Source: Methanothrix thermoacetophila PT
GTDB taxonomy: Archaea; Halobacteriota; Methanosarcinia; Methanotrichales; Methanotrichaceae
Assembly (NCBI RefSeq): GCF_000014945.1
Contig: NC_008553.1
Span: 248,001 to 312,000, forward strand
DNA: 64,000 bases
Direction: 5' to 3'
In this document: piece after piece, positions 1 through 64,000 of the stretch
Position numbering within the stretch: the first letter of the stretch is position 1
Layout of the letters: each line of letters opens with the position of its first letter
Made by a program: the position numbers and the translations under genes
Notes under the pieces: generated by a model
Told to the model about the DNA's origin: nothing
The model's database searches: none
The model's input: the letters and a program-made list of their open reading frames with translations, nothing else

Positions 1-245
1 GAGCATCCATTTGATGTCCCTGCATTGGGGCAGTAGCCACATTGATGATAGCACTCGTTGGTGAAGAGAGTCTTGAAGAGGCGCACATGGCAGCCATTGC
101 GTCCTGAGGCACTGTAGATCAGCGAGTCATCATTCCGTCTGTGGCAGCACCTGTCGTATCTGGTGCTTCTGCTGAGCGCCTGAACCTTAATATCAACGTC
201 CTCGAGATCGAAGCTCGCACCACGTGCCAGGATCGACCGTTCCAT
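1..245 (-). CDS. radical SAM protein, N-terminal part (runs off the left edge)
   Basis: This reading frame starts at ATG 245 and is still open at base 1, so only about 81 residues are visible. Near residues 64-71 it has the C-x3-C-x2-C cluster motif (ECYHQCGYCPN), which binds the 4Fe-4S centre of radical SAM enzymes. Before it come an ALSRSTRYDRC segment and GRNGCHVRLFKTLFTN. This arrangement resembles the DNA modification/repair radical SAM family linked to uracil-DNA glycosylase (TIGR03916-like), from memory. The frame is intact through the motif. It overlaps a small upstream ORF by 53 bases. The family assignment needs the missing part; the radical SAM call is firmer. Confidence 0.7.
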   Translation of the reverse strand, partial: MERSILARGASFDLEDVDIKVQALSRSTRYDRCCHRRNDDSLIYSASGRNGCHVRLFKTLFTNECYHQCGYCPNAGTSNGC

Positions 246-393
246 CGTGCCGTTCTTCTACCCTCACAGTAAATACCATCTGCCCATGCGGGGCGAAAGT
301 GATCTCGGGTGTATCCGAGTTTACCATAAAAGCACGACACTCAGCGTCAACCCCCTTGATCCATTTTGGAGAGAGCATCTCGAACGCTTTCAT
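193..393 (-). CDS. small hypothetical protein upstream of the radical SAM gene
   Basis: A 66-residue ORF lies between mch and the radical SAM gene on the same strand. Its sequence looks protein-like, with alternating hydrophobics such as QMVFTVRVEE, but I do not recognise it. A start at ATG 378 (MLSPKW) is also possible. Its 3' end overlaps the radical SAM start by 53 bases in another frame. A TATA-like CTTTTATGG on the minus strand falls inside it, so the stretch may instead be leader DNA of the downstream gene. Confidence 0.35.
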   Translation of the reverse strand: MKAFEMLSPKWIKGVDAECRAFMVNSDTPEITFAPHGQMVFTVRVEERHDGTVDPGTWCELRSRGR

Positions 394-473
394 CTTTTGG
401 CACGCCTTTTTATTGCATATGGAGTTTCTGTGCAGATTTGCAGCGCACTGACAGGGCCCAATAATTGGTGGGA

Positions 474-1433
474 TCAGAGTACCTGGATCCCGAATGATTC
501 CATCAGGACATCATGGTTCAGCCTTCCGCTCACGATAGTTGTCCTAGATATCAGCTCGTTCATCACGACCCTCGCTGGAGCGAAGATATTGTGGTCGACC
601 TTGAAGAAGTCGAAGCCTGCTGCTTTGAATGCACTGTAAAACGGCACGCCATAGTCCCTGGAAGCAGATGATGGCATCTTTCTCACATAATCTTTGAGCT
701 CCTCTAGGTTCTCATACTCAATTGTGTAATACGTATCGCCGCCGTAGATTATGGCATCGTTGGACGCGCCCATGCACATCGTGGCGTCGCCGGCCACCGG
801 CGCGATCGGAGCCACGCCCCAGCCGCTTTTTATCTTTGTTATATCGAAACCCATGGTGAAGAGCTTGTGCATACCTGTCTCGACAATCCTGGCAGATACC
901 TGGACCATGCCCGCCACAGAGTCGGTCGGAGCCACAGCGATTCTCAGGTCAGATGGCTCTATTCCGCACATCTCAGCTATTCGAGCAGCCACAGCCGCAT
1001 CTGGAATCCTGCTCGCCTCCAGAACAATTGCCCCGACATCCGAGTATTCATCAAACCCGATCCTCTCGTAAAGATCCTTCGTCTTCCGGGCAAGAGCCCT
1101 CGCAGGTCCGCTGCCCATCGCGAAGTACTTGTCGACCTTGATCTGCCACATCGCGCACTGCGACCCCATGCAAGATATCGCGGGATGGTCTGTGGTGACC
1201 TGTATTCCCGGGACTGATATGCCTTTGAGACCGTACGGCACGATCTGGATGTCGGCCAGGTCTGCCATGCATATCCTGCTGATGAATATGCCTGCCCAGA
1301 GGCCGCCGGGCGCCTTAACGCCAGCATCTATAACAACCGCGCCGTTCTCCAGCTCTATCACATCGACTCTGAGATCATCGGCCAGATCGAGCATCTCCTC
1401 GAAGACCTCAAAGCCCATCTCGTTTATGCTCAT
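474..1433 (-). CDS. mch: methenyltetrahydromethanopterin cyclohydrolase
   Basis: The enzyme interconverts 5,10-methenyl- and 5-formyl-tetrahydromethanopterin (or the sarcinapterin form), a cytoplasmic C1 step of methanogenesis. The protein is 319 residues, the normal family length. It opens with SINEMGFEVFEEMLD and keeps conserved segments such as TTDHPAISCMGSQ and APIAPVAGDATMCMGASND. I chose ATG 1433 because GGTGATC sits eight bases upstream; a TTG codon just before it gives one extra residue. In an acetate-splitting methanogen this gene serves C1 oxidation and biosynthesis more than the main energy route. Confidence 0.95.
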   Translation of the reverse strand: MSINEMGFEVFEEMLDLADDLRVDVIELENGAVVIDAGVKAPGGLWAGIFISRICMADLADIQIVPYGLKGISVPGIQVTTDHPAISCMGSQCAMWQIKVDKYFAMGSGPARALARKTKDLYERIGFDEYSDVGAIVLEASRIPDAAVAARIAEMCGIEPSDLRIAVAPTDSVAGMVQVSARIVETGMHKLFTMGFDITKIKSGWGVAPIAPVAGDATMCMGASNDAIIYGGDTYYTIEYENLEELKDYVRKMPSSASRDYGVPFYSAFKAAGFDFFKVDHNIFAPARVVMNELISRTTIVSGRLNHDVLMESFGIQVL

Positions 1434-1566
1434 CAAACATGATCACCTTTCCCGAGCGAGGAGTGCGAGATTGGATATAAACAAATCGTCCAGATCTGCA
1501 TGGGAGGACCACGAAGATTCCCCGTCTTCAGGCCTGCGACGAGTCGTGCTTCTCATTTCCATGAAT

Positions 1567-2268
1567 TCATTCTGTGTTATTTGAGCTGACCACTCTCCCC
1601 TGGAGGATTCGATCCGCGAGCCTGGAGAGCGGAAGGCTCTGCAGGTAAACCCTCCCAGGCCCTTTGAGCCTCGCCAGGAAAATTCCCTCACCGCCGAAGA
1701 GCGCGTTTCTTATTCCGCCTACAAAACGTATATCGTAATCCACGTCTCTCGAGAAGGCGACGAGGCATCCTGTATCAACATTTATCACCTCTTCCTCCTG
1801 GAGATCTCTAGTGATCAGAGCACCTCCGGCATGGATGAACACCATACCCCTGCCCCTCAGTCTTTGAAGGACAAAACCCTCGCCACCGAAGAAGCCCGCA
1901 CCAAGACGCTTTGTGAATGCCAACTCAATCTCCACACCGCTCTCCCCGCAGAGGAAGGCTCCCCTCTGGCATAGAAGCTGTCCTCCAAACTCATCAAGAT
2001 TGAGTGGCAGTATCTTTCCCGGAAAGGGCGCGGAGAACGCCATCCTTTTCATATCATCAGATCGGTTGGTAAAGCTCGTTATGAACAAACCCTCCCCTGC
2101 CACTGCTCTCTTCAACCCCTTTATGATGCCTCCTGTGGACGCGCTCATATCTATCTCATCATCCATGAAGAGCATCGCGCCCGCCTCTGATCTTATGCTC
2201 TCACCCGGAGCCATCTGGACCTCCAGGACCTGGAGATCATCTCCAAGAATGGTGTATCTAAGACTCAT
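1567..2268 (-). CDS. AIM24 / TIGR00266 family protein
   Basis: The protein has 233 residues. Its Gly-rich beta pattern (AGFFGGEGFVLQRLRGRG, FGGEGIFLARLKGPG) is typical of the AIM24-like family, whose biochemical role is not defined in prokaryotes. There is no signal peptide or membrane segment. ATG 2268 is preceded by GGGG and a short T stretch. It lies between mch and the glycogen debranching gene on the same strand, with about 130 and 110 bases to its neighbours, so it is probably its own unit. Confidence 0.85.
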   Translation of the reverse strand: MSLRYTILGDDLQVLEVQMAPGESIRSEAGAMLFMDDEIDMSASTGGIIKGLKRAVAGEGLFITSFTNRSDDMKRMAFSAPFPGKILPLNLDEFGGQLLCQRGAFLCGESGVEIELAFTKRLGAGFFGGEGFVLQRLRGRGMVFIHAGGALITRDLQEEEVINVDTGCLVAFSRDVDYDIRFVGGIRNALFGGEGIFLARLKGPGRVYLQSLPLSRLADRILQGRVVSSNNTE

Positions 2269-2380
2269 TCCAAAACCCCATGTAATGCACTGCTCTCTGG
2301 ACCATTGGATATCTCTCTTCCCACGGCCGAACGGATGGTTTCCACATGCTGTTCGCTTATCTCCAAATTCAACATCTCCT

Positions 2381-4213
2381 CTAGATTCCGTCCCTCGCCT
2401 CGAGGAACGCGCGTATCACCTCGGCCACAGACCATGCCTGTGATATGCATCCGCCAGGCCTGTGCGGCGGATCGCCATCGTACACCTCTGCGATGGTTCC
2501 AATGCCGTAGCGGCGCTCCTCGAGGAGAGGTCTGAGGAGAGAGATCGCGTGCATCCTGCTCCTCTTGCTGTACCTGCTCGCTCGGAGGTAAGCGGTGATG
2601 TACGGCCCGATCAGCCACGGCCAGACGGTGCCCTGATGGTATGCCTGATCCCTCTCTCTGGGGGAGCCCTCGTAGCGCCCGATGTAGGCCGGATCTCTGG
2701 GAGATAAGGTTCTGAGACCATAGGGGGTGAGAAGCTCCTCAGTCGCATTTCTCACAACCGCACGCGTCCGTTCCAGCGATAAAAGCCCGTGGGAGAACGC
2801 GACAGCTACGACCTGATTCGGTCTCACCGACCCATCATATGGATCTATTGTATCGTAAAGATAACCCGCAGGGTTCCAGAACCGCCTGAATGAGCGCCTG
2901 ACGCGTTCTGCCAGGCCGTGCCACCTCCACTCCAGGCCTGCGGCTTCGCTGAGCTCCTCCAGAGACCTCAAGGCCTCGTACCAGAGCGCATTCACTTCGA
3001 CGCACTTTCCAGCCCTGGGAGTAACGCACCGGCCATCAACTCGCGCGTCCATCCAGGTCGCGCCCTCTGAGGATGATATGAGACAATCGGAGTCCATGTA
3101 TCCCACAGGCGTCATGGTGGTGTAGCATTCGATGATGCCCATCAGCGTGGGCCAGAGCTCTCTGATAAAAGATGAATCCGAGGAGAACCTGTGGTACTCA
3201 CACACAGCTCTTATGAAGAGCAGTGACGCATCCACCGTGTTGTAAGAGCCTGCCCCCAGATCGTTTGGAATCAGGCCATCCTGCATCTGTTCTGAGAATG
3301 TTCTGAGCACCGCTCTGGCATCATCAAACCTGCCAGTGCAGAGGAGAAGACCAGGAAGGGCGATCATGGCATCCCTCCCCCAGTCGTCGAACCAGTGGTA
3401 CCCAGCGATGATGCTCATGCCGCTGCCGCGACGGACCAGAAAGCTATCTGCAGCGATAGCGAGCGACCTCATCTCCTCAGGAAGTGTGGAAAGGAGTTTG
3501 CTCTGTCTTTTCAGCTCATCCGTTAATACCGAGTCGTCTGCATCAACCATCCTCGTGGATGCGGTAATGCAGAGATCCAGCTCGTTCTCCACATCAGCCT
3601 CAAACCACCCCGGGCAGAGGAGGTCTTCCACCCAGCCCAGCCCGCGCACCCTCTCGATCTCATACTCAAAGTTGTGGTACCAGACCTCGTTTCTCACGTA
3701 CCTCGCGCGGTCTGAGAAAAGGTGGAGATTGCATCTCGATCTAAGAAGGGTGCCCCTCTCCATAATCTCCTGGCGTATCTCTGGCCTGCCCGAAACAGCA
3801 TGGAAGCACCTCGATGTGACAAGGGGCATGATCCTGATATGAGAATCTCCAGAGATGTGGTACTTCACAACAGTCGTGTTCTCCCCATGGACCATGAAGA
3901 TCTGCTTTACGACCTCGATACCGTTCGCTCTGTATAGATATGTGGGCACAGGCTCTGCAGTGAATGATTCAAGATACATGAACCCTCGTGGGTGCACCAC
4001 ACCTGGATACTGATGGTTTGCCAGCTCGATACCGTTAACGGTCTCATCAAGAGAGGAGAGCAGAAGCCATCTGTCCACCGGCGGACTGAGCGATGCTATC
4101 AGAAGGCCGTGATACGCCCTGGTGTTTGCACCAATGGATGTGGACGATGCATATCCTCCAATTCCATTTGTCACAATCCATTCCCTGGATATCCCATCAC
4201 TGTAGGGAATCAT
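2381..4213 (-). CDS. glycogen debranching enzyme (amylo-alpha-1,6-glucosidase family)
   Basis: The product is about 610 residues with an N-terminal GDE_N domain (GIGGYASSTSIGANTRAYHG) and a C-terminal (alpha/alpha)6 glucosidase domain (HWFDDWGRDAMIALPGLLL; YHQGTVWPWLIG). It should remove alpha-1,6 branches from glycogen in the cytoplasm. An in-frame GTG at 4237 would add eight residues, but ATG 4213 has GAGGGTGA just upstream and is preferred. The GH57 amylase gene ends 34 bases upstream on the same strand, so the pair is probably an operon for glycogen turnover. Confidence 0.92.
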   Translation of the reverse strand: MIPYSDGISREWIVTNGIGGYASSTSIGANTRAYHGLLIASLSPPVDRWLLLSSLDETVNGIELANHQYPGVVHPRGFMYLESFTAEPVPTYLYRANGIEVVKQIFMVHGENTTVVKYHISGDSHIRIMPLVTSRCFHAVSGRPEIRQEIMERGTLLRSRCNLHLFSDRARYVRNEVWYHNFEYEIERVRGLGWVEDLLCPGWFEADVENELDLCITASTRMVDADDSVLTDELKRQSKLLSTLPEEMRSLAIAADSFLVRRGSGMSIIAGYHWFDDWGRDAMIALPGLLLCTGRFDDARAVLRTFSEQMQDGLIPNDLGAGSYNTVDASLLFIRAVCEYHRFSSDSSFIRELWPTLMGIIECYTTMTPVGYMDSDCLISSSEGATWMDARVDGRCVTPRAGKCVEVNALWYEALRSLEELSEAAGLEWRWHGLAERVRRSFRRFWNPAGYLYDTIDPYDGSVRPNQVVAVAFSHGLLSLERTRAVVRNATEELLTPYGLRTLSPRDPAYIGRYEGSPRERDQAYHQGTVWPWLIGPYITAYLRASRYSKRSRMHAISLLRPLLEERRYGIGTIAEVYDGDPPHRPGGCISQAWSVAEVIRAFLEARDGI

Positions 4214-4247
4214 TTCTTCACCCTCTGAAGATGTCACTTCGCCATCA

Positions 4248-5723
4248 TCACGATTTTTTTGCAGACCTCTTCATTCTCCTGTTGAGTGCATCCAGCAGAG
4301 CACCCCTGAGATCCTCGCCCTTCAGCTTTGATGCTTTTCTCAGTGCTCTGGCAAGGCGCTCGTCACCTAGGCTCTGGGATGCCCATGTGGCGAAGCTTCC
4401 GAGCGATGCGTGATGCTCCAGAGTATCCGTATCCGCTCTGCTGAGCATATTCACCATTCCCTGTGTGCTCCAGGCGGTTCCGATCTCTGCGCCATCCTTT
4501 GTGGAGAGCACGAATGGATGATCTGCCATGTCCAGGATCTCTGACAGGCGACGGTGAAGGTCTGAGAGGACGCTGAAGTATGTAACAGCAGCATCATACG
4601 GATTCCCGTAGGGGCTGAAGTAGCTGTGCACCTCCCCCGGGCCGCCGCCATGTGTGAATATGTAGTAGAGGTGATCGCTCAGGCTGAGGAGCCTCCATAT
4701 TCTGAGCGTATCCTCTCCGGCCTCCCGCGACGGTCCCTGGAGATTCTGGAGGTATGTGTAACAGGCCCACTGGAGGGCGTTCCCGAGCCAGCAGCTTGTG
4801 TCCCTCTCCAGATCCGCCCATGATCTGGCGCTCCTGACGCTCACGGTGCGCGAGGGCTCCACTCTCTCAACGATCTCAGCTGGCGTGGAGAATCTCAGAT
4901 TCTTCCATTTCAGGATCTCTCCGGGAAGGCATCTCAGAAACTCGAATATCCCCGTCTCAGGCCAGTGGTGCTCCCCAAAGGTCTCGTAGTCCATGAAGAG
5001 GTTTATGCATCTCCCAGGGGTTGCTGCGAGCCATGCTGCATACTTGTCCGCTGTGAGCGGGAACTCCTCCCAGTTCCTCGATGAGAACCTGAACCCTATG
5101 TCATCGGTGAGCTGGTAATTCCTGAGAAGCAGTGAGATGCTCCTACACCCTTCAGGCCTGTAAACGTGATTCGGATCAGCAATGACGCCCTCTGCGAATA
5201 TCCCCCTGTAGCCCATATCCTCAGCCATCGCCGCGATCTCATCATTGTAGATCAGCTCTGTGTTCTCGAATATTGTGGGCTTAACGCCAAAGATGTCCCA
5301 CATGAGTTCTCTGTGCATCCTCACCTGCTCGCGAAACTCCTTTCTGTCGAAGAGGCTTGTGAGTGAATGATAGTACGTCTGGTCGAGTATCTCCACATTG
5401 CCGGTATCCACCATCTCTATGAAAGTATCCAGTACATCCGGTCTGTACCTTCTGCACTGCTCCACGAACACACCTGAGAGGCTGTATGCGACCTTGAACG
5501 GGCGATCTGTATCAGAGAAACGTTTTATGAGCTCCAGCATGATCCTGTTCGCGGGAAGGTAGCACTTCTCTGCCACCCTCTCGAATACGTTGCGATTCTC
5601 TATATCATCAAAGTAGAAATCATGATGCGGCCTGGTCCTCCGGAAGATGCTGCCTGACCAAAAGAATTCCTTTTTGAGCCTGAATGGCTGATGGACTTCG
5701 AAGCTGATGGAGATATCTGTCAT
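4248..5723 (-). CDS. glycoside hydrolase family 57 alpha-amylase-like enzyme
   Basis: The protein begins with the GH57 region I motif (ISFEVHQPFRL). It carries GIFAEGV, the region with the nucleophile Glu, and FMDYETFGEHHWPE, the region with the acid/base Asp. At about 491 residues from ATG 5723 it fits alpha-amylase-type GH57 enzymes acting on alpha-1,4 glucans. Upstream ATGs at 5735 and 5777 are less likely: an AGTATATTC box near 5748 would place transcription close to 5723, giving a nearly leaderless start. It is followed by the debranching enzyme. No signal peptide is visible, so it is probably intracellular. Confidence 0.9.
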   Translation of the reverse strand: MTDISISFEVHQPFRLKKEFFWSGSIFRRTRPHHDFYFDDIENRNVFERVAEKCYLPANRIMLELIKRFSDTDRPFKVAYSLSGVFVEQCRRYRPDVLDTFIEMVDTGNVEILDQTYYHSLTSLFDRKEFREQVRMHRELMWDIFGVKPTIFENTELIYNDEIAAMAEDMGYRGIFAEGVIADPNHVYRPEGCRSISLLLRNYQLTDDIGFRFSSRNWEEFPLTADKYAAWLAATPGRCINLFMDYETFGEHHWPETGIFEFLRCLPGEILKWKNLRFSTPAEIVERVEPSRTVSVRSARSWADLERDTSCWLGNALQWACYTYLQNLQGPSREAGEDTLRIWRLLSLSDHLYYIFTHGGGPGEVHSYFSPYGNPYDAAVTYFSVLSDLHRRLSEILDMADHPFVLSTKDGAEIGTAWSTQGMVNMLSRADTDTLEHHASLGSFATWASQSLGDERLARALRKASKLKGEDLRGALLDALNRRMKRSAKKS

Positions 5724-5852
5724 ATGCTCGAACATCTGTTGTTTATGAATATACTGCTTTGCCCATGGATCTACCACAGTCTGTGGGATCTAAAGAGAGG
5801 GAGGCGCCGTCCTGGAAATAGGATGTCAGATCCTCAATCTCATGTGCAGGCG

Positions 5853-5962
5853 TGTCAACTACTCCGGCCTGAAGACTGGAGCTCGTCCAAATCTCCCGCC
5901 TGCTCCAAATGCGCCGGCGTTCACGAATGTCAACTACTCCGGCCTGAAGACTGGAGCTTGTC
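5853..5962. repeat. two direct copies of a hairpin-forming repeat, IS200/IS605-type right-end remnant
   Basis: A 31-base sequence occurs at 5853-5883 and identically at 5928-5958; allowing one change it extends to 35 bases. The period is 75. Each copy folds as CTCCGGCC-TGAA-GACTGGAG. Read on the minus strand it ends a frame as KLQSSGRSS-stop, which I associate from memory with tails of TnpB-type genes. No transposase gene is present. It is probably a pair of orphan element ends or guide-RNA-like scaffolds. Confidence 0.6.
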
Positions 5963-6315
5963 TCTGGCGCCGTGCAGATAATTCAACATGCTTCTACTTG
6001 GCTTCGGCTCCAGAGATGCTGCACCCTAAGTCGAACAGCCTCGCGAATCTCCAGGATCGAGGGGGTTCCGAAGGAAAGGGCACCGGGTCACAAAATTCTG
6101 TGAAAATATAACAATAACTGAGCTGCGAATTTCTCAGTTCTCGTAATTATAAACAGTACAGGCAACACGAAGAAAAACTTAAATTCGGGCTTAATCAACA
6201 TAACGCGGCATTTATTACCAATTTTTGCTCAAATAATGCAATTTAGCTATCTTCAAGCAAAATTTACCGATTAAAAGAGACAATTTTCAAATTCGGGCCA
6301 ATTTCACATCGATTT
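5963..6315. other. intergenic stretch without a supported gene
   Basis: A long plus-strand frame from 5842 covers the repeats and this stretch but looks non-coding. From about 6100 the base composition turns clearly AT-rich. AAATTCGGGC occurs at about 6181 and again near 6288. This is probably promoter DNA of the prenyltransferase gene plus element remnants; I see no RNA gene. Confidence 0.5.
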
Positions 6316-7212
6316 ATGACATGGAGCAACCAGTTTCGAGAGGTAATACCATTTAAGTATTTTTATCTGGTTTGCAGAGATGCGATAGATGCTGTGGAGA
6401 GGCTGCTTGCCTTTTTGGCTGTGACCTCTCTCTTCATCGGAGGAACAGGCTTCTTCAAGACGTACATGGCAAGCCTTCTGCTTGGAATCCAGCCGAGCAT
6501 GATGATCTGCTTCGCTGTATTTCTTGTGTCGTTCAGTGTTTACACGCTGGACAAGCTCGTTGATCTCGATCGGGACATCTCAAACATGCCGGCAAGGAAG
6601 CAGTTTCTGTATTCGCGGAGGCGATTCTTCCTGGTCCTGGCGCTCTCCGCGTACCTTGCAGCCGCCCTCATCATGGTTTACGTGAGACCTGCAGCTCTTC
6701 CGCTGGTATTCGTGCCGGTGATTGCAAACGCATTTTACGGTATGCGTCTCCTCCCATGGATCCCGAGGCTGAAGGACATACCGGTGATGAAGAACGTCGT
6801 AGTTGGCTCCGCATGGGCACTGGTAACTGTGCTCATTCCGGTGTTTCATAGCGGTTACGGCAGTCCATGGGCCCTGGTACTGTACTTCATATTCATCAAG
6901 ACGTTCATCGACACAGTTCTCTACGACATACGAGATGTTGCTGGCGACAGAATCAGTGGTGTGCGCACGATGCCTGTAATTCTTGGAGAGACGCCGACGG
7001 TTCTGGTGCTGCTCATCCTGAACACAACGATCCTGCCGGTCTCGCTGTTTCTTCCAGGAGGGAGCAGAGAGATCGCGCTGGCTCTCACACTCTACGGATA
7101 CGCATACATCGCGTATCTGAGGAGGAGACGAAATCCAGTGGTTCTGGATATGCTCGTCGAGGGGGAATGGATGATGGCATGTGTGGCGCTGTACCTGCTG
7201 AATGCTCTATAG
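6316..7212 (+). CDS. UbiA-family prenyltransferase-like membrane protein
   Basis: A 298-residue, very hydrophobic protein with seven to nine probable membrane segments. Two Asp-rich motifs at the expected places, DKLVDLDRD (about residue 80) and YDIRDVAGDR (about residue 205), mark the UbiA superfamily, which transfers polyprenyl groups to lipid or aromatic acceptors. The substrate cannot be told; archaea use such enzymes for ether lipids, quinones and haem side chains. ATG 6316 lacks a ribosome site. A GTATTTTTATC box near 6353 suggests a possible leaderless GTG start at 6393. Confidence 0.8.
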   Translation: MTWSNQFREVIPFKYFYLVCRDAIDAVERLLAFLAVTSLFIGGTGFFKTYMASLLLGIQPSMMICFAVFLVSFSVYTLDKLVDLDRDISNMPARKQFLYSRRRFFLVLALSAYLAAALIMVYVRPAALPLVFVPVIANAFYGMRLLPWIPRLKDIPVMKNVVVGSAWALVTVLIPVFHSGYGSPWALVLYFIFIKTFIDTVLYDIRDVAGDRISGVRTMPVILGETPTVLVLLILNTTILPVSLFLPGGSREIALALTLYGYAYIAYLRRRRNPVVLDMLVEGEWMMACVALYLLNAL

Positions 7213-7453
7213 CCCTGCGAATCCGTATGGCTATCGAATTTCAGAATTGAGATTCACACCAGACTCTCTGAGAGAGCTGTGTTCGGTCCCTGACATACAA
7301 GTGGAAGCAGGAAAATTCCACTAAATAAATATTTTTCATATATCAGAATCAGATTCTTCAAATAAGGATAGAATGTCTGTGAAGAACAGGGGCAGTAAGG
7401 CGCACATTTTTGGATCAATTATCTTATTCGGAGAGATCCTCAGAATCTTTTGT

Positions 7454-7566
7454 CTTAATGGTGATGTGCGTTATGGGAGCTTGGTGCATCCTTTCGTGTG
7501 GACCAGATGTTGCATGGATCCGTGTATACTTAATGGTGATGTGCGTCATGGGAGCTTGGTGCATCC
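7454..7566. repeat. repeat-spacer-repeat locus (38-bp repeats, 37-bp spacer)
   Basis: A 38-base sequence at 7454-7491 recurs at 7529-7566 with one T/C change, separated by 37 unrelated bases. It can form a weak hairpin between GATGTGC and GTGCATC. It lies 47 bases upstream of the dCMP deaminase start, in a 400-base gap that otherwise holds AT-rich DNA (7310-7370) and a CTTATTCGGAGAGATCC match to the MITE right end at 7424-7440. The repeat is unrelated in sequence to the one at 5853. Confidence 0.75.
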
Positions 7567-7612
7567 CTGCGACCGGAAGCAATATCAATTTTCTCCGCTC
7601 AACTTCAGAGCA

Positions 7613-8047
7613 ATGGACAGACCAGGCCTGGACGAGTACTTCATGGAAATAGCATCGGTTGTGGCAAAGCGATCCACCTGTCTCAGAAACAGGGTGGGAG
7701 CGGTGATTGTGCGGGACAAGCGCATCCTCTCGACAGGCTACAACGGAGCCCCAACAGGACTGGAGCACTGTGATGTCGCTGGCTGTCTGAGAGAGAAGGT
7801 GGAGAGCGGAACCAGGCACGAGCTCTGCCGCGCGGTCCATGCCGAGCAGAACGCCATAATCCAGGCTGCCCTTCACGGAGTGAGCATCGAGGGCGCGACG
7901 CTCTATTGCACACACCAGCCATGCATACTCTGCGCAAAGATGATGATAAACGCGAGAATACGGAGGGTCGTTTACAGAAATCAGTACCCGGACGAGGGGG
8001 CGCTGAGGTTCCTGGAGCAGGCTGGGATAGAGGTCGTCAGGATCTGA
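7613..8047 (+). CDS. dCMP deaminase / cytidine-deoxycytidylate deaminase family protein
   Basis: The 144-residue protein has the zinc deaminase motif: AVHAEQNAI supplies the His and catalytic Glu, and [11 protein letters not shown] supplies the two zinc Cys. An additional Cys/His-bearing segment ([11 protein letters not shown]) is typical of dCMP deaminases. It should convert dCMP to dUMP for thymidylate synthesis. The frame is open further upstream to 7373, but that part translates the intergenic repeats and is not conserved-looking; ATG 7613 gives the family length. Confidence 0.9.
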
Positions 8048-8120
8048 TTGGAGAGATAATTCAGTCAGCCGCTGCCTCTGCAAAGCAGACGCATGGGCGA
8101 GGATCACTCAAACCCTGTAT

Positions 8121-9398
8121 TCATGCTGGAGTTTGCGGTCTCTGCGTGAAGTATATGTTTCTCTCATCTGAGCCGAGCTCCAGGAACTTGCCGGTGGCGA
8201 GGATCATGTGGCTGTACCTCAGAGGCGCCACTCTGGTGCCAGGACCGACAACAGATTCCTTCTGGAGCCTCACGTTATCGCCGACCACAGGTATGCCCTT
8301 TCGCCCGTTAAACTGATCCGCATCCAGCACGCTGTGCGCCTCGATTGTGGAGTACCTGCCAACTATCGCCCGGTTCAGCCGGACGCCATGCATTATGTTG
8401 GAGATGCTCATGACCGCGCTGTTTCTTATTTCAACATTCCTCTCGATCATGCATGTGTGTCCGACATGTGAGTTCTCTATGACGACCCCGGGCTCAATGC
8501 GACAGTCTCTTCCTATGAAGACGCTGCCCCTGAGCTCGATATCGCCGCGCTCCAGCAGGGGGCCTATGCGTTTAAGAGTCGATGGGTGTATCCACTGGCT
8601 CTCCCTGTAAGGATGTCTGAATTTGAAATGCCTCACCTTCCCTGCGAGGACGTTCATGGTGGCCTGAAGAAGCCTCTCGGGAGTACCGATGTCTATCCAG
8701 TAGCCTTTGAGCGGATAGCCGCAAACGTCGTAGCCGTTCTCCGTGAGATAGGGTATGAGATCCCCTCCGATATCTCGGGATTTGTCTCCCATCTCTGCGA
8801 GGACATCTCGTATCTCAGGGGAGAAAAGATAGAACGCGGTGTTGATCATCCTGCTTGGCTCTGTGCCTGCCTTGGGCTTCTCCACGAATCGGCGTATGCG
8901 CATATCGCTCTCCAGCTCCGCCACCCCATACTGGGAGACGCTCTCCTCTCTAGGAAGCTCCTTGAGTGCCACAGTAAGAATCGGATTCCTGCGCCTGTGA
9001 TACGCTATGAATTCCTCAAGGTCGATATCTATGAGATTATCGCCGGAGACGACCAAAACATCATCGTTGAGGTTGAAGTAATTTATGCAATATCTGAGGG
9101 AGTCTGCGCTGCCATGGTCCTCGTACTGCGGCTGGTAGCTGAACTCCTCGTGTTCATCTATGCCAAGACGCTTGAAGAATCCCTCTCCTGCCTTGAAGTA
9201 GTTCGATAAAGCAAGCGTGTTCTCAAATCCCTTGCTGCCCAGTATGAACCTCCTGCACCCCTGGATGGCGAGAACTCTGAATAGGACTGCTATTATCGCA
9301 GTGTCGCATACCTCCACCAGGGGCTTCGGCTGGCAGAGCGTGAGAGGGTATAACCGTGTGCCCCCTCCGCCGACAGTTGCTATGACTGGCGGTGGCAT
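8121..9398 (-). CDS. nucleotide-sugar pyrophosphorylase with C-terminal left-handed beta-helix
   Basis: The protein is about 425 residues. It opens with VIATVGGGGTRLYPLT, the nucleotidyltransferase signature, followed by PKPLVEV and a SGDNLIDIDLEEF metal/sugar-binding segment. The last third has hexapeptide-like repeats (FIGRDCRIEPGVVIENSHVG, NVEIRNSAV) of a left-handed beta-helix. It should activate a sugar-1-phosphate with NTP for surface glycan synthesis; the sugar is unknown. ATG 9398 is chosen because the 29 residues before it precede the family start. It is transcribed convergently with the dCMP deaminase. Confidence 0.88.
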   Translation of the reverse strand: MPPPVIATVGGGGTRLYPLTLCQPKPLVEVCDTAIIAVLFRVLAIQGCRRFILGSKGFENTLALSNYFKAGEGFFKRLGIDEHEEFSYQPQYEDHGSADSLRYCINYFNLNDDVLVVSGDNLIDIDLEEFIAYHRRRNPILTVALKELPREESVSQYGVAELESDMRIRRFVEKPKAGTEPSRMINTAFYLFSPEIRDVLAEMGDKSRDIGGDLIPYLTENGYDVCGYPLKGYWIDIGTPERLLQATMNVLAGKVRHFKFRHPYRESQWIHPSTLKRIGPLLERGDIELRGSVFIGRDCRIEPGVVIENSHVGHTCMIERNVEIRNSAVMSISNIMHGVRLNRAIVGRYSTIEAHSVLDADQFNGRKGIPVVGDNVRLQKESVVGPGTRVAPLRYSHMILATGKFLELGSDERNIYFTQRPQTPA

Positions 9399-9587
9399 GA
9401 AATCGGGTAGCACTTCGTAAATATTAAGACTATCGCTCAGATGTCTCGCTCGCAGCAGCCCACTGAATGAAGGAGCTGAGCGCAAGGCTTACCGGTACAG
9501 AGAGTTGGTGCGTCGCCCTCGTAGGTCGCTAAGAGCAGCTGAGACCAGATTTTGAGCATGTCCTGACCACCCTCCGACCTTTCCATC

Positions 9588-11657
9588 TCACACCGCCTTC
9601 AGCGTACCCCTGCTTGTCTGTATGAGGGACCCCTCCTGCCTCAGGCGCGAGATGATCTCCTCTGCTCTATCCCTATCTATTCCCTCCGCCTCAGCTCTAT
9701 CGAGGACATCATCGATATGGGCTCCATCCTTCCCTCCAAGCTCCTTGATTATGTTCAACATCTGTTTTGTCTTGTCTCTGGTGCTCTTGCTGATCCCTAT
9801 GCTGATCACGTCTGCATCCAGCATGCCCGTCTCCGGATCGACACCCACCTTCTTCAGGCACGACTCGACGATTTTTATAACCCGATCGACATCCTCCTCT
9901 GTGATCCAGTTGCTGAGCCTCAGCCTGGCGCTCGCCTCTCCGAGACGTATGAGCGCCTCGAGCTGTCTCGCTGTAACAGGCACAGGCTTGTTTCCATCCT
10001 GCCCCTGGCTTCTGAGGTTGATGTAGTACTCCTTGAACCTCTCCATCGCCACCCTTGTGAGCATCGGGAATACGTTCTTCCTGGCATAGGCCACATACTT
10101 CCTGAGCAGCTCAGGCTCTATCTCCGGCTTTATGACCTCCGTGGCGTTCTCGATCTCCTCTTCGTTTATTGATGAATTATGCTTATTACTCGTGAGCTCT
10201 CCAGCGTAGTTGCTCTTCAGAATATGTGTGGCTATGTGCGAATCTCTCTCAACATTCGGCTCGTCCGTGAGCACGAATATCAGGTCGAACCTGGACATCA
10301 GGGCCGGGGTGAGGTTTATCTGAGGCGCTATCGGCTCGTACCTGTCAAACCTCCCCATCTTCGGGTTCGCCGCTGCGAGAAGTGCACATCTCGATTTCAG
10401 CGTTGCCATGACACCCGCTTTTGCAACGCTGATCGTCTGCTGCTCCATGGCCTCGTGGAGCGCAGAGCGGTCGTCCGGGCTCATCTTGTCCATCTCATCC
10501 ACTGCTGCGATGCCCTTATCAGCGAGCACCAGCGCCCCGGCCTCTATGGTCCACCTCCCATCACCGAGCTCGTCCTTTATCGCAGTCGCTGTGAGGCCTG
10601 CAGATGTCGAGCTCTTTCCTGATGTGTATATGCCCCTAGGCGAGAGCTTTGCCATGTACCTCAGAAGCTGCGATTTCGCAACCCCTGGGTCCCCCACCAG
10701 AAGTATGTGGATATCCCCTCGGATCCTTGCCCCGTCGGGAAGCCGCTTTGAGAATCCAGAGACAAGCTGCAGGGCCAGGGCCTCCTTCACATCCTCATAG
10801 CCGTAGATGGATGGGGCGATCGATCTCACGATCTTCTCATAAATATTAGGATCTCTGCTCAGCTCCAGAATTCGCTTCTCATCCTCCGGGGAGATCTCGA
10901 TCTCCTCGAACTCCTGCTCCATCATCTCGATACTTATTCCATCGAGAAACAGATCGAAGTACGTGCTTTTTCCACTTTGTGTCGTCCTCTGGTATGATCT
11001 CAGGATCCCGTTGATTATCACCCTGTCCCCCGGGAAGATCCTGCCCACGAGATCGTCACCGAGCTCCACATCCAGTGTCTGGGGCTGCTCCCCTCCCCTG
11101 AGATCCTCCGGAGATTCCTGAACGCGGACCTTCTGCGCGTCGACAAACTGCGATCTCTTCGGAAGCAGTCTGAACGGCCCTCTTCTGTCGCAGGCCTCGT
11201 TCGGGCACTCATAGGGCTCGATGAACTTCGTCCCGGACTGATCAACATAAAAAACATGCCCGCACCTCTGGCACTCGTATGCAGCCCTGACTATCTTCGG
11301 CCTGACCTCTGTCGCTGTTCTGACCTGGCCCTCGATGGCTATTAGCTTCCCGATGTGATCACTTCTCAGATCCCTGGTCTTGAGGTGCTGCGGCAGGTTC
11401 ACAATCCTAACATGAGCTCCGCTCAGATCCACATCCACAGGAAGCACTATCTCCTGAAGGGCGGTGTGAGCGGCATCCAGCATCACATCAGGGTTCTCGA
11501 GAAGATCGTCCGCGAACTCTGTGTCGTATCTGTCGAGATCCGCAAAATCCACGATCAGGCTTCTTGTTGATGGATACGACTCCGCAAGCTTCAGGAGATC
11601 GTCCCAGTACCTGGAGCGGATGAACTCCTCCCATTTTGAAACAGGATCGTACGACAA
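9588..11657 (-). CDS. mcm: MCM replicative DNA helicase
   Basis: The product is about 689 residues. N-terminal DNA-binding and OB regions include a zinc motif (CQRCGHVF and CPNEAC). The AAA+ core has Walker A GDPGVAKSQ, Walker B AAVDEMDKM and the Arg-finger segment LMSRFDLIF. A winged-helix region closes the C-terminus. It unwinds DNA ahead of the replication fork. The frame opens at GTG 11699, but that codon sits in the GTTTATACC box. TTG 11657, just before SYDPVSKWEEF, fits the family start. A MITE pair lies just upstream. Confidence 0.95.
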   Translation of the reverse strand: MSYDPVSKWEEFIRSRYWDDLLKLAESYPSTRSLIVDFADLDRYDTEFADDLLENPDVMLDAAHTALQEIVLPVDVDLSGAHVRIVNLPQHLKTRDLRSDHIGKLIAIEGQVRTATEVRPKIVRAAYECQRCGHVFYVDQSGTKFIEPYECPNEACDRRGPFRLLPKRSQFVDAQKVRVQESPEDLRGGEQPQTLDVELGDDLVGRIFPGDRVIINGILRSYQRTTQSGKSTYFDLFLDGISIEMMEQEFEEIEISPEDEKRILELSRDPNIYEKIVRSIAPSIYGYEDVKEALALQLVSGFSKRLPDGARIRGDIHILLVGDPGVAKSQLLRYMAKLSPRGIYTSGKSSTSAGLTATAIKDELGDGRWTIEAGALVLADKGIAAVDEMDKMSPDDRSALHEAMEQQTISVAKAGVMATLKSRCALLAAANPKMGRFDRYEPIAPQINLTPALMSRFDLIFVLTDEPNVERDSHIATHILKSNYAGELTSNKHNSSINEEEIENATEVIKPEIEPELLRKYVAYARKNVFPMLTRVAMERFKEYYINLRSQGQDGNKPVPVTARQLEALIRLGEASARLRLSNWITEEDVDRVIKIVESCLKKVGVDPETGMLDADVISIGISKSTRDKTKQMLNIIKELGGKDGAHIDDVLDRAEAEGIDRDRAEEIISRLRQEGSLIQTSRGTLKAV

Positions 11658-11709
11658 CAGGGTGCCCCCACTGAGAGATGCACAGGATGGTATAAACACT
11701 TCTCCTCAC

Positions 11710-11876
11710 CTGAGGGATGTATCCGATTGAGAGTTGAAACCAGCCATAAAACACAGTGCCTCGCTCCCGATTTGAGTCTTACCTGCAGGAAGTGTCCAGA
11801 TAAGAGCTGAAGCCAGAAGTTTGGGCCATACTGCTTTTGGAGGTATGAGACACTTAATCTGTATTCGGACACGTCC
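11710..11876 (+). mobile_element. MITE-like element, tandem pair (degenerate copy 11710-11787, better copy 11788-11876)
   Basis: Both units follow the consensus described in the findings: a left end near GGACSTGTCCGAATAAGAG, an internal GCCAGAAAT-like segment, and the right end CTTATTCGGACACGTCC. The second unit ends GTATTCGGACACGTCC at 11876. The first is strongly diverged (ATGTATCCGATTGAGAG). No clear target duplication remains here. The pair separates the MCM promoter from the ligase gene promoter. Confidence 0.7.
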
Positions 11877-11975
11877 CACATCGCGAGGAGATGTTAATGC
11901 TGCCCGGACAGGTCCATCCAGCTCATCGATTCTTTTTTATCATAGATGCACATCATAGCACGCAGGTAGATACCG

Positions 11976-13280
11976 ATGTCAGGATACTGGGATCCGCATA
12001 TGGAGCGCATGCCTGCTGAGGATCTTTATGCGCTCCAGCTTGACCGTCTGAAGGCTGTAACGAGATACGTCTACGATCACTCATCTTTTTACAGACAGCG
12101 CTTCGCTGAGGCCGGCGTCACGCCTGATGATGTGAAGGAGCTGGATGACATAACGAAGCTTCCTTTCACAAGAAAGGTCGATCTTAGAAATACATATCCG
12201 ACAGGAATGTTCTGCCTCCCGAAGAACTGGGTCGTGAGATACCACGTCTCCAGCGGCACAACCGGCAAGCCGACTGTTGTCGGATACACGAAGGGCGATA
12301 TTGAGGCATGGACAGAGTCGCTCGCGAGAGCCCTGACATCCATAGGGCTGGGCAGAAACGATGTCATCCAGGTCGGCTATGGCTACGGGCTCTTCACAGG
12401 CGGTCTCGGGCTCCATTACGGGGCGGAGAGGATCGGTGCTACAGTTCTCCCCACAAGCACTGGAAACACGGAGCGTCAGATCGAGCTGATGCAGGACCTG
12501 GAGAGCACTGCAATAGCATGCACACCATCATACTTCCTGCATATAGCAGAGGTCGCTGAGAGGATGGGGGTCTCCATAAGAGATGACACCAAACTCAGGG
12601 TGGGCATATTCGGCGCAGAGCCATGGTCTATTGAGACGAGGAGGAGAATAGAAGATATAACAGGCATCAAGGCCTACGACATATACGGGACGAGCGAGAT
12701 AAGCGGACCGCTATTCACAGAGTGCCAGCACCAGAATGGGATCCATGTATGGGCTGACATGTTCCTCATAGAGATCGTCGATCCGAAGACAGGGGAGCAG
12801 GTCGAGGATGGAGAGCAGGGAGAGCTGGTTGTGACCACGCTGAACAAGTGGGCAATGCCTCTCATAAGATACAGAATCGGTGATCTCACGATCAAGGAAT
12901 CCGAGCCGTGTGAATGCGGCCGCACGCATCCGAGAATAATGAGGATTCTCGGAAGAACAGATGACATGCTGGTGATCCGCGGTATAAACGTCTTCCCGAG
13001 CCAGATCGAATCTGTGCTGATGAACATACCAGAGGTAGGGCCACACTATCAGATTATTGTCAGCAGAGAGGGCGCGCTTGACGTGATGAAAGTCAGGGTG
13101 GAGCTCACTGACAGGGGCTTCAGCGACAGAATAGGCGATCTCATGGCGCTGAACAGGAGGATCTCCAAGGAGCTGAAGAACGTACTTAATATTTTCGCAG
13201 AGGTTGAGCTGGTGGAGCCGGGTGTCATACCGCGCTCTGAGGGAAAGGCAAAAAGGGTCATAGATACCCGTAAGGTGTAA
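11976..13280 (+). CDS. phenylacetate-CoA ligase / coenzyme F390 synthetase-like adenylate-forming enzyme
   Basis: The 434-residue protein belongs to the PaaK-type acyl-adenylate family. HVSSGTTGKPTV is the phosphate-binding loop, DIYGTSEI and YRIGDLT are the nucleotide motifs, and LGRTDDML is the C-terminal hinge. It forms an acyl-AMP and probably a CoA thioester with an aromatic or branched acid. Methanogens often pair this gene with an ACT-domain gene, as here 14 bases downstream, which suggests aryl or amino-acid-derived acids and allosteric control. A TTTTTTATC box near 11933 precedes it. Confidence 0.88.
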   Translation: MSGYWDPHMERMPAEDLYALQLDRLKAVTRYVYDHSSFYRQRFAEAGVTPDDVKELDDITKLPFTRKVDLRNTYPTGMFCLPKNWVVRYHVSSGTTGKPTVVGYTKGDIEAWTESLARALTSIGLGRNDVIQVGYGYGLFTGGLGLHYGAERIGATVLPTSTGNTERQIELMQDLESTAIACTPSYFLHIAEVAERMGVSIRDDTKLRVGIFGAEPWSIETRRRIEDITGIKAYDIYGTSEISGPLFTECQHQNGIHVWADMFLIEIVDPKTGEQVEDGEQGELVVTTLNKWAMPLIRYRIGDLTIKESEPCECGRTHPRIMRILGRTDDMLVIRGINVFPSQIESVLMNIPEVGPHYQIIVSREGALDVMKVRVELTDRGFSDRIGDLMALNRRISKELKNVLNIFAEVELVEPGVIPRSEGKAKRVIDTRKV

Positions 13281-13293
13281 GGGAGTGGTTTTG

Positions 13294-13728
13294 ATGAGCG
13301 AGATAAAGCAGATATCACTTTTTGTGGAGAACAGGCCTGGCAGGATGGCCAAGGTCTCGAAGACGCTCTCCGATGCTGGAGTCAACATAAGAGCGATGAC
13401 CATCGCAGAGGCCGGCGATTTTGGTGTTATAAGAATGGTTGTCGACGACCCGCAGAAGGGTTATGATGTTCTGCGTGACTCCGGATTCACAGTCTCTATG
13501 ACAGACGTGCTGGCGGTCGAGATGCGTGATACGCCAGGCGGTCTCTATGAGATAGTCAGCGCCCTGGGGGAGAACAACATCAACATCGATTACGCATATG
13601 CATTCGTCACCGCAAAATCTGAGAAGGCGATGCTGATAATGCGTGTCGATGATATAGATGCTGCGAGGAGAACCCTGAGCTCGAGGGGCGTCAAGATAGC
13701 AACACCTGAGGAGATACAGAAGATCTGA
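13294..13728 (+). CDS. tandem ACT-domain protein
   Basis: A 144-residue protein made of two ACT domains: residues 1-65 begin QISLFVENRPGRMAKV, and residues 70-140 begin MRDTPGGLYEIVSAL. ACT domains bind amino acids and regulate enzymes. ATG 13294 has GGGAGTGG five bases upstream, so the in-frame GTG at 13285 is not needed. It follows the ligase gene by 13 bases and is surely co-transcribed, so it probably senses an amino acid for that enzyme. Confidence 0.9.
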   Translation: MSEIKQISLFVENRPGRMAKVSKTLSDAGVNIRAMTIAEAGDFGVIRMVVDDPQKGYDVLRDSGFTVSMTDVLAVEMRDTPGGLYEIVSALGENNINIDYAYAFVTAKSEKAMLIMRVDDIDAARRTLSSRGVKIATPEEIQKI

Positions 13729-13742
13729 TGGGCGACGCGTCA

Positions 13743-13815
13743 GGGATGGCAGGAGAGGATCAGAGTTTATGGGGAGAGACCTGTACAGGCTCAGATCTGT
13801 GCAGGTTTCCATCCC
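13743..13815. other. structured intergenic element between convergent genes
   Basis: GGGATGG (13743-13749) pairs with CCATCCC (13809-13815). Inside them ACCTGTACAG (13779-13788) pairs with CTGTGCAGGT (13797-13806) with one G-T wobble and an 8-base loop. A TATATATAC stretch follows near 13830 although no gene starts there. It could be a two-way terminator or a small structured RNA. Confidence 0.45.
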
Positions 13816-13880
13816 TATAGAGGTTCCTGCTATATATACATTCAAGAGCGCGAACGTCTGTTTGGATCCTCCTGCGGATA

Positions 13881-14852
13881 TCACGTGGCAGTCGACTTTG
13901 ACAGCCCTGTGAGGGCCATGTAGGCTATCAGCGCCTCAAGCTGTATCCTCTCGTTCGCCCCCTCTGTTATCCTGAAGTCGATCTCTCCAATCCGGTTGAT
14001 CATCCTGACCTTATCTGCATCAGGCACATCCAGATCGAGCATCTCACGGTGGATCTGGACCACCACATCCTGGCCTGAGAGCCCCTGTACAAGGAGAAGA
14101 TCGTCGAGCTCGTTTCTCGCGCCCGCAAAATCCCCGGATATCGCCATTTTTATCAGATTCCTGATCTGCTCAGGCCTCGCCATCGATGTTATCTGATAGA
14201 TAGTGTTCATGTCCACCTTATCGCTTATCAGGGCCGCGGCCTGGAGCGCGTTTATCGCCTTCCGCATATCCCCCCTCGCCACATAGTTTATGGCCTCGAT
14301 GCCGTCTTCCGTTACCTCCACACCCTCCTGCTCCGCGATATACCTTATTCTCTTCTCGATGGCATCAGGGGTAAGAGCCCTGAAGCGGTATACAGCGCAC
14401 CTCGACTGTATCGGCTCTATGATCTTCGAGGAGTAGTTGCAGGAGAGGATGAATCTGCATGTCGCGCTGTATCTCTCCATGGTTCTCCTGAGAGCGGACT
14501 GTGCATCGCTTGTCAGTGCGTCCGCCTCATCCAGAAATATCACCTTGAACTCAGCCCCTCCCAGAGGCGCCATCCGGGCGAAGTCCTTGACCTTCGTGCG
14601 GACGACATCTATGCCGCGCTCGTCGGATGCATTTAGCTCGATGAAGTTATCCCTCCATCCCTCGCCGAATATCTCGCGCACTATGCTGATCGCAGCCGCT
14701 GTCTTCCCGACACCCGGCGGCCCTGAGAAGAGGAGATGGGGCAGGTTTCTCGTGGCCACGTACGACTTGAGGCGCCTGACTATCTCCGGCTGGCCCACAA
14801 TCTCATCCAGGCTCGTGGGCCTGTACTTCTCAATCCAGATCTCCTCTTTGAT
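13881..14852 (-). CDS. replication factor C small subunit (clamp loader ATPase)
   Basis: The AAA+ protein has Walker A GPPGVGKT, Walker B FLDEADAL and the SRC motif ([10 protein letters not shown]). It loads the PCNA sliding clamp with the large subunit. The first ATG-type codon in frame, GTG 14798, would cut away the conserved [14 protein letters not shown] segment, whose codons lie upstream without interruption. In-frame TGA at 14871-14873 limits the start, and between them there is no ATG, GTG or TTG. GGAGGGG sits just before ATC 14852, so initiation at ATC is inferred, giving 323 residues. A TTGATATATC box lies near 14887. Confidence 0.9.
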
Positions 14853-15072
14853 CGGAACCCCTCCAAGAACTCATTCCGCAGATCGATATATCAAGATTCC
14901 CTCACTGTGTGCGTGCGGCATGCGAGGCAGCTGGATTCATGAGGTGTTATGCCTGTGCGCGCTGATCCCGACTGCCCCCAGCGGCCGGGTCAACAGCCGA
15001 ATGCCTCAGTAATCGGATGTTACGTCAATCGCTGTACGATTCGGGGTGCAGAGAAAAATGTGGACAGTGTGA

Positions 15073-15672
15073 TCATTTCACCTGTCCGAGTGGGAGTATG
15101 ACCCTTCCGTGCGCCTCGTTCAGAACCTGGGCAAGGGCTGTGTATATCGCGGAGAGGCCGCAGATGATTCCCTCATAGCCAGCCAGCGTCCCTATTGCAG
15201 CGCTGCCTGTTGCATCTCTGGCCGCGAGGAGGAAGAACAGAATCGCCAGCGATAGGAAGACGAACTGCAGTGCCCTGTTCGCTCTCAGCGTCCCGAAGAA
15301 CATGACTGCAGTGAACAATCCCCACATGAAGAGGTATGCTGTCATCGCGGGAAGAGATGTCTTCTCTCCGAGATTCATGCCAGGTATCATTATAAGACCG
15401 ACCAGCGTGAGCCAGAAGAGGCCGTAAGAGGTGAACGCTGTGGTTCCGAAGGTGTTCCCTTTCTTCCACTCCATGATTCCGGCTATTATCTGTGCGATGC
15501 CTCCATAGAAGATGCCCATTGCCAGTATCATCGAGCCAAGCTCGAAGTAACCCGCGTTGTGCAGATTCAGGAGCACTGTGGTCATGCCGAAGCCCATGAG
15601 TCCGAGGGGGGCCGGATTCGCAGTGGTGTCGAGCACCTTGATGGTGGAGTCCAGCGCCTTATTTGTCGCCAA
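15073..15672 (-). CDS. acetate uptake transporter, GPR1/FUN34/YaaH (SatP) family
   Basis: The 199-residue membrane protein has about six membrane segments and the family signature [14 protein letters not shown] near residue 20. Members move acetate or succinate with protons across the membrane. In an acetate-fed methanogen this is a prime candidate for acetate import. Translation starts at TTG 15672 with GGAGGG eight bases upstream; the leader is short and AT-rich with TTTATATC near 15741. It stands alone between the RFC gene and a long gap. Confidence 0.92.
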
Positions 15673-16270
15673 GTATAAATCCCTCCTTCATTTGTGATCT
15701 TGGTGGAATCATAATATTAATTTGTTACCCTAAAGATATAAATTAAAAATAATGCGGTTTGTTTATTTCATGACATGTTTAAATACGAAATTGGCCAATT
15801 AGAATGATAAATTATTTCAAATAATCTATTTCAGAGGCGAACATCGCGACATCCAACGCTGACTCGAGCTGCTGGACGAGTGCTCCGATCTGGTACGTAA
15901 ATGGGCAGTTGGTCGTGTACTTGATTCATCGAAATCCGGGCGCTCAAGCCGGTCCGGATTCATGGAGTACCCAGCCATAGCTCTCGATTCCAGCATAATC
16001 ATTTAGTGCCACGAGCATACAAACCGGGTAGTTCGCCCCAGATTATCTCGCGCCCCCCTGTGTTAGCAATGAACAAAAAGTGTATATTCCACTCAGTATC
16101 ACCTTGGTTGTCTCAAATTGCTTCGAAAATCTGACCCGGAGCTCGATTGCGCGGATCGGTGGTGCTGAAGCGCAGTACTCAAGTGATGCATCATCTGACA
16201 TCTCGGGACAGGTTCCGCGGTAACTAACAGACATGACCAAGTTTAATAAGCAGTGTGCAAATTATCATCT
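15673..16270. other. long intergenic stretch
   Basis: The first 160 bases are AT-rich and carry the promoter and leader of the acetate transporter. The rest (about 15830-16240) has mixed composition and only short frames; a 65-residue minus-strand frame at 16043-16240 lacks any recognisable feature. A TTTAATAA box near 16240 is the probable promoter of the phosphoesterase at 16271. I see no RNA gene. Confidence 0.5.
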
Positions 16271-17098
16271 ATGATAATCGCAGTCTCCGATGTACACATG
16301 GCCGAGCGGCCCAGTGACCGCCAGGTGAAGGCAGACGATGCCAGATTTTTGGAGTTTTTGGACTGCACAGCATCAGACCAGCTCAGCAGCGGTGGGCACC
16401 TTGTCCTTTTGGGGGACATCGTCGATCTGTGGAGAAGAGATTTTGTGAGGGCGCTTATTGAAAGCGAGCCGGCACTCTCAAGGCTTATAGAGATCAGCAG
16501 AAAGGCCACAGTCCACTACATTGCAGGAAACCACGACTTCCATATGCTCAGAATGTGGGAGCTGGCGAACAATCGCTTTCCATTCGAAGTGACAAAGCCC
16601 CTCCGGCTCGAGGATGGTATGACCAAGCTGTTCTTCATACACGGCTACCAGCTGGAGGTGCTGGCGAACCCTTACTGCAAGTCCGTGAGTGCCTACGAGA
16701 CATTCTCGGAGGGGCTCTGCATAGCTGGCGACGATACAGGTAATGCTGCTGACAAGCTGTGGGATACCTTCAATGTGGCCAAGTCGGCGCTTGATGGCAT
16801 CAAGCGTCTGCCCTCTGATTTGAAAGGCGCTATTGACTCTATGATGCAGTCACAGGGGATCAGAATGACTGGCCCCCATAATACGAGAGCAATGGCAGAG
16901 CAGCTTGCATCATCAATGGCGCGGGTCGTCTATCTCGGAATGGAGCCTGATGAGTTCCTGATATCCGGACATACCCACCGCCCATTTTGCAATCCGGAGG
17001 AACGAATTGCGAACACAGGCTCGTGGAATAAAGAACCATGCGATCATTACAGCTTCATCGAGATCGATGACGGGCGCGTCGCGCTCAGAAAGTTCTAG
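16271..17098 (+). CDS. calcineurin-like metallophosphoesterase
   Basis: The 275-residue protein has the metallophosphoesterase motif series: AVSDVHMAE (D-x-H), LLGDIVDLW (GD), YIAGNHDFHML (GNHD) and SGHTHRPF (GHTH). This set resembles UDP-2,3-diacylglucosamine hydrolase relatives, but archaea lack lipid A, so the substrate is unknown. ATG 16271 starts directly at the conserved strand; an in-frame ATG at 16253 is less likely given the TTTAATAA box about 30 bases upstream of 16271. Confidence 0.85.
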   Translation: MIIAVSDVHMAERPSDRQVKADDARFLEFLDCTASDQLSSGGHLVLLGDIVDLWRRDFVRALIESEPALSRLIEISRKATVHYIAGNHDFHMLRMWELANNRFPFEVTKPLRLEDGMTKLFFIHGYQLEVLANPYCKSVSAYETFSEGLCIAGDDTGNAADKLWDTFNVAKSALDGIKRLPSDLKGAIDSMMQSQGIRMTGPHNTRAMAEQLASSMARVVYLGMEPDEFLISGHTHRPFCNPEERIANTGSWNKEPCDHYSFIEIDDGRVALRKF

Positions 17099-17270
17099 CT
17101 TTCAATTAACTTTCTGCGTGATTCGCTCTCAACAGACTGAGATTGATATTTGGTGATCAAGAGTCAGATCTTCGCTATTTGAAATACCAAAAGACCCATT
17201 CACTGCACATACATGCTTGTATTGGTGGGGTACGCATACCCGACCTGGGGGCCGGGATCTCCGCTACCCC

Positions 17271-18284
17271 TCAGAGGATGATCTCTATGTTCAGCTCCTC
17301 TGCAAGCTCCTTGTACCTGTTCCTTATGGTGACCTCTGTCACGCCGGCGACGTCAGCCACCTCCCTCTGGGTACGCCTGTCGTTGCACAGGATCGAGGCT
17401 ATGTATATGGCTGCAGCCGCAACGCCGGTCGGGCCGCGTCCTGAGGTGAGCTCCTTCTCTGCGGCCTGCCTCAGTATCTCTATGCCCTTCGCCTGGACAT
17501 CGCCCTTGAGGTTGAGCCCGGAGCAGAATCTGGGTATGTAGTCTATTGGGCTTGTCGGCATGAGCTTGAGCGAGAGCTCGCGCGATACGAACCTATATGT
17601 CCTTCCGATCTCCTTCCTGCTCACCCTGGAGACCTCGGCGATCTCATCGAGCGTTCTGGGCACGTTGCACTGCCTGCACGCAGCATAAAGCGCAGCAGCC
17701 GCGACGCCCTCTATGCTCCTGCCGCGGATCAGATTCTTCTCGACAGCTCTCCTGTAGATAACAGCTGCGGTCTCTCTCACGTTTCTGGAGAGGCCAAGAG
17801 CGGATGCCATCCGATCCAGCTCTGACAGTGCGAACGCAAGATTGCGCTCTGTTGCGTTGCTCACCCTTATGCGCCTCTGCCACTTCCTCAGGCGGTAGAG
17901 CTGCGCACGGTTCTTAGATGATATCGTCTTACCGTATGAGTCCCTGTTTCTCCAGTCGATCATCGTGGATAGGCCCTTGTCATGTATTGTGTATGTCATC
18001 GGGGCACCAACCCTCGATCTCTTCATCCTCTGATCGTGATCGAAGGCCCTCCACTCAGGACCCTGATCGATGAAGTTCTCGTCTATGACCAGGCCACACT
18101 CAGAGCATACAAGCTCCGCTCTCTCATAGTCCCTGACCAGAGCACGACTTCCACACTCGGGACATTCTACAGTATACTTATCAAGCTCCTCTTCCTTCTC
18201 CTTCTCGCGCTGGAGCTTGATGCGCTCTTTTATCTTCTCCTGCTCTGTGCGCTCTATCTCTCTAATTCTCTCTATCTCTTCCAC
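17271..18284 (-). CDS. tfb: transcription initiation factor TFB (TFIIB)
   Basis: The 337-residue factor bridges TBP-bound promoters and RNA polymerase. After a charged N-terminal tail of about 35 residues, the zinc ribbon [10 protein letters not shown]...CSECG appears, then the B-finger (EWRAFDHDQ) and two cyclin-like repeats ([30 protein letters not shown]). Translation starts at GTG 18284, overlapping the end of gar1 by 13 bases, so both are on one transcript. Confidence 0.96.
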
Positions 18285-18529
18285 TTATCATCTCTCCTGG
18301 GAGATTTCACATAGAGCATGCTTCCGACGTGAACTGTCGCATCGACTCCTCTGGCGGGTCTGACGATAACATACGGCCTCTCCAGAGGACCGAATATATC
18401 CGAGACCTTACCAACCTTTGTGCTCTTTCGATCAACAACCACAGATCCTATCCTTGGAGGATCTGCTGCATCCCTGCGAACAATAAGTTTATTCTGAACT
18501 ACATGGAGTGCTGTTCCCAGCCTTTTCAA
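18272..18529 (-). CDS. gar1: Gar1-like H/ACA ribonucleoprotein subunit
   Basis: This 85-residue beta-barrel protein resembles archaeal Gar1, part of the H/ACA guide complex with Cbf5, Nop10 and L7Ae that makes pseudouridine in r[22 protein letters not shown] is the central conserved segment. Archaeal Gar1 is short and lacks the Gly/Arg tails of eukaryotes, as here. The gar1-tfb gene pair is a common archaeal arrangement and supports the call. Confidence 0.85.
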
Positions 18530-18618
18530 TAATCCACCTCAACAAAAGTAAGGCACCACTAGTATATAAAGCTTTCGAAAACCATTTATCTTATTAGGTG
18601 AATCTCCTGGCACCAGGA

Positions 18619-19539
18619 ATGTTCGAAAGATTATCTACGGTTCCGGATGCACAGGAGCTCCTCGAGAGGGCCTTCAGGCGTGGTTCTAAGGCGGTTAAAG
18701 CCGCGGGGGATGATGCGGCATTTGTCGGCACAGCTGGCGGAGTCCTTGCCACCGCTCTGTCATCGATCGTCAGGAGGTTTCCAACATTCGAGAAACTGCC
18801 TGAGTTCTACTACGATCTGGTGGACGCAGTTGTTGGTGTTGATCAGCTCCGCATATCACTCTCCAGGGTGGGATGGGCCGCAAAGCAGATACGCAGGATA
18901 TCAAGAGAATACATGCGGAGCCCCAGAGGTGCTGGTGAGAGGAGATCTGCTCTCGGGAGAATGGCATCCGTTGTCAAATCAATCGATGAAGATCTCGCAT
19001 TTCTGAACGAGGCGTCCGCGCGTCTCAGAGAGATCCCAGGCATCGATCCCTCCCTCCCCACAATCATAATCGCAGGATATCCAAATGTCGGGAAGTCCAG
19101 CTTTCTCGCCATGGTCACCAGGGCCAGGCCGGAGATCGCAAGCTATCCATTCACGACACAGGGCCTGATCGTGGGTCACATCACCATGAAGGATAAGAGG
19201 TACCAGATATTAGACACACCAGGCCTTCTCGACAGGCCGCTCTCCGAGAGGAACGAGATCGAGAGGCAGGCGATCGCTGCCATGCGGCACCTCAGGGGCG
19301 TCGTGCTGTTCCTCATAGATCCAACAGGCCACTGCGGCTACCCGCTTGATGCGCAGCATAGGCTGCTGGAGGAAATAAAGAGCTGGCTGGAGCTGCCTGT
19401 CGTCGTGGCGTACAACAAATCTGATATACCATCTGACCATCCCCGGGATGGCATCAGGATATCTACGCTCACCGGAGATGGCGTGCAGGAGACGCTCGAG
19501 ATCTGTCTATCTATTATGAGCGCCGAGTCTCGCCTATAA
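18619..19539 (+). CDS. NOG1-family GTP-binding protein
   Basis: The protein is about 306 residues, with an N-terminal helical domain starting MFERLSTVP and a G domain: G1 GYPNVGKSS, G3 DTPGLLD and G4 NKSD. NOG1 relatives act in large ribosomal subunit assembly. A GTG at 18598 in frame would add seven residues; the family start and a GTATATAAAG box near 18570 leave both possible. The gene's end overlaps the convergent DUF1699 gene by 26 bases. Confidence 0.9.
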   Translation: MFERLSTVPDAQELLERAFRRGSKAVKAAGDDAAFVGTAGGVLATALSSIVRRFPTFEKLPEFYYDLVDAVVGVDQLRISLSRVGWAAKQIRRISREYMRSPRGAGERRSALGRMASVVKSIDEDLAFLNEASARLREIPGIDPSLPTIIIAGYPNVGKSSFLAMVTRARPEIASYPFTTQGLIVGHITMKDKRYQILDTPGLLDRPLSERNEIERQAIAAMRHLRGVVLFLIDPTGHCGYPLDAQHRLLEEIKSWLELPVVVAYNKSDIPSDHPRDGIRISTLTGDGVQETLEICLSIMSAESRL

Positions 19540-19921
19540 ACCTCACCAGTCCGGGTGAGACCTTCATATCATCACAAAGGCTCTCTGCGATATCCTCCGG
19601 GCTCATACCGGAGCTGAGGAGCTCTGATATCCTCCGCAGGTCCTGCTCCTCTATTATCAGATACTCGCTCAGATCCTTTCTGTGACCCCATACATCCCCC
19701 TCTATCAGGGTGACGCCGTGGATCTGCAGAAACATCTTGCCTGCCTGTGATAGTGTTCGATAGTAAGATGCAGGCACCTGTATCGCCTTGAGCTGAGGGC
19801 ATCTCTGGAGAAGTCTGAAGATGTCTGCATTCGATGCCCTGAATGCGAGATGCACGAACATCTCATCCCTGTTAAGCCGTTCTATCTCGCTCTTGGTGCT
19901 TACTACTCTTATCCTCAACAT
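19514..19921 (-). CDS. DUF1699 family protein
   Basis: The 135-residue protein matches what I recall of DUF1699, a family found mainly in methanosarcinal archaea: MLRIRVVSTKSEIERLN at the start, VHLAFRASNADIF, and LIEGDVWGHRKDLSEY in the middle. No function is known. The last 40 residues look like a helical, possibly DNA-binding, segment. The start codon abuts a strong dyad at 19922-19956. GGGTGAG inside that dyad is the probable ribosome site. Confidence 0.8.
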   Translation of the reverse strand: MLRIRVVSTKSEIERLNRDEMFVHLAFRASNADIFRLLQRCPQLKAIQVPASYYRTLSQAGKMFLQIHGVTLIEGDVWGHRKDLSEYLIIEEQDLRRISELLSSGMSPEDIAESLCDDMKVSPGLVRFIGETRRS

Positions 19922-19973
19922 GGCTCACCCGGGTTGCATTTGATATGCAATGAGCCATTCCTGGATATAAATT
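19922..19973 (-). promoter_or_regulatory. interrupted perfect dyad and TATA box upstream of the DUF1699 gene
   Basis: Reading the minus strand: TATA-like ATTTATATCC at 19963-19973, then GGCTCA-TTGCAT-(5 bases)-ATGCAA-CCCGGG-TGAGCC ending one base before the ATG. All 12 paired positions match; CCCGGG bulges on one side. If in RNA, the stem would hide the GGGTGAG ribosome site. If in DNA, it overlaps the expected transcription start and could be an operator. Confidence 0.6.
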
Positions 19974-20134
19974 TGGTGATCAAAGCAATATTGCTCACAT
20001 CGAGCAATAAGAAAGGATTCTCCCCGTAACCGCACCAGGCGGGTTACATGGTCCTGTGAGCAGAAGATCAGAACGCTGCTTGTGGTTTTGCGACTTGATC
20101 CAGAATCCCCGCCCGCATGGCTATTCGGAGGAGA

Positions 20135-21580
20135 TTACCTGATCATCACCCTCCCGAGGCATACCAGAAAGAGTGATAGGAATAGCCACCCGAGGATTCC
20201 CTCCAGGATCACAAGGTACCTGTAGATGCCAGATGGCCTGAACTCAACCGGACCTGCATACAGATATATGAGCGCACTGAAGTACATGCTCTCGTGGAGT
20301 GATGCGGGGATCTCTTCGGCTGGGAAATCCTCCTTAAGGCGCTCTGGATTTTCGTTCGGAGCTGCAGACTGCCTGTGGATCCCCTTCCCGAGATAGAAGA
20401 TCAATCCAAACAATGGTATCAGCACGATCGACCAGACGAACGGATAGCTCGGCCTTACGCCGTAGCCGCATGTTATCCATGCCAGATAGTCGATGATCTT
20501 TCCCCAGCCGAGAGGCTTTCTTAGCTGCGCCTCCCTCCTGTAATCATAGTAGCAGTCATCTGCATCCTCAAACCACTCCAGCTCCTGGTAGTTCTTGACC
20601 AGGGCAAGATATGTTGCACCATCGTAGAGGATGTGATCCCTTATGTGGGGCCAAGGCGCTGTGAGCCTCCTGAACTCAGCGCCCTTCAGGTTTATCCCCG
20701 ATGCACGCCCGAATGTTGTGTTGTCCAGAACAAACGCATCGATCCGCGCGCTGTTTAGGTTGAGATCCTCTGCGAAATATGTGCCTGCGAAGTTTGCGAG
20801 GCCCTCGAACTCTGTCAACCCGAAGATCGCATCGCCCTCGAATCGAATGTCACCAAAGTAAACGGCCTTATCAAACCTTGCAAGCGCGAAGTTCGCATCA
20901 CCCCTGAATACAGAGCCATCAAAAGATGTGTATCCTGCGAAGCTCGACATGCCGAAGTTCGCGTCTCCGTCGAACTCCGTGCTCATGAAGCCAGCCCCGT
21001 CTCCGAACTTCGTGTTCAGGCAGATGAAATCTCCGGAGATGCATACCCCATAAAAATCTGCAAACCCCTGGAAGGAGGAGCTTGAAATGTGCAGGTCGCC
21101 AAGAAATGCGCTGTCAGCAAAGTACCCATAGCCGTCAAAGGCTGTGAAGTTCATCTCAGCATCTCCCAAGAACCTGGATCCGGAGAAGCTCACATCTTGC
21201 TTAAAGTGAGCGCCCTCGAAGCTTGCATCGCCGGAGACCACGATCCGATCGAAGAACGCGCCATCAGAGAAGACAGCAGATGCGAAATTCATACCATCGA
21301 ACTTTGTGCTGGTGAGGTCCACAGCATCCTCAAACACCAGTCCGCTGAGGTCTACATCGCCCATCTCAGAGTTCGTTATTACAAACGCCCTTCTCACGAT
21401 CTGCGGCTCTATTCGGGAGAGGTTAAGGGATCCCGAGATGGAGACTCCATCGAGAATGACAGGCTCTCCCGATACCACCTTCTGCATAATCTCATCAGCA
21501 CTGATTGTAACCGCAGAGGAGTCTGATGTTATGCTGATCAGCAGAAGCAGAAGAAACGAACTCCTGAGCCGGCAGATCAT
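20135..21580 (-). CDS. pentapeptide-repeat membrane protein with signal peptide
   Basis: The 481-residue protein has an N-terminal signal-like segment (SSFLLLLLISITSDSSA). About residues 60-290 are pentapeptide-type repeats of the form F-x-G-x-A/F (for example FEGLANFAGTYFAEDLNL) that form a quadrilateral beta-helix. Then come a charged linker and two membrane segments near residues 380-400 and 450-475. The beta-helix would sit outside the cell with a membrane-bound C-terminus. The function is unknown; a channel-like C-terminus is possible. Confidence 0.8.
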   Translation of the reverse strand: MICRLRSSFLLLLLISITSDSSAVTISADEIMQKVVSGEPVILDGVSISGSLNLSRIEPQIVRRAFVITNSEMGDVDLSGLVFEDAVDLTSTKFDGMNFASAVFSDGAFFDRIVVSGDASFEGAHFKQDVSFSGSRFLGDAEMNFTAFDGYGYFADSAFLGDLHISSSSFQGFADFYGVCISGDFICLNTKFGDGAGFMSTEFDGDANFGMSSFAGYTSFDGSVFRGDANFALARFDKAVYFGDIRFEGDAIFGLTEFEGLANFAGTYFAEDLNLNSARIDAFVLDNTTFGRASGINLKGAEFRRLTAPWPHIRDHILYDGATYLALVKNYQELEWFEDADDCYYDYRREAQLRKPLGWGKIIDYLAWITCGYGVRPSYPFVWSIVLIPLFGLIFYLGKGIHRQSAAPNENPERLKEDFPAEEIPASLHESMYFSALIYLYAGPVEFRPSGIYRYLVILEGILGWLFLSLFLVCLGRVMIR

Positions 21581-21629
21581 CTTTTGTAGAGAGACCGGCT
21601 ACCTATCTAAATCTGCCGGAATGTGCAGA

Positions 21630-21797
21630 GAACATGTCCGAATAAGAGGCGGGAGCCAAAAGTATGCGCCTTACAGCTCTTATTTATCAAAATTACTCTT
21701 CGCTTATTGGACCTGCCAGATATGGATTAGGTATTTCTGACATGCAGAATGCAGGAATGTCCAGGTTCCTGGCCACAGCTCTTATTCGGACAGATCC
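21630..21797. mobile_element. two fused MITE-like elements (left part plus orientation, right part minus orientation)
   Basis: From 21630 (GAACATGTCCGAATAAGAG) a plus-oriented copy runs to about 21708, losing its right tip. A minus-oriented copy follows at 21709-21797, ending CTTATTCGGACAGATCC. The whole block is flanked by TGTGCAGA (21622-21629) and TGTGCAGC (21798-21805), a 7/8 target duplication. It fills the gap between the pentapeptide-repeat gene and the next gene end. Confidence 0.75.
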
Positions 21798-21888
21798 TGT
21801 GCAGCGGACGTCGCAGTTCCTTCACTTGCGTCGTGCTGTGTAACAAAGGACGCACACGAAGATGTGTTTACGCATCGGACATGTCCCC

Positions 21889-22521
21889 TCAGATCACCGA
21901 TGCTGCAGTCATCAATGCGCCAGATACCAGCGGTATCGCGAAGTTGTCGTCCACTGATCTCCCTTTTATGAAAAGCGGCACCGAGTCCGCAAGAGTCGCA
22001 CCTGCAGCACCTGCCAGGTATACATGTGGTGGAAGGTGCGTGAAGCCGGAAGTGAGGAAGCCGAGAAGCACGCATACAGAGAGCATGGCAGCTGCAACAA
22101 CCCGCGGCTTTCTCTTTCGTGTGCTATTGAGCTGTGTGTTATCTATATCGCGCACGTTTGATCCCACAACCACAGATCCGACGATGCCACTGGCTGCATC
22201 GCCTATGCAGAGCATGAGTATGGCGAGAGCTGCAACCATCTCGCTGAAAAGAATCACCGCTAAAAGACATCCTGAGATGTAGAAGAAATATCCTGCCACA
22301 CGCCCCTGCTCGCTCTGCCTGACCTCAGGAAGGTGTATCATACCTCTGAGCCTGAGCGCTTCCAGAACGACTGCAACAAGCAGAGCTGTGGCGACGAATC
22401 CAACCGTTACGTACCAGCCGGCCTTGAGGAGGATGATTGGCACGGACAGGCCGGTGAGATGTATGGACTTCCTTCTGATCTCCTTGATCAGAGAGGAGCG
22501 CCAGTTCTCGGCGGCCATCAT
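21889..22521 (-). CDS. diacylglycerol/polyprenol kinase family membrane protein
   Basis: The 210-residue protein has about six membrane segments. The motif IGDAASGIVGSVVG and the closing SVDDNFAIPLVSGALM are characteristic of dolichol kinase/phosphatidate cytidylyltransferase-like proteins, which use CTP to modify polyprenol or lipid substrates. Its role here is probably in polyprenyl-phosphate or lipid metabolism. Its start overlaps the end of glyS by four bases (ATGA), which shows translational coupling. Confidence 0.78.
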   Translation of the reverse strand: MMAAENWRSSLIKEIRRKSIHLTGLSVPIILLKAGWYVTVGFVATALLVAVVLEALRLRGMIHLPEVRQSEQGRVAGYFFYISGCLLAVILFSEMVAALAILMLCIGDAASGIVGSVVVGSNVRDIDNTQLNSTRKRKPRVVAAAMLSVCVLLGFLTSGFTHLPPHVYLAGAAGATLADSVPLFIKGRSVDDNFAIPLVSGALMTAASVI

Positions 22522-24251
22522 GATTTTACAGGCATACCGGCTTCGGAGAAGCAGAGCGCGCCGGACATGAGATCCCTAATGATATCAACCGCTCTATCAG
22601 CTTCAATCCTGATCTGCTGCATCGTGTCCCTGTCCCGCACAGTGACCGTTCCGTCCTCGAGCGTTTGGTAATCCACAGTGATGCAGTACGGAGTCCCGAT
22701 CTCATCATTCCGCCTGTACCTCCGACCGATGGATCCGGATGTGTCGAACTCCGCAAGCATTCCGCATCTTCTGAACTCATCGAAGATCCTCCTGGCGGGC
22801 TCGACCAGCTCATCCTTGTCCATGAGTGGGAGAATTGCCACATCTATAGGAGATATGCCTGGCAGGAACCTCAGGACCACCCTCATCTCATCCTCGACAG
22901 GCTCTTCGTGGTAGGAATGCTCAAGTACTGTGTACAGGATTCTGTCTATACCAAATGAGGGCTCGATGACATGAGGCACCACATACTCGCCGCGTATCTC
23001 CTCCTCGATCTCCTCCACAGATACAAGACGCCTCTCGATCTCGTACGTCTCGCCGTCGACTGTGATCTTTATCGTATCGCCTTTGAGATCTGCAACGCTC
23101 ATAGCCTGTAGAGCATCTGCTATCGCCTTCGCTCTGCCCTTGAACCTGGGCCCCAGCACCTTCATATCAGGCTTTACAGCAACCCTTTTGCGCCTCACTG
23201 GCTCAGGGTAATGGACGAAGACGCTCAGGTTCGCCTTGCTCAGCGCCATATGCGACCTGAGATCGTAGTCGGTGCGGTCTGCTATGCCAACGATCTCTAT
23301 CCAGCCGAGACGGTCGAGCAGAACCTCCGCATCCCAGCAGTCAGCTGCGTAATGAGCCATCTCATCCGCCTTGTGCTGCCTGAACCGAAGGCGCTCCCTG
23401 TCAACACCTACAGCCAGCAGATACTCATATGTCCTTGCGACGAAGTACGCCAGGATCTCGTGTGCTATGATGCCGCGTTCCACTGCCTCTCCAACGCTCA
23501 TCTCCTCGACCTGGCCCCGCTCCTGTGCCTCCCTGGAGTAAAGTCTCAGCCGGAGATCCTTCACCTCTGAAAATCGCGGATGCTGCTTATTCCTTGGATC
23601 TATGAAGACCTCTGCCTCTGCCTGGCTGAACTCTCTTAGCCTTATCACCCCCTGCCTGGGGGATATCTCATTCCTGTAGGACCTTCCGATCTGGACCGCG
23701 CCGAACGGCAGAGAATCGCGGTAGTATCTGAGAAGCCTCTGGAAGTTTATGAACATGCCCTGCGCTGTCTCAGGCCTGAGGTATCCAGGATGTCTGTTGC
23801 CGGGGCCGATCGCAGTCCTGAACATCAGGTTGAACTCGTACACCTCAGAGAGCTCCCCACCGCACTCCGGGCAGGTGATATCGTTCTCCTTAATCATCCT
23901 GTATATCTCTTCAGCTGAGAGCGCGTCGGGAACCTCCACAATGTGCTTTATGAGATGATCCGCTCTGTATATCTCCTTGCACTCCTTGCACTCCGTGAGC
24001 GGATCGGAGAAGCCGCTAAGATGGCCTGATGCCCTGAAGACCTCCTCAATGCCTATTGTCGGGCACTCGATCTCCGCAAACCCCTCTCCTATGACGAAGA
24101 ACCTCCTCCAGATGTCCTCTATCCTCCTCTTCAGCCTGGCTCCGAGAGGACCGTAGTCGTAGAAGCCTGCTGCACCACCGTAGAGCTCGAAGGACGGCCA
24201 CATGAAGCCACGTCTTCTCGCCAGCTCGGTCACCTGCTCGTACCTGTCCAT
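22518..24251 (-). CDS. glyS: glycyl-tRNA synthetase (class II, archaeal/eukaryal type)
   Basis: The 577-residue enzyme charges tRNA-Gly. It opens MDRYEQVTELARRRGFMWPS, then has FYDYGPLGARLKRRIE (motif 1 region), FRNEISPRQG-like SYRNEISPRQGVIRLREF (motif 2) and PSFGIDRILYTVLEHSY (motif 3). The C-terminal anticodon-binding domain follows (PIDVAILPLMDKDELV). A Cys4 zinc site in the insertion is visible as CKECKE and CPECG. It overlaps the downstream membrane protein gene by four bases. Confidence 0.96.
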   Translation of the reverse strand: MDRYEQVTELARRRGFMWPSFELYGGAAGFYDYGPLGARLKRRIEDIWRRFFVIGEGFAEIECPTIGIEEVFRASGHLSGFSDPLTECKECKEIYRADHLIKHIVEVPDALSAEEIYRMIKENDITCPECGGELSEVYEFNLMFRTAIGPGNRHPGYLRPETAQGMFINFQRLLRYYRDSLPFGAVQIGRSYRNEISPRQGVIRLREFSQAEAEVFIDPRNKQHPRFSEVKDLRLRLYSREAQERGQVEEMSVGEAVERGIIAHEILAYFVARTYEYLLAVGVDRERLRFRQHKADEMAHYAADCWDAEVLLDRLGWIEIVGIADRTDYDLRSHMALSKANLSVFVHYPEPVRRKRVAVKPDMKVLGPRFKGRAKAIADALQAMSVADLKGDTIKITVDGETYEIERRLVSVEEIEEEIRGEYVVPHVIEPSFGIDRILYTVLEHSYHEEPVEDEMRVVLRFLPGISPIDVAILPLMDKDELVEPARRIFDEFRRCGMLAEFDTSGSIGRRYRRNDEIGTPYCITVDYQTLEDGTVTVRDRDTMQQIRIEADRAVDIIRDLMSGALCFSEAGMPVKS

Positions 24252-24305
24252 ACCAAAATCCTCCGATGGTAGGAGCGCACGTGATAATTTAACCTTTATC
24301 CTGGG

Positions 24306-24707
24306 CTAGAGGTTCTCCAGGCTGTTTCCGAGAACAGCGGTCCACCACCATCTCGCCATGTCCACGAGATCCTTGCTGAAAGCTCCTGAGAGCCTGTACT
24401 CGCCCCCTCTTATAGATATCAGACCCGCACCCAGAAGCTTGTTCCTCATGGCATAGAATGCAGACCTGCTTATGCCCAGCTCCCTGATCAAGCTCTCCCA
24501 CTCGTTTGTTTTCAGCGGATTCCCCTCCCGCATCCTATCCTCGACGATACCCAGAAACCTTCTGCCCCTCATCGCGGTCGTCTCATCCTTGAATAAACGC
24601 AGCATCAGCTCGTGATACGGATCCCTGGATCTGCTTATCATGTACTCCGGCTTCGATCTCACCTTGATCGTGGTCGCAGTCCTCGGCGCGTTCTTGATGG
24701 TGGTCAT
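24306..24707 (-). CDS. hypothetical protein with a winged-helix-like segment
   Basis: I do not recognise this 133-residue protein. Its middle (WESLIRELGISRSAFYAMRNKLLGAGLI) reads as a helix-turn-helix followed by SIRGGEYRLS, a wing-like hairpin, so it may bind DNA. ATG 24707 is chosen because a GCATATAATGG box near 24727 puts transcription close to it; ATGs at 24722 and 24731 lie upstream in frame. It stands about 50 bases downstream of the glyS promoter region on the same strand. Confidence 0.65.
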   Translation of the reverse strand: MTTIKNAPRTATTIKVRSKPEYMISRSRDPYHELMLRLFKDETTAMRGRRFLGIVEDRMREGNPLKTNEWESLIRELGISRSAFYAMRNKLLGAGLISIRGGEYRLSGAFSKDLVDMARWWWTAVLGNSLENL

Positions 24708-24859
24708 GATTCGAACATCCATTATATGCATCCAAATATCCTGCGGTTATGCAGCGTCTTGGTCTCGCCATTGAGAGCATCTATCCCCCTATTCATGCAA
24801 CGAATACGCCAGTGAACGCCAATCTTCAGTACGTTCTGTTACGAGTCCGCTGTCCGCGC

Positions 24860-25060
24860 TCATCTCCTCCTCGGCCTGTACCTTCTCGTGACGAACCTGC
24901 GTGCTCTGTAGTCGCTGCCTACAGAATCCCCGACGAACCTCTCGACTCGCATCTCCCTCTCTCTCCTGCTTCTGGCCATGTAAACAACCACCAGGTAGTT
25001 CAGGACAAAGAACACAGGCAGCATCAGGAGACATATCAGCAGGATCTTCCACATCTCCAT
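24860..25060 (-). CDS. small single-pass membrane protein with basic tail
   Basis: A 66-residue protein: one membrane segment at residues 4-28 (ILLICLLMLPVFFVLNYLVV) followed by a strongly basic tail rich in Arg. I do not recognise a family. ATG 25060 is supported by a CTTTATAGTGG box near 25090, which places transcription almost at the start codon. The tail would face the cytoplasm and could touch nucleic acid or lipid head groups. Confidence 0.6.
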   Translation of the reverse strand: MEMWKILLICLLMLPVFFVLNYLVVVYMARSRREREMRVERFVGDSVGSDYRARRFVTRRYRPRRR

Positions 25061-25177
25061 GGCATGATGTATACAGCTACCACTATAAAGATGCATGTCA
25101 CTACACGTGAATGACCGCGATCTCCGTCGATCCCACAACAAAAGAGCCAGACATCCTTTAGAGATCGCATCCTGTAA

Positions 25178-25827
<650 letters not shown>

Positions 25828-26057
25828 GTTACCTCCTAGACAGTAATGAATCAGATACATTAAAAACGTTGCACACTCAGATTTGTAATCGTATGATCGC
25901 TCCCATAAACCTCCTGTTCAATAGCAGCGTGTTGTTGCATGCCAATATCTACAAAATTTATATCAGGAGGGGGCTTTAAAGACCTTGCTCAAATCATGTT
26001 CAGTACAGTCGTGCTCTTGTACATGTTCCAGGACGGAGAAGCGCACAGCATGAAATG

Positions 26058-27167
26058 CTAAACTTTTGCTTCGATCACGTTCTTCGATTCTGCTATGAAC
26101 CGCTCGACGAGCTCCTTCGCCACCTCGTCCGGGTACTGAACAGGGGGGTGCTTCATCGTGTACGATGAGATCTCCAGAAGGGGCCCACCGATGCCTCTCT
26201 CGATCGCAAGCTTGCACACCCTTATCGCATCGATTGTGCAGCCTGCGCTGTTGGGCGAGTCCTCGACAGACAGCCTGAGCTCAAGGTTAATGGGGACGTC
26301 CCCGAAGATCCTCCCCTCCATCCTCAGGAAGCAGACCTTGTTGTCCTTCTGCCATGGTATGTAATCACATGGACCTATGTGTATGTTCTCCGGGTCAAGA
26401 GGTGCATCCAGAACAGACTGAACTGCCTCCGTCTTTGATATCTTCTTTGATCTAAGCCGATCCCTGCTGAGCATGTTCAAAAAGTCTGTGTTTCCTCCGA
26501 CGTTGAGCTGGTAGGTCCTGTCGAGACGACAACCGCGGTCCATGAAGAGCTTCGCCAGCGTCCTGTGGACTATTGTGGCGCCTATCTGCGATTTTATGTC
26601 ATCTCCGACCACAGGAATGCCCCTCTCCTGAAACTTCGTCGCCCATTCCCTGTCGGATGCTATGAAGACGGGCATGCAGTTGATGAAGGCCACGCCAGCA
26701 TCCAGGGCAGCCTGCGCATAGAACCTCGTCGCTCTCTCCGATCCCACTGGCATGTAGTTTATCAGTATCTCGGCGCCGCTGTCTTCGAGCTCCTTTCGGA
26801 CATCACATGGCGGCTGATCAGCAACAACGAACGTGCTCTCCTCCGGATAATCCACCATGTGCGGTGCCACGCCATCGAGCACCGGACCCATCCTGACCTC
26901 TACACCCTTGTATGGAACATGTGGATAGAATATTTTGGTGCAGTTCGGTTTTGCAAATATGGCCTCGCTGATATCATGCCCCACCTTTCTGGCATCGATA
27001 TCAAAAGCCGCCACGACATCTATGTCGCCTGGTCTGTAACCACAGATGTCGTAGTGCATGAGACCCACGCAATCCTCTGCGCTTCTGTCTTTGTAATACT
27101 CAATGCCCTGGATCAGAGAGCTCGCGCAGTTGCCCACCCCTGCTACTGCCAATCTAATCTTTTTCAA
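26058..27167 (-). CDS. ino1: inositol-3-phosphate synthase
   Basis: The 369-residue enzyme turns glucose 6-phosphate into 1L-myo-inositol 1-phosphate using NAD. The Rossmann start is KIRLAVAGVGNCASSLIQG; LNVGGNTDFLNM and SKTEAVQSVL are the catalytic-domain motifs. The length fits the short archaeal/bacterial form. The product feeds archaetidylinositol lipid synthesis; a CDP-alcohol transferase for that step is at 62681. TTATATATG at 27235-27243 is the probable TATA box. Confidence 0.93.
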   Translation of the reverse strand: MKKIRLAVAGVGNCASSLIQGIEYYKDRSAEDCVGLMHYDICGYRPGDIDVVAAFDIDARKVGHDISEAIFAKPNCTKIFYPHVPYKGVEVRMGPVLDGVAPHMVDYPEESTFVVADQPPCDVRKELEDSGAEILINYMPVGSERATRFYAQAALDAGVAFINCMPVFIASDREWATKFQERGIPVVGDDIKSQIGATIVHRTLAKLFMDRGCRLDRTYQLNVGGNTDFLNMLSRDRLRSKKISKTEAVQSVLDAPLDPENIHIGPCDYIPWQKDNKVCFLRMEGRIFGDVPINLELRLSVEDSPNSAGCTIDAIRVCKLAIERGIGGPLLEISSYTMKHPPVQYPDEVAKELVERFIAESKNVIEAKV

Positions 27168-27234
27168 TACCTATTCCCCTCCTGGAATCCCTGGAAGCTG
27201 GAACTCTGAGACCGGTTCACGCTATTTAGGTAGA

Positions 27235-27243
27235 CATATATAA
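27235..27243 (-). promoter_or_regulatory. TATA box of ino1
   Basis: TTATATATG on the minus strand, about 70 bases before the ATG at 27167, would give a leader of about 45 bases. A MITE-like element begins only 21 bases further upstream, so its insertion set the upstream edge of this promoter. Confidence 0.6.
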
Positions 27244-27263
27244 CACTATATGGTGTAGCTTGT

Positions 27264-27351
27264 GAACCTGTCCAAATAAGAGATGAGGCCGGAAATCCGG
27301 ACCTTCCCGCCTTCTGCATGTCAGAAACCCAATCCTTATTCGGACACGTCC
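27264..27351 (+). mobile_element. MITE-like element with perfect 8-bp target duplication
   Basis: An 88-base element runs from GAACCTGTCCAAATAAG to CTTATTCGGACACGTCC. It is flanked by TAGCTTGT at 27256-27263 and again at 27352-27359, an exact 8-base target duplication. It sits between the ino1 promoter and the end of the 286-residue hypothetical gene. It carries no gene. Confidence 0.88.
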
Positions 27352-27372
27352 TAGCTTGTATCAGAGATCCTT

Positions 27373-28233
27373 TTATAGGTTGAGGATCGGCCCCAGAAGA
27401 TCGTTCAGCGCCCTCTCGAGATTCGCCCTCATGGATTGCATATCAGATGGGCTGTAGGGGAGCTTACGCCCAGGAAACGCCACACCCTCACCCTCCACAT
27501 GGATTATCAGAGCGGGTTTTCCAACAGCGTGCGCCATCCCCAGGCCGTACATGACATCCGCATCTCTCTCTGTGAGGTCTGCGATGACCAGTCTCGAACT
27601 GCATATCACACGCCATGCCTGCCTGAGAGAGAGCTCCGTTCTTGTTATGTTTCTGAGCATGATCGGCTCGACTCTGAGATTTTCGAGTGTTGCCGAGATC
27701 ACATCGTATACATCCTGTCCTCCCTTCGGAGAGAGGACCGCGCAGCTGTTCTCCAGCACATATGGCGCAGGCCCGAAGGCAGGCCTCAATCTGAGCATGC
27801 TCAGCATGCCCATGAATCGGAGAAACTCGGAATCAACATGATCTTCTGCCATCTTTCTGAGGGCATCTGCGCGGTCCGCAGCTGGCGTATCAAGCAGATC
27901 CGCAGGGAACTGGAGGAGAAATGGATCCTCGAAGCCGAACTCCCAGCTGGCCTTGGAAAGCGCCTGGTCTGCGGCAAGCTCGAGGTGCTCTGCCGAGATA
28001 TACATCGATGAGAGGTTGCTCGGCCTGAACTGCGCGATGACGAGAAGCTTGCTGCGGTCCAGAATGACCACAATGCTGCATGGCAGAGACGATCGCGCTA
28101 TCCCTCGCTGCAGATGTCTTGAATCAGAGATCTCATTGACGAAGCTGACGAACTCATCGAGAAGAGCATCAATCTTCTCCTGCGTCTCGAGCGGCATCGT
28201 GCCGCCTTTCGTTCTTATGCCCCTGTGGATCAT
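27373..28233 (-). CDS. hypothetical protein with C-terminal nucleoside 2-deoxyribosyltransferase-like domain
   Basis: The 286-residue protein has two parts. The first 160 residues are not recognised. The last 100 carry RLVIADLTERDADVMYGLGMAHAVGKPALII, the pattern of the nucleoside 2-deoxyribosyltransferase/TIR-like Rossmann superfamily, some members of which act on NAD or nucleotides. No substrate can be assigned. The start is uncertain: GTT-ATG 28233 has AGGAG two bases away; ATG 28197 (MPLETQEKI) is an alternative. It ends 22 bases before a MITE. Confidence 0.7.
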   Translation of the reverse strand: MIHRGIRTKGGTMPLETQEKIDALLDEFVSFVNEISDSRHLQRGIARSSLPCSIVVILDRSKLLVIAQFRPSNLSSMYISAEHLELAADQALSKASWEFGFEDPFLLQFPADLLDTPAADRADALRKMAEDHVDSEFLRFMGMLSMLRLRPAFGPAPYVLENSCAVLSPKGGQDVYDVISATLENLRVEPIMLRNITRTELSLRQAWRVICSSRLVIADLTERDADVMYGLGMAHAVGKPALIIHVEGEGVAFPGRKLPYSPSDMQSMRANLERALNDLLGPILNL

Positions 28234-28360
28234 AACTCCTAGCAGAGCATTTTAGGTATATGAAGCTGCCACACAAATGCCGGAAATGTTGGATACCAGG
28301 ATGAGTTCTCATGGGAATGTGAGTTCGCAGCTGCAAATCGCAAAACCGGGGTGATCGATA

Positions 28361-28855
28361 TTGGATGTTGAGATCAGGCGCTCAAAACGCAGAAAGAAGA
28401 CCATCGAGATAAGGTTGAGAGAAGATAAGATAGAGGTCCTGGCCCCGGCGGATATCTCCGATGGAGACCTCAACGCGCACATCGCCAGGTTCAGGAGCAG
28501 GATGGAGATGAGGAAATCGAGAGACGACAGCTATCTGGAGCAGAGGGCAATGCGGCTCAACATGAAGTACCTCGGAGGCGTCATCTCCTGGAAAAGCATC
28601 TCTTATTCCGATAAAATGGAGAGGAGATATGGGTCCTGCACGCCATCCAATGGCACGATAAGGATAAGCCCCCGGCTCAGGAGCATGCCTGTCTGGGTGG
28701 AAGATTACGTGATCGTGCATGAGCTCGCGCACATGATCGAGCCAAACCACGGGCCACGCTTCTGGTCGCTTGTGAACAGGTATCCTCTGGCGGAGAGGGC
28801 TCGAGGATTCCTGATGGCGATGGATATGTGCAGGAGAAATACGATGCGAAAATGA
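28361..28855 (+). CDS. YgjP/SprT-like zinc metallopeptidase (DUF45 type)
   Basis: The 164-residue protein has the zinc motif VHELAHMIEPNHGPRFW (HExxH plus downstream His), preceded by RYGSCTPSNGTIRISPRLRSMP, the usual order of the YgjP-like family. These are single-domain putative proteases. Translation appears to start at TTG 28361, with GGGGTGATC seven bases upstream. A methyltransferase gene follows on the same strand. Confidence 0.85.
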   Translation: MDVEIRRSKRRKKTIEIRLREDKIEVLAPADISDGDLNAHIARFRSRMEMRKSRDDSYLEQRAMRLNMKYLGGVISWKSISYSDKMERRYGSCTPSNGTIRISPRLRSMPVWVEDYVIVHELAHMIEPNHGPRFWSLVNRYPLAERARGFLMAMDMCRRNTMRK

Positions 28856-28919
28856 ATATTTATCCAGATGATCGGATAGATCACTTGGGAAAATGTACAG
28901 AAAAGAGAGAGGATGCGGA

Positions 28920-29477
28920 ATGGTGGATGTGTACCCCCCATCTGAGGACACGTATCTCCTCATGCGTGCTGCGATCTCTGAAGCCAGTGCCGGCGACTCC
29001 GTCATAGAGATCGGCTGCGGCTCAGGGGTGATATCTGCATCTCTTATTGGCAAGGTCAGAAGCATACTGGCCACGGATATCAATCCCCACGCTGTCAGGG
29101 CGGCAGCATCTCTGGGCATACCTGCTGTGAGAGCTGATCTCTTTCACGGGATAAACTCGAAGTTTGACCTCATTCTCTTCAACCCGCCGTACCTGCCCAC
29201 AGAGGATGGGCTGGATCTGAATCCTGAGGACGACCGCTGGCTGTCAACGGCGCTCGACGGCGGTGCGGATGGAAGAGAGGTGATAGAACGATTTCTAAAG
29301 GGCGTGAAGAATATCATGAGCCCGCGAGGAAGGTTACTTCTGCTCATCTCCTCGCTCACAGGTCTCGATGAAGTGCAGGAGCTGGCCCGAAGATCCGGAT
29401 TCAACACAGAGATCGTGGCCATGGAGAGGTACTTCTTCGAGGAGCTGTATGTCCTGAAGCTCAGAAGGGCAGAGTGA
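28920..29477 (+). CDS. HemK/PrmC-family methyltransferase (release-factor glutamine type)
   Basis: The 185-residue protein has the SAM site VIEIGCGSGVISASL and the catalytic NPPYLP motif of N5-glutamine methyltransferases, followed by ALDGGADGREVIERF. By analogy with archaeal/eukaryal Mtq2 it should methylate the GGQ of release factor aRF1. I chose ATG 28920 (MVDVYPPSEDTYLL), which matches the family start; ATG 28893 would add nine residues. Confidence 0.88.
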   Translation: MVDVYPPSEDTYLLMRAAISEASAGDSVIEIGCGSGVISASLIGKVRSILATDINPHAVRAAASLGIPAVRADLFHGINSKFDLILFNPPYLPTEDGLDLNPEDDRWLSTALDGGADGREVIERFLKGVKNIMSPRGRLLLLISSLTGLDEVQELARRSGFNTEIVAMERYFFEELYVLKLRRAE

Positions 29478-29597
29478 CGATCTGCCTCGGGTCAGCAAAG
29501 AACATAGTCTCCTGCGGTGGGGCTCAGGTAACACCTGAACTTAACCGAACATAACTCTCCAAAAGGTATATCATATCTTCCATGTACCCCACAGATC

Positions 29598-30557
29598 ATG
29601 CCCATACTCAGAGACATGTCGATTCTGGTAACCGGAGGTGCAGGGTTCATAGGATCTCATCTGGTAGATGCGCTGATAAAGCACAATGATGTTACAGTCA
29701 TAGATAATTTGAGCACAGGGAAGCGGGAGTACCTCAGGGCGCACGAACCCAATCCGCGCTTCAGGCTCATAGAAGCTGATCTGCTCGACAGGCTAGAGGT
29801 CTATGATGCCGTGAAGGACAAGGACATTGTATTTCATCTGGCTGCCAACCCATCTGTAGCAGTGGGGGAGACCGATACGAGGGTCCACCTCGAGCAGAAC
29901 GCCCTCACCACATACAACCTTCTCGAGGCGATGCGCCGGGCCAGAGTCAGGAGAATCGCATTCACATCCACCTCGACCGTTTATGGAGAGGCGAAGATCA
30001 TACCGACGCCAGAGGATTATGGCCCGCTGAAGCCGATATCGCTCTACGGGGCCTCGAAGCTTGCATGCGAGGCGATGATCTCATCTTACTGCCACACATT
30101 TGATATGCAGGCCTGGATATACCGCTTCGCGAACATAGTGGGAGAGCGCGGGAACCACGGGGTGATCGTGGATTTCATAAGAAAGCTCAGGGCAAACCCG
30201 AACGAGCTCGAGATCCTCGGATCGGGTGCGCAGCGGAAGTCCTACCTCGATGTCAGAGACTGCGTGGATGCGATGATACACTGTGTCGAGCACGCGGACG
30301 AGCAGGTGAACATATACAACATAGGCTCTCAGGACACCATCGATGTCAGGGAGATTGCGGATATAGTTGTCAAAACGATGGGCCTGGACGGTGTGAGGTA
30401 CAGATTCACAGGCGGGATCGATGGAAGGGGCTGGAAGGGAGACGTGAAGCTGATGTGCCTCTCAACGGATGCGATAAGAGCGCTGGGCTGGAGGCCAAGG
30501 CTGAGCTCGAGGGAGGCAGTGGCCAGGGCCACAGAATCGCTGCTCAAGGAGATCTGA
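29598..30557 (+). CDS. NAD-dependent epimerase, UDP-glucose 4-epimerase type
   Basis: The 319-residue SDR-extended protein has the NAD motif ILVTGGAGFIGSHLVDAL, DNLSTGKREYL, catalytic Ser-Thr in FTSTSTVYGEA and YGASKLACE (Tyr-x3-Lys). It should interconvert UDP-hexoses for surface polysaccharide. ATG 29616 (MSILVTGG) is a possible shorter start. AAAGGTATATCATATC near 29565 is a probable TATA region, with AACACCTG hairpin DNA before it. Confidence 0.9.
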   Translation: MPILRDMSILVTGGAGFIGSHLVDALIKHNDVTVIDNLSTGKREYLRAHEPNPRFRLIEADLLDRLEVYDAVKDKDIVFHLAANPSVAVGETDTRVHLEQNALTTYNLLEAMRRARVRRIAFTSTSTVYGEAKIIPTPEDYGPLKPISLYGASKLACEAMISSYCHTFDMQAWIYRFANIVGERGNHGVIVDFIRKLRANPNELEILGSGAQRKSYLDVRDCVDAMIHCVEHADEQVNIYNIGSQDTIDVREIADIVVKTMGLDGVRYRFTGGIDGRGWKGDVKLMCLSTDAIRALGWRPRLSSREAVARATESLLKEI

Positions 30558-30616
30558 GGCAGAGGCCACCATCAGAGGCATCTGCCGCCAGACAGGCGTG
30601 ATCAACAGATGTGATT

Positions 30617-30640
30617 GCCTGCCAGCCATCAAGGGCAGGC
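30617..30640. terminator. hairpin between convergent genes
   Basis: GCCTGCC (30617-30623) pairs perfectly with GGCAGGC (30634-30640) across a 10-base loop, in the 106-base gap between the epimerase gene and a convergent small ORF. It probably serves as a transcript end for one or both; no long T run follows. Confidence 0.45.
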
Positions 30641-30663
30641 GACTGAATGAAGACTGAATGGAT

Positions 30664-30900
30664 TTACCAGATCCTCTCCCAGCCGCCATCCTTCGGCCTT
30701 ATCCTGTAGGTCTTCCCTTTTGCCAGAAGATAATTGTGAAGATCCGCCACGTCCCTGAAGAAGCGCTTGTCGTGGAGGTTGTTGTATATGTCCTCTGATG
30801 TGAAACCGCTCAGCTTGCCCCTTCCGTATACGATCCTCTCGATCGTGTAGTATATGTCATCAAACTTCCTGATCGGCCGGGTCCACTCCTTGAACTTCAT
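30664..30900 (-). CDS. small conserved-looking hypothetical protein
   Basis: A 78-residue protein starting MKFKEWTRPIRKFDDIYYT. GGTGGT lies five bases before ATG 30900, which fixes the start. It is mixed alpha/beta, basic and without membrane segments; the repeated aromatic and Arg residues and the length would suit a nucleic-acid-binding fold such as a small winged helix, but I do not recognise it. It is convergent with the epimerase gene. Confidence 0.65.
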   Translation of the reverse strand: MKFKEWTRPIRKFDDIYYTIERIVYGRGKLSGFTSEDIYNNLHDKRFFRDVADLHNYLLAKGKTYRIRPKDGGWERIW

Positions 30901-31156
30901 CAGACCACCATGCGTGATGGGTCGCGGCTGAATATCAAACTTTCGTCCCGTGCGGCGCCATTGCCTGGACAATCTCTTTCTCAGAAAGTGCTCGAATCAC
31001 TTGAAGAGTCCGGGCCGAGTCAGACTCTTGGTGCTTTACAAAAAGTTATGATCATATGTGTATCATGTGCTGGAGGTCACATGTCCAAATGATCAAAACC
31101 AGCATCCGATCTGCGAAGGCCAAGATATTTTGCCGATAAGCATTCACCACCTGCAC

Positions 31157-32065
31157 ATGGGATCCGAGCACCTGGAGAGGTATCGCGATATCATACCTGA
31201 TTTCGATGCATTCCTGGATTTCATGAGCAGGCCGCTGCCGGTGACCATTAGAATAAATACACTGAAGACCTCAGTCCCGGAGCTGCTCTCCAGGCTGGAC
31301 CGCCTGGGGATCGGGTACGAGCGCATGCGATGGTATCCACTCGGGTTGAGGCTGGATGCGGAGAAGCCGGGAAGGCTCATGGAGTTTCACATGGGCCTGA
31401 TTCACGTGCAGGAGGAGCTATCCATGCTACCGCCAGTAGTTCTCGATCCGCAGCCCGGAGAGAGGATACTGGACCTGTGTGCGGCTCCAGGCGGGAAGGC
31501 CGCGCAGATAAGCATGCAGATGTCAAACAAGGGGCTTGTGGTCGCGAATGACAGCTCTTCAGCACGCATCGTCCCGCTCAGGGCAAATCTTGAGAGGCTC
31601 GGCGCGGTCAATGTCGTCGTCACCTCCTATGATGGGAGGCGATTTCCACAGTACAACTTCGACAGAGCGCTTGTAGATGCGCCATGCTCGAGCGAGGGCA
31701 CCGCTCGAAGATATCCTGAGGTGATCGCGAGATGCTCTGCGAAGAGAAGCGCTGATCTGCAGAACCTCCAGGTATCGCTCCTGCGGAGGGCGATCCAGCT
31801 GACAAAGCCCGGAGGGGTCGTGGTGTACTCCACGTGCACTTTCGCCCCGGAGGAGAACGAGGGGGTTGTATCCAGAGTGCTCGATCTCGCTGATCTGGAG
31901 AGCTTCACAATCCAAGGCCTCAGATCAAGCCAGGGTATAGCGTCGTGGAACAGCATCGATTACGGCGAGGAGCTCGTGAAATGCAGAAGGTATTATCCAC
32001 ATGAGAATGACACGGGGGGATTCTTTGTCGCGAAGCTCCGCAGAAGGCTTTCAGCTGGTGAATAA
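31157..32065 (+). CDS. NOL1/NOP2/Sun-family RNA cytosine-C5 methyltransferase
   Basis: The 302-residue enzyme has the SAM motif ILDLCAAPGGKAAQIS, the VDAPCSSEGT motif with one catalytic Cys, and VYSTCTFAPEENE with the second Cys. It forms m5C in tRNA or rRNA. ATG 31157 (MGSEHLERYRDIIPDF) is the family start; the open frame upstream to 31058 is intergenic. The next gene overlaps its 3' end by eight bases and probably supplies an RNA-binding partner domain. Confidence 0.9.
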   Translation: MGSEHLERYRDIIPDFDAFLDFMSRPLPVTIRINTLKTSVPELLSRLDRLGIGYERMRWYPLGLRLDAEKPGRLMEFHMGLIHVQEELSMLPPVVLDPQPGERILDLCAAPGGKAAQISMQMSNKGLVVANDSSSARIVPLRANLERLGAVNVVVTSYDGRRFPQYNFDRALVDAPCSSEGTARRYPEVIARCSAKRSADLQNLQVSLLRRAIQLTKPGGVVVYSTCTFAPEENEGVVSRVLDLADLESFTIQGLRSSQGIASWNSIDYGEELVKCRRYYPHENDTGGFFVAKLRRRLSAGE

Positions 32066-32540
32066 AGATGCAGTGGTATCTTTGTGGAATGAGAGGTTCG
32101 GCATCCCTGAGAAGGTCTTCGAGAGAATCAGCTTCTTCAGGCGCGGAAGGATGATATGGGCGTTCAGCCTTCCCGAGATCCCGCCGTTCAGGTGCGAGAG
32201 CGTTGGGATGAGGGTCATATCGATGCGCGAGAGCCCGTGGAAGCCGACGACCTACGCGCTCCAGCTCTGGGGGAGATATGCGAGAAAGAACGTCATCGAT
32301 CTGGATGATGAGATGGCGAGACGCTTCTTCGCGGGCGAGAGCCTGGAGCTGAGGGCCCCGGTGGAGAGGGGTTATGTGGTTGTAACTCACATGGGCTCTG
32401 TGATAGGCTGTGGCCTATACACCCCCGGAAGGCTGATCTCGCAGCTTCCCAGGGAGCGCAGGATTCTTGAGATTGAGGATCAACCGGCGTGTCAGGATAA
32501 CACCCATCCTGGAGACGCACATCATGAAGGCGCTGAGTGA
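32058..32540 (+). CDS. NSUN-associated protein, PUA-like, putative RNA-binding partner
   Basis: A protein of about 160 residues follows the methylase with overlap, so the two are translated together. LEIEDQP at the end and the segment YALQLWGRYARKNVIDLDD resemble the C-terminal extension found fused to some NSUN enzymes (RsmF-like), from memory. The start is uncertain: GTG 32058 overlaps the previous stop; GTG 32073 is an alternative. Its last 17 bases overlap cofH. Confidence 0.65.
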   Translation: MNKDAVVSLWNERFGIPEKVFERISFFRRGRMIWAFSLPEIPPFRCESVGMRVISMRESPWKPTTYALQLWGRYARKNVIDLDDEMARRFFAGESLELRAPVERGYVVVTHMGSVIGCGLYTPGRLISQLPRERRILEIEDQPACQDNTHPGDAHHEGAE

Positions 32541-33600
32541 TTCGACCTGTGAAGACATGCTGAACGATTCCGGGGATCGTGCGGAGCTGAATCGCGATCT
32601 CATGCGGTTCCTCTGGCGAAACCCGATGAGGCTATTCTCCCTCTCCCGCAGGCTCCAGGAGAGCTGCTGCGGGAGGGAGGTGACATACGTCATAAACAGG
32701 AACATCAACTTCACCAATATCTGTGTAGGAAGATGCAGGTTCTGCGCGTTCAGGAAGAGCGATGGTTACATCCTGACACATGAGGAGATCGTTCAGAGGG
32801 CGAAGGAGGCCGAGCAGCTGGGCGCCACCGAGATATGCCTCCAGGGCGGTCTGGCGCCAGGGCTCACTGTGGAAGACTACTGTGAAATTCTTGAAGTACT
32901 CAAATCAAACTTCCCCCGGATGCATCTCCACGCCTACTCTCCAATGGAGGTGATGCACATGTCGAGATGCTCCGGGGTAGATGTCCATGAGGCCCTTCGC
33001 TCCTTGAGGGATTCGGGTCTCGATTCGATGCCCGGGACGGCAGCAGAGCTGCTGGTCGATTCTGTGAGAAAAGTGATATGTCCGGAGAAGCTCAGCACCT
33101 CAGAATGGTCTTTCATCATAAAAGCTGCGCACGCGATGGGCATACCAACGACCTCGACGATGCTCTACGGTCACATCGAGAGCTTCGAGGACAGGCTGAG
33201 TCATTTAGAGGTCATCAGATCGATACAGCTGGAGACCGGAGGGTTCACGGAGTTTGTGCTTCTCCCATTCGTCCCCGGGAACACAGAGCTCGGGAGGATC
33301 TCATCGCCTCCAGACATCCTTGAGAACCTGAAGATGCACGCGCTCGCAAGAGTTGCGCTTCACCCGTACATAACAAACATCCAGGCGAGCTGGGTGAAGC
33401 TCGGAAGGGAGGTTGCAGGCGCAGCTATAGAATGGGGCGCAAACGATCTCGGCGGGACGCTCATGGAGGAGAACATATCGAGATGCGCAGGCTCAAAAGA
33501 GGGACAGTACATGTCTCCGGATGAGTTTCAGGATCTCATAAAGAAACACGGGAGAGTACCGACGCAGAGGGACACGCTGTACAGAAGGATACTCCGATAG
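32524..33600 (+). CDS. cofH: FO synthase subunit 2 (radical SAM, coenzyme F420 synthesis)
   Basis: The 358-residue radical SAM enzyme joins tyrosine and a diaminouracil on the way to 7,8-didemethyl-8-hydroxy-5-deazariboflavin (FO). NFTNICVGRCRFCAF gives the C-x3-C-x2-C cluster; GLDSMPGTAAELL and HAMGIPTTSTMLYGH are CofH/MqnE-type motifs that separate it from CofG. ATG 32524 is preferred over 32467, which lies inside the previous gene. cofG is not in this window. Confidence 0.92.
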   Translation: MKALSDSTCEDMLNDSGDRAELNRDLMRFLWRNPMRLFSLSRRLQESCCGREVTYVINRNINFTNICVGRCRFCAFRKSDGYILTHEEIVQRAKEAEQLGATEICLQGGLAPGLTVEDYCEILEVLKSNFPRMHLHAYSPMEVMHMSRCSGVDVHEALRSLRDSGLDSMPGTAAELLVDSVRKVICPEKLSTSEWSFIIKAAHAMGIPTTSTMLYGHIESFEDRLSHLEVIRSIQLETGGFTEFVLLPFVPGNTELGRISSPPDILENLKMHALARVALHPYITNIQASWVKLGREVAGAAIEWGANDLGGTLMEENISRCAGSKEGQYMSPDEFQDLIKKHGRVPTQRDTLYRRILR

Positions 33601-33878
33601 GAAGTAGCAGAGCGTAAACTTCGGTCGCTCTTGTGGTTTCAACAACTTAGAGGACATGCAATCTGGTCGCTAGAGGCACTCATTCCTTCTCCAAGAACGC
33701 ATAGCAGGATCGGTGTCTTTCCGGAAAAGATCATGTGGATAAGAGCGACTTCGGTTTTTCAGGCCGGTAAGTCACTCGCAATTTGAGCGTACTTTGGGTC
33801 TGATGATCCTCCAAACATGCCTCCAGCAGCTAGTGCTGCAGGATGTTCTATGGTCCCAGCGGGCGCTGCCCTCCGGGC
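33601..33878. other. intergenic stretch downstream of cofH
   Basis: No gene is supported on either strand. It includes a CAGCAGCTAGTGCTGCAGG partial palindrome near 33825 that could end the cofH transcript or that of the small membrane ORF on the other strand. Confidence 0.4.
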
Positions 33879-33971
33879 TCAGTATCCACGCATGATCTTG
33901 AGTATGATCCTGGCGATCATGTAGGCGATCAGGAACACTATGACATAGAACAGTATCTCAGCTGCCTCCAC
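33879..33971 (-). CDS. very small membrane protein (30 residues)
   Basis: Starting at GTG 33971 with GGAGG eight bases upstream, a 30-codon frame encodes one clean membrane helix (ILFYVIVFLIAYMIARIIL) with an acidic N-terminus (EAAE) and a basic C-terminus (KIMRGY). It lies 111 bases downstream of the aconitase stop, past a repeat pair, on the same strand. It is not a recognised family. The ribosome site and helix pattern make it more credible than chance. Confidence 0.55.
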   Translation of the reverse strand: MEAAEILFYVIVFLIAYMIARIILKIMRGY

Positions 33972-33985
33972 ACATCAAGCCTCCT

Positions 33986-34097
33986 CGTGCATGACACCTG
34001 TGTAGAATTCATCTGCTCCTCACGCTGGACTGGCTGGAAGGCCGCTCCAATTTGGCGTGCGTGCATGACACCTGTGTAGAATTCATCTGCTCCTCAC
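33986..34097. repeat. repeat-spacer-repeat locus at the end of the aconitase gene (38-bp repeats, 36-bp spacer)
   Basis: An identical 38-base sequence occurs at 33986-34023 and 34060-34097, separated by 36 unrelated bases. The right copy contains the last five codons and the stop of the aconitase gene, so it is the original; the left copy is a duplicate placed downstream of the gene. GAATTC and ACACCTGTGT are short palindromes inside it. Confidence 0.85.
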
Positions 34098-36023
34098 CGT
34101 GTATGGAAGCAATCCTCCTGCAAGCAGTATCTCCCGCTGCCGCCTGCTCAGCTCCATCCTCAGAGGTATCTCGCGATCCCCGGCGATCGCCTTCACCTGA
34201 GACTCCCCGCTCTCCAGGGCATTTCTGATATCAGGTATTGTCATGCTCATGCCCTGCTCGATGATATCATAATCGGACTCCCTGACGAAGTAGAGCGGGA
34301 GTATCCCGAAGTTCACGAGGTTTGCGGCATGTATCCTCTCTATAGATTTCGCTACGACCGCCTTCACCCCCAGATACATCGGGCACATCGCAGCGTGCTC
34401 CCTGGAGGATCCCTGGCCATAGCTCACACCCGCGACGATGAAGTTGTGCAGCCCCTTATCACGGAGCTCAGCTGCTCTTCTCGAGAACTCAGGATCCAGC
34501 GGCTCGAAGACAAACGTCGAGTACTTCGGCACGTTCGACCTGTACTTGAGCCGAGAGCCAGCAGGCATTATGTGATCAGTCGTTATATTGTCCTCGACCT
34601 TTATGGCGACTATCCCCTTTATGCTCCCGGGCATCGGCGTGTTCCTCGGCGGCTCACCGATGTTCGGACCCCTGAATATCTCAACTCTTGCTCTCTCCGC
34701 AGCTGGTTTTGGTGGAATGATCATGCTGTCGTCTATCTCGAACCTATCCGGCATCTCCACCCTTGGAAACTCCATCTTCAGATCTGCGGGGTCAACAAAC
34801 TCCCCCTTTATCGCGGCCGCTGCTGCGACCACAGGGCTCGTCAGGTAGACATTTGCGCTCGGAGTCCCGGATCTGCCCTTGAAGTTCCTGTTGCTCGTCC
34901 TTATCGAGACGGCATCAGTACCGGGAGACATGCTGTTGCCTATGCAGAAGCCACACGCGCTCTCGAGGATCCTTGCGCCGAATGCTATTAGATCGTCGAG
35001 CGCCCCACTCCTGGCCATCATCCTCAAAACCTGTCTCGATCCTGGAGCGACACCGAAGCTTACATTTGGAGGAAGATGCTTGCCTTTAACCATACTCGCA
35101 ACAGTCATCATATCCGTGTACGACGAGTTGGTGCAGGAGCCCACAAGTACCTGGTCCACAGGAGTGCCTACCACCCTGCTCAGCGGGATGACGTTTCCGG
35201 GGCTGTGGGGTGCTGCAACGAGGGGCTCCAGCTCCGAGAGATCGATCTCGATACTTTTATCGTATGTAGCATCCCTGTCAGGCGCAAGCGGCACCCAGTG
35301 CTCTGCCCGGCCCTGGGCCGCGAGAAACCTTCTGGTCTGCTCATCGCTCGGAAATATCGAGGTCGTGACACCTGTCTCAGCACCCATGTTCGTGATCGTC
35401 GCCCTGTCAGGCACTGTGAGACCCGCAACTCCATCCCCCGTGTACTCGCAGACCCAGCCAATGTTTCCCTTCGTTGTGAGGATCTGCAGGACCTTGAGTA
35501 TGACGTCCTTCGGGGTGACCCAGGGCTGGAGCTCTCCTGTCAGATGAACCTCCATCACCTTCGGAGCCGTCAGATAGTACGGCCCGCCGCCCATGGCCAC
35601 CGCCACATCGAGCCCGCCGGCGCCTATTGCTATCATTCCCAGGCCGCCGCCTGTCGGAGTATGGCTGTCGGATCCGAGCAGCGTCTTTCCCGGGCGCCCG
35701 AACCGCTCAAGATGTACCTGATGGCATATGCCGTTTCCCGGGCGCGAGAAGTATATGCCATATCGCTCAGCGACCGACTGGAGGTACCTGTGATCGTCCG
35801 CGTTCTCGAACCCGACCTGTATCGTGTTGTGATCCACATAGCTCACAGAGAGCTCCGTGGCTATCCCCTCAAGACCCATCGACTCGAACTGAAGGTAGGC
35901 CATGGTGCCGGTCGCATCCTGTGTTAGGGTCTGGTCTATCCTTATGCCGATCTCGCTACCCGGCTCATACTTTCCATCAACGAGATGATCCCTCAGGATC
36001 CTCTCCGTCAGGGTGTATCCCAT
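34083..36023 (-). CDS. aconitate hydratase
   Basis: The 646-residue enzyme isomerises citrate and isocitrate with a 4Fe-4S cluster; in methanogens it serves glutamate synthesis. Cluster Cys are in VGSCTNSSYTDM and ACGFCIGNS. SDSHTPTGGGLGM and the C-terminal swivel motif VSYGQGSSREHAA are present. It is a single-chain mitochondrial/clostridial-type form. ATG 36023 has GGAGGTCACTTGG just upstream, so the longer frame from 36107 is rejected. The stop codon lies inside a 38-base repeat. Confidence 0.94.
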   Translation of the reverse strand: MGYTLTERILRDHLVDGKYEPGSEIGIRIDQTLTQDATGTMAYLQFESMGLEGIATELSVSYVDHNTIQVGFENADDHRYLQSVAERYGIYFSRPGNGICHQVHLERFGRPGKTLLGSDSHTPTGGGLGMIAIGAGGLDVAVAMGGGPYYLTAPKVMEVHLTGELQPWVTPKDVILKVLQILTTKGNIGWVCEYTGDGVAGLTVPDRATITNMGAETGVTTSIFPSDEQTRRFLAAQGRAEHWVPLAPDRDATYDKSIEIDLSELEPLVAAPHSPGNVIPLSRVVGTPVDQVLVGSCTNSSYTDMMTVASMVKGKHLPPNVSFGVAPGSRQVLRMMARSGALDDLIAFGARILESACGFCIGNSMSPGTDAVSIRTSNRNFKGRSGTPSANVYLTSPVVAAAAAIKGEFVDPADLKMEFPRVEMPDRFEIDDSMIIPPKPAAERARVEIFRGPNIGEPPRNTPMPGSIKGIVAIKVEDNITTDHIMPAGSRLKYRSNVPKYSTFVFEPLDPEFSRRAAELRDKGLHNFIVAGVSYGQGSSREHAAMCPMYLGVKAVVAKSIERIHAANLVNFGILPLYFVRESDYDIIEQGMSMTIPDIRNALESGESQVKAIAGDREIPLRMELSRRQREILLAGGLLPYTVRSR

Positions 36024-36333
36024 CCAAGTGACCTCCAAGATATGAGATGCATCCATCCTTCTGCGCGATCTGCCGGAGATCCCTCCAGCATCATTGCATA
36101 CCTGCACGCAGCACAGCAGTTATAACCTTGAACACACCACGATCAACCACTGAATCCAGCACGCTGCGATGCGCATCACTCATCAAAGATGCACTGGTAT
36201 GCAGGATGAATGGCAATCACTGCAGAAACATTCATTCAGCACTCGCAGAGGTATCTATCGCATGCCAGGGTGCATCTGGAAACTGCTTCTACAAATCACA
36301 TCCAAATGATATACAGTTTTCTGTGGCGAGGAG

Positions 36334-36422
36334 GGACGTGTCCGAAAGAGGTTGGAGCCAGAAATTATGAGCCATACCGCTCTTGTTTGTCATAAGCGCT
36401 CTATCCTTATTCGGACAGGTCC
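36334..36422 (+). mobile_element. MITE-like element
   Basis: An 89-base element from GGACGTGTCCGAAAGAG to CTTATTCGGACAGGTCC, with the internal GAGCCAGAAATTATGAGCC segment. GCGAGGAG (36326-36333) and GCGAAGAG (36423-36430) flank it, a 7/8 target duplication. It is between the aconitase promoter region and the thioesterase gene. The rest of the 460-base gap (36024-36333) shows no gene. Confidence 0.82.
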
Positions 36423-36483
36423 GCGAAGAGACCAGAAGATACGCGCTAAACCTCCGGATGCGCTGCACATGTTTGACCCTGCA

Positions 36484-36906
36484 TCACTCAAACTGGATCC
36501 TCTCATCCCTTCTGTATGCCATCGCGAGGCATGTGGCCTTCAGCTGCCCTTCCTGATTTCTGACCTCGATGTTGTATGTTGAGATCCTCCTGGTTCTGCT
36601 GACCTCTCTGGCCTCTGCATAAAGCGTCTCATCAGGACTTGCGGGACGGAGGTAGTCCACGGTCACGCTTATCGCCACCGCGACAGCCCCATGAGAGTTT
36701 GCCGCCGCACCAAATGCCTGGTCTATCAGAGAGAATATTGCACCGCCGTGAACGGTCCCAAAGAAGTTTCTGTTCTCCCAAGATGGCTCCATCACGACCT
36801 TCGAGTATCCCTCATCAAGCTCAACAAGCCTCATCCCAAGCCTTCGTGCGAACGGCTGCTCGTCGACCTTTGAGCGAAGCATCTCCAACATCCCGGTTGA
36901 TTCCAT
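36484..36906 (-). CDS. PaaI-family hotdog-fold thioesterase
   Basis: The 140-residue protein has the PaaI signature NFFGTVHGGAIFSLIDQAFGAAANS. It should hydrolyse an acyl- or aryl-CoA thioester. A relation to the PaaK-like ligase at 11976 is possible in substrate type only; they are far apart. The gene stands alone, with a MITE 62 bases beyond its 3' end. Confidence 0.88.
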   Translation of the reverse strand: MESTGMLEMLRSKVDEQPFARRLGMRLVELDEGYSKVVMEPSWENRNFFGTVHGGAIFSLIDQAFGAAANSHGAVAVAISVTVDYLRPASPDETLYAEAREVSRTRRISTYNIEVRNQEGQLKATCLAMAYRRDERIQFE

Positions 36907-37090
36907 GAGAATTTCTTGTTCAAGGATCTAAATAAAACCCATGTTCTGGAGTTCACGCTCCTCCAGATCATCGTTTGCGGAGGGCAGACTGGCACAGCAC
37001 CGAGATAATATCTGCTGCAGTCGGAAGACAGGCAGAATCGGCACCGCGAGATGATCAAGCGGACAGAATAACCAGCTGGAATGTGTTTGA

Positions 37091-37120
37091 ATTAAAAACA
37101 TCAGGGGGCTTCAAACCCCC
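37091..37120 (-). terminator. terminator of the cdh operon
   Basis: Five bases after the cdhE stop codon (minus strand) GGGGG-(7)-CCCCC forms a hairpin at 37104-37120, followed by TGATGTTTTTAAT. This has the hairpin plus T-run layout of an intrinsic terminator and ends the seven-kilobase-plus operon. Confidence 0.7.
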
Positions 37121-37125
37121 GGGCT

Positions 37126-38538
37126 TCACTTCGGCGGCCAGTAGCTCTTCATCCACTCGACTATGCGCCCAGAATCCTCTGGTCCCACCAGGATCTTCAC
37201 CTTTCCGCCAAAGAGGTCCTCGAGCTCGCCGCTGAACTTCGCTGCCATCCCTGGCAGGACGATCGACGGATACTTCATCTTCGTGAAATCGAAGTCCGCC
37301 TCCTTGAACGCCTCGACGATCTTCTGTGGGTTCAGCTGTCCGCCTGCGACCGATGCCTGCACACCAATACCATCTGTGTTGATGGACATTATGTAGGCAT
37401 CAATGTTGTTCGAGGCGACATCCGACTCCACAGTGTAGTAAGTGAGGGCGAAGTTCGTCGTGACGAAGACAGGCGATTCCTCTGTCGGATTGCCGACCTT
37501 GTAGATGCCGGGCTTGACCTGGACAGGTCTCCTCGGGTCTGTGTAGATGTTGTACCTGAGGTGCATGTCAGGCATCACGCAGTGCGGCTCGATGCAGTGC
37601 TTGATCATTATCGAGGCGCCGCGTATGACGAACGTCGCTGTAAGGACAGACTCCCAGTAGGCGGCCCTCACCGGATCCTTGGTGGTGAACCATGCGTTGA
37701 TCGGCAGGGCGATCGTCGGGTAGGCGATGTCCTTCTGGCCCTCCTCGAGCGCCGCCCTTCTGAGCTTGAGAAGGTTGTGCAGCGACTCCTGGAGCTTCTT
37801 GCCGTTGGGCGCTGTTCCGAAGTCGAGAATCAGATCATGGATACCCATCTGCTCGAACGTAAGCGCCATCGACTTGAGTCCATCGAGATCGAATGGCACG
37901 CTGAGAACGACCGGCACGTTGAACTCGTGGACGAGCTTCGCGACCTCCTGCCAGTTGTCCTTGTTTGCTGCGTACACCAGTGGTCTGGTCTTGGCTGCGA
38001 CCTCAAGACCAGCGCGGAGAACCTTTGGATCGAAGGAGCAGAGTATCATCGGGTAATCTGTGGTCTCCATGACCTTCTTCACGCACGCGGCGAACTTTGC
38101 GGGATCGCCTGAGGTTGACCTGACAGCGATCATCTCCACGCGCTCCCACTTGCCTATGTAGAACTTCTTCCACGTGCTGATCTTCTTCACACGCTCGACG
38201 AGCGCTGCCTCCTCCATCGTGTCTGTGACGTCGTAGGCAAATGGCGGCTTGTTGAAGAACGTCATCTGGTGGCGGTACATGACATCCTCGCCGCCGACCT
38301 TCTGCTCCTTCTCGCCTGTTCCGACGTAGACAAGCCTGATCTCAGGAGCAACTATCGCCTTGAGGGTCTCGTACTTCTTCGCGTACTTCTTCTCCTCGGC
38401 CAGCGGTGTGCACTCCTCGACGCGCTTGGACCTGTCGATCAGAGCAGCTGCAAATGCCATGCAGGTCTGGAATCCACATTTGCCACAGTTGGTCTGAGGC
38501 AGATGCTTGTAAAGGTTTAGGGGGCTCTTTTCCTTCAT
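37126..38538 (-). CDS. cdhE: CODH/ACS complex subunit gamma (corrinoid Fe-S protein large subunit)
   Basis: The 470-residue protein carries the N-terminal 4Fe-4S motif TNCGKCGFQTCMAFAAAL and a C-terminal corrinoid-binding domain; the TIM-barrel middle binds methyl-H4SPT. With CdhD it takes the methyl group released from acetyl-CoA and passes it to tetrahydrosarcinapterin. It is the last gene of the cdh operon, five bases after cdhD. Confidence 0.96.
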   Translation of the reverse strand: MKEKSPLNLYKHLPQTNCGKCGFQTCMAFAAALIDRSKRVEECTPLAEEKKYAKKYETLKAIVAPEIRLVYVGTGEKEQKVGGEDVMYRHQMTFFNKPPFAYDVTDTMEEAALVERVKKISTWKKFYIGKWERVEMIAVRSTSGDPAKFAACVKKVMETTDYPMILCSFDPKVLRAGLEVAAKTRPLVYAANKDNWQEVAKLVHEFNVPVVLSVPFDLDGLKSMALTFEQMGIHDLILDFGTAPNGKKLQESLHNLLKLRRAALEEGQKDIAYPTIALPINAWFTTKDPVRAAYWESVLTATFVIRGASIMIKHCIEPHCVMPDMHLRYNIYTDPRRPVQVKPGIYKVGNPTEESPVFVTTNFALTYYTVESDVASNNIDAYIMSINTDGIGVQASVAGGQLNPQKIVEAFKEADFDFTKMKYPSIVLPGMAAKFSGELEDLFGGKVKILVGPEDSGRIVEWMKSYWPPK

Positions 38539-38543
38539 CGCTA

Positions 38544-39902
38544 TCAGACCTCCATCTTGACCCAGTTGGTTATATCAGGAGTCTCCGCATCTATCAGTCC
38601 CATGAGAGTCTGTGTGATCTCCTGGAGGTAGGCGACCGCAAGAGGATGCATCATCATGAATATATCCACGCCCGCCATCGCAAGCGAGAATCCGGTGATG
38701 ATCTCCCAGATCGGGCCTCTGAGCATCCTGTCGCCCCAGTCGGAGTCCTCCTTGTTGGGCGAGCGGACCATCCAGGCCTCCCTGACGCCCCATGCGTTTG
38801 TCGTGCCTGAGGACATCGGGAATGTAAGCTCCTCGTCTCCCTTAAGCGCTCCAAGCCTTATGCGCTCCATGTTGGTGTACGCGAAGTCGAGACCATAGGC
38901 GAGAGCAGCCGTTGTTGGATCCATCACTATGGACTCCCTCGGCACGCCTGCGACCTTCATGAGCTTCCTGTTGAGCTCCTTCTGGGAGTTGATCTCGAGC
39001 TGCGTCCATGCCAGGCAGACATGACCGTTGTCCACGCATGCCCTCCCTATCTTCTCCCAGTCCATGTTCAGGTTGGCGCTTGCGATCAGCGCGCGTTCGC
39101 CCTGTGCGACTTCTGCAGCAGCTTTGAGAACCTCAGGATCCTTGTCCGGATTGCCGGAGCCACCGATGCATATCGGGACATCCACAGCCTGGAGAACCTC
39201 CTCCACAGTCTTCGCTGCCTCTCTGGGAGGAGTATCCTTCAGGAGGGGATCTGTGCTTATGAGGTGTATCGTGACGAGATCGGCACCGAACTTTGTGACT
39301 GCCTTCTTCGCCCACTCGCCGGGATCGTTGATGACATCCTCGTAGTGCATCTTCACAGCCTTTGCCATGCCGATGGGCATATCGAAGACGTCCATTGTGA
39401 CCACGGGCCTGTGCGGCATTGGCGCATCATAGAAGAACGGCAGCGCCTTCTCCCCTCCTATCTTGATCGTGTGGCCTCTGCTTCCGCCATCTGCCTTAGT
39501 GGCCCCAAGCGTCACCTCCTGGATTGGATACTTCCACGTCTCATCGATTCCAACCTGGAACTTCGCCTGGACCAGGCTGGTGGCGACCTTCCACTCTGGG
39601 ACCTTGGCCGCCGCCTCAACAACCTCAGCAGGGGCTGGAGATATAGCATGCGCAACTGCAGCAGGCTGGAGCAGAGCATCTACCGGATACCCCATGCTCC
39701 TGGCGAACTTGACGAGCTGCACCGCGATCTGGGCAACCTCCTGGCCGAAGTAGTAGGCGAAGAGCGGCCCTATGCCGGCAGCCCCGGTATCTATCTCGAT
39801 CTCTATATCGCCCTCGATGGATACACCCTCAAGGGCCTCCACGCCGTATTGCGCCAAAGTCTTGTTCAGATCTGATAACTTGATCTTCTTCTCCTCTGCC
39901 AT
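38544..39902 (-). CDS. cdhD: CODH/ACS complex subunit delta (corrinoid Fe-S protein small subunit)
   Basis: The 452-residue TIM-barrel protein pairs with CdhE in methyl transfer. It begins [20 protein letters not shown] and has the family segments [27 protein letters not shown] and [17 protein letters not shown] 39902 is the family start; a GTG three codons upstream is ignored. It lies 12 bases after cooC and five before cdhE, tightly in the operon. Confidence 0.96.
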
Positions 39903-39914
39903 ATAAATCACCCT

Positions 39915-40676
39915 TCAAATACCCAGAGCCTTGACGACATGCTCCTCGATCTCCTTCACAGAAGGCGCATCGTCAGGCAGGTTTATCAATGGGTCTCCCA
40001 CTAGATCGAAGTTGGCTAACCTCTCATCGTAGGGGATTGTTCCGATAACATTGAGGCTGACGGACCTGGCGTTCTCGATGATCTTCTCTTTATTGTTTTC
40101 AGTCACTTTGTTGGCGATGACGTAGAGGTTGTTGTACTTCAGGCCGAGCTCCGAGGCCAGCTCCCTTATCCTCTCTCCCGTGGTAAGACCACGCCTGGAG
40201 GAGTCTGTGACCACGATCAACGAGTCCAGGTCAGGGATAACCTTTCTGCTGAAGTGCTCCAGACCCGCAGCGGTATCTATGATTGTGATGTCATACTGAT
40301 CTATCAGCCTGTCCATTATGCCCCTGAGAAGATTGTTGACAAAACAGTAACATCCTGATCCCTCGGGTTTGCCCATGACCAGAAGATCGTAGCCGTTCTC
40401 CTCCACGAGTATCTCGAAGATCTTCGCCTCGAAGAGCCTCTCTTTGTCAGTCTCCGGCGGTGTGGTGTATCTGGCCTCCTGCATGAACTCCCGCATATCG
40501 CCAACGGTCTTTGTCACCTCCACGCCAAGAGCATCGGCGAGGTTTGAATCCGGATCGGCATCGATCACCAGAACGCGGTATTTCCTGCCGCTCTTGATCA
40601 GATATCTGACGAGAAGAGCGGCGACTGCAGTCTTGCCAGTGCCACCCTTTCCTGTTATCGCTATTACTCTCCCCAA
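39915..40676 (-). CDS. cooC: CooC-type nickel-insertion ATPase for CODH/ACS
   Basis: The 253-residue MinD/ParA-like ATPase has the deviant P-loop ITGKGGTGKTAVAALL, the DADPDSNLADALGV segment and DTAAGLEHFSRKV. Methanogen cdh operons usually carry such a gene between cdhC and cdhD; it is thought to load nickel into the C- or A-cluster using ATP. A Cys pair for metal binding is visible as GSGCYCFV. It follows the second small Ala/Pro protein by 13 bases. Confidence 0.93.
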   Translation of the reverse strand: MGRVIAITGKGGTGKTAVAALLVRYLIKSGRKYRVLVIDADPDSNLADALGVEVTKTVGDMREFMQEARYTTPPETDKERLFEAKIFEILVEENGYDLLVMGKPEGSGCYCFVNNLLRGIMDRLIDQYDITIIDTAAGLEHFSRKVIPDLDSLIVVTDSSRRGLTTGERIRELASELGLKYNNLYVIANKVTENNKEKIIENARSVSLNVIGTIPYDERLANFDLVGDPLINLPDDAPSVKEIEEHVVKALGI

Positions 40677-40689
40677 GATCTAGCCTTCC

Positions 40690-40878
40690 TTACTTCTTCT
40701 GCTTGATGACTACTTCCTGAATGTGTACAGTCGCACCTCTGAGCTCCAGGACGATTCCCTGAGAACCAGCAGCGGGCGCAAACATCGGTGCAGCAGGTGC
40801 CGCCGCAGATGCGGGAGCAGCAGCGGGCGCAGCCGCAGGTGCAGCAGCTTCCTTCTTCTTGAGCACTAACTTGGCCAT
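40690..40878 (-). CDS. small Ala/Pro-hinge protein in the cdh operon (paralogue 2)
   Basis: The 62-residue protein begins MAKLVLKKK, continues with an Ala/Pro-rich flexible stretch of about 25 residues and Met/Gly, and ends with two beta-strand-like runs (GIVLELRGATVHIQEVVIK). GGGAGG lies nine bases before ATG 40878. It shares its start and layout with the gene at 40935. The end resembles, from memory, the tail of CdhC in other methanogens. It is co-transcribed with cdhC and cooC and probably binds the complex. Confidence 0.75.
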   Translation of the reverse strand: MAKLVLKKKEAAAPAAAPAAAPASAAAPAAPMFAPAAGSQGIVLELRGATVHIQEVVIKQKK

Positions 40879-40934
40879 ATACCAAAACCTCCCTCTCAAT
40901 CTCCCTCAGCAAAAATATAGAGGAGACAGGTGTT

Positions 40935-41120
40935 CTACTTCGCCAGAACCACCTTGTCTATGGTTATCTTCGCGTCCTTCAGCACCAGCTTTATGCCAGC
41001 ACCGCCGGCCGCGGGCATGGCGAATGCCGGAGCTCCAGCAGGTGCGGCAGCCGCGGGGGCTGCAGCAGGAGCGGCCGCTGGTGCAGCCGCCGCCTTCTTC
41101 TTCAATACCAGCTTGGCCAT
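40935..41120 (-). CDS. small Ala/Pro-hinge protein in the cdh operon (paralogue 1)
   Basis: The 61-residue protein shares MAKLVLKKK with its neighbour, then an Ala/Pro hinge of about 30 residues, then GIKLVLKDAKITIDKVVLAK. GGAGG eight bases before ATG 41120 marks a true start 16 bases after the cdhC stop. The N-terminal strand and C-terminal strand pair (KLVLKxA) look like one repeated beta unit joined by a swinging linker, as in proteins that carry or dock mobile domains. The role is unknown. Confidence 0.78.
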   Translation of the reverse strand: MAKLVLKKKAAAAPAAAPAAAPAAAAPAGAPAFAMPAAGGAGIKLVLKDAKITIDKVVLAK

Positions 41121-41136
41121 TTCAAAACCCTCCAAT

Positions 41137-42546
41137 TCACTCTAGCACGCCATCGGCCTGGAGTGCCTCGACAACCTGCATGAACTGCCCCTCACTCATG
41201 AGAAGCTCGTTCTTCACGTTGTCTGTATCGATCTCTCCTTCATACTTCTCGATGAAGGCGATGACCTGCTCCTTGAGCTCGTCTGTGATCTCCTCGAACT
41301 TCCATCCCTCGGTTATCTTCTTGTTGTCAACAGGCCTCACAACACCTGTGACGACAGGATGATCGACCTTGAGCAGGAACCTCTTCAGGGACTCGAGATC
41401 TGTGGCATCGTCCTCTGTGGCGATCTTGTCGTACATCTCCGCGGGTATTCCTTCCTTCACCCTCTCCTTGAGCCTCTTGGACATCCAGACGATCCTGCGC
41501 CAGCCGCCGTCTGCCTGGAGGAACTTCGGGGAGAAGTAATACAGCACACCCATTCCGAGGAAGCCAACGACCTGCTTGCCACCGCCTGTCTGTCCGGCCA
41601 TGGTCGAGAACGGCAGGCCGTTCGGAGCATTGCCCTTGTATTCGCGATCACAGATCCCTATTCCGTCGACCTCAGGCATGTAGAAACCGATCGTCTCGAA
41701 GCAGCCGCAGGATGTGTGTGGCGCATCGAAGAAGGTGTACAGCTTCATCACCGTGTACTCGCCGCCGGATCTCTTCGCAGCCATCTGGTTGATGCTCTCG
41801 TACTCGCCAGTGATCGGATCCTTCAGTCCCTCCTTCGGTATCGGGAACTGCGGGCCCTCCGGGTCGACCTTAGCCGCAGCACGGCCATCGAACCATGTGA
41901 TAGCGCCGCAGAGCGAAGGCCTGTCGGGCGTCACGACGCATGCGCTTGTGGGGGCGAACGCCTGGCAGAGTGTGCATCCGTAGAAGACATCCACATCCTC
42001 GTCATGCAGACCCTTCGCCCTCTCGTCTCTCGCCCTGTAGACCTGCATCGCCTTCTCCAGCTCTTCCTTGACCTTCGCCGGATCCGTGACGATTGTAACC
42101 TCCATCTTCTCGATGAAGGGCATCTCGGCCTTGTAGAGGTTGATGACAGGCTTGAATATCTGCTCCCAGGATGTAACGCCCTTCTTCTGCAGGCTCTTGC
42201 CTAGCCTCATCCAGATATCATACCTCTGGTTAAGGTGCATGAGGCCGCTGATGTAGGAGAGCAGAGCATGGTTGCGCCTCTCTATGATCGACTCCAGGTC
42301 CTTCTCGATCTTCTCGCCTGCGACCTTGAAGATCATGCCGAAGGGGATTGTTGAGCCCTCCTTGACATCCTTCAGGTCAGGCCCGATGATCGTGACCTTC
42401 CCGTCCTCTACCTCGTCCATTGAGGCGGCCAGTGTCAGCTCGAATCCGTCTGCCTTCGGTCCACCCATCTCTACCCACAGGTCGTCCTTCCTTATGCGCT
42501 CCCCTTCGTACATCGGGGATATGTCCAGTTGGATCTCTTCAGCCAT
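41137..42546 (-). CDS. cdhC: CODH/ACS complex subunit beta (acetyl-CoA synthase)
   Basis: The 469-residue subunit holds the Ni-Ni-4Fe4S A-cluster that splits and makes the C-C and C-S bonds of acetyl-CoA. A-cluster Cys are in FYGCTLCQAFAPTSACVV and HTSCGCFETI. The C-terminus is helical (SEGQFMQVVEALQADGVLE). AGGAGAGGTG precedes ATG 42546. Two small Ala/Pro-hinge genes follow at once. Confidence 0.97.
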   Translation of the reverse strand: MAEEIQLDISPMYEGERIRKDDLWVEMGGPKADGFELTLAASMDEVEDGKVTIIGPDLKDVKEGSTIPFGMIFKVAGEKIEKDLESIIERRNHALLSYISGLMHLNQRYDIWMRLGKSLQKKGVTSWEQIFKPVINLYKAEMPFIEKMEVTIVTDPAKVKEELEKAMQVYRARDERAKGLHDEDVDVFYGCTLCQAFAPTSACVVTPDRPSLCGAITWFDGRAAAKVDPEGPQFPIPKEGLKDPITGEYESINQMAAKRSGGEYTVMKLYTFFDAPHTSCGCFETIGFYMPEVDGIGICDREYKGNAPNGLPFSTMAGQTGGGKQVVGFLGMGVLYYFSPKFLQADGGWRRIVWMSKRLKERVKEGIPAEMYDKIATEDDATDLESLKRFLLKVDHPVVTGVVRPVDNKKITEGWKFEEITDELKEQVIAFIEKYEGEIDTDNVKNELLMSEGQFMQVVEALQADGVLE

Positions 42547-42565
42547 TTCTACACCTCTCCTAATA

Positions 42566-42581
42566 CCAAAATAAATTTTGG
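42566..42581 (-). promoter_or_regulatory. hairpin in the cdhB-cdhC junction
   Basis: CCAAAA-TAAA-TTTTGG is a perfect six-base stem in the 50-base gap between the cdhB stop and the cdhC ribosome site. It may tune the relative mRNA levels of the two halves of the operon by processing or pausing. Confidence 0.45.
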
Positions 42582-42596
42582 AATTATTATCTCACA

Positions 42597-43145
42597 TCAC
42601 TTCTTCAGTATTGCAATCAGCTCATCGATCGCCTCGTGGTATCCTGCAGAGTCGAACGCCAGGTTCCCGAATGTCATATCAGCGTTGACATGGTAGTACC
42701 TGTCGATGGAGACGCGCTTGATATCCCTGTTGAAGTGCTTCAGCGCAGAGAACATGGCGTTTGCGAACTTGTAGAAGATACCCATGAAGATGACCACATC
42801 GTAGTGGCCCTGCCCATCCAGACCCTTCCAGTCCTTGAATCGCAGGTAGTTGGTCAGCGGATGCAGCCCGATCTGATAGACGTTCGTCGTGTACCCTCTC
42901 TCGATGAAGCCCTTGATCGTGTGAGCTGTCGCAGCGATCGTCATGTTCTTAGCCTTGGCGATCTCTATCGCCTTATCGAACATGACCGGGTCGTCGAAGA
43001 GCTCTGCTCCCACGACCAGCAGCGGCCTCTTTGCCTTCTTTATGATGGCGCCTATGACCTTCACAGGATAGGCCTTTGCCATCTCAGGCCCGGGGATCTG
43101 GGCCATCTCAAAAGGTATGGGGTTTTTGGTTGTGTCGACTGCCAT
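42597..43145 (-). CDS. cdhB: CODH/ACS complex subunit epsilon
   Basis: The 182-residue Rossmann-like protein binds CdhA in the alpha2-epsilon2 CODH core and may bind FAD. It has KRPLLVVGAELFDDPVMFDKAI and VVIFMGIFYKFANAMFSALKHF. ATG 43145 has GTGAGG upstream; a longer frame from 43154 overlaps cdhA. It is five bases after cdhA. Confidence 0.95.
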   Translation of the reverse strand: MAVDTTKNPIPFEMAQIPGPEMAKAYPVKVIGAIIKKAKRPLLVVGAELFDDPVMFDKAIEIAKAKNMTIAATAHTIKGFIERGYTTNVYQIGLHPLTNYLRFKDWKGLDGQGHYDVVIFMGIFYKFANAMFSALKHFNRDIKRVSIDRYYHVNADMTFGNLAFDSAGYHEAIDELIAILKK

Positions 43146-43150
43146 TTCCC

Positions 43151-45568
43151 TCACTTCCTGACCCTGATCTTCCTCTCGATGTTGGTCGGATCGAAGCTCA
43201 CATCTGCCGGCCTGATCGGACCCTCGACGATCTTCTTCGCCTTCCAGTCGATCTTCCAGCCGTACTTCTCCTCGAGCTCCTTCATCATCTGGTCCTTCCA
43301 GGCGAGCGGAAGCTCAGATGCATGCCTCACATAGACAGGCCAGTCATCCGGCAGCTTGCCGAAGTACTTCATGGATATATCGCAGTAGTGGGTCAGCTTG
43401 ATCATACGGCCAATCGAGTTATCACTGGGTCTGAAGCATAGCTTGGCCATCATCAGCATGGCCTCCTCCTTTGTTTCCGCAACGTACAGCATGTGCTCAG
43501 GAGCAGGCTCGATCCTCACCTTGGAGCCATCTCTTGCATCTATAACCATCCAGTCCTCTGGCAGATCGGCCCTTCCCAGGAACGCCCTGCGGTATATCAC
43601 AGAATGTGGCTGCACCACAACAGGTACACCAATCCTGTTAACACCAGTCGCAATTGAGGCTGCCTTCTGCGAGTATGCGCCCCAGGCTATGCCGCACGCT
43701 CCGACCTTGGAGAGTATGTAATCTGCAATATCATCGTAGTTTGCACGATGGTTCCTGTGAGCGAATATCGTGGCGACCTTTATCGCAGCTCCATGTATGT
43801 GGGCATTTGCAACACATGATCCGACGTTACATATATTTCTGCCATCGAATGCACCTGGATACTGCTCCCAGATCGTCTTGCCCTCTGCATCAGTGTAGAG
43901 GGACATATCCATCGCCATGCAGCCCGTTGTGACAACAATATACCCTCTATCGACGAACTCCTTGGCGATGTCATAGCACTCCTTGGTGCCGTTTGGATAG
44001 TTGCTGCATCCGACAAGCGCTATCACGCCGGGGATTGTGCCGAGAACTATGGGCGCGCCGACCGCCCTGATCTCTGTATCCCTGATCGGCCCTCTGCCAG
44101 CCCTCATCTTGAACTTCTGGTTCCTGATGTACTCCCTGTTGGCATACTCATACATCTTAAGTATCGGGATGTTCTGCCTGCAGACCTGCTCGCATCTGCC
44201 ACATCCAACGCAAACCTCATATGTCGAGGAGAACGGCTCCAGGTTGCCCTTCGCGGCTTCTTCCATGAGATTGCTTATCCTGATGTGCGGCGGGCAGACG
44301 AATGCGCACTCATTGCACTTGGTACAGCTCGAGACCAGCTTCTTGAACTCATCCTCTGTGAGGACGATCCTGTTCCTGATATCTGCGCGCTTCGGCTTTA
44401 CTGCAATGGCGGTCTTGACGCCCACCTCTCCAGCCTTCACCGGATCCAGTATGACAACACCTGGCACCCGGAAGTTAACCAGATCATCCACAATCTCATC
44501 GACCGGGTCATTTGTCCTATCCTTGAGACCATATAAGATTTTGTCATTGGTGGCGATCAGTGGTATCTTGCGCTCCTCGCAGTCCTTCAGGGCATCGCAC
44601 CATACGCACTGCTCATCAACCATCACTGTGTCCATGATCCCTGCCCTGACCATCTTCCTCCACCAGCCGACTGCGCCTGCGACCTTCGCCTTGGTTCCGA
44701 TCATGTCAGGAACCTTCTTCTCACCCATGCCCTCGCCGATCCTGGTGAGATCGATGGCCGTGCAGCATACGCCACCTATATCGACTTTGTCCCAAAGGTT
44801 GTTCGTCTCAGTGTAGAACATAGCCTCGGCGCCGGCTGCGAGGTTGTGGCCATATGCGATAAGAACGGCCTTGTTCTGGTCCAGCGTACCCATGCCGATC
44901 TCGACTAGCGGAGCGTTCGGATCGCCGCGTGGCATGTTGTAGGCCACGATCTGCAGCATATCGCAGATCTCCTTGCCGAGCGAATCTATCATGCCCGCAT
45001 GAAGGGCCTTGGACTCGAAATCGACATAGCTGCCCTCCTGACCTGTATGCGTTGCCGCCAGAAGCTGCGTGATCTGCTCCTCGCAGTACTCAAGAGCCTT
45101 GCCGAAGTCCTTCAGCGATTTCGGCCTGATGCCGATTATGGTCTCAGTCAGGGGTGCTGTCACAAGTATATCTGTGCCCATATCGAACTTCATATCTCCG
45201 AACTTGTCGAGAGTCCAGTGGTACAGATGACGCCCATGGGCTGTGTGAGCGCATGTGCCCATCAGGCATGCGACAAGAACGATCTTTCCGCACGTCCCTG
45301 CCATATCTATGCCGCATGCTCCGCGCTTGTTGCCGGTGAGATCACATGGACCAAATGTACAGAGTGTACAGGTATCGTCTGCAGGCGCGTAGAATATTCT
45401 GTAACGATTCAAAATCTTGAAGTCCCAGTCGCGCAGGGTTGCGATCTGCGGCTTCGGGAACGGACCCATCGGCTGGTCCCATTCCTCCTCCTCCTTAACG
45501 ACAGCCCCTATGTTGATCTGGACATTCTTCATGTCCTCAACTGTAAAGCTGCCCTCGAGCTTTGCCAT
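43151..45568 (-). CDS. cdhA: CODH/ACS complex subunit alpha (carbon monoxide dehydrogenase)
   Basis: The 805-residue catalytic subunit oxidises CO to CO2 at the Ni-Fe-S C-cluster and passes electrons to ferredoxin. N-terminal cluster Cys are in DDTCTLCTFGPCDLTGNKRGAC; a two-cluster ferredoxin insert has CTKCNECAFVCPP and CVGCGRCEQVC. Later Cys/His include GCSNYPNGTKECYD and NVGSCVANAHIHG. It is the first gene of the operon. AAGGAGG is 11 bases before ATG 45568. Confidence 0.97.
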   Translation of the reverse strand: MAKLEGSFTVEDMKNVQINIGAVVKEEEEWDQPMGPFPKPQIATLRDWDFKILNRYRIFYAPADDTCTLCTFGPCDLTGNKRGACGIDMAGTCGKIVLVACLMGTCAHTAHGRHLYHWTLDKFGDMKFDMGTDILVTAPLTETIIGIRPKSLKDFGKALEYCEEQITQLLAATHTGQEGSYVDFESKALHAGMIDSLGKEICDMLQIVAYNMPRGDPNAPLVEIGMGTLDQNKAVLIAYGHNLAAGAEAMFYTETNNLWDKVDIGGVCCTAIDLTRIGEGMGEKKVPDMIGTKAKVAGAVGWWRKMVRAGIMDTVMVDEQCVWCDALKDCEERKIPLIATNDKILYGLKDRTNDPVDEIVDDLVNFRVPGVVILDPVKAGEVGVKTAIAVKPKRADIRNRIVLTEDEFKKLVSSCTKCNECAFVCPPHIRISNLMEEAAKGNLEPFSSTYEVCVGCGRCEQVCRQNIPILKMYEYANREYIRNQKFKMRAGRGPIRDTEIRAVGAPIVLGTIPGVIALVGCSNYPNGTKECYDIAKEFVDRGYIVVTTGCMAMDMSLYTDAEGKTIWEQYPGAFDGRNICNVGSCVANAHIHGAAIKVATIFAHRNHRANYDDIADYILSKVGACGIAWGAYSQKAASIATGVNRIGVPVVVQPHSVIYRRAFLGRADLPEDWMVIDARDGSKVRIEPAPEHMLYVAETKEEAMLMMAKLCFRPSDNSIGRMIKLTHYCDISMKYFGKLPDDWPVYVRHASELPLAWKDQMMKELEEKYGWKIDWKAKKIVEGPIRPADVSFDPTNIERKIRVRK

Positions 45569-45579
45569 TGGGTTCTTGG

Positions 45580-45656
45580 CCTCCTTTCCTGTATATGCAG
45601 CTCACCCTTTGCGCGAAGTACATAAAACCCTTTCGGCGGGCTGTTGTTTTATAAAA
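45580..45656 (-). promoter_or_regulatory. promoter and leader of the cdh operon
   Basis: TTTTATAAAA at 45647-45656 is a strong TATA box on the minus strand; transcription should begin near 45624, giving a leader of about 55 bases with AAGGAGG at its end. Upstream lies about 120 bases of very AT-rich DNA, which fits a highly used promoter. The leader is long for an archaeal gene and could hold control elements. Confidence 0.7.
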
Positions 45657-45994
45657 TTGATAACACTGTTTAATATATTTTAAATATTATTTGATAATAA
45701 AAATGGTAATAAACAGTGCATTAAATATGATTATGATATGGATATACAGATAAAGCATTCAAATTTCTTGATTTAGATCCAATTCACATGTTCATATACG
45801 AGTGGCTCACACCATCACTTTTCGTAGAAGATACCTGTAAGGAGATGCTGCATAACATCCACGACTCTCTCTGTGGATATGAGGTATACAGTGATACATA
45901 TCAGTATCGCGAGTTGAGCCGCTCCTCAGGGCGTGCGCCGAAGTTCATTGACGCATCCGCCAGGTTAAAATCCGTGGGATCAGACGGACTCTGG

Positions 45995-47089
45995 ATGAGA
46001 GTTCGCAGAAGCTTTGCGGCGACCGGGCCGTGCCAGCACGGTGGCAGGGTTCGTGAGATGTCCAGAATACTTGGCATGGAGATCCTGGATTTCAGCGCCA
46101 GCATCAACCCCCTCGGCTCCCCTCCCCTGGAGGACGTCGTGCTGAGTGAGCTGAAGAACATCTGCCATTATCCGGACATCACATACAGCGATTTCAGGGA
46201 GGCTGCAGCATCATTCGTCGGTGTGGAACCTGAGAATGTGGTTCCCGGAAACGGCTCATCAGAGATAATAAGGATATTCTCAGAGGTATGTATAGATGAT
46301 GGCGAGGTTGCGCTCATACCGTCTCCCACGTTCGGCGAGTACGAGACCCAGTCGAGACTTGCGGGCGCACAGATCGTTAAAACAGATATTGGTCTAGAGG
46401 AGCCAAAAGATCTGGATTCGGTATTCGATGAAGCTCTTTTAAGAGATGCGAAAGCAGCATTCTTCTGCAACCCGAACAATCCCACGGGAATTCTCACAGA
46501 AAGGAAGGATCTCATGAGGCTTGCTGAACGCTGCGAGGAGCACGGGGTGTTCCTTCTCGTCGATGAAGCATTCATAGAGCTCTCCGATCCTGATCAAAGC
46601 GTGGCGGATCTCGCTCCTGATATGGATGGATTGGTGGTCATGAGATCCCTCACGAAATCATTCGGCGTCCCCGGACTGCGTCTCGGGTTCGCTGTCACGA
46701 ACGGTGAGCTTGCAGAGATCATGAACATGGCACGGATACCGTGGTCGATAAGCTCGATAGCATCTGCAGCAGCTGTTCATCTTTTGAAGAACAAGGAGTT
46801 TCTGGAGAGGAGCAGGCAGTTTGTCATCGAAGAGCTTGGCTGGCTGAGAGATGCTCTGAGAAGCATCGGATTGAGACCGCTAAGAAGCAGCACGAACTTC
46901 ATGCTCGTTGATGTGAGGGGCACAGGCATGGAATCGGGCGAGCTCGCAGAGAGGATGCTGCACGAGGGCGTTCTCATAAGGGACTGCAAATCTTTCGGTC
47001 TTGATGGATACGTCAGGGTCGCGGTGCGAAGGAGAGAGGAGAACGAGAGGCTGGTCCTCGCCTTCAAGAAGATCCTGGAGGGAAGATGA
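45995..47089 (+). CDS. cobD: L-threonine-O-3-phosphate decarboxylase (histidinol-phosphate aminotransferase-like)
   Basis: The 364-residue PLP enzyme supplies aminopropanol phosphate for the corrinoid side chain. RSFAATGPCQHGGRVREMS and LDFSASINPLGSPP are CobD starts; FCNPNNPTGILT, LLVDEAFIEL and the PLP Lys in RSLTKSFGVPGLRLGF follow. The frame is open from ATG 45788, but those 69 residues have no CobD character, so ATG 45995 is used. The Methanosarcina mazei protein carries a C-terminal Cys-rich domain; here that part is the next, overlapping gene. Confidence 0.88.
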   Translation: MRVRRSFAATGPCQHGGRVREMSRILGMEILDFSASINPLGSPPLEDVVLSELKNICHYPDITYSDFREAAASFVGVEPENVVPGNGSSEIIRIFSEVCIDDGEVALIPSPTFGEYETQSRLAGAQIVKTDIGLEEPKDLDSVFDEALLRDAKAAFFCNPNNPTGILTERKDLMRLAERCEEHGVFLLVDEAFIELSDPDQSVADLAPDMDGLVVMRSLTKSFGVPGLRLGFAVTNGELAEIMNMARIPWSISSIASAAAVHLLKNKEFLERSRQFVIEELGWLRDALRSIGLRPLRSSTNFMLVDVRGTGMESGELAERMLHEGVLIRDCKSFGLDGYVRVAVRRREENERLVLAFKKILEGR

Positions 47090-47322
47090 GGGAGAGTTGC
47101 GATCGCTATCCCTGCCACTTCGAGGGGCAGGACTGCACATTCTGCTTCTGCCCCTTCTACCCATGCCTCGACGAATCGCTCGGATGCATGGTAGATGGGA
47201 GATGGAGATGTGATGGCTGCACCATCCTTCACAGACCTGATGTTGCAGCCGAGGTTGTTGAGGAGCTGCTCAGAGGGGAGGAGCTGGAGATCGTCTGGAG
47301 GAGGGTCAGATCGCAGCCATGA
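47086..47322 (+). CDS. cysteine-rich small protein, CobD companion
   Basis: The 78-residue protein has nine Cys in its first 45 residues (YPCHFEGQDCTFCFCPFYPC, then CDGC), the pattern of the cysteine-rich small domain (PF04071 type) that is fused to CobD in some methanogens and probably holds an Fe-S or other metal centre. ATGA overlaps join it to cobD before and cbiB after, so all three are translated together. Confidence 0.8.
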   Translation: MRESCDRYPCHFEGQDCTFCFCPFYPCLDESLGCMVDGRWRCDGCTILHRPDVAAEVVEELLRGEELEIVWRRVRSQP

Positions 47323-48269
47323 TAACAGAGATATTCCCATTTTCGGTTCTGATCCTCGCACTCCTGATAGATATCGTCCTGGGAGAGCCGCCAGCTGCGC
47401 TTCATCCTGTAGTCATAATTGGAACGGCGGTGGACCGTCTCAGGCGGATGATGCCGCGGAGGAAGATCTCCGGGATGATCATCTCTGTGCTTGTGATCTC
47501 CGGAGCCGTGCTCGCTGGCTTTGCTCTCATCCGTATCGCATATGCCACTGGATCTCTTGCAGGATCCTCTGAGATGGGAGATATCCTGGCTCTTATCATC
47601 TCCTCCTACCTTTTGAAATCCACATTTGCCTTCAAGAGTCTGATCATGACCTCCAGAGAGATAGGCAATCTCATTGATGAGGATCTCGATGCCGCAAAAC
47701 ATCTCCTTCCAGCTCTGGTGAGCAGGAACCCCCTGAATCTCACACACGCACAGGCCAGGTCCGCAGTCATCGAGTCGCTCTCCGAGAACTACGTCGATAC
47801 GATCGTCTCTCCGCTCTTCTACTACGTGCTGTTCTCCTGTGCAGGCCTCGGCGTGGAGGCTGCGCTTGCGTTCAAGGCTGTGAGCACGATGGACAGCATG
47901 TTGGGTTACAAGAGCGATGATCTCAGAGAGATCGGATATGTCCCCGCCCGCCTCGACGACATCCTCAACTGGATCCCGGCCAGGCTGAGCCTGCCCCTGA
48001 TCATGATCGCCTCCCCCCGGAAGTCCATGGATATCCTTAAAGCATGCATGCGATACCACTCAGTCACCCCGAGCCCTAACTCGGGCTGGCCAATGGCAGC
48101 GGCTGCGGGCGCTCTGGGCACGAGAATGGCGAAGCCCGGGGTTTACACGATACTTGATGAGGGGAGGGATCCGGAGAGCGAGGATGTCTCCTCGGCCATT
48201 TCGCTAATCGGAAGGGCGATGGTTCTGGCCGCTCTGTTATCAGCACTGCTGCTCATCCTGCTGAGATGA
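47319..48269 (+). CDS. cbiB: adenosylcobinamide-phosphate synthase
   Basis: The 316-residue membrane protein attaches aminopropanol phosphate to adenosylcobyric acid. LALLIDIVLGEPPAALHPVV at the start, SRNPLNLTHAQARSAVIESL, SENYVDTIVSPLFYY and HSVTPSPNSGWPMAAAAG are all family motifs. Five membrane segments are visible. It overlaps the Cys-rich gene by four bases. Its product pathway supplies the corrinoid used by CdhD/CdhE. Confidence 0.93.
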   Translation: MITEIFPFSVLILALLIDIVLGEPPAALHPVVIIGTAVDRLRRMMPRRKISGMIISVLVISGAVLAGFALIRIAYATGSLAGSSEMGDILALIISSYLLKSTFAFKSLIMTSREIGNLIDEDLDAAKHLLPALVSRNPLNLTHAQARSAVIESLSENYVDTIVSPLFYYVLFSCAGLGVEAALAFKAVSTMDSMLGYKSDDLREIGYVPARLDDILNWIPARLSLPLIMIASPRKSMDILKACMRYHSVTPSPNSGWPMAAAAGALGTRMAKPGVYTILDEGRDPESEDVSSAISLIGRAMVLAALLSALLLILLR

Positions 48270-48306
48270 CGCAGCGATCCTTCAGTGGCGCGATAATAAA
48301 AAGAGC

Positions 48307-48329
48307 GGATCTGCAGCTGCTACAGATCC
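48307..48329. terminator. hairpin between cbiB and the convergent beta-helix gene
   Basis: GGATCTG (48307-48313) pairs perfectly with CAGATCC (48323-48329) across a nine-base loop. It directly precedes the stop codon end of the minus-strand gene, in a 60-base convergent gap, so it can end both transcripts. Confidence 0.5.
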
Positions 48330-49982
48330 CTACCATCCTGCCCTGAACGAATATGGCGGTTTGAGCCAGGCCCTGAACGATGTGTAGTATCCTCCGAAGT
48401 CCGGCCTCCACGCCGTGAACGAGTATCCTTTCTGTATTGTGAAGTCTCCGTCGCTCGTGTCGGATGCCTCAGCTCCGGTCTCGTAGATCACCGTGACCTT
48501 GACGCGCGCCTGTGTTGTGGCTATGTTCGGCGGTCTCCATGTGAAGCTCGTCGCTGGTCCCATTATACTCGCGATTGTGTGCGGGTATGTCTTTCCTCCG
48601 TCCGTCGAGTACGAAAGCACCACACCTGAGACAGATGCTGATGAAGGCATCGTCCAGGTTATCGTGACCGGGATCTGCCTCTTCAGGACCTCGCCACCGT
48701 TGGGCGTTATGAGTCTTACCAGATTGGTGTCCATGGATTTGACGAACAGCCAGGTCTCTGTGATATTTGGCGCACCGGCTCTTGTGAACCTGAAGGTTAT
48801 GACGTGGCTGCCAGGTCCGAGGCTGGCCCATTCATCATCCGTAATTGACCACCCAGGATAGTACCAGCTCTTGGCATATATTCCTGTGCTTATTATGTTC
48901 CAGTCACCACCGTCGATCCTGTACTCTGCTGTGAGCAGATCCCATATCGACTCCACCTGGAGCGTCGTGAGGACGGGCTTGGTCGCATACGGAACAGGGC
49001 TCGACGCTGGCTCTATTGTGACACTGTAATCCTTGCCTGCAAGAGCAATCGGAGATCCTGTGAGCAGAGATGCTGAGAACTTCCCGCTCACGCGATTCTC
49101 AGCTGCGTTTACAGCTGTATCAGTGGCCGCGATCCAGTTGCTTCCATCCCAGACATAGAGGTTGAGCGAGTTCTCGGCAACATATGCGAGATCAGCATCA
49201 GCATAGGTTGCGGTTATGGTGGCCTCGCCGCCCGGATTGCCTGTCAATATGACATCTAAGTATCTGATCGGTATCGCAGGCAGCTTTGAGGCATCATACG
49301 GCTCCTCTCCAGGCATGTAAGCAGCGCTGCCCATTATCGTCCCGCTGTAGACGATTCCGCTCAGCTCGACCCTGATACCTGCATCAGGATTGTCGAAGAC
49401 CACAGGAGATGCTTTCGTTATCTTTCCGTTTATGGTTCTGGCTGTGAGCCACGGGGCATAATCCACAGAGCCGAGCACAATGTTGTTCGGGCTCACAGGC
49501 TTGCCCTTATCCATTCCAACTCCACCCTCGCCCCAGAAGCATACCCTCGAGAGAATCGTTGACGTCAGTGTGTTTCTGAGGCCTACACCATTGCCCTCTA
49601 TGTTGTTATAGAATATCAGCGGGCTTGTATTTGAGACGTCTATGCCATTGCCAGTCGATGCTCCTGTGATTGTGAAGCCGGTTAGAACGACACCGGAGCC
49701 GGTGATCGATACAGCATTCCCTGATGGATTGGCTGCGTTAATTGTGGGATTGTTGATGCCCACCAGCTTCAGAGTCTTGTCCACCACCACATTCTCGTTA
49801 TAGGTTCCAGAGTACACCACAATGGTATCTCCCGGGCTGGCATTGTTGATTGCATCCTGTATGCTGCTCTTGCTGCAACCAGATGGGCATACAGTATAAG
49901 TGGCAGCATCCGCTGATGCAATCAGGATCAGAACCGCCAGCCAGAGAGGCAGGATTGAGCTTACCCCCCTTCTCGAAATCAT
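48330..49982 (-). CDS. secreted right-handed beta-helix (NosD-like) surface protein
   Basis: The 550-residue protein has a signal peptide (LPLWLAVLILIASADA) and then CPSGCSKSSIQDAINNASPG, the usual start of NosD/parallel beta-helix repeats up to about residue 160. The centre has Ig-like and beta-sandwich stretches, and residues 430-520 (LITPNGGEVL...) look like a further beta-sandwich found in archaeal surface proteins. It lacks an obvious membrane anchor or PGF-type end. It probably belongs to the cell envelope or sheath. Confidence 0.8.
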   Translation of the reverse strand: MISRRGVSSILPLWLAVLILIASADAATYTVCPSGCSKSSIQDAINNASPGDTIVVYSGTYNENVVVDKTLKLVGINNPTINAANPSGNAVSITGSGVVLTGFTITGASTGNGIDVSNTSPLIFYNNIEGNGVGLRNTLTSTILSRVCFWGEGGVGMDKGKPVSPNNIVLGSVDYAPWLTARTINGKITKASPVVFDNPDAGIRVELSGIVYSGTIMGSAAYMPGEEPYDASKLPAIPIRYLDVILTGNPGGEATITATYADADLAYVAENSLNLYVWDGSNWIAATDTAVNAAENRVSGKFSASLLTGSPIALAGKDYSVTIEPASSPVPYATKPVLTTLQVESIWDLLTAEYRIDGGDWNIISTGIYAKSWYYPGWSITDDEWASLGPGSHVITFRFTRAGAPNITETWLFVKSMDTNLVRLITPNGGEVLKRQIPVTITWTMPSSASVSGVVLSYSTDGGKTYPHTIASIMGPATSFTWRPPNIATTQARVKVTVIYETGAEASDTSDGDFTIQKGYSFTAWRPDFGGYYTSFRAWLKPPYSFRAGW

Positions 49983-50028
49983 CGCTACTCACCACATTTG
50001 CTTATTGAGTAATGATTATTAGCATGTC

Positions 50029-50039
50029 ATATATATACC
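50029..50039 (-). promoter_or_regulatory. TATA box of the beta-helix surface protein gene
   Basis: GGTATATATAT on the minus strand sits about 50 bases before ATG 49982, and GGTGAG lies five bases before that ATG. The surrounding 150 bases are very AT-rich, which suits a strongly expressed envelope gene. Confidence 0.6.
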
Positions 50040-50305
50040 TTCCTGCTCAGCATGCGTATAATTGTTTTTTACTGGAATAATTGATTTAAAAGTTATTAAT
50101 ATTATTATTTAATTTCTCCGATGGCTTTTCCGCTTGTGAGCGCAGACGGTTTGTGGTCTCGTGTATATCCTGTAATGGATCGCCATGCCATTCTCCAAAT
50201 GCCCTATGCGCCCTGAAGGAGTATGCTGTTGATTCAATTCAGATGCACATCAGCCTGCAAGCCTCTGTGCTGATGGATGACTGAAAAAACGGATTCTGCC
50301 TGTAA

Positions 50306-50483
50306 GGACCAGTCCAAATAAGAGATGATTTAAGAAATCTGTGGCTCACAGCTTTTGGATGGAGGAAATACTTAATCCAGATGGGTCCGCCTATAAGAAC
50401 CTGCCCGAATAAGAGCTTAAGCCAGAAATCCGGGTTTTACTGCCTTTGGATGCTGAGACACTAATCCTTATTCGGACAGATTC
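50306..50483 (+). mobile_element. tandem pair of MITE-like elements
   Basis: Unit a is 50306-50388 (right tip worn, ending GGGTCC) and unit b is 50397-50483 (ending CTTATTCGGACAGATTC). The three junctions read GCCTGTAA (50298-50305), GCCTATAA (50389-50396) and GCCTGTAA (50484-50491), so all carry the same 8-base target. The pair fills the gap between the surface protein promoter and the next gene; 50040-50300 shows no gene. Confidence 0.82.
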
Positions 50484-50564
50484 GCCTGTAAATACACAAC
50501 CTTTATCACCGAGGTGTGCAGAGAGTCTGAGCTGCATAAACAGCTTGACTTGGGAGTTGCCCTG

Positions 50565-51209
50565 ATGGAAACCATGGGAGATCTGATCCGCGGGCTGCGG
50601 GAGATTTCGCGCGCGGAACCAGCCGCTGAAGACGTGGAGCGGATACTGGGATGGCGCCCTGAGTTCATACGGTTTTTCACGCCGTCTGAGGACGAGAGTA
50701 TAATGGTGATGGTCTTTGAGAGGGGAGTTGTGCTCGAAGTCAGGTACTTTCTAAACGATAACCTGAGAGCCCTGGGGGACGATCTGGAGATACGCCTTAT
50801 GCTCAAGATAGATATCACCTCCAGGGTGGGATACAGCGTCTTCTACTCGAAATACATCCACGGGCAGGGATACATAAGGGTATCACTGAGGGATGTTGAG
50901 AACAAGATGGTCCAGAAGATCCTGGAGGACTACTACCTTCCGAGGCTCAAAAGCATATACAAGCCTGTGATCATGGAGTTCAGAGGTTTCTCTGACAGGG
51001 ACTTCTTCGGCGTCGAGGCCGGAAGAGAGCACGGCTACATCTACTACTCCCCCGTGAGGCCAAAAAGCGGAGAGAATGAGGTGAGAATCCTCGACGTCAT
51101 AGCCAGGCTCTACCATCTGGAATCGATACTAAAGAACAGGGACGTACCGCACCAGCTTGCAGAGCTCGAGCTGCAGATGAGCCTGCTTCCAAGCGTGATG
51201 TGGATGTGA
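50565..51209 (+). CDS. hypothetical protein, mixed alpha/beta, 214 residues
   Basis: I do not recognise this protein. It begins METMGDLIRGLREISRA and has several amphipathic strands and helices (SVFYSKYIHGQGYIRVSL; EFRGFSDRDFFGVEAG). It has no membrane segment and no obvious metal motif. The start is uncertain: ATG 50514 adds 17 residues; GGGAGT lies before ATG 50565. A tandem MITE pair ends 81 bases upstream, and a strong dyad follows its 3' end. Confidence 0.6.
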   Translation: METMGDLIRGLREISRAEPAAEDVERILGWRPEFIRFFTPSEDESIMVMVFERGVVLEVRYFLNDNLRALGDDLEIRLMLKIDITSRVGYSVFYSKYIHGQGYIRVSLRDVENKMVQKILEDYYLPRLKSIYKPVIMEFRGFSDRDFFGVEAGREHGYIYYSPVRPKSGENEVRILDVIARLYHLESILKNRDVPHQLAELELQMSLLPSVMWM

Positions 51210-51258
51210 TCTGCTGGAGCGCTCTTGGCTCATCATATGCGCGAAGGTGAACGAATAT

Positions 51259-51402
51259 CGACGTGGCGCCTGAGTATTCCTATAAACCCTTATTTTTACA
51301 ATGGCGGATTCTCGCTGAATCGTATTTGGCTCACATTTGCCTCAAAACCAGAGGTTTTAGGAATACTCGCCTGCCTGTGCCCCTGCGATCTGCGCCACGT
51401 CG
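51259..51402. other. large nested inverted-repeat element between convergent genes
   Basis: CGACGTGGCGC (51259-51269) pairs exactly with GCGCCACGTCG (51392-51402). Inside, GAGTATTCCTATAAACC (51272-51288) pairs with GGTTTTAGGAATACTC (51353-51368) with one bulged base. The enclosed loop is 64 bases. No frame is supported. It may be a structured RNA, a transcript-end element or a decayed palindromic mobile element. Confidence 0.6.
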
Positions 51403-51428
51403 ATGCCATTGGCTCTTTTGGGGCGTGT

Positions 51429-52223
51429 CTACCTCTCCATCGCCATCCTTCTCATATCATGCGGCATCTTCTCGATGGCATACCGCAGAACGATCCTGGC
51501 CATCTCGCCCTTTCGGGACATTATGTAACTGAAGACCTCCTGCTGGTGGCATCTGCTGGCCTCCTTGAGAAGCCAGCCGCAGCCCTTCTGTACGATGTCC
51601 TCGGGATCTCCGAGCAGCAGATCCACGATCTCCAGCATCTCGCCCAGAAACCGCCCCCGCCGCGCTGAAGGTACCATGGTCACGGCCGCGGCCCTGCGCA
51701 CCCACCGGTTCTCTGATGTGGCCCAGCCCTTCAGATTCTGGATATACGCAGGGTACATCTCAACGAATGTCCCAAGAGAGCGGCTGCAGAAGGTGTCACA
51801 CTTGACCCAGTTGTTTATGTACGATGCTACCCACCGCTCAAAGACCTGAAAATCCCGAGGCGCGTAGCTCCTCCGGAGTGCGTACGACCAGTCGAACGCC
51901 ACGATCGCATCCTCGTTGTAATCCGTCTTGAGTAGTGCCTCACAGAGCTCGAAGATTTCTGTCTTCTCCAAGTGGCGGATACTCCTGAAATGACGCCTGG
52001 CGATCTCCCTGACCACGGGCGTCCTCACGCCGTAGAGCCTCACGGGCTCTCTGAAGAAGCGCTGCGCAGACTCCTGTGTCTGAGCGTCAGCATTCTGCAG
52101 CAGTTCAGCTCTTATTAGAGATACGAGATCCTCGCACATCTCCGTCTCTGCAGACAAGTTCTGGTGTCTTGAGAGGTGCTCCCCATATTGACGATTAGTT
52201 TGCGCCCTGCTATCCCCCATCAA
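51429..52223 (-). CDS. DNA alkylation repair protein (AlkD-like HEAT-repeat family)
   Basis: The 264-residue protein has the AlkD pattern: YGVRTPVVREIARRHFRSI, ALLKTDYNEDAIVAFDW, VASYINNWVKCDTFCSRSLG (conserved Trp/Asp region) and RRAAAVTMVPSARRG. Six HEAT-like helices wrap damaged DNA, and the enzyme removes alkylated bases. ATG 52139 is a possible later start; ATG 52223 begins three bases after the previous stop. It is downstream of the LOR/SDH gene on one transcript. Confidence 0.85.
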   Translation of the reverse strand: MMGDSRAQTNRQYGEHLSRHQNLSAETEMCEDLVSLIRAELLQNADAQTQESAQRFFREPVRLYGVRTPVVREIARRHFRSIRHLEKTEIFELCEALLKTDYNEDAIVAFDWSYALRRSYAPRDFQVFERWVASYINNWVKCDTFCSRSLGTFVEMYPAYIQNLKGWATSENRWVRRAAAVTMVPSARRGRFLGEMLEIVDLLLGDPEDIVQKGCGWLLKEASRCHQQEVFSYIMSRKGEMARIVLRYAIEKMPHDMRRMAMER

Positions 52224-52225
52224 AA

Positions 52226-53458
52226 CTACTGGATCCGGGATCCGCTGCCAGCCTTCCTGATCTCCTCGGCGAGCATCGGCAGGAAGGTCCCGACATCTGT
52301 GACAAGGCCTATCGCCTGGGCCGTGCCCCTGTCCATGAGCTTCGTGACGGTTGCAGGGTTGATATCAACACAGAGCGTTTTGACGTACGAAGGCAGAAGG
52401 TTCCCGGTCGCGATCGAGTGGAGCATCGTCGCCATCATCAGCGCCATGTCCACTCCTTTTAACGCCTCTGCCATCGCATCCTTCGCCTTGACGGTGTCTG
52501 TTATGACCTCAGGAAGCGGCCCGTCATCTCTTATCGAGCCAGCGAGTACGAATGGTATTCCTTTTTTAATGCACTCGTACATTATGCCGCCCCTGATCTT
52601 GCCCTCATTTATCGCATTCTCTATCGAGCCGCTGGCGATGATCTCGCTTATCGCATACAGATGGTTTCTGTGACCCCCTGAGGTCACGTTCCCCTTCATG
52701 TCCATTCCAAGACTGGTGCCGAAGAGCTGTCTTTCTATATCATGAACAGCGAGCGCGTTTCCTGAGAGGAGAACATCGATGTATCCATCCCGGATCAGCT
52801 GGGCAAGCGCAGGTGCTGCGCCGGTGTGGACGACCGCGGGTCCGCAGATCGCAGCGATCCTTCCGCCCTTTCCCTTCGTCGCCACGATCTCCTCGGCGAT
52901 CTGCCTCACTATCTCCACGCTCGGGCGCTCCGAGGAGACCTCGTTCCTCATGAAGCCGAAGAAAGACTTCTCGCGTGGCCGCTCAGGCGGCACGACCTTT
53001 ACGCCGGTGGTTCCCACGACGACCATGTCGCCTTTTTTAATATGGTGTATCGGAGTGCACCTCGCGCTGCTGCCCGAGACCACAATAAGACAGTCCATTC
53101 GGCTCCCATCAACAGGGATCCACGTTCCGCGAAGCCTGATATATGTTGGATGGTTCGTGGTCGAGTAGAACCCCCTTGGGACCACCATGTCGCTGGGTGC
53201 CGGCTCGAGCCTGACATCCTCTGAGTCCACGAGCCTCGCACCCAGCGCGTTCAGCTCATCCAGGATCTGGTTGAGATGCGCCGGGTCCTTGCCGATAAGC
53301 GTGAGCCTTACATGACTCGGCTCGTCCTTTCTCTTGCCCACTGTGAACTCCTTTATCTCGAACTCGCCTCCCATATCCATGATCTTGTCGAGCGCCTTTG
53401 TCAGGATCAGCGAGTCGATCAGATGCCCCTCCATCTCTATATCGCATATCTCACTCAT
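52226..53458 (-). CDS. LOR/SDH (TIGR00300) family protein, ornithine cyclodeaminase-type
   Basis: The 410-residue protein belongs to the family once named for lysine-ketoglutarate reductase/saccharopine dehydrogenase; archaeal members have been linked to ornithine cyclodeaminase activity that makes proline. MEGHLIDSLILTKALDKIMD is the N-terminal domain; AAICGPAVVHTGAAPALAQL and VTSGGHRNHLYAISEIIA form the NAD-binding part. ATG 53458 (MSEICDIEMEGHL) is chosen. It follows the RNA ligase gene by 26 bases. Confidence 0.85.
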   Translation of the reverse strand: MSEICDIEMEGHLIDSLILTKALDKIMDMGGEFEIKEFTVGKRKDEPSHVRLTLIGKDPAHLNQILDELNALGARLVDSEDVRLEPAPSDMVVPRGFYSTTNHPTYIRLRGTWIPVDGSRMDCLIVVSGSSARCTPIHHIKKGDMVVVGTTGVKVVPPERPREKSFFGFMRNEVSSERPSVEIVRQIAEEIVATKGKGGRIAAICGPAVVHTGAAPALAQLIRDGYIDVLLSGNALAVHDIERQLFGTSLGMDMKGNVTSGGHRNHLYAISEIIASGSIENAINEGKIRGGIMYECIKKGIPFVLAGSIRDDGPLPEVITDTVKAKDAMAEALKGVDMALMMATMLHSIATGNLLPSYVKTLCVDINPATVTKLMDRGTAQAIGLVTDVGTFLPMLAEEIRKAGSGSRIQ

Positions 53459-53484
53459 ACAAACAACAGCTCCAAAAACTCCGC

Positions 53485-54606
53485 TCACCAGGGCTGACCC
53501 TCGATGACCGCGAGGGTTTTGTCGTTAGTGGACATCACCTGCTTCAGGATCCTGACCACGTACCTGTCTCCGTCCTGCTCTGGTATATCAAATATCGCCT
53601 TTGTCCCCATCCGTCTGAGATGCTGCTCGAAGTCACGCGCAGTCTGGATCGATCTCACCCTTATCTGCACCTGCTGCATGATCTGCTCGCCCTGCATCCT
53701 TCTCCTGATGGTATCGGTGAGCGGCACCAGTATGCTCTCCCCAAGCCTTAAAGCTCTTTCTCTCAGTGCCGCTTCATCCTCATTCCACTCGACCGACTGA
53801 AATCCCTCCCGAACGACCCTTGAGAAGAAGAAGTCCTGGGCGTAGTCATTGTAGTACCTGAAGGCGAACTCCAGGTCGCTGCAGTTGCTCTCCGAGGCTG
53901 TGTACTTCAACGGGCTCGTTCGGTTCTCAGGATCCTTTATGACGACGCCTTCTCTTCCCGACCTCCCCAGCCTTTTTATTATGCGAAATATCTCCTCTGC
54001 AGCCCTCTCCACCGGGAACTCGCCGAAGAAGGGCACAACCTTTATGCTGTACTCCTCTGCCAGGGCATGCGTGGCATGAACGCCCATCATCGATCGGCAG
54101 TTCTTCTTTGATATATCGAAGAGGTAGAAGTCTATGCTCTCAACTGGATAGACGTCCTTCGGCACGTAGGGATTCTCAGGGCCGACCATCTCCCCGCACA
54201 GGACTATATCCGGATGATCCTCAAAGAGATCAGGACTTATTCTCTCACGAACAATCTCCGTCGAGAACGGGCATATGTAGCCCCCCCTGGTCAGAGCGTA
54301 TACATCACCGTCGACGGAGACAGCTCTTATGTTGTAGCCATTCATCTTCTCCTCAACGGCCACCCTGTCGATAAAGTTCCTCCTGATCGCAGGGCCGAGC
54401 ATCATGGCCCGTCTTATCTTCGGGTAGCCATGAACGACATCGCCATTCTCGAATATCACAGTCCCGGGCTCGACCCCGGATGTGCCCTTATCGAATCGCA
54501 GCAGGCGGGGCTCGGGCCATCTGGAGAGCTTCAGGATGCCCTCCATAAGAGATTCAAGCCTCTCAACAGGCAAGCCCAGACTCCTCGCTGCCCTGCTCAG
54601 GTTCAT
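53485..54606 (-). CDS. ATP-dependent RNA ligase, archaeal Rnl3 family
   Basis: The 373-residue enzyme has the covalent nucleotidyltransferase motif I VEEKMNGYNIR with the active Lys, motif III FYLFDISKK, motif IV EGVVIKDPENR and motif V PLKYTASESNC. The C-terminal helical dimerisation domain follows. Homologues circularise single-stranded RNA. It leads an operon with the LOR/SDH and AlkD-like genes, 86 bases downstream of the CBS cluster's end. Confidence 0.9.
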   Translation of the reverse strand: MNLSRAARSLGLPVERLESLMEGILKLSRWPEPRLLRFDKGTSGVEPGTVIFENGDVVHGYPKIRRAMMLGPAIRRNFIDRVAVEEKMNGYNIRAVSVDGDVYALTRGGYICPFSTEIVRERISPDLFEDHPDIVLCGEMVGPENPYVPKDVYPVESIDFYLFDISKKNCRSMMGVHATHALAEEYSIKVVPFFGEFPVERAAEEIFRIIKRLGRSGREGVVIKDPENRTSPLKYTASESNCSDLEFAFRYYNDYAQDFFFSRVVREGFQSVEWNEDEAALRERALRLGESILVPLTDTIRRRMQGEQIMQQVQIRVRSIQTARDFEQHLRRMGTKAIFDIPEQDGDRYVVRILKQVMSTNDKTLAVIEGQPW

Positions 54607-54680
54607 AGAACCCCCTGGGGCTCAGGGGTAGCGGAAACTGCAGATTTCAAGCTGGAGTGGCTGATCATCAAGAGCCCCTG

Positions 54681-54689
54681 AAAAAAAAA
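54681..54689 (-). terminator. T-run terminator at the end of the CBS cluster
   Basis: Nine T residues on the minus strand begin three bases after the stop of the last CBS gene. Such T-rich tracts are the usual intrinsic stop signal for archaeal RNA polymerase. Confidence 0.6.
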
Positions 54690-54692
54690 GTA

Positions 54693-55481
54693 TCATGCGG
54701 CCAGGGCCTTGGTCCTGACCAGGTAGTCTATGAGGCACCTCCTAGTTATCATGCCAGCAAGGGTCCCGTCGCTATTGAGCACCGGAAGACCTCCACGGTT
54801 CTCCTCCAGGATGATCCTGCGGACCTCCTCAAGCGGCGTGTCCACATAGACGTACTTCACATCATGCGTCATCACATCAGATACCAGAAGGTTCTTTATC
54901 CTGGTCTCCTGCTGCCGCCATGAGACGAGATCGCGGAATGCTCTTAGAGCTCTTGCTATATCCCTCTCTGTGAGTATCCCCACGAGCTTTCCGCCATCGA
55001 GAACCGGAAGCCTTCCGATATCCCTGTCCATCATCATTCGTCTGGCGTGTATCAGCCTGTCTCGTGGGGAGACTGTCAGAGCGGAGCGCATTGCGTCCTT
55101 CGAGACCCCTGTGAGCTTGACGTTAGCAAGGATCTCCCTTGGTCTCACCCATCCAAGGATCTCGTCGTTCTGAGTGACCACAAGGACAGAGGTCTTCTGG
55201 AGCAGCAGTATCGCCTCCTCTACGCCCATCTCAGGGTGTACGGGAATCACAGCATCAAGTGTCGCAGCGGCCACGTGCAGTGAGGAAGCCGGCATTCCAA
55301 GCCGCCTTCTCGTGCCCAGAACCCTGGCGATCTGTCTCATCGTTATTATGCCGCCGAGCTTCCCGTTATTTGTCACGAGCAGCCTTCTGGTGCCATGCTT
55401 CTCCATCAAATCGAGCGCATGTCCCAGACGCTCAGATTTATCTATCGTTATCGGCGGGGTCATTATATCCTTGACCTGCAT
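54693..55481 (-). CDS. CBS-domain protein (four CBS domains)
   Basis: The 262-residue protein consists of four CBS domains. The first begins VKDIMTPPITIDKSERLGHA; later ones include GRLPVLDGGKLVGILTERDI and GLPVLNSDGTLAGMITRRCL. CBS pairs bind adenosine nucleotides or SAM. It is the last of five CBS genes, three bases after its neighbour, followed by a T run. Confidence 0.9.
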   Translation of the reverse strand: MQVKDIMTPPITIDKSERLGHALDLMEKHGTRRLLVTNNGKLGGIITMRQIARVLGTRRRLGMPASSLHVAAATLDAVIPVHPEMGVEEAILLLQKTSVLVVTQNDEILGWVRPREILANVKLTGVSKDAMRSALTVSPRDRLIHARRMMMDRDIGRLPVLDGGKLVGILTERDIARALRAFRDLVSWRQQETRIKNLLVSDVMTHDVKYVYVDTPLEEVRRIILEENRGGLPVLNSDGTLAGMITRRCLIDYLVRTKALAA

Positions 55482-55484
55482 GCC

Positions 55485-56333
55485 TCACCATCTCCCTATC
55501 TCCGCGACGATCTCTCTGGTGGAGAAGAAACCAACCATGCTATCGTTCTCGATTACAGGCATGCCGCATATGCTCTTCTCCACGAGAACCTTTGCATCGT
55601 CGACAGCTTTGTCATCAACACGCGCCGCAATGATCGGAGACGACATGATGTCCTCTGCGACAAGCGGCACCTGCTTTATGTACCTGTACTGCTTCCGTCC
55701 GGCTGTGCTCTCCTTCCTGGTCATCTTTATGCTCTTCATCTTCGGCTGGTCGAACGAATCGAAGATGCCCGCAAATGTCAGGTTAGACCTTGTTATGACT
55801 CCCACAGGCCGCATGTTGTCCTCGTAGACCAGAACCCTGCTCACCCCATGAAGATTCATCTGCTCAACGACATGCGCTATTGTGTGATGTCTGTGAACGC
55901 TGACCATGCCCTCAGCCATGAGATCCCCGACCTTCGAATCGAGGTTCTGCTGTGCAAAATACTTGAGCAGATCCCTGGAGGTTATTATGCCCACGAGCTC
56001 TCCGTCCTTTTCCACGGGGAGACCATCAATCTCGTTCTCCATCATGAGCTCCGCAGCCTGGGTGAGTGTTGCATCCGGGTATATCGTTATCGGGTTCTCG
56101 GTCATCACAAGCTGCACAGGGATTCTGTCGATCGGCCTCCTCCTCCATTCAGGTGCTGCCTGGGCGAGCCTGTTCGATATGTCGTACTTCGTGACTATTC
56201 CGACAAGCTTCCCCTTGTCCATAACAGGAAGCCTGCTTATGTCATGCTTGAACATCAGGTTCCTGGCCCTCTGGATGGGCTCATTCCTCTCCACCACCCA
56301 AACGGGTGTTGCCATGTAATCCTTAACTCTCAT
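55485..56333 (-). CDS. CBS-domain protein (four CBS domains)
   Basis: The 282-residue protein has four CBS domains: MRVKDYMATPVWVVERNEP; RLPVMDKGKLVGIVTKYD; GLPVEKDGELVGIITSRDLL; and PVIENDSMVGFFSTREIV. The stretch between the third and fourth domain (QPKMKSIKMTRKESTAGRK) is basic. Its start overlaps the previous gene's stop by four bases. Confidence 0.9.
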   Translation of the reverse strand: MRVKDYMATPVWVVERNEPIQRARNLMFKHDISRLPVMDKGKLVGIVTKYDISNRLAQAAPEWRRRPIDRIPVQLVMTENPITIYPDATLTQAAELMMENEIDGLPVEKDGELVGIITSRDLLKYFAQQNLDSKVGDLMAEGMVSVHRHHTIAHVVEQMNLHGVSRVLVYEDNMRPVGVITRSNLTFAGIFDSFDQPKMKSIKMTRKESTAGRKQYRYIKQVPLVAEDIMSSPIIAARVDDKAVDDAKVLVEKSICGMPVIENDSMVGFFSTREIVAEIGRW

Positions 56334-57292
56334 CTCGCAACTCCCCTATGCTCCGCCAAAGCCCTCAGGAAATCCCTCTCTGTTATGATCCCCACCATGG
56401 ATCCGCCCTCCATCACAGGCAGGGAGCCAACATCCTTCTCCACCATCAGGTTCGCAGCGTCCTTCAGCCTGGTCCTCGGGTCAGTCATTATTAAAGATCT
56501 CTTTATCAGACTCTTTATCGGCTGCTCCATCACTTCTCTTATATCTCCCGTTATGATCTTGCTGAACGCCTCTCCCGAGGCCATGTACTTCATGATGTCT
56601 GAGGCGGTTATGATCCCTGTCAGAATGCCATCCTGAATTATCGGAAGGCGCCTGAACCCCTTCTGCACTATCATCCTGGAGGTCTTCTCTATTGACATGC
56701 TGGCGGGGGCTGTAACCACATTCGGGCTCATGTAGTCGCTCACAGTCGTATCTATGTCGGTGTTTCTAACAACTTCAACGAAGTCCTCCTCTGTCACGAT
56801 CGCCTTTATCCTCGACCTCTCATCCACGATCGGAAGACCGCCCACGTTGCGCTCGTACATGATCCTCAGCGCCTCATCCACCGAAGCGGTATCCGGAGCC
56901 GAGATCAACTTCGTGCTCATGATCTCCCGTATCTCAGCATTGATGGCCGCCAGAATGTTGCCCTCGTACTTCTTTCTCACCAGGTTGTGCCTTATGCCCC
57001 CTCCAAGAAAGTCCACGATATCCACGCACGTCACGAATCCTAGAAGCCGGTTCGTGCCTGCGTCCGCTATCGGCAGCCTCCTGAAGCCGTAGCTGTTCAT
57101 TATCTTGATCGCGCCGATTATCGTTGTCGTGGGTGGGGCAGTGACAACCTCTGTGCTCGCTATGCTCAGAATATCCCCCTGGCGTCTCGCCACCCTCGAA
57201 TCGAACTCAACCGGTCCTCTGTCCATGCTGCCCGGAGGGACTGGTATCCCCTCGACCCTCTGATCCCCAATCCTGTGATCAACTCTCTTCAT
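56330..57292 (-). CDS. CBS-domain protein with N-terminal extension
   Basis: The 320-residue protein has about 40 extra residues at its start (RIGDQRVEGIPVPPGSMDRG) and then four CBS domains, with RRLPIADAGTNRLLGFVTCV, GLPIVDERSRIKAIVTEED, RRLPIIQDGILTGIITASDI and SLPVMEGGSMVGIITERDFL. ATG 57292 directly follows the stop of the preceding gene. The N-terminal extension could dock a partner. Confidence 0.9.
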   Translation of the reverse strand: MKRVDHRIGDQRVEGIPVPPGSMDRGPVEFDSRVARRQGDILSIASTEVVTAPPTTTIIGAIKIMNSYGFRRLPIADAGTNRLLGFVTCVDIVDFLGGGIRHNLVRKKYEGNILAAINAEIREIMSTKLISAPDTASVDEALRIMYERNVGGLPIVDERSRIKAIVTEEDFVEVVRNTDIDTTVSDYMSPNVVTAPASMSIEKTSRMIVQKGFRRLPIIQDGILTGIITASDIMKYMASGEAFSKIITGDIREVMEQPIKSLIKRSLIMTDPRTRLKDAANLMVEKDVGSLPVMEGGSMVGIITERDFLRALAEHRGVAR

Positions 57293-58078
57293 TCAAACAT
57301 CACCAAGGACCGCTTTAATAAGATCATACCTATCGACTATACCTACCAGCACATCATTCTCCACCACAGAGATGCGTCCGATGTCGTGCTTCAGCATCAC
57401 CTCCACCGCCTGCCTGAGCGGGGCGTCTCTCTTGATGCTGTACAGAGGAGTGCTCATCAGCTTCTCCACCCTGATCTTGGCGGTGTCCTTAGACCTGTAC
57501 ATGTCCTCCTTGCCCAGCCTGGCCCACCCCCTTTTCAGTATATCAAACCTGGTGATGATCCCGATGGGCCTCCCGGACTCATTCACCACCGGCAGACCCG
57601 TAATGTCCTCTTCAAGCATCCTGTCCCATACCTTCGATATCGGGTCGTCGGGCCTGGCGGTGATCACATCTCTGGACATGATGGCATCGACCGGCTTATC
57701 CGGAACCCTGCTGAGGTCGAGGTGTTTGAATATGTCCAGAAGGCTCACAACACCCCTGAGCATCCTGCTGGAAGGCGAGTCCACTACCGGGAGAAGCGTC
57801 ACCTTCTCCTGGAACATCAGCCTGGCCGCGTCCATCATATCCATCTCCTCGGTGATGAGAGGCACGCTGACAGTGAATCCCGCCACAGTGACGTTCGACC
57901 TTGTGGAGGTTATCCTGAGCATATCCTGGTTTGTCACGATGCCGATGACGCGACCCTCTGGGTCTATGACGGGAAGTCCGCGCACATGGTTATCCCTTAT
58001 GAGCTGGCGCGCCCTGGTCGCAAAATCTGTCTTCTCCACATAAAGTGGATCCCTGGACATAATATCAGCTACTATCAT
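57293..58078 (-). CDS. CBS-domain protein (four CBS domains)
   Basis: The 261-residue protein has four CBS domains starting IVADIMSRDPLYVEKTD, with GLPVIDPEGRVIGIVTNQD, TLLPVVDSPSSRMLRGVVS, GLPVVNESGRPIGIITRFD and ISVVENDVLVGIVDRYDLI. The next gene begins one base after its stop. Confidence 0.9.
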   Translation of the reverse strand: MIVADIMSRDPLYVEKTDFATRARQLIRDNHVRGLPVIDPEGRVIGIVTNQDMLRITSTRSNVTVAGFTVSVPLITEEMDMMDAARLMFQEKVTLLPVVDSPSSRMLRGVVSLLDIFKHLDLSRVPDKPVDAIMSRDVITARPDDPISKVWDRMLEEDITGLPVVNESGRPIGIITRFDILKRGWARLGKEDMYRSKDTAKIRVEKLMSTPLYSIKRDAPLRQAVEVMLKHDIGRISVVENDVLVGIVDRYDLIKAVLGDV

Positions 58079-58126
58079 TGTCGCTCCCCATCCAGAATGC
58101 CTGACAATAATCCGAAGCAGAGAATA

Positions 58127-58684
58127 TCATCTGCTGATATCTCGACAGCTCCAACAGAGCATCTCCCCATCAACAGAGACCAGAGAGTCTGAAAGCTGAC
58201 CACATCGCTCGCATATCCCCCTGACCATCTCGCTTGGCTCCTGAAAATGCACACTTTCCCTGTGCATCTCTATAAGATCCGCCAGAATATCATTCAATCC
58301 GAGAGATGCACCGGAGACAAGATCCGTGTCGGTGATTATTCCCACAAGTTTGCCATCATCGGAGATGACCGGGAGCCGCTTTACGCCGGATTTCAGCATG
58401 AGCTCGGCAGCATCACGGAGGCTTGCGTCCGGGTGGATCTTGATGAGCGGTGAGTTCATGACGTCCCCCACCCTCGACTTTCTGGGATCCTCAGCTCTGG
58501 CGACTACTTTCTTCACGAGATCCCGCTCGGTTATAATTCCTATGGGTTTTGCACCCTGAACCACAATCAGACTGCCAACATTGGCAGAGATCATCCTGTT
58601 TGCAGCATCAAGCACATCTGTATCTGCATCGACTGTCAGCACCGGGCGGCTCATGATCTCTCGCACACGCATCGTAGTCTCCAT
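58127..58684 (-). CDS. CBS-domain protein with C-terminal zinc ribbon
   Basis: The 185-residue protein has two CBS domains (VREIMSRPVLTVDADTD; RLPVISDDGKLVGIITDTDL) and a C-terminal zinc-ribbon-like CERCGQLSD...CWSC. CBS pairs bind adenosine ligands; the ribbon may bind nucleic acid or protein, making this the likely regulator among the five. It is first in the cluster; GGAGG lies seven bases before ATG 58684. Confidence 0.9.
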   Translation of the reverse strand: METTMRVREIMSRPVLTVDADTDVLDAANRMISANVGSLIVVQGAKPIGIITERDLVKKVVARAEDPRKSRVGDVMNSPLIKIHPDASLRDAAELMLKSGVKRLPVISDDGKLVGIITDTDLVSGASLGLNDILADLIEMHRESVHFQEPSEMVRGICERCGQLSDSLVSVDGEMLCWSCRDISR

Positions 58685-58747
58685 CGCCTTAACCTCCGTT
58701 TCTTCATACTCTATAATTCCACATCCAAATTCTTAGCGATCTCAACC

Positions 58748-58784
58748 TATAAAAGAGTCTCTGTGTATCAGCAGATGTGATACA
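58748..58784 (-). promoter_or_regulatory. promoter and operator-like dyad of the CBS cluster
   Basis: CTTTTATAGG on the minus strand (58748-58757) is a TATA box 64 bases before the first CBS start codon. Just upstream of it is the perfect dyad TGTATCA-GCAGATG-TGATACA (58764-58784), placed like an activator or repressor site next to the BRE. Confidence 0.6.
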
Positions 58785-58884
58785 TATGGCTCTGCTGTGA
58801 CGGTCGAAACCATCTGCTCCTCTAGGCCACCTACCTCTCCCAAAAACTGCGCACCATGGATGCTGCGGCATCTCTGCTATGAGA

Positions 58885-59373
58885 TCATCTGCCACGCACA
58901 TGCTGCAATATATGCTCAAGCTCCTGAAGGATGAGCTCGATCCCGAGGGACGCAGCTGCCGGGGATCCCGGTATGGCGAACACCGGTACGCCGCTGATGA
59001 TGCCTGCTGATGCCCTTGTGAGCATCACCCGCGTGCCGACCTGCTCCATGCTCTTAAGCCTGAAGATCTCTCCGAAACCTGGAATGCTCTTCTCAACAAG
59101 CGGCTCGATCGCCTCTATTGTGAGATCGCTCGGAGACAGGCCGGTGCCCCCACAGAATATCACAGCGTCGCTCTTCCTCTCGATGCTCTCGAGCAGAGCA
59201 ATGCGTACAGGCATAACACCATCTGGGATCAGCCTGTACCTGAAATCGTGACCTGATGCGGTTATCTTTTCGACTATCGCTTTCCCTGAAACATCCTCAG
59301 CATCATCCGGCCCGGACACAGCACCGTACTGCATGAAGCGCGAGGTGCTGACTGTGATCGAATCGATGATCAT
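58885..59373 (-). CDS. moaB: MoaB/Mog-family molybdopterin biosynthesis protein
   Basis: The 162-residue protein has the MoCF-binding motif AVIFCGGTGLSPSDLTIEA and VFAIPGSPAAASLGIELIL at the end. It adenylates molybdopterin so that Mo or W can be inserted, needed for formylmethanofuran dehydrogenase and other enzymes. It is upstream of the CBS cluster on the same strand but separated by 200 bases with its own promoter space. Confidence 0.9.
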   Translation of the reverse strand: MIIDSITVSTSRFMQYGAVSGPDDAEDVSGKAIVEKITASGHDFRYRLIPDGVMPVRIALLESIERKSDAVIFCGGTGLSPSDLTIEAIEPLVEKSIPGFGEIFRLKSMEQVGTRVMLTRASAGIISGVPVFAIPGSPAAASLGIELILQELEHILQHVRGR

Positions 59374-59421
59374 CAGATGGAGGCAGATGTGAAACCATAA
59401 ATCCGTTTCGATACGCTCGAC

Positions 59422-59509
59422 GGACGTGTCCGAATGAGGATAGGTGTATCCGACCTGCAGAATGCAGTAGGTCCAAATTTCTGGCCTCGACTCTAATCCG
59501 GACAGGTCC
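59422..59509 (-). mobile_element. MITE-like element, reverse orientation, perfect target duplication
   Basis: An 88-base element whose reverse complement follows the consensus (GGACCTGTCCGGATTAGAG ... CTCATTCGGACACGTCC). It is flanked by CGCTCGAC at 59414-59421 and again at 59510-59517, an exact 8-base duplication. It is between moaB and the small ORF at 59701. Confidence 0.88.
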
Positions 59510-59589
59510 CGCTCGACATATGGTTTAACAGGACCGACGACAACCTCCGGGAACCGATTTGGTATCTGCCACCTATGTGCATCTCTGGC

Positions 59590-59685
59590 GTGAAAACGTA
59601 GATGTATGATCGCCGCTCACCGGCCACCACATACGATGCGCTACCAACCCTGGCCCGTCGAGTGAAAACGTAGATATACGATCGC
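59590..59685. repeat. degenerate 24-bp repeat pair with 48-bp spacer
   Basis: GTGAAAACGTAGATGTATGA plus TCGC at 59590-59613 recurs with two changes at 59662-59685, a period of 72. The second copy lies 15 bases before the ATG of the small gene at 59701. It is shorter and more diverged than the other repeat-spacer-repeat loci, and might instead be a pair of binding sites. Confidence 0.5.
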
Positions 59686-59700
59686 TCCGCAGCGAATCTC

Positions 59701-59946
59701 ATGATTAGCCAGATAGAGCAGGCCATTGAAGGATTTGAAAAGATGAGCGCTGATAAGAGAAGTGCCATGCGCGGGATTCTGCAGAGGTACGTCGAGGGGG
59801 ATATGGGGCTCGATGAGGCATATTACGAGCTTCTGGACACGGGTCTGATCCCCATGCCGAGCAGGTGTGCCATGAAGCCGAAGGTCGCGTCTGAGGGCGA
59901 TGAGGCCAGGCTGAAGGATATGATAAAAGCAAGGATACTGCAGTGA
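59701..59946 (+). CDS. small acidic/helical hypothetical protein, 81 residues
   Basis: The 81-residue, mostly helical protein begins MISQIEQAIEGFEKMSADKR and includes YVEGDMGLDEAYYELLDTGLI. I do not recognise it. It has no membrane segment or metal motif. It is single, with a repeat pair and a MITE upstream, and its stop codon lies in the first arm of a large stem at 59943-60031. Confidence 0.6.
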   Translation: MISQIEQAIEGFEKMSADKRSAMRGILQRYVEGDMGLDEAYYELLDTGLIPMPSRCAMKPKVASEGDEARLKDMIKARILQ

Positions 59947-60031
59947 GAGGATAGAGGTATGGTATTCTCCCAGAGCGAAGGCGCGGGAGCCTTCCACTCC
60001 AAAGCTGCCCGAAGCGCGACCATCCTCTCAC
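59943..60031. terminator. long stem between convergent genes
   Basis: GTGAGAGGAT (59943-59952, containing the upstream gene's stop) pairs perfectly with ATCCTCTCAC (60022-60031). Inside it ATGGT and ACC/ACCAT-type pairing continue next to a six-base bulge. The 69-base loop is GC-rich with further GGGAG/CTCC pairing. It is probably a structured 3' end or a small RNA. Confidence 0.45.
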
Positions 60032-60069
60032 GCCTCTAAATCTATGAACATGCGCCGGGGATTACGCTC

Positions 60070-60366
60070 TTACGCACCCCCTTCCAGGGCCTTCAGCTTC
60101 GTGTCTATCGATATCACCTTGTCCAGTCTGTAGTCTATTGTCACAGTGGTTATCACCCTCTGCACCTCCATGTCGGTCAGTATCTTGTTCGCCCTCTCGA
60201 CGATCATGCAGACCTGCTCGATCGATTCTGCCTCTATTGTTGTGGACATCGCCCCCGGCACGAATCTGATGCCCGAATTTCTCAACATCTCATGCACCGC
60301 ACGGATGTACCTACCGGCGCTTGTGCCCGCGCCCATGGGTATCACGCTGAATTCAGCAACTATCAT
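60070..60366 (-). CDS. UPF0045/MTH1187-family thiamine-binding protein
   Basis: The 98-residue ferredoxin-like protein begins MIVAEFSVIPMGAGTS and has RFVPGAMSTTIEA and TVTIDYRLDK. MTH1187-type proteins bind hydroxymethylpyrimidine/thiamine and form tetramers; they may serve thiamine uptake or sensing. It lies beside tRNA-Val and is convergent with the small ORF. Confidence 0.87.
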   Translation of the reverse strand: MIVAEFSVIPMGAGTSAGRYIRAVHEMLRNSGIRFVPGAMSTTIEAESIEQVCMIVERANKILTDMEVQRVITTVTIDYRLDKVISIDTKLKALEGGA

Positions 60367-60430
60367 GATAATAAACAGGATGCCATCCTATAGAAATATT
60401 TTGAGATGCCGGATGATATGATTGTGACGA

Positions 60431-60504
60431 TGGGCCCGACGCGATTCGAACGCGTGATCCCCGCCGTGTAAGGGCGATGTCATGACCACCTAGACCACGG
60501 GCCC
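60431..60504 (-). tRNA. tRNA-Val (anticodon TAC)
   Basis: The minus strand folds as a full cloverleaf: acceptor GGGCCCG/CGGGCCC, D arm GTCTAGGTGGTCATGAC, anticodon stem TCGCC/GGCGG with loop CTTACAC (anticodon TAC, Val GTA codons) and T arm with GTTCGAATC. The discriminator base is A; CCA is not encoded. AATGTATATG just upstream is TATA-like. Confidence 0.95.
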
Positions 60505-60538
60505 TACCGCCACCTCATATACATTTTGGTATTAGACA

Positions 60539-62080
60539 CTATCGCTTGCTCTTCGTGCGAATGTACATGCCGGTCATTGTCTCATCCAGCACATCCGCAG
60601 GAGGTGATCTGGTCAGAAGGCTCACCACCACCATGGCTGCTATCGAGAGAAGAAATCCATAGAAGCTGAAGTGCACTGGAAGAGGTGAGACGAACCAGTG
60701 GTACCACCCTGCCACAAGCGCCCCGATGAGTCCCAGAGACATGGAGGCTATCGCACCCTCCCTTGTCGCCCTCCTCCAGTAGAGACCTGAAAGTATCGGC
60801 ACCACGAACGTGGCGAGCATTATGCCTATCCCCATCCATATCAGGAATGCCAAAAGCTCCGGTGGCTTCCTCCAGGCCAGGATCAGCGTCAGTATCACAG
60901 AGAAGACTATCGCCAGTCTGCTAACCAGAGTTATGCTTCTATCCGAGGCTTTTTTGTTGAAGAACATCTTATAGATGTCCCATCCAACATAGCTGCCTAT
61001 GGTGAGCATGAGCCTGTCAGTGGTGGACATCACAGCAGAGAGCACGATCACAGCGACCAGCGGGCCTGCGGTATGGGGGAATATGTGCATCGCTGCAACA
61101 ACGAATGCGTAATCCTGTGCGTTGGATACGTTTGTGGGAAGCGCAATCATCCCCTCCTCCACCATCACCCTCGACGCAAAACCTGAGATCTTGATGAGGT
61201 ACATCACGATGAGGTACAGAACAAACGCAGCAAGCGGTGACCACTTGAAGAAGCTTCGACTTCTGGCCGATAGGACGTTGTTTATAACATGGGGAGCACT
61301 CGCGAGCCCGAACGTGAGCAGGAAGAAGAATGATACCAGGTACATCGGTGTCAGAAAGGCGTATTTCGCATATGGTGGGTGCATCTGCGGGTACCATATC
61401 TTCACGTAGTTTGGATCTATGCCTGCAAGGACGTTGTTGACATGTGTGAGACCTCCAGCTGACTGGATGATGAAGGGTGATACGATAAGGACTCCAATCA
61501 GTATCATCAACCCCTGTACAAGCGAGATCCAGGCGATAGCGTAGAGCCCGCCCAGGATCGTGTATATCATCACTATTATGGCGCCGATAAGCAGCGCATC
61601 AGTGTATGAGATCTTGAGCATCCAGCTCAGGACCATGCTTATGGCGACGTACTGCCCCACCAGGTAAATCAGCGATACAAGTATCCCAGCCACAGCGGAA
61701 AGCCCGCGCAGACCGCGCTGGCTGTAGAACCTCTGCGCCAGGTAGTCCTGTATGGTGATGTATCCCATCCGCTCGGAGATGGCATGGAGCTTCGTCCCGT
61801 ACACCAGAATGACAAATGCCGCGCTCAACGGCACGAAGATCTGCTCCCAGATCGTGGGCCATCCTCCTATGTATCCCAATCCGCTTGTCCCGAGTATCGT
61901 CATTCCACTGCATATGCTTGCCACTATCATCAGTGTGAGCAACCAGAAGCCGAGGTTCCTTCCCGCAACTATGAAGTCCTCAGAGGATTTGACCTTCTTG
62001 GATGCCCATGCTCCTATGGCGAGAAGACCCACCAGATACAGGCCGAGAATGATTGCCATATTGAAGTCCATCAGCTCCAC
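60539..62080 (-). CDS. sodium:solute symporter (SSS family)
   Basis: The 513-residue transporter has about 13 membrane segments and the SSS pattern: AIGAWASKKVKSSEDFIVAGRNL near the start, GLGYIGGWPTIWEQI, and YTILGGLYAIAWISLVQG (signature region). Members import acetate, proline, pantothenate and others with sodium; in this organism acetate is a reasonable guess but unproven. Translation starts at GTG 62080, which overlaps the stop of a 31-codon ORF, so the two are translated together. Confidence 0.88.
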   Translation of the reverse strand: MELMDFNMAIILGLYLVGLLAIGAWASKKVKSSEDFIVAGRNLGFWLLTLMIVASICSGMTILGTSGLGYIGGWPTIWEQIFVPLSAAFVILVYGTKLHAISERMGYITIQDYLAQRFYSQRGLRGLSAVAGILVSLIYLVGQYVAISMVLSWMLKISYTDALLIGAIIVMIYTILGGLYAIAWISLVQGLMILIGVLIVSPFIIQSAGGLTHVNNVLAGIDPNYVKIWYPQMHPPYAKYAFLTPMYLVSFFFLLTFGLASAPHVINNVLSARSRSFFKWSPLAAFVLYLIVMYLIKISGFASRVMVEEGMIALPTNVSNAQDYAFVVAAMHIFPHTAGPLVAVIVLSAVMSTTDRLMLTIGSYVGWDIYKMFFNKKASDRSITLVSRLAIVFSVILTLILAWRKPPELLAFLIWMGIGIMLATFVVPILSGLYWRRATREGAIASMSLGLIGALVAGWYHWFVSPLPVHFSFYGFLLSIAAMVVVSLLTRSPPADVLDETMTGMYIRTKSKR

Positions 62081-62166
62081 CTCAACGCCCAGCCCAGGAG
62101 AACGAGAGTTATGATGCCAGGCACCATTGTTACTGCGATAAGAGTCTCAGTTGGCAGACCGAACAA
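62071..62166 (-). CDS. symporter small accessory protein (31 residues)
   Basis: From TTG 62166, with GGAGGAG six bases upstream, a 31-codon frame encodes one membrane helix (LIAVTMVPGIITLVLLGWAL) ending RWS. Its stop overlaps the symporter's GTG start by ten bases. A TATA box (CCTTTATATG, 62211-62220) would start RNA near 62188, which fits this start better than ATG 62190 or 62205. Small proteins of this type precede SSS genes in other archaea. Confidence 0.75.
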   Translation of the reverse strand: MFGLPTETLIAVTMVPGIITLVLLGWALRWS

Positions 62167-62210
62167 AGATATCTCCTCCCTCTGATGCATGATAGCGTGC
62201 TTCATTGTGG

Positions 62211-62220
62211 CATATAAAGG
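62211..62220 (-). promoter_or_regulatory. TATA box of the symporter unit
   Basis: CCTTTATATG on the minus strand; the expected start point near 62188 lies about 20 bases before the small ORF. Upstream, 62270-62400 is very AT-rich, followed by 280 bases (62400-62680) without a supported gene or RNA. Confidence 0.6.
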
Positions 62221-62680
62221 TGGCGTGTGAAGCACGCAGCATTTGAATGTATGCTGTGGTTTGCAGTAAAAACCATGATAAATGATCGATTTATTGATGG
62301 ACGTTTTATTATTAGTATTGATGTATTATCTTGATCTTCAATGTGCTATTTCATCGGTGATCGGGTAGCGCATAACAATAAAATACATACTGGTGCATGA
62401 GGTCGGCGGCTGTGCTGTATCGTTGGGCACAGGGCAGTGTGACGAATTCGCTGTAAATGATGTCGTCTCAAAATTCCCATGCGTATTGATTTATGTGGAT
62501 TGTTATTTCCGCGCAGAATCGATGCAGATCAGTATCGTTGCTCAAATAGTTTCGAGACGATCTCAATTAAAAACCGATCGGTATGCATTGCACCAGCATG
62601 AGGTCAATTTACAGCAAATTAAACACACCACCGAGCTCAGCCAGATATGACCCTTGTGAGGTCACGTGGCATTCTGCCTG

Positions 62681-63295
62681 TTATCTCCCAAGTCTCGTCC
62701 AGATGTATACGAAGCGCTGTACTGCTGTGATGTGGCTGAGTATCATAGTGATGAGCACCATCCAGCCGAGTATCTGGAGACCTTCTATCCTGTGGGGGTA
62801 CAGGGCATTTGCAAGCGTTGCGATGATCAGGAAAACAAGCCTGTCAGCCCTGCCGAGCATACCCCCGTAGCATCTCCTGAGATTCACAGCCTGCGCCTGT
62901 GTACCGATGTAGCTGGTCACGAGAACACCTACGACCGCTAGATAGCCTATCTCCCACCCGATATAGCCTGCGAAGATTATTCCTGATAGCAGCAGCACAT
63001 CAGAGTACCTGTCGATCACATGGTCGAGAAAATCCCCTCTCTGATCCGCGTGCCCCATCCTGCGGGCCAGAGCGCCATCCACGGCGTCCGCGAGCCCGTT
63101 GAGCATGACCATGATCGCTGCTCCAAGAAGCATTCTCTGATCTGAGGCGGAGATGTAGTAAAAGACGAACGCGAGAAATGAGAAGCAGAGGGAGAGGACT
63201 GAGAGCATATTGGGGGTGAGGCCCAGCCTCTCGACGATCTCAGCCATAGGCTCTGTGACCGATCTCGATACCCCTCTGAGATCATCCAAGGTCAA
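62681..63295 (-). CDS. CDP-alcohol phosphatidyltransferase, probable archaetidylinositol-phosphate synthase
   Basis: The 204-residue membrane enzyme has the CDP-alcohol transferase motif DAVDGALARRMGHADQRGDFLDHVIDRYSD (given by key residues D-x2-D-G-x2-A-R-x8-G-x3-D-x3-D) near residue 75 and about six membrane segments. With CDP-archaeol and inositol phosphate from Ino1 (26058) it would make archaetidylinositol phosphate. Its start overlaps the adenylate kinase 6 gene's end by 14 bases. Confidence 0.83.
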   Translation of the reverse strand: MTLDDLRGVSRSVTEPMAEIVERLGLTPNMLSVLSLCFSFLAFVFYYISASDQRMLLGAAIMVMLNGLADAVDGALARRMGHADQRGDFLDHVIDRYSDVLLLSGIIFAGYIGWEIGYLAVVGVLVTSYIGTQAQAVNLRRCYGGMLGRADRLVFLIIATLANALYPHRIEGLQILGWMVLITMILSHITAVQRFVYIWTRLGR

Positions 63296-63803
63296 TCTCC
63301 GGATCCCCCAGCCAGTCGATGCCTCCAGGGGGCATCTCGATCTCTCTTTTTAGTATAGCGGTTATGATCGATGCAACCTCCTCCGGGCTCAGATCGGTGG
63401 TGTCGATCTCATGTACCCTGGAGCAGAGCTCAAGCGCCTCAACCAGTATGAGATCGATCGCCTCTGCCTCGACGTTCTCCCTGATCTTGCTCGCACTGTA
63501 TCCACGGGCCTCCAGGCGCCTGCGAAGAACGTTCGGATGTAGCCTCAAGACTATCGCCTCATCTGCAAAATGATGCGCGAAATGCCCCTCGATGATCAGC
63601 ACATCATCCCCACATGATCTCTCGATCTCTTCGATCTTTTCTTCGAGAGCATCCATGTCGGCTTCCAGGCATTCCCTCTCAGGGTCGAAGCCTGCGCTCA
63701 TCCCATCCCTTATCAAATCATTGAGATTCACGACCCTGAACGGAAGGAGACCCGAGACCGTTGTCTTTCCCGTCCCCGGGGTGCCGGTCAGTGCTATCCG
63801 CAT
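63282..63803 (-). CDS. adenylate kinase 6 (Fap7/hCINAP-like)
   Basis: The 173-residue P-loop kinase begins MRIALTGTPGTGKTTVSGLL. VVNLNDLIRDG and the NMP-binding helix follow; VLIIEGHFAHHF is Walker B, and RGYSASKIRENVEAE is the lid. Members are adenylate kinases that also help process the small ribosomal subunit. It overlaps both neighbours, so the three genes form one operon. Confidence 0.88.
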   Translation of the reverse strand: MRIALTGTPGTGKTTVSGLLPFRVVNLNDLIRDGMSAGFDPERECLEADMDALEEKIEEIERSCGDDVLIIEGHFAHHFADEAIVLRLHPNVLRRRLEARGYSASKIRENVEAEAIDLILVEALELCSRVHEIDTTDLSPEEVASIITAILKREIEMPPGGIDWLGDPEIDLG

Positions 63804-64000
63804 ATCTCCCTGTAGGCCTCCAGAAACCGCGCGTTCTGCTCAGGAGTTCCAACGGTGACTCTAATGTGATGATCTCCAGCATCTCTGAAGGATCTGCAGT
63901 CCCTGACTATGATCCCCTTCCGCAGCATTCTCTCAGTGATGACATCAGACCTCTCCGAGGTCTCTATGTATAGAAAGTTCCCCCACGATGGGCTCGCCTC
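63794..64000 (-). CDS. hisC: histidinol-phosphate aminotransferase, C-terminal end (runs off the right edge)
   Basis: The visible 68 residues are the C-terminal part of a class II PLP aminotransferase: NFLYIETSERSD, ERMLRKGIIVRDCRSF and HHIRVTVGTPEQNARFL. They match the HisC pattern (R-D-C-R-S-F then R-V-T-V-G-T). The gene's stop overlaps the adenylate kinase start by ten bases. HisC turns imidazole acetol phosphate into histidinol phosphate. CobD at 45995 is a relative of different role. Confidence 0.85.
   Translation of the reverse strand, partial: EASPSWGNFLYIETSERSDVITERMLRKGIIVRDCRSFRDAGDHHIRVTVGTPEQNARFLEAYREICG

Follow-up and report, generated by a model that had tools for sequence, protein, structure and literature searches.

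The C-terminal tail of the ACS subunit CdhC, which splits acetyl-CoA, is encoded apart from the enzyme in Methanothrix thermoacetophila, a member of the acetate-consuming methanogen family Methanotrichaceae. Two small genes directly downstream of cdhC, here called miniA and miniB, are under purifying selection, and sequence comparison indicates that the end of the miniA protein is homologous to the CdhC tail of other archaea. CdhC itself ends in a winged-helix-like domain that replaced the lost tail, and the same swap is found in other lineages; both points had been missed in a preliminary description of this DNA. We consider it fairly probable that the two small proteins are adaptor tethers, exchangeable and non-covalent, that replace the covalent CdhC tail.

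Two small genes between cdhC and cooC

The window, a stretch of 64,000 nt from the M. thermoacetophila genome (G000, one contig of 1,879,471 bp), carries an ACDS operon on the minus strand in the order cdhA-cdhB-cdhC-miniA-miniB-cooC-cdhD-cdhE; coordinates below are positions of the window, and all of these genes are on its minus strand. The genes cdhA (alpha subunit, 43151..45568), cdhB (42597..43154) and cdhC (ACS/beta subunit, 469 aa, 41137..42546) are followed by miniA (61 aa, P0002, 40935..41120) and miniB (62 aa, P0001, 40690..40878), then by a gene for a cooC-like nickel-insertion ATPase with a TTG start (39915..40676), cdhD (delta subunit, 38544..39911) and cdhE (37126..38538). The gaps are 16 nt from the cdhC stop to the miniA ATG, 56 nt from miniA to miniB and 13 nt from miniB to cooC. 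Both reading frames given in the preliminary description are present, and the ribosome sites that it mentioned can be read from the DNA as GGAGGG for miniA (41128..41133) and GGGAGG for miniB (40888..40893), 7-9 nt upstream of each ATG. Its statement that methanosarcinal operons have nothing at this place agrees with loci L022 and L024, where the cdhC stop and the cooC frame are adjacent.

The two proteins share one layout. Each translation starts with the strand MAKLVLKKK, as had been reported (40852..40878 in miniB; 41094..41120 in miniA, where it is a putative docking strand), continues with a linker of about 32 residues rich in Ala, Pro and Met (AAAAPAAAPAAAPAAAAPAGAPAFAMPAAGGA, 40998..41093, in miniA; EAAAPAAAPAAAPASAAAPAAPMFAPAAGSQ in miniB) and ends in a two-strand element, or hairpin (GIKLVLKDAKITIDKVVLAK, 40938..40997, in miniA; GIVLELRGATVHIQEVVIKQKK, 40693..40758, in miniB). 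The miniA linker is predicted to be flexible, with pLDDT below 50 in a model of the orthologue from L030. The end of miniB is clearly more diverged from the KLVLKDAKI type, attributed earlier to both proteins, than that wording suggests.

A protein match at E<=1e-10 was obtained in 23 of the 25 Methanotrichaceae genomes, the window genome counted; the remaining two are G010, which has no cdhC and is 85% complete, and G022, with an accessory cdhC copy only. The cdhC-miniA-miniB order is retained in nearly all main operons sampled from the family, so the earlier proposal holds up when other Methanothrix operons are compared. In G008 (L010, L038) miniB was not found and miniA stands alone. Across the family (24 A and 23 B distinct hairpin sequences), the hairpin codons gave pN/pS values of 0.15 for A and 0.28 for B. 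These low values, together with the matches in the family genomes, identify miniA and miniB as real genes. Neither these small genes nor their peptides were found in the literature that could be searched. With the microproteins of about 30 residues in Archaeoglobales described below, they point to small genes that have gone unrecognised in operons at the heart of methane formation.

Tail homology and the swap at the end of CdhC

With phmmer, miniA aligned to residues 417-466 of Methanosarcina thermophila CdhC (9c0s chain E; E=5.9e-6), and it matched positions 433-460 of the 460 in TIGR00316, the last 28 positions of that profile (E=3.6e-4). Profile comparison against the fused tails gave E=1e-14 for A-type hairpins and E=2e-7 for B-type hairpins. 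When Methanosarcinaceae were searched with the small proteins, the matches fell in frames of 466-492 aa, i.e. within cdhC. The matches of a hairpin HMM were confined to the ends of CdhC and to small free ORFs adjoining it (other proteins, E>10), and no hairpin was detected in other ACDS subunits. miniA conforms to the terminal hairpin profile G-x-K-[IL]-x-L-K-[ND]-A-K-[IV]-x-I-[DE]-K-[VI], with a weaker match for miniB, and both proteins have the flexible Pro/Ala/Met-rich linker ahead of the hairpin. The likeness to CdhC tails that had been suggested in the preliminary description is therefore supported by alignment and profiles alike. The feature of the tail that is absent is the covalent connection: the hairpins are encoded by separate genes, and a different domain forms the end of CdhC. 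Pyruvate dehydrogenase, DUF3597 and methylmalonyl-CoA decarboxylase gave weak Ala/Pro matches that were rejected as low-complexity linker matches, and weak matches in Methanotrichaceae frames of about 500 aa (E>0.03) were also taken as linker matches.

CdhC ends were read in Methanosarcinaceae, ANME-2 and other Methanosarcinales contigs, Archaeoglobales, other Halobacteriota families and 29 Thermoproteota loci. Linker and hairpin end every full CdhC read in these groups outside the tail-less class, except for two aberrant sequences, the first ORF of L160 and L076. At 2-1930 (plus strand) of L160, from G294, lies a second, divergent ACS-like ORF without the C-terminal tail, upstream of a Thermoproteota ACDS operon.

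For the CdhC of Methanothrix, the NF003379 match stops at position 416 of 464, near the start of the linker, and a different domain follows (about residues 415-469; 41140..41304). This domain of about 55 residues is predicted by AlphaFold, for the L030 orthologue, to fold into three helices with a short strand, at pLDDT 84-92. The corresponding domain of relatives passes the Pfam cut-offs of HTH_24 (L110) and MarR_2 (L108); that of the window is below every Pfam cut-off, its best match being DUF7343 (E=0.015).

Tail loss and domain gain go together. The 139 distinct CdhC sequences divide into 97 with the fused hairpin but without the extra domain, 35 with the extra C-terminal domain in which the fused hairpin is missing, one (L108) with both and six with neither, four of these six being cut by contig ends. 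Of the 58 winged-helix CdhC loci with enough downstream DNA, 56 are followed by one free hairpin ORF or by two, each bearing the N-strand, and an N-strand hairpin ORF was found at none of the 110 fused-tail loci; both totals count loci rather than independent genomes, with near-identical loci from the same genomes among them. The two exceptions (L181 and L062) are accessory cdhC copies adjoining hdr-like genes. The view that the tail has become free-standing thus agrees with the state of CdhC itself, which lacks the tail wherever the small proteins exist. The CdhC of L108 (4038-5696, plus strand), with its winged-helix-like domain and fused linker and hairpin, is a possible intermediate.

The free form extends beyond Methanotrichaceae to L109, L110, L174, L113 and L115. 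The winged-helix/free-hairpin architecture occupies four places of the CdhC tree, where well-supported branches force at least three changes, and the tree therefore indicates that the swap occurred in at least three lineages. Winged-helix domains are common, so separate acquisition by different lineages is possible.

Hairpin types, accessory loci and candidate partners

The hairpins fall into two types. A-type hairpins are CdhC-tail-like, and B-type hairpins are marked by [KR]GA and by E in the second strand. The B type provides the only free protein of L113 and L115. In many Archaeoglobales it also forms a lone microprotein (about 22-36 residues) immediately downstream of a fused-tail cdhC, whose stop the microprotein start overlaps in several loci. 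The Methanotrichaceae miniB profile matches these microproteins with E=4e-9, versus the 2e-7 to fused tails noted above. Since miniB is slightly closer to the microproteins, or about equally close, the duplication of the tail proposed in the preliminary description is not established, and miniB may, judging from these profiles, be older than a simple duplication. In the Archaeoglobales-like family f7 (L078-L107), the lone-hairpin microprotein (e.g., MEEESKKVKLILKGAQIHIPELIIEEEE) lies between cdhC and cooC, with a start that overlaps or abuts the cdhC stop; it was located at about 1388-1474 (minus strand) in L078 and after the cdhC stop at 2991 in L098.

The two ends of the small proteins have evolved differently. 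Over the first 13 residues, the identity of A and B is 84% when both come from one genome, a value as high as which was reached in none of 5000 permutations, and 66% when they come from different genomes. Their hairpins are 36% alike whatever the genome, and orthologous hairpins are 88% (A-A) and 73% (B-B) alike. Concerted N-strands with distinct hairpins would fit one docking site for the N-strand and two sites for the hairpins. Alternatively, the concerted N-strands could have arisen by gene conversion between neighbouring repetitive genes rather than from a shared binding site. In L006 (G002), the N-terminal and linker sequences of miniA and miniB are nearly identical, which suggests recent gene conversion in that genome.

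Accessory CODH loci were also compared. A second cdhAB-cdhC cluster in G018 has miniA only. The second clusters of G013 and G024 have lost cdhC, and their miniA is shortened (L039) or frameshifted (L040). That miniA decays in loci lacking cdhC supports a functional link between the two. G022 and L062 retain cdhC without the small genes. The accessory clusters read through (G018, G024, G022 and L062) adjoin hdrE-like genes. Loci L033, L039, L040, L181 and L062 are accessory CODH loci of Methanothrix harundinacea/Methanocrinis-like genomes, with hdrE-like neighbours and at different stages of the loss of cdhB, cdhC or miniA.

Structure models gave no confident docking. In AlphaFold read-through chains of CdhC-miniA-miniB (L030) and of CdhC tail-CdhD-CdhE (L168), pLDDT did not exceed about 60 for the hairpins and N-strands, and for this reason no docking is claimed. 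In the L168 model, the CdhC tail and the CdhD N-terminus each form one 18-residue strand, which is taken as a lead only; the acidic strand module at the N-terminus of CdhD is a low-confidence candidate receptor. A hub motif common to CdhD was considered and dropped: the best CdhD match of the hairpin profile is N-terminal, but 13 of 100 column shuffles equalled it. The best CdhA match of the same profile lies in the N-terminal 30 residues and is weak (2 of 700 column shuffles were as good). Here, the CdhA motif KNVQInIG (loci L021-L119; MKNVQINIGAVV in the window) resembles the KNAKItID of the tail, a likeness that is suggestive without establishing homology. These 30 residues are conserved in archaea but missing from the model of the Ca. 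E. thermophilum structure, and a role in stabilising other subunits of ACDS has been proposed for them (PMC11493965). In the second-type ACDS of L115 (3807-5468, minus strand) and L113 (4145-5864, minus strand), CdhD starts with the KVKLKKKE strand of the small protein and has an extra CxxC-rich C-terminal region.

Proposed adaptor tethers and their alternatives

Residues 398-472 of the M. thermophila ACS were not resolved by Biester et al. (PMC11474084); the C-terminal extension of the methanogen enzyme (about 75 residues) is of unknown function and has been proposed to act when ACS swings between CODH and CFeSP (PMC11474084). In most archaea, CdhC carries at its end a long, flexible linker followed by a basic hairpin of two conserved strands, and this fused hairpin probably anchors the mobile ACS to the complex as the enzyme moves between CODH and the corrinoid protein CdhDE. 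We infer that this tail is a flexible anchor that was made into a plug-in adaptor in Methanotrichaceae. Each small protein joins an old hairpin (the CdhC-tail type in A, the second type in B) to the flexible linker and has a short new strand at its N-terminus, and CdhC has gained its winged-helix-like domain at the former exit of the tail. The tight coupling of tail loss, domain gain and N-strand gain predicts binding partners: the N-strands would bind one common site, most likely the winged-helix-like domain of CdhC, and the A and B hairpins would each dock at a site of their own in the complex, with the hairpin on the old receptor of the tail. Such docking may affect the movement of the A-cluster, as the preliminary description had proposed. 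Methanosaeta CODH was purified as two subunits, and the Methanosarcina complex has five (PMC4500148); a two-subunit enzyme is as expected if the link to ACS is not covalent.

Other roles can be imagined. The small proteins could be assembly or maturation factors that act with CooC, for example by holding apo-CdhC for nickel insertion, instead of permanent tethers. They directly precede cooC, and the lone hairpin microprotein of Archaeoglobales is also found between cdhC and cooC. However, the hairpin belongs to CdhC itself in most archaea, and so is a structural element there; the free hairpin gene of L113 and L115 lies between cdhC and cdhD with no cooC in the 12 kb covered, and Thermoproteota keep the fused hairpin without cooC between cdhC and cdhD. 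We regard a CooC-linked role as improbable. Pairing of the hairpins (A with B, or as homo-oligomers) into an oligomerisation hub of ACDS, with the N-strand as a part of the hub rather than a means of docking to CdhC, is in our judgement just as unlikely. The joint occurrence of A and B in most main Methanotrichaceae operons, the combination of a fused A with a separate B in Archaeoglobales, and the N-strand at the start of CdhD in L113 and L115 are in its favour; many lineages, including all Methanosarcinaceae and Thermoproteota sampled, have only A, which cannot then require B in general, and the CdhC-miniA-miniB model contains no confident A-B pairing.

That the two proteins are functionless relics of the lost tail hardly merits belief, short and of low complexity as they are: the selection test on the hairpin codons disfavours it, and the start, Shine-Dalgarno site and gene order are conserved and the arrangement recurs in other lineages. 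A generalisation of the adaptor reading is more speculative than that reading itself, and we put it forward tentatively, as somewhat doubtful. Archaeal ACDS might be held together by a recurring basic/acidic beta motif on flexible arms (the CdhC tail, the CdhA N-terminus and possibly the CdhD N-terminus), the CdhC arm having been turned independently, in several lineages, into plug-in adaptors. A winged-helix socket and free strand-linker-hairpin peptides would then fit socket and hub, with different partners for A and B. In Methanotrichaceae and two or more further lineages, the natural split of this tail offers free peptides that are open to removal, mutation or labelling with the enzyme left intact.

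Among the closest known counterparts of the proposed adaptor tethers, the archaeal CdhC C-terminal extension (TIGR00316/NF003379; M. thermophila ACS 398-472, PDB 9c0s and 9c0t) has the same hairpin sequence and flexible Pro/Ala/Met linker; unlike this extension, the small proteins are separate from CdhC, exist in two versions and have an additional N-terminal strand. The motif at the N-terminus of the CODH alpha subunit CdhA is like that of the CdhC tail, with weak profile similarity. The C-terminal domain of CdhC, with its predicted three helices and short strand, is a possible counterpart of winged-helix domains (HTH_24, MarR_2), from which it differs by its attachment to a metabolic enzyme. 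Finally, the small proteins would work like the swinging arms of 2-oxoacid dehydrogenase E2 chains, in which a flexible Ala/Pro linker joins a mobile catalytic part to a large complex. The match to 7b9k is confined to that linker, and the small proteins, which have no lipoyl or peripheral-subunit-binding domain and no homology beyond the linker, are not members of this family.
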